DNA from: Candidatus Auribacterota bacterium
GTDB taxonomy: Bacteria > Auribacterota > JAFGBW01
DNA: 17,772 nt
Reading direction: 5' to 3'
NCBI GenBank assembly: GCA_016932965.1
Contig: JAFGBW010000192.1
Coordinates: 1-17,772, forward strand
Shown here: positions 1-17,772 of the stretch, piece by piece
How the letters are laid out: each line of letters opens with the position of its first letter
Numbering within the stretch: the stretch's first letter is position 1
Notes under the pieces: model-generated
The model's database searches: none
Told to the model about the DNA's origin: nothing
Seen by the model: only the letters and a program-made list of their open reading frames with translations
Translations under genes and position numbers: made by a program

Positions 1-299
1 GTAATAAAAATGATTTTTGTCTTATTGGAGATTTCCTTTTCATGACGGGTAAGATACCCGATTTCCTGCCCGATTTTGGTGCCTAGCTCTTCCGCCACGC
101 GATAGGCCAGGAGCCTGGCCGCGATGACACGCGGTTCCAGAACGTATATCTTTCCGCGGACATCAATGGATTCCAGAAGCATTTGAGGGACCTGGGTGGA
201 TTTGCCTGATCCGGCAGGTGCGGATATCGCAAAAAAATAATGCTCCTTCAATTCGGAAAGAAGCCCGTCTTTAATCTGATAAATCGGAAGCGGATTCAT
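1..299 (-). CDS. DEAH-box ATP-dependent helicase, HrpA/HrpB type (N-terminal part only)
   Basis: The first 99 codons of a superfamily 2 helicase are visible; the rest lies beyond the left edge. Residues 27-36 read APAGSGKSTQ, a Walker A motif (ATP phosphate binding, Lys33). LEPRVIAAR at 54-62 matches motif Ia of HrpA/HrpB helicases, and GYLTRHEK at 81-88 followed by KIIFI matches the segment just before the next helicase motif in that family. These proteins unwind or remodel RNA using NTP hydrolysis in the cytoplasm. The ATG at 299 is fixed by an in-frame TGA six codons upstream; no clear Shine-Dalgarno sequence precedes it. The start lies inside the 3' end of the upstream membrane protein gene (29-bp overlap), so translation is probably coupled. 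Choosing between HrpA and HrpB needs the missing C-terminal part; the compact start, with only about 25 residues before Walker A, favours HrpB. Confidence 0.82.
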   Translation of the reverse strand, partial: MNPLPIYQIKDGLLSELKEHYFFAISAPAGSGKSTQVPQMLLESIDVRGKIYVLEPRVIAARLLAYRVAEELGTKIGQEIGYLTRHEKEISNKTKIIFI

Positions 300-1572
300 T
301 TGGGCTAATAAGCATCACGGTCACACTCCCATAAAGCAGTAAAACCGGAAGAGAAATGGATAACGTCATGGCAACAGGACTCAAATCAGGGATATTTTCC
401 CATAATGTACGGTCACCAACTGAAAACCAGACCAGCAGGAAAAGGGAAATCCGGTAAAGGATCCCGGATATTTTTTCAGTTCCGTTCAGACAAAAAAGCT
501 GAAAAAGAGGAATGAGGGCCAGCGTGAAATAATGTGCCCAGAATAAAGGAGAGGTCAGGATAAAAAATGCCTGTCCCAGCCAGAAAAGACCGGTTTGTTC
601 TGAAAAAGCCAGGTCTTGATGACCTTTGGCTTTTTTCAGATAAATCAGGCAGCCGGTTCCAAGACCCAAACAGCATAAATAATGCATGAGAACTGGCTTC
701 ATGTGAAGCCATTCATACATGCCAGCTGAAAGGGAAAAATTGCCAAAGGAAATAAAACGGCTCCAGTAAGTGAGATCGAGAGTGAGCATGTAATTCAGCC
801 AGCCTTTCCAGGCAGCAATCACATCAAACATCTGATGCGTCATGATCAGTGCCCCTAAGGCGCCTAAAAGACTGCCTGCCGCAAAATAAAACGCTTTTCG
901 ATAAGAGCTGAAAATACATTTACCCAAAAACCAGAGTGCCCATGAAAAGACAAAAAGCGGTTTTAAAAAGCAGAGCAGGCTGAGTCCCAGACCGCTCAAC
1001 AGCGAAGCAGCGGGTTTTTGAAACCGTTTTTCCATATAAAACAGGCTGATAATGGAGAACAGTAGGATTTCATTCACATTTCCGAGAGACAGAGACGATA
1101 TCAAAGGACGATAAAAAATGAGACACAGGGAACAAAATAAGATCCCATAAGACAAGGGGATGCTGAACACGAATGAGCCCAGAAAAAAGGCGCCGCTAAA
1201 ACAAACCAGTGAAAACCAGGAAAAACGATCCAGGTCTTCCGTATAGAAACCGGAATTAAAAAACCTGAACACGGAAAAGAAGAAGGGCGTGGCGCAGAGA
1301 TTCAGGTCCTGCCTGGCAATACTGTCATGAAACAACCTCAAATCCTTCAAATTCAAAGCCAGTTCTTTTATCTCCCTAGCGATCTGGATGCGGGTTTCTT
1401 CAGGATAAATATTACCCAGTTTTTTTCCGGACAGGGAATGATGTTTTTCAACAGCCCAGACCAGATAGAAATCCGTTCTGCTGCTGTTATCCAGCATGGG
1501 GATCACATAATGTTGAATAGCAGAATAAAATAAAATAAGACTTACAATGAAAATAAAAGGTTGTTTTTTCAT
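271..1572 (-). CDS. Polytopic membrane glycosyltransferase, GT87/DUF2029-like (GT-C fold)
   Basis: The 433-residue protein is almost entirely hydrophobic, with roughly ten membrane segments. The first is at about residues 5-27. A soluble loop of about 90 residues follows, and hydrophobic segments continue from about 118 to the C-terminus. TDFYLVWA at 33-40 resembles the first-loop Asp motif of GT-C enzymes (Asp34 as candidate catalytic acid), and the pattern of a long first loop and later segments rich in Phe, Leu and Trp suits GT87/DUF2029 proteins. Known members transfer mannose or other sugars from polyprenyl-phosphate donors on the outer face of the cytoplasmic membrane. The family call is an inference from motif and topology; another GT-C family such as GT39 or GT83 is possible. 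The start codon ATG at 1572 lacks its own ribosome binding site and follows a short upstream ORF by one base. The gene overlaps the downstream helicase gene by 29 bp. Confidence 0.6.
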   Translation of the reverse strand: MKKQPFIFIVSLILFYSAIQHYVIPMLDNSSRTDFYLVWAVEKHHSLSGKKLGNIYPEETRIQIAREIKELALNLKDLRLFHDSIARQDLNLCATPFFFSVFRFFNSGFYTEDLDRFSWFSLVCFSGAFFLGSFVFSIPLSYGILFCSLCLIFYRPLISSLSLGNVNEILLFSIISLFYMEKRFQKPAASLLSGLGLSLLCFLKPLFVFSWALWFLGKCIFSSYRKAFYFAAGSLLGALGALIMTHQMFDVIAAWKGWLNYMLTLDLTYWSRFISFGNFSLSAGMYEWLHMKPVLMHYLCCLGLGTGCLIYLKKAKGHQDLAFSEQTGLFWLGQAFFILTSPLFWAHYFTLALIPLFQLFCLNGTEKISGILYRISLFLLVWFSVGDRTLWENIPDLSPVAMTLSISLPVLLLYGSVTVMLISPNESASDLSD

Positions 1573-1573
1573 G

Positions 1574-1609
1574 TTACGATTTATTCTGGTTGAAATAGGT
1601 TCTTTCCAT
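1574..1609 (-). promoter_or_regulatory. Possible 11-codon upstream ORF coupled to the GT87-like gene
   Basis: An AAGGAG Shine-Dalgarno sequence (1614-1619) sits four bases before an ATG that opens an 11-residue ORF (MERTYFNQNKS). The ORF stops with TAA one base before the ATG of the membrane glycosyltransferase. The glycosyltransferase start itself has no recognisable ribosome binding site. Translational coupling through a leader ORF is one reading. The other is a one-base frame change near the 5' end that separated the gene from its original start. The sequence alone does not decide. Confidence 0.35.
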
Positions 1610-1645
1610 TTAACTCCTTTTTGATATTTTAGGCGACAGCAAAAT

Positions 1646-2197
1646 ATGAAAACTTCTCATTCCGCTGTTGGGCAATTCTGCCACTATAAAACATATCCAT
1701 TCGGGATGGTCATGATCCAATGGGGACTGAAGCCAACAATACGAATAAAAAAAATTGAACTGATCCCTGCAATGAAAAGGAAAACCCCAAAAGATTCGGG
1801 CATTCCACCCCCCGCCATTTCAGCTGTTTTCAATGCAATCCAGTCTGAGAAATTGAATAAGTTGTCTATAAGCCTGTTGGATTGGAGCTCATTGAATCCT
1901 TTTACAAAAAAAGTGTTCTTCACACTAAGCAAGATCGTTCCTTATGGAAAAGTCATCTCCTACAAAGGTCTTGCTGAAAAAGCTGGAAATCGCAAAGCTG
2001 CCCGAGCCGTGGGAAACGTGCTGGCCAAAAATCCTTTTCCTCTCATCATTCCCTGTCACAGGGTGATCTGTTCTTCCGGATTGATCGGTGGATTCCAGGG
2101 GAAAAAGAATTCAGCCCTGCTGAAAAAAACACTTCTGGCATCTGAAGGAATTCTCTTTAATAAAAAGGGAAGAGTCGAAAAAGCCTGCCTTCTTTGA
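1646..2197 (+). CDS. ogt: Methylated-DNA-[protein]-cysteine S-methyltransferase
   Basis: This suicide DNA-repair protein transfers the alkyl group from O6-alkylguanine (and O4-alkylthymine) to its own cysteine, restoring the base. The C-terminal catalytic domain is complete at about residues 86-170. FFTLSKIVPYGKVISYKGLA (91-110) is the DNA-binding helix-turn-helix entry. RKAARAVG (116-123) carries the Arg120 finger. The active site IPCHRV at 135-140 has acceptor Cys137. GLIGGF (145-150) precedes the closing helix. The N-terminal 85 residues are weakly conserved, as is usual for the family, and 183 residues is a normal length. There is no AdaA-type zinc or AraC domain, so this is an Ogt-type enzyme rather than Ada. 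The gene is divergent from the membrane glycosyltransferase and stands alone. The ATG at 1646 has only a weak upstream AGG; Met21 or Met23 are possible alternative starts. Confidence 0.93.
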   Translation: MKTSHSAVGQFCHYKTYPFGMVMIQWGLKPTIRIKKIELIPAMKRKTPKDSGIPPPAISAVFNAIQSEKLNKLSISLLDWSSLNPFTKKVFFTLSKIVPYGKVISYKGLAEKAGNRKAARAVGNVLAKNPFPLIIPCHRVICSSGLIGGFQGKKNSALLKKTLLASEGILFNKKGRVEKACLL

Positions 2198-2241
2198 AAC
2201 ATCCGTATTTCCTTTTGATTTCATTCCTTAAATTCCGGGTA

Positions 2242-2269
2242 TTGATTATTTATAATAATGATGTATAAT
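2242..2269 (+). promoter_or_regulatory. Candidate sigma-70-type promoter before the exported-protein gene
   Basis: TTGATT at 2242-2247 is separated by 16 bases from a perfect TATAAT at 2264-2269. The predicted transcription start would fall almost on the ATG at 2276, giving a leaderless message. A second TATAAT at 2251-2256 with a poor -35 (TTAAAT, 2228-2233) would give a short leader. No Shine-Dalgarno sequence precedes 2276, so either arrangement is possible. Confidence 0.4.
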
Positions 2270-2275
2270 TACTTC

Positions 2276-2794
2276 ATGAAACGGTTAATAACAGTAACGG
2301 CATATTTCTTTTTATTGAACTGGTTCCTGTTTTCAACATCTTTATTCCTAGCTGCTCAGACCCAGTCTGAAGAAAAGATTCTTTGTTTTAACCGTCTTTC
2401 ACCTGTTTTCTCTCCAGTCTTTTGTCTGGCTGCGCAATCCACTGCCAGAGAAATACCGATTGAATCCATGAAGCTTAAAATAAACGAACGTTTTCTGCCT
2501 GCATTGCAGCACTACCATCATTGCGGAATTTTATCAGTCAGAGGAGTTCATCTGTTTGAAATGATCCGGCAGATCACCGATTCTGAACGGCAAAAGATCG
2601 AATACACTTCGAATAAGTTAGGAGATTTTGAATCCGCCATCACTCAATTGAATGCCATGGCTGATTATTTTTTGGGTATTCCTGCCATGAGCCGGGAAGA
2701 AATTTTTGAAGGATTCGAAAGGGTGGGATGTTATTTTAAACAGATAGACAGGCCTTTGCTAAAAAAGGAATCACAAACCCGGTTTTCTGATTGA
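2276..2794 (+). CDS. Exported protein of unknown function, probable 5' part of a broken gene
   Basis: I do not recognise this family. The start at 2276 gives MKRLITVTAYFFLLN followed by a hydrophobic run and AAQTQ, a typical Sec signal peptide that signal peptidase I would cut near residue 27; the frame is open to an earlier ATG at 2258, which would put six residues in front of it. The mature part (about 145 residues) is soluble and mixed alpha/beta, with a His-rich patch (HYHH) and a helical segment ending in YFKQIDRPLLKK. The frame ends at TGA 2792-2794, but frame 0 is open from 2763 and reads on as convincing protein into the next ORF. The switch point coincides with a run of six A at 2761-2766. 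A single-base insertion there is the simplest explanation, so this is likely the N-terminal portion of a disrupted secreted protein. A true short protein cannot be excluded. Confidence 0.5.
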   Translation: MKRLITVTAYFFLLNWFLFSTSLFLAAQTQSEEKILCFNRLSPVFSPVFCLAAQSTAREIPIESMKLKINERFLPALQHYHHCGILSVRGVHLFEMIRQITDSERQKIEYTSNKLGDFESAITQLNAMADYFLGIPAMSREEIFEGFERVGCYFKQIDRPLLKKESQTRFSD

Positions 2795-2843
2795 GCATTA
2801 CCCCAGGCAAAATCTGTCTGCTCAGGGAATATTCCGTAATCTG

Positions 2844-3569
2844 GTGGGGGATCATATCCAAATTTTACTTTTAAAAACATATCCTCATCCGGATCGTTTC
2901 CCCAGTCCGTCAGAGATCAACACTCCGTGCGCATTTCACATAGCGGCAGGAGATCCCGTCAATCCGATAACCGCCAGGCAATTGAGGGAAAGCAGGGCAT
3001 CTTATCTCTTTCCCCAGTCAAATATCCGGAAACTTTTTCAATATGTTCTGGATTTTAACGGTGAAATAGCCGTCTATTTCAACTGGTCTTTTTACCAGGA
3101 TCCCGTTACGGTTTTCGAGGTTCTGGAGTTATTGGAGAAATCCGGGAATCCGGCCTTTAAGGATCTAACTCTGCGCTATTTAACCTACATGCGGGGACAA
3201 CTGAGAGATTATGATCCGGATGAAAATCCATACGGAAACCGTTACACGGCCTATAAACGTTTTTTAAAACGGGCTATGATTCAGTATCCGCTGATTGACG
3301 AGGAAATAAAAAGGCAAATTCTGATTCCGGGCGAAATCTCCCTGGAACCTCTTTTCAATGATCATTATTTTTTCATTCTGGTCGACGGCGGCCGTTTGAA
3401 AGCGGATTCGGACAAGCTTCAGCTTCTAAAAACAATTTTTTTGTCCATGAATGTCCCCCTTCCGGTCAGATGGGTTGATAACATCAATCCCCGGTACGGA
3501 AACACTTTTTTTCCTCACCATGCCAATGATCCGGGGATAGTGGATTTGCGTACGCATCCCGAGCTTTAA
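2844..3569 (+). CDS. Conserved-looking soluble protein fragment, probable middle part of the same broken gene
   Basis: The frame is open from 2763 and no ATG precedes the GTG at 2844, which also lacks a ribosome binding site. The sequence upstream of the GTG (EHYPRQNLSAQGIFRNL) already looks like protein. This supports reading the ORF as a continuation of the exported protein before it. The 241 residues are soluble, with charged and aromatic-rich segments such as LRDYDPDENPYGNRY (about residues 115-129) and HYFFILVDGGRL (about 173-184); no motif that I can assign to a family is visible. It ends at TAA 3567-3569, and the same frame continues for another 35 sense codons of protein-like sequence to a second TAA at 3675-3677. 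I infer a gene in decay rather than an independent cytoplasmic protein. Confidence 0.5.
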   Translation: MGDHIQILLLKTYPHPDRFPSPSEINTPCAFHIAAGDPVNPITARQLRESRASYLFPQSNIRKLFQYVLDFNGEIAVYFNWSFYQDPVTVFEVLELLEKSGNPAFKDLTLRYLTYMRGQLRDYDPDENPYGNRYTAYKRFLKRAMIQYPLIDEEIKRQILIPGEISLEPLFNDHYFFILVDGGRLKADSDKLQLLKTIFLSMNVPLPVRWVDNINPRYGNTFFPHHANDPGIVDLRTHPEL

Positions 3570-3907
3570 ACCCGTCCCATAGAAACCCCTGTTTACAGGC
3601 TGTGCAGTGGTTTGACTGAAGAACAGCCGTTCAGTGCCGCTCTGGATCATGAGGGGATGGTTTTATCAGCCGCGTAAAATCATAACCGGAAAATGGAATC
3701 CCCCTAAAACGAGATTTTGGGAATATCCGATAGGAAAATTGTTTCACAGCAGTTTTTTCAGGTCCCTCACAGCTGCAGGCAAAGGGATTTGCAGCAGGCG
3801 AATTCAACGAGAATCAATCACATCATTTTCATGTGAAGGGATTGGTTCCGGAAAAACACAGTTTTGCCAACCTATGCTACTTCTTTATTGATATATTGTT
3901 TGGATGA
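3570..3907 (+). pseudogene. Remnant 3' end of the broken exported-protein gene
   Basis: This stretch has no intact plus-strand gene. In the frame of the preceding ORF, codons 3570-3674 encode a protein-like peptide (PVYRLCSGLTEEQPFSAALD) between two TAA stops. Beyond 3677 the best protein-like reading moves to frame 2: segments at 3686-3730 and 3734-3904, split by a TAG at 3731-3733. The last of these, including HHFHVKGLVPEKHSFANLCY, ends at TGA 3905-3907. A further frame (from 3634) is also open to 3891 but reads as less natural protein. The tail overlaps the 3' end of the convergent methionine aminopeptidase gene by about 30 bp. Several independent lesions argue for pseudogene decay rather than recoding or a single sequencing error. 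Confidence 0.45.
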
Positions 3908-4839
3908 GTTGCCAGGTGGCATATTTTTCCGGCCTGTATCTGGGAGGGGGTCAGGGTGAGGATTTCAAAACCGTTTTGAGTGACAAGAACGGTGTGTTCA
4001 AACTGGGCGCTCAATTTCCGGTCCAGGGTACGGACAGTCCATCTGTCCTGCCGGTCCAGTTCTACTTTCCAGGTGCCCTCATTGACCATGGGTTCCACGG
4101 TGAAGATCATTCCCGGCGCCATGAGATACCGTGAACTTTCTGTATTTCGAAAATGATAAATAGGGGGGTCCTCATGAAAAGCTTTTCCGATTCCATGGCC
4201 CGTATAATCCTTTACTGTGGAATAGCCAAAACGCTCGACATAATCTTCAATCACCTCTCCGATTTTTGAAAATGAAACGCCAGGGGCCACGCAGCCAATG
4301 CCTTCAATCATGGCATTGGCTGCTTCGATCACCAGTTTTTTCGCATGGTCAGCGACTTTTCCGATCAAAAAAGTCTCAGACTGGTCTCCATGAAAACCAT
4401 TCACAATGGAAGTGATGTCAATATTCACGATGTCGCCTTCTTTTAAAATCACATCATTTTTCGGGATGCCGTGACAGACTACTTCATTGACTGAAATACA
4501 GCTCGATTTGGGATATCCACCCTTGTAATTTAAACAGGCGGGAATATGGCCGTGATCCTGGGTGAATATTCGGATCAGATCATCCAATTTTTCCGTGGAT
4601 ATGCCAGCCCGGACATGTGACCGGATATGATCCATCAACAGGGCATTAAAACAGGCGGCTTTCTTAACACCCTCGATTTCTTCCGGAGTCTGGATCCATT
4701 CCTTTCGAATCACTCCCTGCGCGCTGGAACTTGAAAATGAACCGTTTTGATCCTCTGCCAAATGGCATTTTTTGTATTTTTTTCCGCTTCCGCACCAGCA
4801 AAGATCATTCCGTCCTCTTTTTTTCTCCTCCCTGCGCAT
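3877..4839 (-). CDS. map: Methionine aminopeptidase type I with N-terminal SEC-C zinc motif
   Basis: The enzyme removes the initiator methionine from nascent proteins at the ribosome. All five metal ligands of the pita-bread fold are present: Asp141 (NIDIT), Asp152 (GDQSETF), His215 (GHGIG), Glu249 (TVEPM) and Glu281 (AQFEHT). The substrate-contacting His123 lies in VCHGIP. Residues 9-26 (GRNDLCWCGSGKKYKKCH) form a SEC-C motif: Cys14, Cys16, Cys25 and His26 as zinc ligands. SEC-C-extended methionine aminopeptidases are known from Chlamydiae and some other bacteria; the extension is thought to help ribosome association, by analogy with zinc-finger forms. At 320 residues it is longer than the roughly 265-residue E. 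coli enzyme, mainly because of this extension and a short C-terminal tail. The ATG at 4839 is 12 bases after the upstream small exported protein gene and begins the SEC-C extension, so the start is well supported. Confidence 0.96.
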   Translation of the reverse strand: MRREEKKRGRNDLCWCGSGKKYKKCHLAEDQNGSFSSSSAQGVIRKEWIQTPEEIEGVKKAACFNALLMDHIRSHVRAGISTEKLDDLIRIFTQDHGHIPACLNYKGGYPKSSCISVNEVVCHGIPKNDVILKEGDIVNIDITSIVNGFHGDQSETFLIGKVADHAKKLVIEAANAMIEGIGCVAPGVSFSKIGEVIEDYVERFGYSTVKDYTGHGIGKAFHEDPPIYHFRNTESSRYLMAPGMIFTVEPMVNEGTWKVELDRQDRWTVRTLDRKLSAQFEHTVLVTQNGFEILTLTPSQIQAGKICHLATHPNNISIKK

Positions 4840-4851
4840 CCTGTTACAGCC

Positions 4852-5286
4852 TCAAGTTATATTTTTTGAAAATAGTTTGAAATCAGAAGAAGTAATGGAT
4901 TCGGTTTTATACTCAAATTGTCCGGGAAGGACTTCCAAGCGGTAGCAGCGGAAGAAGGCGGATTCCAGATGAATGAAAAGCTCATGCTCCTTGAAATAAT
5001 ACTGCAGTGTTTTTGAATCACTCACCAGCGGTTCCTGGCGAATGGACTCATTCAAAAGGATTTCCAATTCGATATCCGTCAGCTCAAAAAAGTCATGGTG
5101 ACTCAAGGCCTGACGGGATACAATTCGCTGAAACAGGTCAGCGATGATAAACACCTTGAAATGCAGCAGCAATTCTTCTGAGCTTAAAACGATACTGGAA
5201 GGCGGAGCCAAAGGGGGCCCATGTTGCTGTTCATCCGCACAAACAGGCAAACCCATCAGCAATAAACTACATAACATTTTTTTCAT
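4852..5286 (-). CDS. Small exported protein of unknown function
   Basis: The 144-residue protein begins with MKKMLCSLLLMGLPVCADEQ. This is a Sec signal peptide with a likely signal peptidase I cut after Ala17 (Val-Cys-Ala); the cysteine is not in a convincing lipobox. A Pro-rich stretch follows (GPPLAPPSS, about 23-31), then a mostly helical, acidic domain with DFFELTDIELEILLNES near residues 65-81. I do not recognise the family. The gene starts inside the last 20 bp of the nucleotidyltransferase gene and ends 12 bp before map, so it is almost certainly cotranscribed with both. The conserved partners act in the cytoplasm and this protein acts outside the membrane, so the linkage probably reflects operon packing rather than a shared pathway. 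Confidence 0.72.
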   Translation of the reverse strand: MKKMLCSLLLMGLPVCADEQQHGPPLAPPSSIVLSSEELLLHFKVFIIADLFQRIVSRQALSHHDFFELTDIELEILLNESIRQEPLVSDSKTLQYYFKEHELFIHLESAFFRCYRLEVLPGQFEYKTESITSSDFKLFSKNIT

Positions 5287-6559
5287 ATTCTTTTTTTATT
5301 TTTTCCAAACGTCTTAACAGCATCTGGTGATCCGCATGGGGATCGGATAATTGTATATCATAAAGTTCTGACAACACGGAACTGAAAACAGGCCCAGGTT
5401 TAAAACCGTGGGTCAAAAGGGTGTCTCCTGTGATGATCGGCTGAGGCAACAGCGGATTTTTTGTGAATGATTCCAGCACTTTTTCTATGGCAGGACTTTT
5501 TCTTTTACAGTCATGATGGAAACGTTCAAACCTTTTGAGAACATCAAAAGCCTGCCTGCCCCAAATCCGTCCCATTTGCCTCCTGATCAGGGAAAGGGGC
5601 CACTCTTCCTTTTTAAAGAATTGGGAAAGGATTTCTAAAATTTCCATGCAGCCCTCAATGGTTTTATTGCAAAAAGTCATCTCTTTTAAAAATTTTTTCA
5701 CCTGCCTCATGCAGCTGGGATAAAACGATGTCAGGCGATAGTAGCTGTTTTGAAAAGCGAACATTTTTTCAGAAGCGCCGTATATCAATGCCAGGGCTTC
5801 TTCCATCTGCCAGAGCGTTTCCTCCTCAAACGATTTGATCAATGAATCAGGCCAGAGGGCGCCTGGGGGGTAACAGAACGGAGAAATCACATATTCGACC
5901 AGTCCGCTTTTTTGAAGCAGGGCGAGCCCTTTTGCCGCGTGAGAACGGGTGAGGATCTTTTCAAATTCTATCCGGATCCTTTCTTTGCTGATCCTGTCCA
6001 GCGAATACCGGGGATCACACACGGCCTCCCAGGTTTGAGGCTCAATTTCAAAATCAAGGTTGGATGCAAAACGGACAGCACGAAGAATGCGGAGCCGGTC
6101 TTCCTGAAAGCGTTCGTGCGGGTTTCCGATACAGCGGATGATTTTGTTATCAATATCCCTGCACCCGTCTACCCAATCATGAATTTCATCCTTGTCAGGA
6201 TCCCAGAACAATCCGTTGATGGTGAAATCACGGCGCAATACATCCTCCCGTGCACTGGCAAATTCAACCTTGTCCGGATGCCGCCCGTCTGAATAATGAA
6301 AATCCTTTCGGAATGTGGCGACTTCAAAGGAGTCCTTTTCAACGATAACCAAAATCACTCCGAACTGCTTTCCCACTGAAATAGTATGAGAAAAAAGGGA
6401 CTCGACTTGTTCGGGTCTGGCTTCTGTGGCAATATCCAAATCCTTGGGAGAAAGACCCATATAGTGGTCCCGTACTGCACCCCCCACGATCATAGTTTCA
6501 AAACCGGCTGACCTTAAGGTGGAGATGATCCATTTGGCTTTTTGTAATTTATCATTCAT
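5267..6559 (-). CDS. Class II CCA tRNA nucleotidyltransferase / bacterial poly(A) polymerase
   Basis: This enzyme adds CCA to tRNA 3' ends or poly(A) to RNA in the cytoplasm; the two activities share one fold and are hard to separate by eye. The nucleotidyltransferase head spans about 1-165. VGGAVRD at 25-31 is the nucleotide-binding Gly-Gly motif. DLD at 40-42 carries the metal-binding Asp40 and Asp42. EVATFRKD follows at 79-86, RRDFTIN at 109-115, and EDRLRILRAVRFA at 153-165 is the neck motif that reads the incoming base. The rest, to residue 430, is the helical body and tail; there is no HD domain. Length is typical. PcnB-like wording of the motifs (DIAT, EVATFRKD) is shared by many single-enzyme CCA transferases in PVC bacteria, so I give no symbol. 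The gene leads a cluster with the small exported protein and map. The ATG at 6559 follows the 369-bp non-coding region. Confidence 0.88.
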   Translation of the reverse strand: MNDKLQKAKWIISTLRSAGFETMIVGGAVRDHYMGLSPKDLDIATEARPEQVESLFSHTISVGKQFGVILVIVEKDSFEVATFRKDFHYSDGRHPDKVEFASAREDVLRRDFTINGLFWDPDKDEIHDWVDGCRDIDNKIIRCIGNPHERFQEDRLRILRAVRFASNLDFEIEPQTWEAVCDPRYSLDRISKERIRIEFEKILTRSHAAKGLALLQKSGLVEYVISPFCYPPGALWPDSLIKSFEEETLWQMEEALALIYGASEKMFAFQNSYYRLTSFYPSCMRQVKKFLKEMTFCNKTIEGCMEILEILSQFFKKEEWPLSLIRRQMGRIWGRQAFDVLKRFERFHHDCKRKSPAIEKVLESFTKNPLLPQPIITGDTLLTHGFKPGPVFSSVLSELYDIQLSDPHADHQMLLRRLEKIKKEYEKNVM

Positions 6560-6648
6560 GAATCTGTTGTATCAGGCTGAGCCATGTGGTGTTGAATGGC
6601 TGAATACTTTATATATGAAAATAATCAAAGCCTCTTAAAGGATGTCAT

Positions 6649-6684
6649 TATATTTCTCTCGCGCTGAGGCGCGAGAGAAATATA
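6649..6684. repeat. Perfect 16-bp inverted repeat (hairpin, 4-base loop)
   Basis: The left arm 6649-6664 (TATATTTCTCTCGCGC) is the exact reverse complement of 6669-6684, separated by TGAG. Neither side is followed by a T-run in the sense expected for an intrinsic terminator of the minus-strand genes, and the only plus-strand flank (CTAATAAAATTTTG) is a poor one with no plus-strand gene upstream. The very stable stem suggests a mobile-element end, a protein-binding palindrome or an RNA stem. Confidence 0.85.
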
Positions 6685-6918
6685 CTAATAAAATTTTGAC
6701 TGGTTCTGTAAAATTGTCAAAAGATTTATTTTATGGTCCTTATATTTTTTATCCTATCAATAGACCCTATTGAAGTTTCCAAAAACAAGTTTTTGGGGAT
6801 CTCCGCTCAAAGATGCTTCGCAACTGTTTGATCGGTCTAACCCCGCTGCAAACAGCGCGGAATACGGCCGTCAAATTCATAGTAATTATTTATTCCACCT
6901 CTCTGGACCTCAGCGCGA
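6659..6918. mobile_element. Candidate MITE-like element, about 260 bp, no transposase
   Basis: TCGCGCTGAGG at 6659-6669 and CCTCAGCGCGA at 6908-6918 are exact reverse complements, forming 11-bp terminal inverted repeats around an internally palindromic, non-coding core. Small size, no coding capacity and internal hairpins suit a miniature inverted-repeat element or the remains of an insertion sequence. I see no clear target-site duplication beside the repeats, and the left repeat is embedded in the larger 16-bp hairpin, so the exact ends are uncertain. A structured RNA is the main alternative. Confidence 0.3.
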
Positions 6919-6928
6919 CAAATTAAAA

Positions 6929-7966
6929 TCACATTGAATCTTCAACACGCAAATAAGAAATTTCCTTCATCACTTCCTCTGGAGTGATCGAAGCAAGGCA
7001 GGGCACAGGATCCTTTTTAAAGGAACAGGTCCGTTTCAGGCAGGGAACGCACGGCATTTCTTTTTTCTGAACAACATGCGCGTTGCGGTATGGCCCGGTT
7101 TTGTCCGGTCTGGTCGGGCCCATCAAGGCGATGACAGGAACAGCCGCCGCTACGGCCAGATGCATGGGACCGGAATCATTGGAAACCAGAAACCGGGAGC
7201 GGGAAATCAATTCAGCCAGTTCACAAAGACTGGTTTCTCCGCTTAAAGAAACGATTTTTTTCTGTCCGCTTGGAATCAGGATGTGTTTTGATCCGATCAG
7301 GACCACCCCATAACGTGTTTTTTCCACAATCAATTTTGCCAGTTCTAAAAAATACGGCCACTGTTTTGTGGCCCATCTTGCTTCAGGAGCCAGAATGCAG
7401 AAATCTCCCTGGAGGCCTTTTTTCTCTAATTTCCGGCTGACTGACTGTCTTATTCCGTCTGAAAAATTCCATTCAAAACTAACCGGATAGGAAGACTTAC
7501 CCGGGAACAAAGCCTTGACCATTTCCATGTTCTGGTCAACGGCATGAAAATGCTTTTTTTTAACAGGGATCATCCGCGTATAGAATAAACGGCTGAATTC
7601 CCTGGCATTGTCCAGACCCCATCTCTGCCCGGATGCGGATGTCCATGAAAAAAAACCGCTTCTGAAAAGACACTGCAAATCCAGAACCAGATCAAAAAGA
7701 TTCCGCCGGAGCTGTTGAATCAGGGACGCGAGATTTTTAAAGTTGAGAAACAGCCTTTTTGGATTTTTCCATGATTCACGCCAGGTTTCCCTGTCAAAGG
7801 GAATGACCTCATCCACTCCTTTCACGCATCGGATCAAAGGAACGTAGGCAAGATTAACCAGCCAGGTGATCTGGGCATCGGGATTAAACCGTTTGATGGC
7901 TGAGATAACCGGCAGCGTGTGAATCACATCTCCCAGGGAGCTGAGTTTGATGATCAGGATTTTCAT
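6929..7966 (-). CDS. Lipopolysaccharide heptosyltransferase family protein (GT9)
   Basis: GT9 enzymes transfer ADP-heptose to the lipopolysaccharide inner core at the cytoplasmic face of the inner membrane. SSLGDVIHTLP at 9-19 is the N-terminal GT9 signature, with Asp13 the expected catalytic base. VLAPEAR-like sequence near 191-198 follows the interdomain linker. NDSGPMHLA at 263-271 is the ADP-heptose-binding loop, and GPTRPDKTGPYR at 283-294 is the family motif after it. Four cysteines near the end (306, 309, 314, 323) in a CxxCx4C pattern are common in this family and may bind metal. At 345 residues it is a full-length, two-domain GT-B enzyme. The ATG overlaps the stop of pyrD (ATGA), so the genes are cotranslated. 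The choice between WaaC-like (heptosyltransferase I) and WaaF-like cannot be made here; SSLGDVIHTLP leans to the WaaC side. The acceptor may be another heptose- or hexose-containing glycan. Confidence 0.88.
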   Translation of the reverse strand: MKILIIKLSSLGDVIHTLPVISAIKRFNPDAQITWLVNLAYVPLIRCVKGVDEVIPFDRETWRESWKNPKRLFLNFKNLASLIQQLRRNLFDLVLDLQCLFRSGFFSWTSASGQRWGLDNAREFSRLFYTRMIPVKKKHFHAVDQNMEMVKALFPGKSSYPVSFEWNFSDGIRQSVSRKLEKKGLQGDFCILAPEARWATKQWPYFLELAKLIVEKTRYGVVLIGSKHILIPSGQKKIVSLSGETSLCELAELISRSRFLVSNDSGPMHLAVAAAVPVIALMGPTRPDKTGPYRNAHVVQKKEMPCVPCLKRTCSFKKDPVPCLASITPEEVMKEISYLRVEDSM

Positions 7967-8898
7967 TTATGATTATAAATTGATTCGGTCCGCAGCGTAT
8001 TCCGTAAAAGTCCGATAGATTTTATTTTTCTACTGGAAAGCCAGCTTTTCATTCCGTGTATGATTTCAGGGACAGCACAAGGATTGTAAAAATTGGCTGT
8101 TCCGACAGCGACGGCTGTCGCGCCGGCAACAATGAATTCCAGCGCGTCTTCTGCTGTGGCAATGCCGCCCATGCCGACGATGGGAACCCGGATATGACGG
8201 GAGAGCTCATAGACCCACCGTAAAGCCACTGGTTTGACCGCCGGGCCGGATAATCCGCCTGTGATATTGGCTAGTTTGGGTTTACGGGTATTGACATCAA
8301 TGGCCATGGCCTGCAGGGTATTGATGGCGCAAATAGCGTCCGCACCTTCACTGATACAGGCTTTGGCAATGGCAACATTTTGATCCGTGTTGGGACTTAA
8401 TTTGATCAGCAAGGTGAGAGCGGTCTTCTTTCGCACAGCCTTAACTACCGAGGCGGCTGCCTTTGGATTAAAGGCAAACTGCAGTCCTTCATCTCTGACG
8501 TTGGGGCATGATATGTTGATTTCTATACCCTGGACAGGCATTCTTTGCGTTAAACGCAAAGCCACCTCAGCATATTCCTCCGGAGAGGTTCCGGCAATGC
8601 TGACAATAACAGGAATGGAAAGCTTTTCAAAATACGTCCCGTATTTTTTGATGAAGGCCTCCACTCCCGGGTTGGCAAGTCCGATGGCATTTAAGTATCC
8701 GCTGGGAGTCTCTGCGATCCTGGGCGGGGGATTTCCGTTTTTTGGCTTTAAGGTGACGGATTTGGTTGTCAATGCGCCAAGCTGATTGATGTCAAAAAAA
8801 TCCTTAAAAATATCGCCCTGACCAAAAGTCCCTGAACAGGTCGTGACAGGGTTTTTCATCATCAGTTGCCCGATGTGTATGGATAAATCCGGCTTCAT
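7963..8898 (-). CDS. pyrD: Dihydroorotate dehydrogenase, class 1B catalytic subunit
   Basis: PyrD oxidises dihydroorotate to orotate in pyrimidine biosynthesis using FMN. The family signatures are intact. TTKSVTLKPKNGNPPPRIAE (44-63) is the FMN-contacting segment. SGYLNAIGLANPGVE (66-80) follows it. INISCPNV at 128-135 carries the class 1 catalytic Cys131. INTLQAMAIDV near 192-202 and a C-terminal VGMGGI and VAVGTANF bind the FMN phosphate. At 311 residues it is a normal class 1B length, without the membrane-binding N-terminus of class 2. Class 1B enzymes pair with the iron-sulfur flavoprotein PyrK; no pyrK is seen in this window. The gene begins two bases after the stop of the winged-helix gene and overlaps the heptosyltransferase start by four bases. 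Confidence 0.96.
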   Translation of the reverse strand: MKPDLSIHIGQLMMKNPVTTCSGTFGQGDIFKDFFDINQLGALTTKSVTLKPKNGNPPPRIAETPSGYLNAIGLANPGVEAFIKKYGTYFEKLSIPVIVSIAGTSPEEYAEVALRLTQRMPVQGIEINISCPNVRDEGLQFAFNPKAAASVVKAVRKKTALTLLIKLSPNTDQNVAIAKACISEGADAICAINTLQAMAIDVNTRKPKLANITGGLSGPAVKPVALRWVYELSRHIRVPIVGMGGIATAEDALEFIVAGATAVAVGTANFYNPCAVPEIIHGMKSWLSSRKIKSIGLLRNTLRTESIYNHK

Positions 8899-8900
8899 GA

Positions 8901-9440
8901 TTAAAACAATTCCAGCTGGGCCTTATTCGCTGCGGCAGATTTTCCGGGGATCTTCTTTTTAACATCAAGCGGTTTTTCAAAAGCCAAGGGAGGAGGAACC
9001 AGAGAGGTCATGATCGGTTTCGCCTGGAAATCTGTAAGTTTAGGATGAGTAACGCCATCGGCCCTTTTTTCAGATAAGGAAATCCTCTTTTTTTTCTGCT
9101 TGATTTTTTCTTTTCCTGAATAGCGGGACCGTTTTTTTATGGATTCTACATGACGGATTTTTTCCTCAAACCTGGAAAGGGCCTCTGCGCCGGGTTCCAT
9201 TTTTTTCAAAATGCTTTTGATTTCCGCCAGGAAAGGATAGACGGGATTCAATTGAAAAAAACGGGCATTGGCCTTAAACTCGCTGGTCACAAACTGGTCT
9301 TCTTCCAGTTTATTTAATGTTTTTTGAAAGACCCCTGGTTTTTTACTGATGATTTTCCCAATTTCATGCATGTAGAAAGCACGATTGGGATAAGCCAGAA
9401 ACAGCCGGTATAGTAATAATTGATTGGTTCGAAAATGCAT
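8901..9440 (-). CDS. Winged-helix DNA-binding protein with a Lys-rich tail ending in a clamp-motif-like QLELF
   Basis: Residues 1-80 form a winged helix-turn-helix. LFLAYPNRAFYMHEIGKIIS (13-32) gives the first helices, KKPGVFQKTLNKLEED (33-48) the recognition helix, and ANARFFQLNPVYPFLAEIKS (57-76) the wing and last helix. This resembles the ArsR-type winged-helix proteins found alone or beside minimal nucleotidyltransferases. Residues 81-174 are unusual for a regulator: a helical linker, then a strongly basic region (KKRSRYSGKEKIKQKKKRIS, 102-121) and a Pro-rich low-complexity tail. The last five residues, QLELF at 175-179, closely match the QL(S/D)LF sliding-clamp-binding consensus. It probably binds DNA; a link to replication or repair is inference from the tail alone. 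The gene leads the pyrD-heptosyltransferase operon, with two bases to pyrD. The ATG at 9440 lacks a clear Shine-Dalgarno sequence. Confidence 0.7.
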   Translation of the reverse strand: MHFRTNQLLLYRLFLAYPNRAFYMHEIGKIISKKPGVFQKTLNKLEEDQFVTSEFKANARFFQLNPVYPFLAEIKSILKKMEPGAEALSRFEEKIRHVESIKKRSRYSGKEKIKQKKKRISLSEKRADGVTHPKLTDFQAKPIMTSLVPPPLAFEKPLDVKKKIPGKSAAANKAQLELF

Positions 9441-9467
9441 GATTTTCTTATTGTTATTGATTTATTT

Positions 9468-9496
9468 ATCTTACCTGTAAATAGAATATTTGTAAA
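9468..9496 (-). promoter_or_regulatory. Candidate sigma-70-type promoter for the winged-helix/pyrD/heptosyltransferase operon
   Basis: On the minus strand TTTACA (9496-9491) is followed after exactly 17 bases by TAAGAT (9473-9468), placing a transcription start about 20 bases before the ATG at 9440. The -35 matches five of six consensus bases and the -10 four of six. TGTAAAT occurs twice on the plus strand (9477-9483 and 9491-9497), the second copy covering the -35 box, so the direct repeat could be a regulator site. Confidence 0.4.
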
Positions 9497-9505
9497 TGAA
9501 TCTCC

Positions 9506-11575
9506 TCATGCTTTCTTCAGTGAAGAAATAGAAAGGGCTTCAAAAAGATTTATCTGTTCATCTGTCCAGAGTGAAATACTTTTGTCTGGAACGGGGATGG
9601 TCCAGCCGTAACGGTCTTTCAGTTCGTCCTGTATTGATTTTGAAGCTGTCGCAGCAAAAACCTCCACCCCCGGTTCGTCTTCCTTACCCTCCTTCACGCT
9701 TTTTGATGCGTAAAACAGGTGAAAAGAATCCGCCAGTCTTGTCAGGACCGGGATCAGCTTAAAATAGCGGTTTGAAACATGAAAAACCATGACCCCTTCA
9801 GGGGCCAGATGTTTCAAATACAGACCCATGGCTTCGCGGGTGATGAGATGAACCGGAATGGCATCACTGTTATAGGCATCCAGGAGCATGAGATCGTACC
9901 GGTTTGGACTTTTCATGAATTCGATCCGGGCGTCTCCTTCAATAATACGAAGATGAGCCCTTGATTGGGATATATAGGTGAAATAATTTTTAGCCACATA
10001 GATGATATCAGGATTGATTTCATAATAATCCCAATTCTCTCCTTGCCGGGAATAACCCAGCATCCCTCCTGTACCCAGTCCCAGGGCAGCCACATTCAAG
10101 CCTGGTTTATTCCTCATCAATTTGAAGACATCGCCGAAAGGGCCGTTTTCCCTGTAATAATAAAGAGGAGTCATTTGGTTTTTCCCTGACCCTGAAAGCA
10201 GCTGGGCCCCGTGAAGAGTCGAACCGTGATACAGATACCGGATGTTGTTTTCGGTGCGTATTTCCGTGATACCGTAGAAATTACGGAAGGAGAGTTCCTG
10301 CAGGCTCTTTTCAGGTTTAAAAAAATAGTAAGGAAGAACGAGCGCCGCGTTCAATACGAGTCCAACTGATAATCCTGCCAGGTAGGGATTTTTTAAAAAA
10401 AGTTTCCAACGTCTTAAGGAATGAATCGCAAAGGAGCCTGATACCAAAAGCATAGCGAAATAGATATCCGCCAAAAGGGAAGGAGAATGTCTCATGATAA
10501 CGGGAAATCCAAAATTCACCAGCATACTTCCCATGCATCCTCCGGCTGCGATCAGAATATAATACAAGGACAAATTTCCGTGATGAACGGGTTTTAATTT
10601 TACAAGAAGCCGGTGGGACAGAAGACAAAAAGTAAAAAGAAAAGAGTTGAAAAACAGGATCCAGTAAAAAAGATGCGGATGAATTGCCACAACCCAGATA
10701 AAAAGAAAAACGGTGACGCCGGCAGAAAAGAGATTCAAAGCACCCAGCCATTTCTTCTCAGAAAAGGCAAAAACAAAACTCAAAAGATATCCGGCCAGGG
10801 GAAAAATCCACAGAAAAGGCGCCGGTGAAATGTCCATGGAAATGATGTTCGTAACAGCGATCAGAAGCGAGGAAGTTCCCATACTGATCCAGATCCATAA
10901 AAAAACGTACTTCTTTATAAGGAGCCGGAAAATAACATGCTCATGATCCTTTTCCTCCTGTTTTCCGGGAAGGCAAAAAAAATGAAGCATCACATATAAA
11001 AAATAGAGAACCTGCCAGACTTGGAATTGAAAAGTCAGCGTGAAAAAAGGCTGAATTAAAAACGGATAAATCAAAATGGCAAAAAAGGAGCCAAAATTGG
11101 AAAAAGTATAAAGCACGTAGGGATTCTTTGCCCGAGGAAGTCCGGAAGCAGACAACCATTTATGTTGTAAAATGGTAGTAGCGGACAAAAGCATAAAGGA
11201 TAATCCGATGTTTTTGAGAAGTAAAATGCCGATAGAAAAAATAGGGTAGCCGGAATTTCCTGAAGAAGGGAAGGAAATGGGGAAAAGCATCAGGCTCAAT
11301 AGAAGAAGAGCCAAATGGAGGAATGCTCTCTTCCTGAGAAAAAAAGAAGTGATATAATGCCCGTGATAATACCCCAGCAATAAAAAAATCTGAAAAAACA
11401 TCATGCACGCCGCCCAAATGCTGAAACTTCCGCCGAACAAGGGCAGAAGCTTCTGGGCCGTCATGAGCTCAAGTGAAAAAAGCAAATAGGCGCCAAGCCA
11501 GGTGATGATATAATACAGATAAGGCAAAGCTTGCTTTGCCCTGTCTGGATTAGCGTGATATTCCTTTATTCTCAT
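9506..11575 (-). CDS. Membrane-anchored spermidine-synthase-like protein (fused multi-TM and SAM-type domain)
   Basis: The N-terminal roughly 415 residues form about ten to twelve membrane segments (for example LGAYLLFSLELMTAQKLLPL near 27-46), and the C-terminal 195 residues are a spermidine-synthase-like Rossmann domain. Family marks are LYHGSTLHGAQLL just before the domain, LGLGTGGML near 498-506 (nucleotide-binding glycine loop), EGDAR near 546-550 and LLDAYNSDAIP near 565-575, where the Asp pair matches the spermidine synthase active-site region. This architecture is widespread in bacteria; whether its members make polyamines is mostly untested, and the substrate here is unknown. The frame is open to an ATG at 11620, but I chose the ATG at 11575 (MRIKEYHANP). 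That shortens the overlap with the upstream MFS gene from 71 to 26 bp and leaves a normal short N-terminus before the first helix. Neither start has a clear ribosome binding site. Confidence 0.82.
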   Translation of the reverse strand: MRIKEYHANPDRAKQALPYLYYIITWLGAYLLFSLELMTAQKLLPLFGGSFSIWAACMMFFQIFLLLGYYHGHYITSFFLRKRAFLHLALLLLSLMLFPISFPSSGNSGYPIFSIGILLLKNIGLSFMLLSATTILQHKWLSASGLPRAKNPYVLYTFSNFGSFFAILIYPFLIQPFFTLTFQFQVWQVLYFLYVMLHFFCLPGKQEEKDHEHVIFRLLIKKYVFLWIWISMGTSSLLIAVTNIISMDISPAPFLWIFPLAGYLLSFVFAFSEKKWLGALNLFSAGVTVFLFIWVVAIHPHLFYWILFFNSFLFTFCLLSHRLLVKLKPVHHGNLSLYYILIAAGGCMGSMLVNFGFPVIMRHSPSLLADIYFAMLLVSGSFAIHSLRRWKLFLKNPYLAGLSVGLVLNAALVLPYYFFKPEKSLQELSFRNFYGITEIRTENNIRYLYHGSTLHGAQLLSGSGKNQMTPLYYYRENGPFGDVFKLMRNKPGLNVAALGLGTGGMLGYSRQGENWDYYEINPDIIYVAKNYFTYISQSRAHLRIIEGDARIEFMKSPNRYDLMLLDAYNSDAIPVHLITREAMGLYLKHLAPEGVMVFHVSNRYFKLIPVLTRLADSFHLFYASKSVKEGKEDEPGVEVFAATASKSIQDELKDRYGWTIPVPDKSISLWTDEQINLFEALSISSLKKA

Positions 11576-12803
11576 AAACAGGGATAACCATCTTTCTGAA
11601 TTCTCCCAGCCTGGATGCAAAAAGCACTGCTGCCATGATGCAGCCTGTTCCGCTGATCAGCAAAGTACAGGGAGCGCCGATCCGTTCTGCCAGCACTCCG
11701 GCCATGATGCTTCCGAAAGGCGTCATCCCCATGAAAGCCATGGTGTAAAAACTCATCACTCTTCCGCGCTTGTCTTCATCCACGAGCGTTTGCAAAATGA
11801 TGTTGCTGGAAGCCATCTGCATCATCATTGAAAAACCAGCCAGGCTCATCAAAATAAGGGAAAGGGGAAGGTGGTGTGACTGCGAAAACAAGATCAAAGA
11901 CAATCCAAACGCAACTGAGGATAATACCAGCCACCGCGTCAATCCTCTGACATTTTTTCTTGATGCCAGAAAAAATGCAGCGCAAAGAGCCCCGACTCCG
12001 GATGATCCCATTAAAAATCCCAGCGTATGAGGCCCGCCAAAAAGGATTTCCTTGGCAAAGACGGGCATGAGCACGACATAGGGAGTTCCGAGTAAACAGA
12101 TCAACGCCAGAAGAAACAGAATGGACTTGATGGGAAAAAAATTCATCACATAACTCCAGCCCTCTTTCAGCCCTTTGGTGATATGCGGATGCGGAAGCTT
12201 CTGGTTTTGTTTTGCAGCAATTTCCATATTAAAAAGCGCGGCAATCACAGCCAGATAACTGATGCCGTTTATTAGAAAACAAATCCCTTCTCCAACTATG
12301 CCGATCATGACGCCGGCCATCGAGGGCCCCAGTAATCTCGCGCTGTTGACCATGGAAGAATTCAGCGCAATGGCATTACCCAGATCTTCGGGTTTTTCGA
12401 CAATATCCACCGTGAAAGCCTGACGAACCGGAATATCCACGGAATTGACACAGCCGAGAAAGATGCCCAAACCTACCAGGTGCCAGATGGCAATCTGGTC
12501 TGATAAAACCAGATAAGCCAGAAGAAAAGCCTGAAACATGGCAAGAATTTGAGTGATGATGATGATGCGGTGCCGGTTCCACCGGTCAGCCATGATACCT
12601 CCGAACGGGGCGAAAATAAAGGTGGGCACCATGCTTGAGAAACCGATGAGTCCCAGCAGAAAGGGCGATCGGGACATACGGTAAACCAGCCAGCTGATGG
12701 CAATTTGCTGCATCCAGGTTCCGATAAGGGAAACGGTCTGCCCGGCAAAAAATAAGCGGTAATTTTTATATCGAAAAGCGCGAAAAAGCAAGTTTAGCTG
12801 CAT
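11550..12803 (-). CDS. Major facilitator superfamily transporter (EntS/MFS_3-like)
   Basis: The 417-residue protein has the 12-helix pattern of a proton-coupled MFS exporter of the inner membrane. FRYKNYRLFFAGQTVSLIGT (10-29) is the usual start of MFS_3/EntS-like proteins, followed by WMQQIAISWLVY. GGIMADRWNRHRII (68-81) is the motif A loop between helices 2 and 3. PVRQAFTVDIV (about 125-135), NSSMVNSARLLGP (about 148-160) and DEDKRGRVMSFYTMAFMGMTPFGS (C-terminal half, split here only by position about 342-365) are characteristic of this subfamily. Substrate cannot be read from the sequence; relatives export siderophores, macrolides or other small molecules. Its 3' end overlaps the start of the spermidine-synthase-like gene, so the two are cotranslated. 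A 12-bp palindrome lies directly before the ATG at 12803, covering the likely ribosome binding site. Confidence 0.9.
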   Translation of the reverse strand: MQLNLLFRAFRYKNYRLFFAGQTVSLIGTWMQQIAISWLVYRMSRSPFLLGLIGFSSMVPTFIFAPFGGIMADRWNRHRIIIITQILAMFQAFLLAYLVLSDQIAIWHLVGLGIFLGCVNSVDIPVRQAFTVDIVEKPEDLGNAIALNSSMVNSARLLGPSMAGVMIGIVGEGICFLINGISYLAVIAALFNMEIAAKQNQKLPHPHITKGLKEGWSYVMNFFPIKSILFLLALICLLGTPYVVLMPVFAKEILFGGPHTLGFLMGSSGVGALCAAFFLASRKNVRGLTRWLVLSSVAFGLSLILFSQSHHLPLSLILMSLAGFSMMMQMASSNIILQTLVDEDKRGRVMSFYTMAFMGMTPFGSIMAGVLAERIGAPCTLLISGTGCIMAAVLFASRLGEFRKMVIPVYENKGISR

Positions 12804-12805
12804 AA

Positions 12806-12843
12806 ATGAATTTACCCCAAAGCTCTTTTTAGGGTAAATTCAT
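12806..12843. repeat. 12-bp inverted repeat abutting the MFS start codon (operator or RNA hairpin)
   Basis: ATGAATTTACCC at 12806-12817 and GGGTAAATTCAT at 12832-12843 are exact reverse complements around a 14-base centre. The repeat ends two bases before the MFS start codon on the minus strand. The only purine-rich stretch suitable as a ribosome binding site (GGGG, about 11 bases before the ATG) is at the inner edge of the near arm. It could be a repressor operator or a hairpin limiting translation. Confidence 0.7.
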
Positions 12844-12897
12844 ATCCGATTAATCTCATGAAAGGAATAGAAATCAGATAAATCTCATGGCGAATGG

Positions 12898-12981
12898 GTC
12901 TCAAAAAAGCGTATTATATACCGCCTGGTTCCGTTTTCCTCCTTTGAAAAACGGTAACTGCCTTTCAATCTATTTTGAGAC
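12898..12981 (+). promoter_or_regulatory. Nested inverted repeats in the leader of the phospholipid synthase gene
   Basis: GTCTCAAAA (12898-12906) pairs exactly with TTTTGAGAC (12973-12981). Inside it CCGTTTT (12931-12937) pairs with AAAACGG (12948-12954), extended by GTT and AAC across one bulged base. The block lies about 70 bases before the ATG at 13050 and would fold into a two-part stem in the leader RNA if transcription starts upstream. Its role is unknown. The remaining 12804-13049 spacer holds no clear promoter that I can define. Confidence 0.35.
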
Positions 12982-13049
12982 AGGCGATTATTTCACCATG
13001 CGTGACAGGAAAATGACTAGAACAACCTTATATAGTAAAGGCTTATCAC

Positions 13050-14567
13050 ATGCAATGTACTGGTTTGCTGATTGAGGGCATCGTTCATCTCAGCATCATT
13101 GTTATTATTTTATTTTCCCTGACCCTCATTCTCATGGGACCTGAAAATAAAGATGGAAAACAGCTTCATCCTTTGTTTGGTAAATACACGATCAGGATTC
13201 CCAATATCATGTCCTGGCTGCGGCTTCCTTTTGGAAGCATCATCATTTTAGTCCATCTGCTGCCAAATCTTCACACGCCGTTCTGGTTTCTCCTGGTTCA
13301 TCTTTCGTTTTTCGTTGCCTGCCTGTTTGATTATCTGGACGGCAGTTTCGCTAGAAAATGGAATGCCGTGACCGAAGACGGCAAATGGCTGGACCCGGCC
13401 TCTGACAAATTCGTCACCTTTTGTCTGTCTGTCACGGCCTTTATTTACGGCGAGCTTCGCTGGTGGGCTTTTGCCATATTGATCATCCGTGAAGTCATCA
13501 GCATGATTCAGAGAAAACGGCTGCTCAGGCAGGGGATTGATGTCAGCGCCAGATGGCTTGGCAAATTAAAAACCGGAGTCCAGTTCATGGTTCTTTATAT
13601 TCTGGTCCTAAGGATCAGCATGCTTCCGGGCACACTTCTCCTGGATCAGGGCGCTTTGAGGTTCTCATCCAACATGATTTTATGGGCCATGCTGTTTTTA
13701 TGTTTCTGCACCGTTATTTCCCTGTTCCCTTTTTTTCAGTCCTTTTCATACGTCAATGATTACACCAAAACACAGAGGGAGGACTCCAAACGGCCGTGGT
13801 ATATCGTCGCGATTCCGAACCTTTTTACCATAGGCAATTACATGGGGGGCGTGACGGCCGTTTATTTTGCCATGCCTGAAGTGCATGTGGAATACAGGCC
13901 TTTTGTCACCATGTTCTGGGTCTGCATAGCCGGTATTTTTGACACTTTTGACGGTCCCATTGCCAGAAAGCTCAAAGTCCATTCGGAATTCGGAGCCTGC
14001 CTGGATTCCTCGACTGATTTATCCACCTTTGGCCTGGCTACAGCCACTATCATTTTTCTGCAGTTTTCAGACTTTCGTCAGTCTTTTTCTCTTTTAGGCC
14101 TGTTTCTGGCAGTTTTCTTTTTCATTTTTGTTCATCTGCGGCTGGCCCGTTTCACGGACCTTCACAGCCAGCAGCTGGACAAGGGAAAAAAAGAGGATTT
14201 TGTCGGGCTCCCGTCTCCTGCCGGAGCCTTTACCGCTTTGATTCTGTTTACTTTTTTTGAAAATCCCGTTGTTTTGTCCATCCTGATCATTCTTGTCTCC
14301 CTTCTCATGTACAGCAAATTCGATTACATCAGCCATTCCAACGCGTTTAAAAACACATTTTACCGGTATTTGATGATCCCCTTTTTCCTTGTCGGAGTGG
14401 TGATGCTCATGTTTCTGCTGTTCCAGCAGCCTTTTGTCAGCGCGCACACCTCCCGCGCCTTGATTGTTTATTTCAACATCTGTTCCTGGATATTGACGGT
14501 ACCGCTTCTTATCTATATCGCGGACGGCTTAAGAAGAGGAAAAAGACAAGATCTTTTAATAGAATAA
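13050..14567 (+). CDS. Fused PgsA-like and PssA-like CDP-alcohol phosphatidyltransferase
   Basis: Two complete CDP-alcohol phosphatidyltransferase domains lie in one 505-residue membrane protein. Both carry the catalytic pattern DxxDGxxARx8GxxxDxxxD. Domain 1 has Asp94, Asp97, Asp115 and Asp119; domain 2 has Asp298, Asp301, Asp319 and Asp323. Domain 1 (about 45-235) resembles phosphatidylglycerophosphate synthase: RIPNIMSWLRLP (49-60), IIREVISM (145-152) and WLGKLKTGVQ (169-178). Domain 2 (about 250-480) resembles phosphatidylserine synthase: IPNLFTIGNYMGG (255-267) and GLPSPAGA (386-393). The protein would use CDP-diacylglycerol with glycerol-3-phosphate and with serine, at the inner membrane. 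An extra helix (about 8-29) precedes domain 1. AAAGG eight bases before the ATG supports this start. The gene is convergent with the following glycosyltransferase gene, 21 bases apart. Substrate assignments are inferred from motifs; alternatives are other CDP-alcohol transferases such as an archaetidyl-type enzyme. Confidence 0.88.
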   Translation: MQCTGLLIEGIVHLSIIVIILFSLTLILMGPENKDGKQLHPLFGKYTIRIPNIMSWLRLPFGSIIILVHLLPNLHTPFWFLLVHLSFFVACLFDYLDGSFARKWNAVTEDGKWLDPASDKFVTFCLSVTAFIYGELRWWAFAILIIREVISMIQRKRLLRQGIDVSARWLGKLKTGVQFMVLYILVLRISMLPGTLLLDQGALRFSSNMILWAMLFLCFCTVISLFPFFQSFSYVNDYTKTQREDSKRPWYIVAIPNLFTIGNYMGGVTAVYFAMPEVHVEYRPFVTMFWVCIAGIFDTFDGPIARKLKVHSEFGACLDSSTDLSTFGLATATIIFLQFSDFRQSFSLLGLFLAVFFFIFVHLRLARFTDLHSQQLDKGKKEDFVGLPSPAGAFTALILFTFFENPVVLSILIILVSLLMYSKFDYISHSNAFKNTFYRYLMIPFFLVGVVMLMFLLFQQPFVSAHTSRALIVYFNICSWILTVPLLIYIADGLRRGKRQDLLIE

Positions 14568-14588
14568 TATATTGATAAGAGAGAAAAA

Positions 14589-17500
14589 CTAGGACGCTGC
14601 ACGAATCGGGCGCAGATAACTATATGGCGGCGCCCCTCTGAAAATTTGACTTTCTGTGAATTCCAGCAGAAAAATGCAATAGTCTTTTTTATTATTATCA
14701 TGCCAATGGGCTTCTCGTTGAGTAATATCATTCACTGTAAGAAGTCTGCCCAATTGTAATAGCTGCATTAATTCTTTAGCTTTTTCAGGCCTAAGGTCAG
14801 CTGTATCAAAAAACAGTTTCACTGCAATCAGTTGCCCGTTCACTTTGGGTATCTCGACATCAAACACATATTCGTCCGTTGCGTCAGGGCTTGTATCCAT
14901 CAAAATGTCCACCACATTGGCTGGATTATTATCGCGTGTGATAGTGATGTCATTTGTTTTAATTTTGATGCCCTGCGGCAGGTTCCCCTGCCATTTCTCG
15001 ACAGCATTGGGGCCAATACCCTCGAAAGTCAGATGAGCGACTCGTCCTCTTGATTTGGGTATTCTCACCGTGAAACTCAATGCATGACGATCATCTCTGC
15101 ATTCATCCTCACGGATAAACCAAATTTCTTTTGTATGTTCTCTAACAATTATTTTTTTAGGATATTTTACCAGATGATAACCGGATGTGACGATGATTTC
15201 ATATTCACCGGATATATCAGTAGGGATACGTAAAGGATAAAAGTTCCCTTTTTCAGCCGGAGGGCCTTCAATCTGATCAAAATAGATTTTCTTTCCGTCT
15301 TTGCCTAACAGATAAGCTTTCATGCCGTTCACATGGTTAAAACAGGATAAATTAACAGTAACAACGTCTCCGATAAAGAATTCCAAGCCATTATTGTTTG
15401 GAGTAGTCCTGCCTTTTGTTTTCGCTGTTACTATGATGTCCTCTATCCTGGCATGGGCTTCTTTATTTGCAGGCTGTGGAAGGGGTTTATTCAGATAATA
15501 ATTGGGGGATTCAGGATCATAATAATCTTCCCAAAGCCTTAAGTATTCCGCGGCGGTGTGTCTGGCATCCAGGACCTGGCTTAACCGGACGCTCGTTGAT
15601 TGATAGGTCGCCAATGCGGTGGAGCCGTCCATTTTAAGGTCATGCATTTTTTTAACGTCCATGATCAAGTCATAATAGGATCCGGGATCTTCATCTTTCG
15701 GCACAAGAAGATTGCCTTTCCCCAATGTGTTAAAATTCACGGGAACTCCGTGTTTTTGGATGATCCCTTCGTGATAGGGCGGCCCCATGGAAAGGGCGCC
15801 GTTTGCCGTGGCATTGGATTCCGTGTACTCGCTTGCTCCGGTGCTTCTGTCTGAATCCTGAATCTGGATGTCCAAAGCAGGCATGAGTTTCAACTGGTCC
15901 TCCAGGGCCCAGTAAGGTTTATAAATAAATTTTCCGATCTGGTTGGGCTGCCGTTCGCCTGTCCGGGTCCAGTGGGGAATAAGCGTTTTATTGATATATT
16001 CTTCAAGTTCCTGCATTTTTCTCATCAATATTTTGGATTCTTCATAACTCTGAACATTGCCGAAAATCACCACCTGAACCCCGTTTTTAACCAGGTTGAT
16101 GATATTATTGCTGTCATCCTTGATGAGGTTCCCCTTGGCATCAAGAAAATTGAATGCCCTTCTTCCGCGTTTTTCGTCCACCCACCTGCCTATGTATCCT
16201 ACGGTCATCTTGTTCGCGTCCAAACCCAGGGATTCACCCGCATGCGTTGCCTTTTGCTTGGCCAGTTTTTTGATTTTATTGACCGATGCAGGGCTTAGAT
16301 TGGGATACTTCTCATCCTTAGGGATTTCACCGCTATCCTGTAATTCTTTCAGATATTCAGTAAAATATTTTGTTGAATTTTCAATGATATCTCCATTGGT
16401 AATCCCGTACAGCCGTTTTAATGCCGGGTCCCATTCCAGGACTTCTTTTGAATGAAGCGCTGATACGGCCTTGGCCACATCCGAACAAAGAAGCCCGGCA
16501 CTCGTGTGATTGAATCGGACATCCCCGTTCACATTGGGAAGCTCTGATTCCTGAGGCGTCAAGGGAGGTGTTCCGAAAAGCCAGTGAAGGTCTTCACGGA
16601 TGCCGATATTCAACAGGACTTCTCTGGCATCATTATAACTTTTCAGCTCACCAAAAAAACCGCGGTTTTTATAGGTATGCGTGGTTCCTGAAAACATAAA
16701 ACCCCGGTAAAAACGGGCCTTTTCCTCCAATTCCTGGTATTTGTCTTTTTGTAAAAGGGGATCTGTCCTGCCCAGTTCTTCCATGGTTTCAATTAAATCC
16801 GTTAAACGAAAAACTGATGCCAGAAGGGTCTGCGCGTCATTGGTATTGATGATGGGAGGTTTCCATTTGGCTCCCTGTTCCTTGAATTTTTTCCATTGAA
16901 TTCGCTTGATATACTCCCACTGGGCTTTTGCCAGAAATGTACTGAACTGAATATTGGTTGGAAGAGGAGGAGCAGCCCCTTCATAGTCCTGTCTATAAAG
17001 GCTGGCCCGGCCGTCAATTTTTGAATAATTATACATTTTCCGGCAGAAAGAATATCCATAAGGAAACGTGGTGTCTGAAATCAAGAGTCTTGGGAAAGGA
17101 GCCCCCTCTTTATATTCCTGTTCAATTTTTATCCCGATCTCCTGTTCCTGGCCCCTTCTTCCGAATTTCATGGTGAATTCATCCACAGTCTGCATGTTCT
17201 CAATCGGATAACTTGCCTGTGTATAATCAGCCGGCAATTCATCCGGGTCTTCTTTTTTGTTTTTCTTGGTGTTTTTAACAAACTGGTATTTGGGTTCAAA
17301 AGAAATGACATTGGCTTTCAAGCGTCTCATCCACGTGATATGGTACTGTTCAACACGGCCCAAACCTCCGCTGACTTCTGAAAATTCAGGGGTCAGATCA
17401 TAGATCTCCACATCCTTTAAATGAGGACAGACCCTGTCCAGCCATTCTTCTCTTGCATCCTCGTTAAAATGCAGGTCAAGGGAATTGATGAGCGGCAGGT

Positions 17501-17772
17501 GATATTCCGGTGCCTGTTCCTTCCTGAGCCTTTGAACCACTTCCGCCAGTTTTTGCTGCATGGAAGGATCCAGCATCATGACCGCATGCATGAAAGGATA
17601 CCGGCTTTCTACGGGGTAGCATTCTTCAAAAGAAGTTGCCCAGGCATAGGCTTTTAAACAGTCGATGATATTTTTATCCCCTTGATTCAGTATTTGTTCC
17701 AGATCCTTTTTAATAAAATCCGCATCATGGGACCAGACAGCCAGGTTTCGTTTAGTTATACTCAAATAATAC
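14589..17772 (-). CDS. Large glycogen-synthase-like GT-B glycosyltransferase with C-terminal beta-rich domains (5' end may be outside the window)
   Basis: At least 1058 residues. Positions below count from a TTG at 17765, but the frame stays open to the window edge, so the true start may lie further right. EVSGGLGRVEQYH at 130-142 matches the glycogen synthase (GT5) N-terminal loop that binds ADP-glucose. PPIINTNDAQTLLASVF at 303-319, THTYKNRG at 362-369 and LYGITNGD at 452-459 keep the GT5 order. VGYIGRWVDEKRG at 522-534 opens the C-terminal Rossmann domain. Residues 640-661 (RSTGASEYTESN, then ATANGALSMG) resemble the glycogen phosphorylase loop, but the pyridoxal-phosphate lysine position is Asn651, so a phosphorylase is unlikely. 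Residues about 775-1058 are beta-rich, with Ig-like segments. It probably elongates an alpha-glucan, but donor and product are unknown. The gene is much longer than ordinary glycogen synthase (about 480 residues). Confidence 0.72.
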   Translation of the reverse strand, partial: YYLSITKRNLAVWSHDADFIKKDLEQILNQGDKNIIDCLKAYAWATSFEECYPVESRYPFMHAVMMLDPSMQQKLAEVVQRLRKEQAPEYHLPLINSLDLHFNEDAREEWLDRVCPHLKDVEIYDLTPEFSEVSGGLGRVEQYHITWMRRLKANVISFEPKYQFVKNTKKNKKEDPDELPADYTQASYPIENMQTVDEFTMKFGRRGQEQEIGIKIEQEYKEGAPFPRLLISDTTFPYGYSFCRKMYNYSKIDGRASLYRQDYEGAAPPLPTNIQFSTFLAKAQWEYIKRIQWKKFKEQGAKWKPPIINTNDAQTLLASVFRLTDLIETMEELGRTDPLLQKDKYQELEEKARFYRGFMFSGTTHTYKNRGFFGELKSYNDAREVLLNIGIREDLHWLFGTPPLTPQESELPNVNGDVRFNHTSAGLLCSDVAKAVSALHSKEVLEWDPALKRLYGITNGDIIENSTKYFTEYLKELQDSGEIPKDEKYPNLSPASVNKIKKLAKQKATHAGESLGLDANKMTVGYIGRWVDEKRGRRAFNFLDAKGNLIKDDSNNIINLVKNGVQVVIFGNVQSYEESKILMRKMQELEEYINKTLIPHWTRTGERQPNQIGKFIYKPYWALEDQLKLMPALDIQIQDSDRSTGASEYTESNATANGALSMGPPYHEGIIQKHGVPVNFNTLGKGNLLVPKDEDPGSYYDLIMDVKKMHDLKMDGSTALATYQSTSVRLSQVLDARHTAAEYLRLWEDYYDPESPNYYLNKPLPQPANKEAHARIEDIIVTAKTKGRTTPNNNGLEFFIGDVVTVNLSCFNHVNGMKAYLLGKDGKKIYFDQIEGPPAEKGNFYPLRIPTDISGEYEIIVTSGYHLVKYPKKIIVREHTKEIWFIREDECRDDRHALSFTVRIPKSRGRVAHLTFEGIGPNAVEKWQGNLPQGIKIKTNDITITRDNNPANVVDILMDTSPDATDEYVFDVEIPKVNGQLIAVKLFFDTADLRPEKAKELMQLLQLGRLLTVNDITQREAHWHDNNKKDYCIFLLEFTESQIFRGAPPYSYLRPIRAAS

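Follow-up and report, generated by a model that had tools for sequence, protein, structure and literature searches.

PgsA-like and PssA-like domains joined in one polypeptide: a putative bifunctional phospholipid synthase

A PgsA-like and a PssA-like CDP-alcohol phosphatidyltransferase domain are joined in a single 505-residue polypeptide of a Candidatus Auribacterota bacterium, encoded at 13050-14567 on the + strand of the window (the whole stretch of 17,772 nucleotides that was analyzed). We propose that this protein is probably a bifunctional PGP and PS synthase and has, in some lineages, taken the place of the separate genes. It combines two known enzyme types and is best filed as such, not as a new kind of enzyme.

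In the proposed scheme one integral-membrane enzyme would have two distinct active sites, both on the cytoplasmic face of the membrane. For the N-terminal half we infer transfer of the phosphatidyl group of CDP-diacylglycerol (CDP-DAG) to glycerol-3-phosphate, giving PGP, which PgpA would then convert to PG; the C-terminal half would transfer the same group to L-serine, giving PS, which Psd would then convert to PE. The simplest mechanism would be two independent metal-dependent transferases sharing one CDP-DAG pool. The pgsA-like and pssA-like genes would have been joined once, in the ancestor of all known copies. The fusion would then have displaced separate pgsA and/or pssA in the window lineage and apparently in some Desulfobacterota, and elsewhere would be an additional enzyme alongside them.

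PgsA and PssA both draw on CDP-DAG, for which they compete, and the usual explanation of how bacteria set the PG:PE ratio is that each enzyme is regulated on its own. If the proposal is right, a lineage with both on one chain has no means of varying the amount of one enzyme relative to the other, and the ratio would have to be set via kinetics or substrate supply. For synthetic membrane-lipid pathways the fusion would also offer a compact gene, and it would serve to examine whether PgsA-type and PssA-type domains can pair.

Structure and authenticity of the fusion gene

The open reading frame runs from an ATG at 13050 to a stop codon at 14567 with no internal stops. Pfam family PF01066 matches the protein twice, the best stretch being residues 50-216. 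The N-half domain (13197-13697, +) scores 96.6-97.7 bits and the C-half domain (13809-14297, +) 61.8-63.7 bits, so that the C-half by itself also exceeds the gathering cut-off of 22 bits, which was applied to each half. The family signature D-x2-D-G-x2-A-R-x8-G-x3-D-x3-D is complete in both halves, as DYLDGSFARKWNAVTEDGKWLDPASD at residues 94-119 (13329-13406, +) and as DTFDGPIARKLKVHSEFGACLDSSTD at residues 298-323 (13941-14018, +). The first-pass annotation, made from the window alone, had described two synthase-type domains in a single polypeptide with every signature Asp kept in both, and this description is correct: the residues are D94, D97, D115 and D119 in the N-half, invariant in the alignment, and D298, D301, D319 and D323 in the C-half.

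A scan of genome contigs recovered seven full-length orthologues, with identities of 57-63% across the entire alignment and 58-64% in the best segments, in MAGs titled Desulfobacteraceae, Desulfobacterales, Desulfobulbales or Proteobacteria. Within the class of one of these MAGs, nine of 291 genomes are carriers; the copy in one carrier (G249) is merely split by contig ends. The linker and the signature positions are conserved across 13 further full-length orthologues, which excludes joining by chance, frameshift or assembly, and the full-length orthologues in Desulfobacterota show that the fusion is real and old. The possibility that a frameshift has hidden two separate genes, which the first-pass annotation had left standing, is thereby ruled out, as the reading frame is uninterrupted besides.

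It is thus very improbable that the gene is an artefact of misassembly, frameshift or a contaminating contig, and as regards the fusion itself this reading is refuted by the orthologues. The window genome is a metagenome-type draft in 300 contigs, and no full-length match to the fusion was found in 43 other genomes of its phylum, nearly all of which match via separate PgsA-like and PssA-like genes only. Set against this are the uninterrupted frame, the independent orthologues, and a tetranucleotide composition of the contig that correlates better with that of the genome's own unmasked contigs (r 0.55-0.75) than with that of Desulfobacterota loci (r 0.18-0.48). Contamination was rejected, the composition being native to the window genome.

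Hydropathy gives the order of parts as an extra helix, the helices of the N-domain, a charged 28-residue linker and the helices of the C-domain. The extra N-terminal transmembrane helix (residues ~8-29; 13071-13136, +), located by the alignment and by hydropathy averaged over 14 orthologues, is present in all orthologues examined and canonical PgsA is without it. The polar linker (residues 229-256; 13734-13817, +) is conserved in the alignment and is predicted from hydropathy and charge to be cytosolic. A cytosolic position of both predicted active sites agrees with this pattern.

The fusion gene stands alone, and its neighbors are conserved only inside one Desulfobacterota clade, on the prfC side. 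Gene neighborhood was considered as a possible pointer to a special pathway and was dropped because the neighbors differ from lineage to lineage. By eye, the window also holds on the minus strand a 704-residue frame (9506-11620) for a multi-helix membrane protein with a C-terminal spermidine-synthase-like domain, and a 1058-residue frame (14589-17765) that runs to the contig end and is glycosyltransferase-like with a long C-terminal extension.

Family affinities of the two halves

Among NCBIfam models the N-half is matched best by TIGR00560 (pgsA, 84.1 bits), followed by ClsA (49.4) and pssA (29.4), and its nearest solved structure is Staphylococcus aureus PgsA (PDB 7drj, E 3.8e-12). It shares with PgsA the CDP-alcohol fold, the four Asp, and the motifs LDP...DK and GKxKT. 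The latter, a PgsA-type acceptor-side motif, reads GKLKT in the fusion (residues 171-175; 13560-13574, +) and aligns with GKIKT of S. aureus and GKWKT of Desulfobacterota PgsA. It differs from PgsA in being joined to a PssA-type domain, in its extra N-terminal helix, and in its score: the TIGR00560 equivalog cut-off of 109.1 bits is reached neither by the N-half nor by the whole protein (96 bits), whereas canonical PgsA proteins of carrier genomes score 131-181 bits.

The C-half scores 83.9 bits with the archaetidylserine synthase model, 81.9 with TIGR00473 (pssA) and 27.2 with pgsA, and its nearest solved structures are those of Methanocaldococcus jannaschii PSS (MjPSS; PDB 7b1k, E 1.6e-14, and 7pow). 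In MjPSS, Asp62, Ser63, Asp66, Arg101, Arg104 and Phe105 bind the acceptor serine or form an anion network (PMC8633023). All six are matched in the alignment, by D319, S320 and D323 within the catalytic signature and by R364, R367 and F368 within RLARF (residues 364-368; 14139-14153, +). The PssA-type motif GLPSPAG (residues 386-392; 14205-14225, +) aligns with GLPIPAG of MjPSS; this motif and GKLKT both lie where the first-pass annotation had placed them. With type II PssA the C-half thus has in common LDS...D, RLARF, GLPSPAG and all the serine-site residues. It differs in sitting C-terminal to a PgsA-like domain, in reading LDSSTDLSTFG where type II PssA has LDSLADxVSFG, in having no adjacent psd, and in falling below the TIGR00473 equivalog cut-off of 107 bits (the whole protein scores 100.6).

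A maximum-likelihood tree of 52 domains, comprising fusion halves and standalone enzymes, is split at 100/100 between N-halves with PgsA and C-halves with PssA. By this split as by the NCBIfam scores, PgsA is therefore the CDP-alcohol subfamily nearest to the N-half. The canonical clades are supported at 99/99 and 99/100, and the fusion halves lie outside them on long branches; each half is, as judged from the tree and scores, a divergent subfamily of its enzyme type. The earlier assignment of the halves to PgsA and PssA therefore stands as regards family affinity (NCBIfam, structures, tree) and catalytic residues, but falls short of formal identity with either enzyme, both equivalog cut-offs being missed. 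A single fusion event would be compatible with the tree. In a quick tree the window copy branched, for N-half and C-half alike and with moderate support, outside the copies from Desulfobacterota; a more careful one places it there at 82/88 for the N-half, while the C-half gives no resolved placement.

Are both halves catalytic? Only one might be, with the other serving a regulatory or structural role in place of the second dimer protomer. A fused inactive partner is conceivable, since these transferases dimerize with shared anion-binding residues (PMC8633023). In all 14 complete orthologues, however, each half retains the signature Asp, Gly, Ala and Arg, and conservation is equal between the halves (59-68% and 61-66%), so that we regard a single catalytic half as improbable and favor two working sites.

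CDP-alcohol transferases are dimers, and in several structures both protomers contribute anion-binding residues; PSS dimerizes via helices 1, 3 and 4, the other solved CDP-alcohol transferases via helices 3 and 4 (PMC8633023). Because these interfaces differ, two fusion chains that dimerize through contacts between like halves would be at least as plausible as an internal pseudo-dimer. For the oligomeric state we infer that an internal PgsA/PssA pair is a less obvious arrangement than contacts between chains of the homodimer type. An AlphaFold model of the fusion (pLDDT 48, pTM 0.42; input alignment of 8 sequences only) is too poor to speak to packing.

The bifunctional inositol-phosphate cytidylyltransferase / CDP-inositol transferase (IPCT-DIPPS, NF041135) is likewise a fusion that occurs in nature and has a CDP-alcohol phosphatidyltransferase as one of its parts. 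There, however, the partner is a soluble cytidylyltransferase and not a second CDP-alcohol transferase of other specificity, and the model matches our fusion weakly (24 bits). In the open-access (PMC) literature, a body of 5.39 million papers, we found nothing relevant on a fusion of PgsA with PssA, on a bifunctional PS synthase or on tandem CDP-alcohol domains, subscription papers being outside the scope of the searches. Domain-architecture databases may already list such two-domain proteins.

The phospholipid pathway in the window genome

The window genome (3.14 Mb) has just three PF01066 matches: the two halves of the fusion and a 222-residue orphan on contig C15 that fits neither the pgsA nor the pssA model of NCBIfam. 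A genome search of the kind suggested by the first-pass annotation, run with PF01066 on this 92.6% complete draft, thus found no separate pgsA or pssA; such genes could sit in gaps of the draft. The PLD-family matches are a 480-residue protein with a single PLD domain and a weak match in a 722-residue frame, and no E. coli-type (PLD-type) PssA was seen among them.

Genes for the flanking steps are present, with cdsA on contig C70, pgpA on C23 beside yidC, and psd on C144. Because no alternatives were found, the routes from CDP-DAG via PGP to PG and from CDP-DAG via PS to PE would each lack their middle step unless the fusion supplied it. The fusion thus appears to be the sole source of PG and PE at the branch point in this genome, and the presence of psd without any other PssA gives indirect support to PS synthesis by the C-half. 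Most of the relatives examined within the phylum have psd next to pssA; in the window genome another gene follows psd. We accept more readily that the fusion is bifunctional than the stronger proposal that the window lineage and a few Desulfobacterota make all their PG and PE with one two-site polypeptide, at a fixed 1:1 stoichiometry and with both housekeeping genes displaced; we consider the case for the latter evenly balanced.

A homolog of the orphan occurs in one Desulfobacterota carrier, G060. The two (222-228 residues; L003:1438-2103 on C15 of the window genome, G000, and L061:1375-2061 on C76 of G060) are 49% identical over 215 residues and match neither PgsA nor PssA. The G000 orphan is divergent to a leuB-like gene that is 68% identical to leuB of a Desulfobacterota carrier. 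A stretch of G000 contig C100 (L129) is 92% N, its letters being masked or withheld in the record.

Standalone enzymes in the carrier genomes

Standalone genes were counted as PF01066 matches in draft genomes for which completeness is not given. By this count eight of the 15 carriers (G062, G064, G065, G078, G142, G167, G249 and G284) have both a standalone PgsA and a standalone PssA. In these the fusion is an extra enzyme and cannot alone fix the PG:PE ratio, so the idea put forward in the first-pass annotation, that placing the enzymes in one chain would fix their ratio, is not supported as a general role. Such coexistence fits an alternative in which the fusion is a specialized accessory enzyme acting on other acceptors or CDP-lipids, while housekeeping PG and PE are made elsewhere; the N-half could, for example, make cardiolipin or another phosphoglycerol lipid, and the C-half could use another amino alcohol.

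The divergence of both halves also fits an accessory role, as does the position of the fusion gene in G060, the only genome with this arrangement, where it lies 48 bp downstream of a gene for a 2226-residue polyketide/PUFA-type synthase (L099:2342-9022). So do motif changes in the subclade G062-G065. There GKxKT is replaced by GKIKA and, only there, the second Arg of RLARF (R367) by Tyr or His, the fusion genes (L007, L008, L009 and L010) reading GKIKA with RLAYF or RLAHF. Because of these changes, and because each of the four genomes also has a standalone PgsA-like gene, the activity of the fusion may be drifting in this subclade.

Several observations tell against the accessory role, and we consider it unlikely. 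No housekeeping alternative was found in the window genome, the N-half scores well above ClsA with the PgsA model (84 versus 49 bits), the serine-site residues are retained, the genes flanking the fusion differ between lineages, and four carriers lack pssA at its conserved place. That place is in a Desulfobacterota operon, lon-tsaB-psd-(pssA)-leuB-greA (loci L152, L153, L154 and L151 versus L086-L090). In five carriers (G078, G142, G167, G249 and G284) pssA sits between psd and leuB (tsaB-psd-pssA-leuB), flanked by lon and greA wherever the stretch extends that far; in four (G060, G061, G098 and G194) the order is lon-tsaB-psd-leuB-greA, with 58-142 bp between psd and leuB. This absence from a conserved position makes the preferred reading, a PGP and PS synthase, directly testable.

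The absence of pgsA is less informative. A PgsA above the cut-off is missing in 74 of the 291 genomes of the class, that is, in 3 of 9 carriers and 71 of 282 non-carriers, so no enrichment of pgsA loss among carriers was seen in this set. As PgsA is absent about as commonly without the fusion, lack of pgsA is no evidence by itself.

The four carriers with the pssA-less operon are not all alike. G098 keeps a canonical PgsA and psd, and no other PF01066 PssA was found in it. Both standalone enzymes are missing from G060, G061 and G194; each of these genomes has a second, unrelated double CDP-alcohol frame with a PssA-like C-half, which could be the source of PS there. Another carrier, G059, shows the fusion only; psd was not found in its small assembly (1.9 Mb).

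The second double frame (427-500 residues; L105:9072-10574, L115:9434-10903 and L114:4490-5773) was found, among the carriers examined, only in the three without standalone PgsA and PssA. It resembles the fusion in having two CDP-alcohol domains, the C-terminal one PssA-like, but by sequence it is a separate family; its N-half signature is altered (for example, FDLVDGWFAARF...LADRIMD), and the G194 copy has no clear PgsA match.
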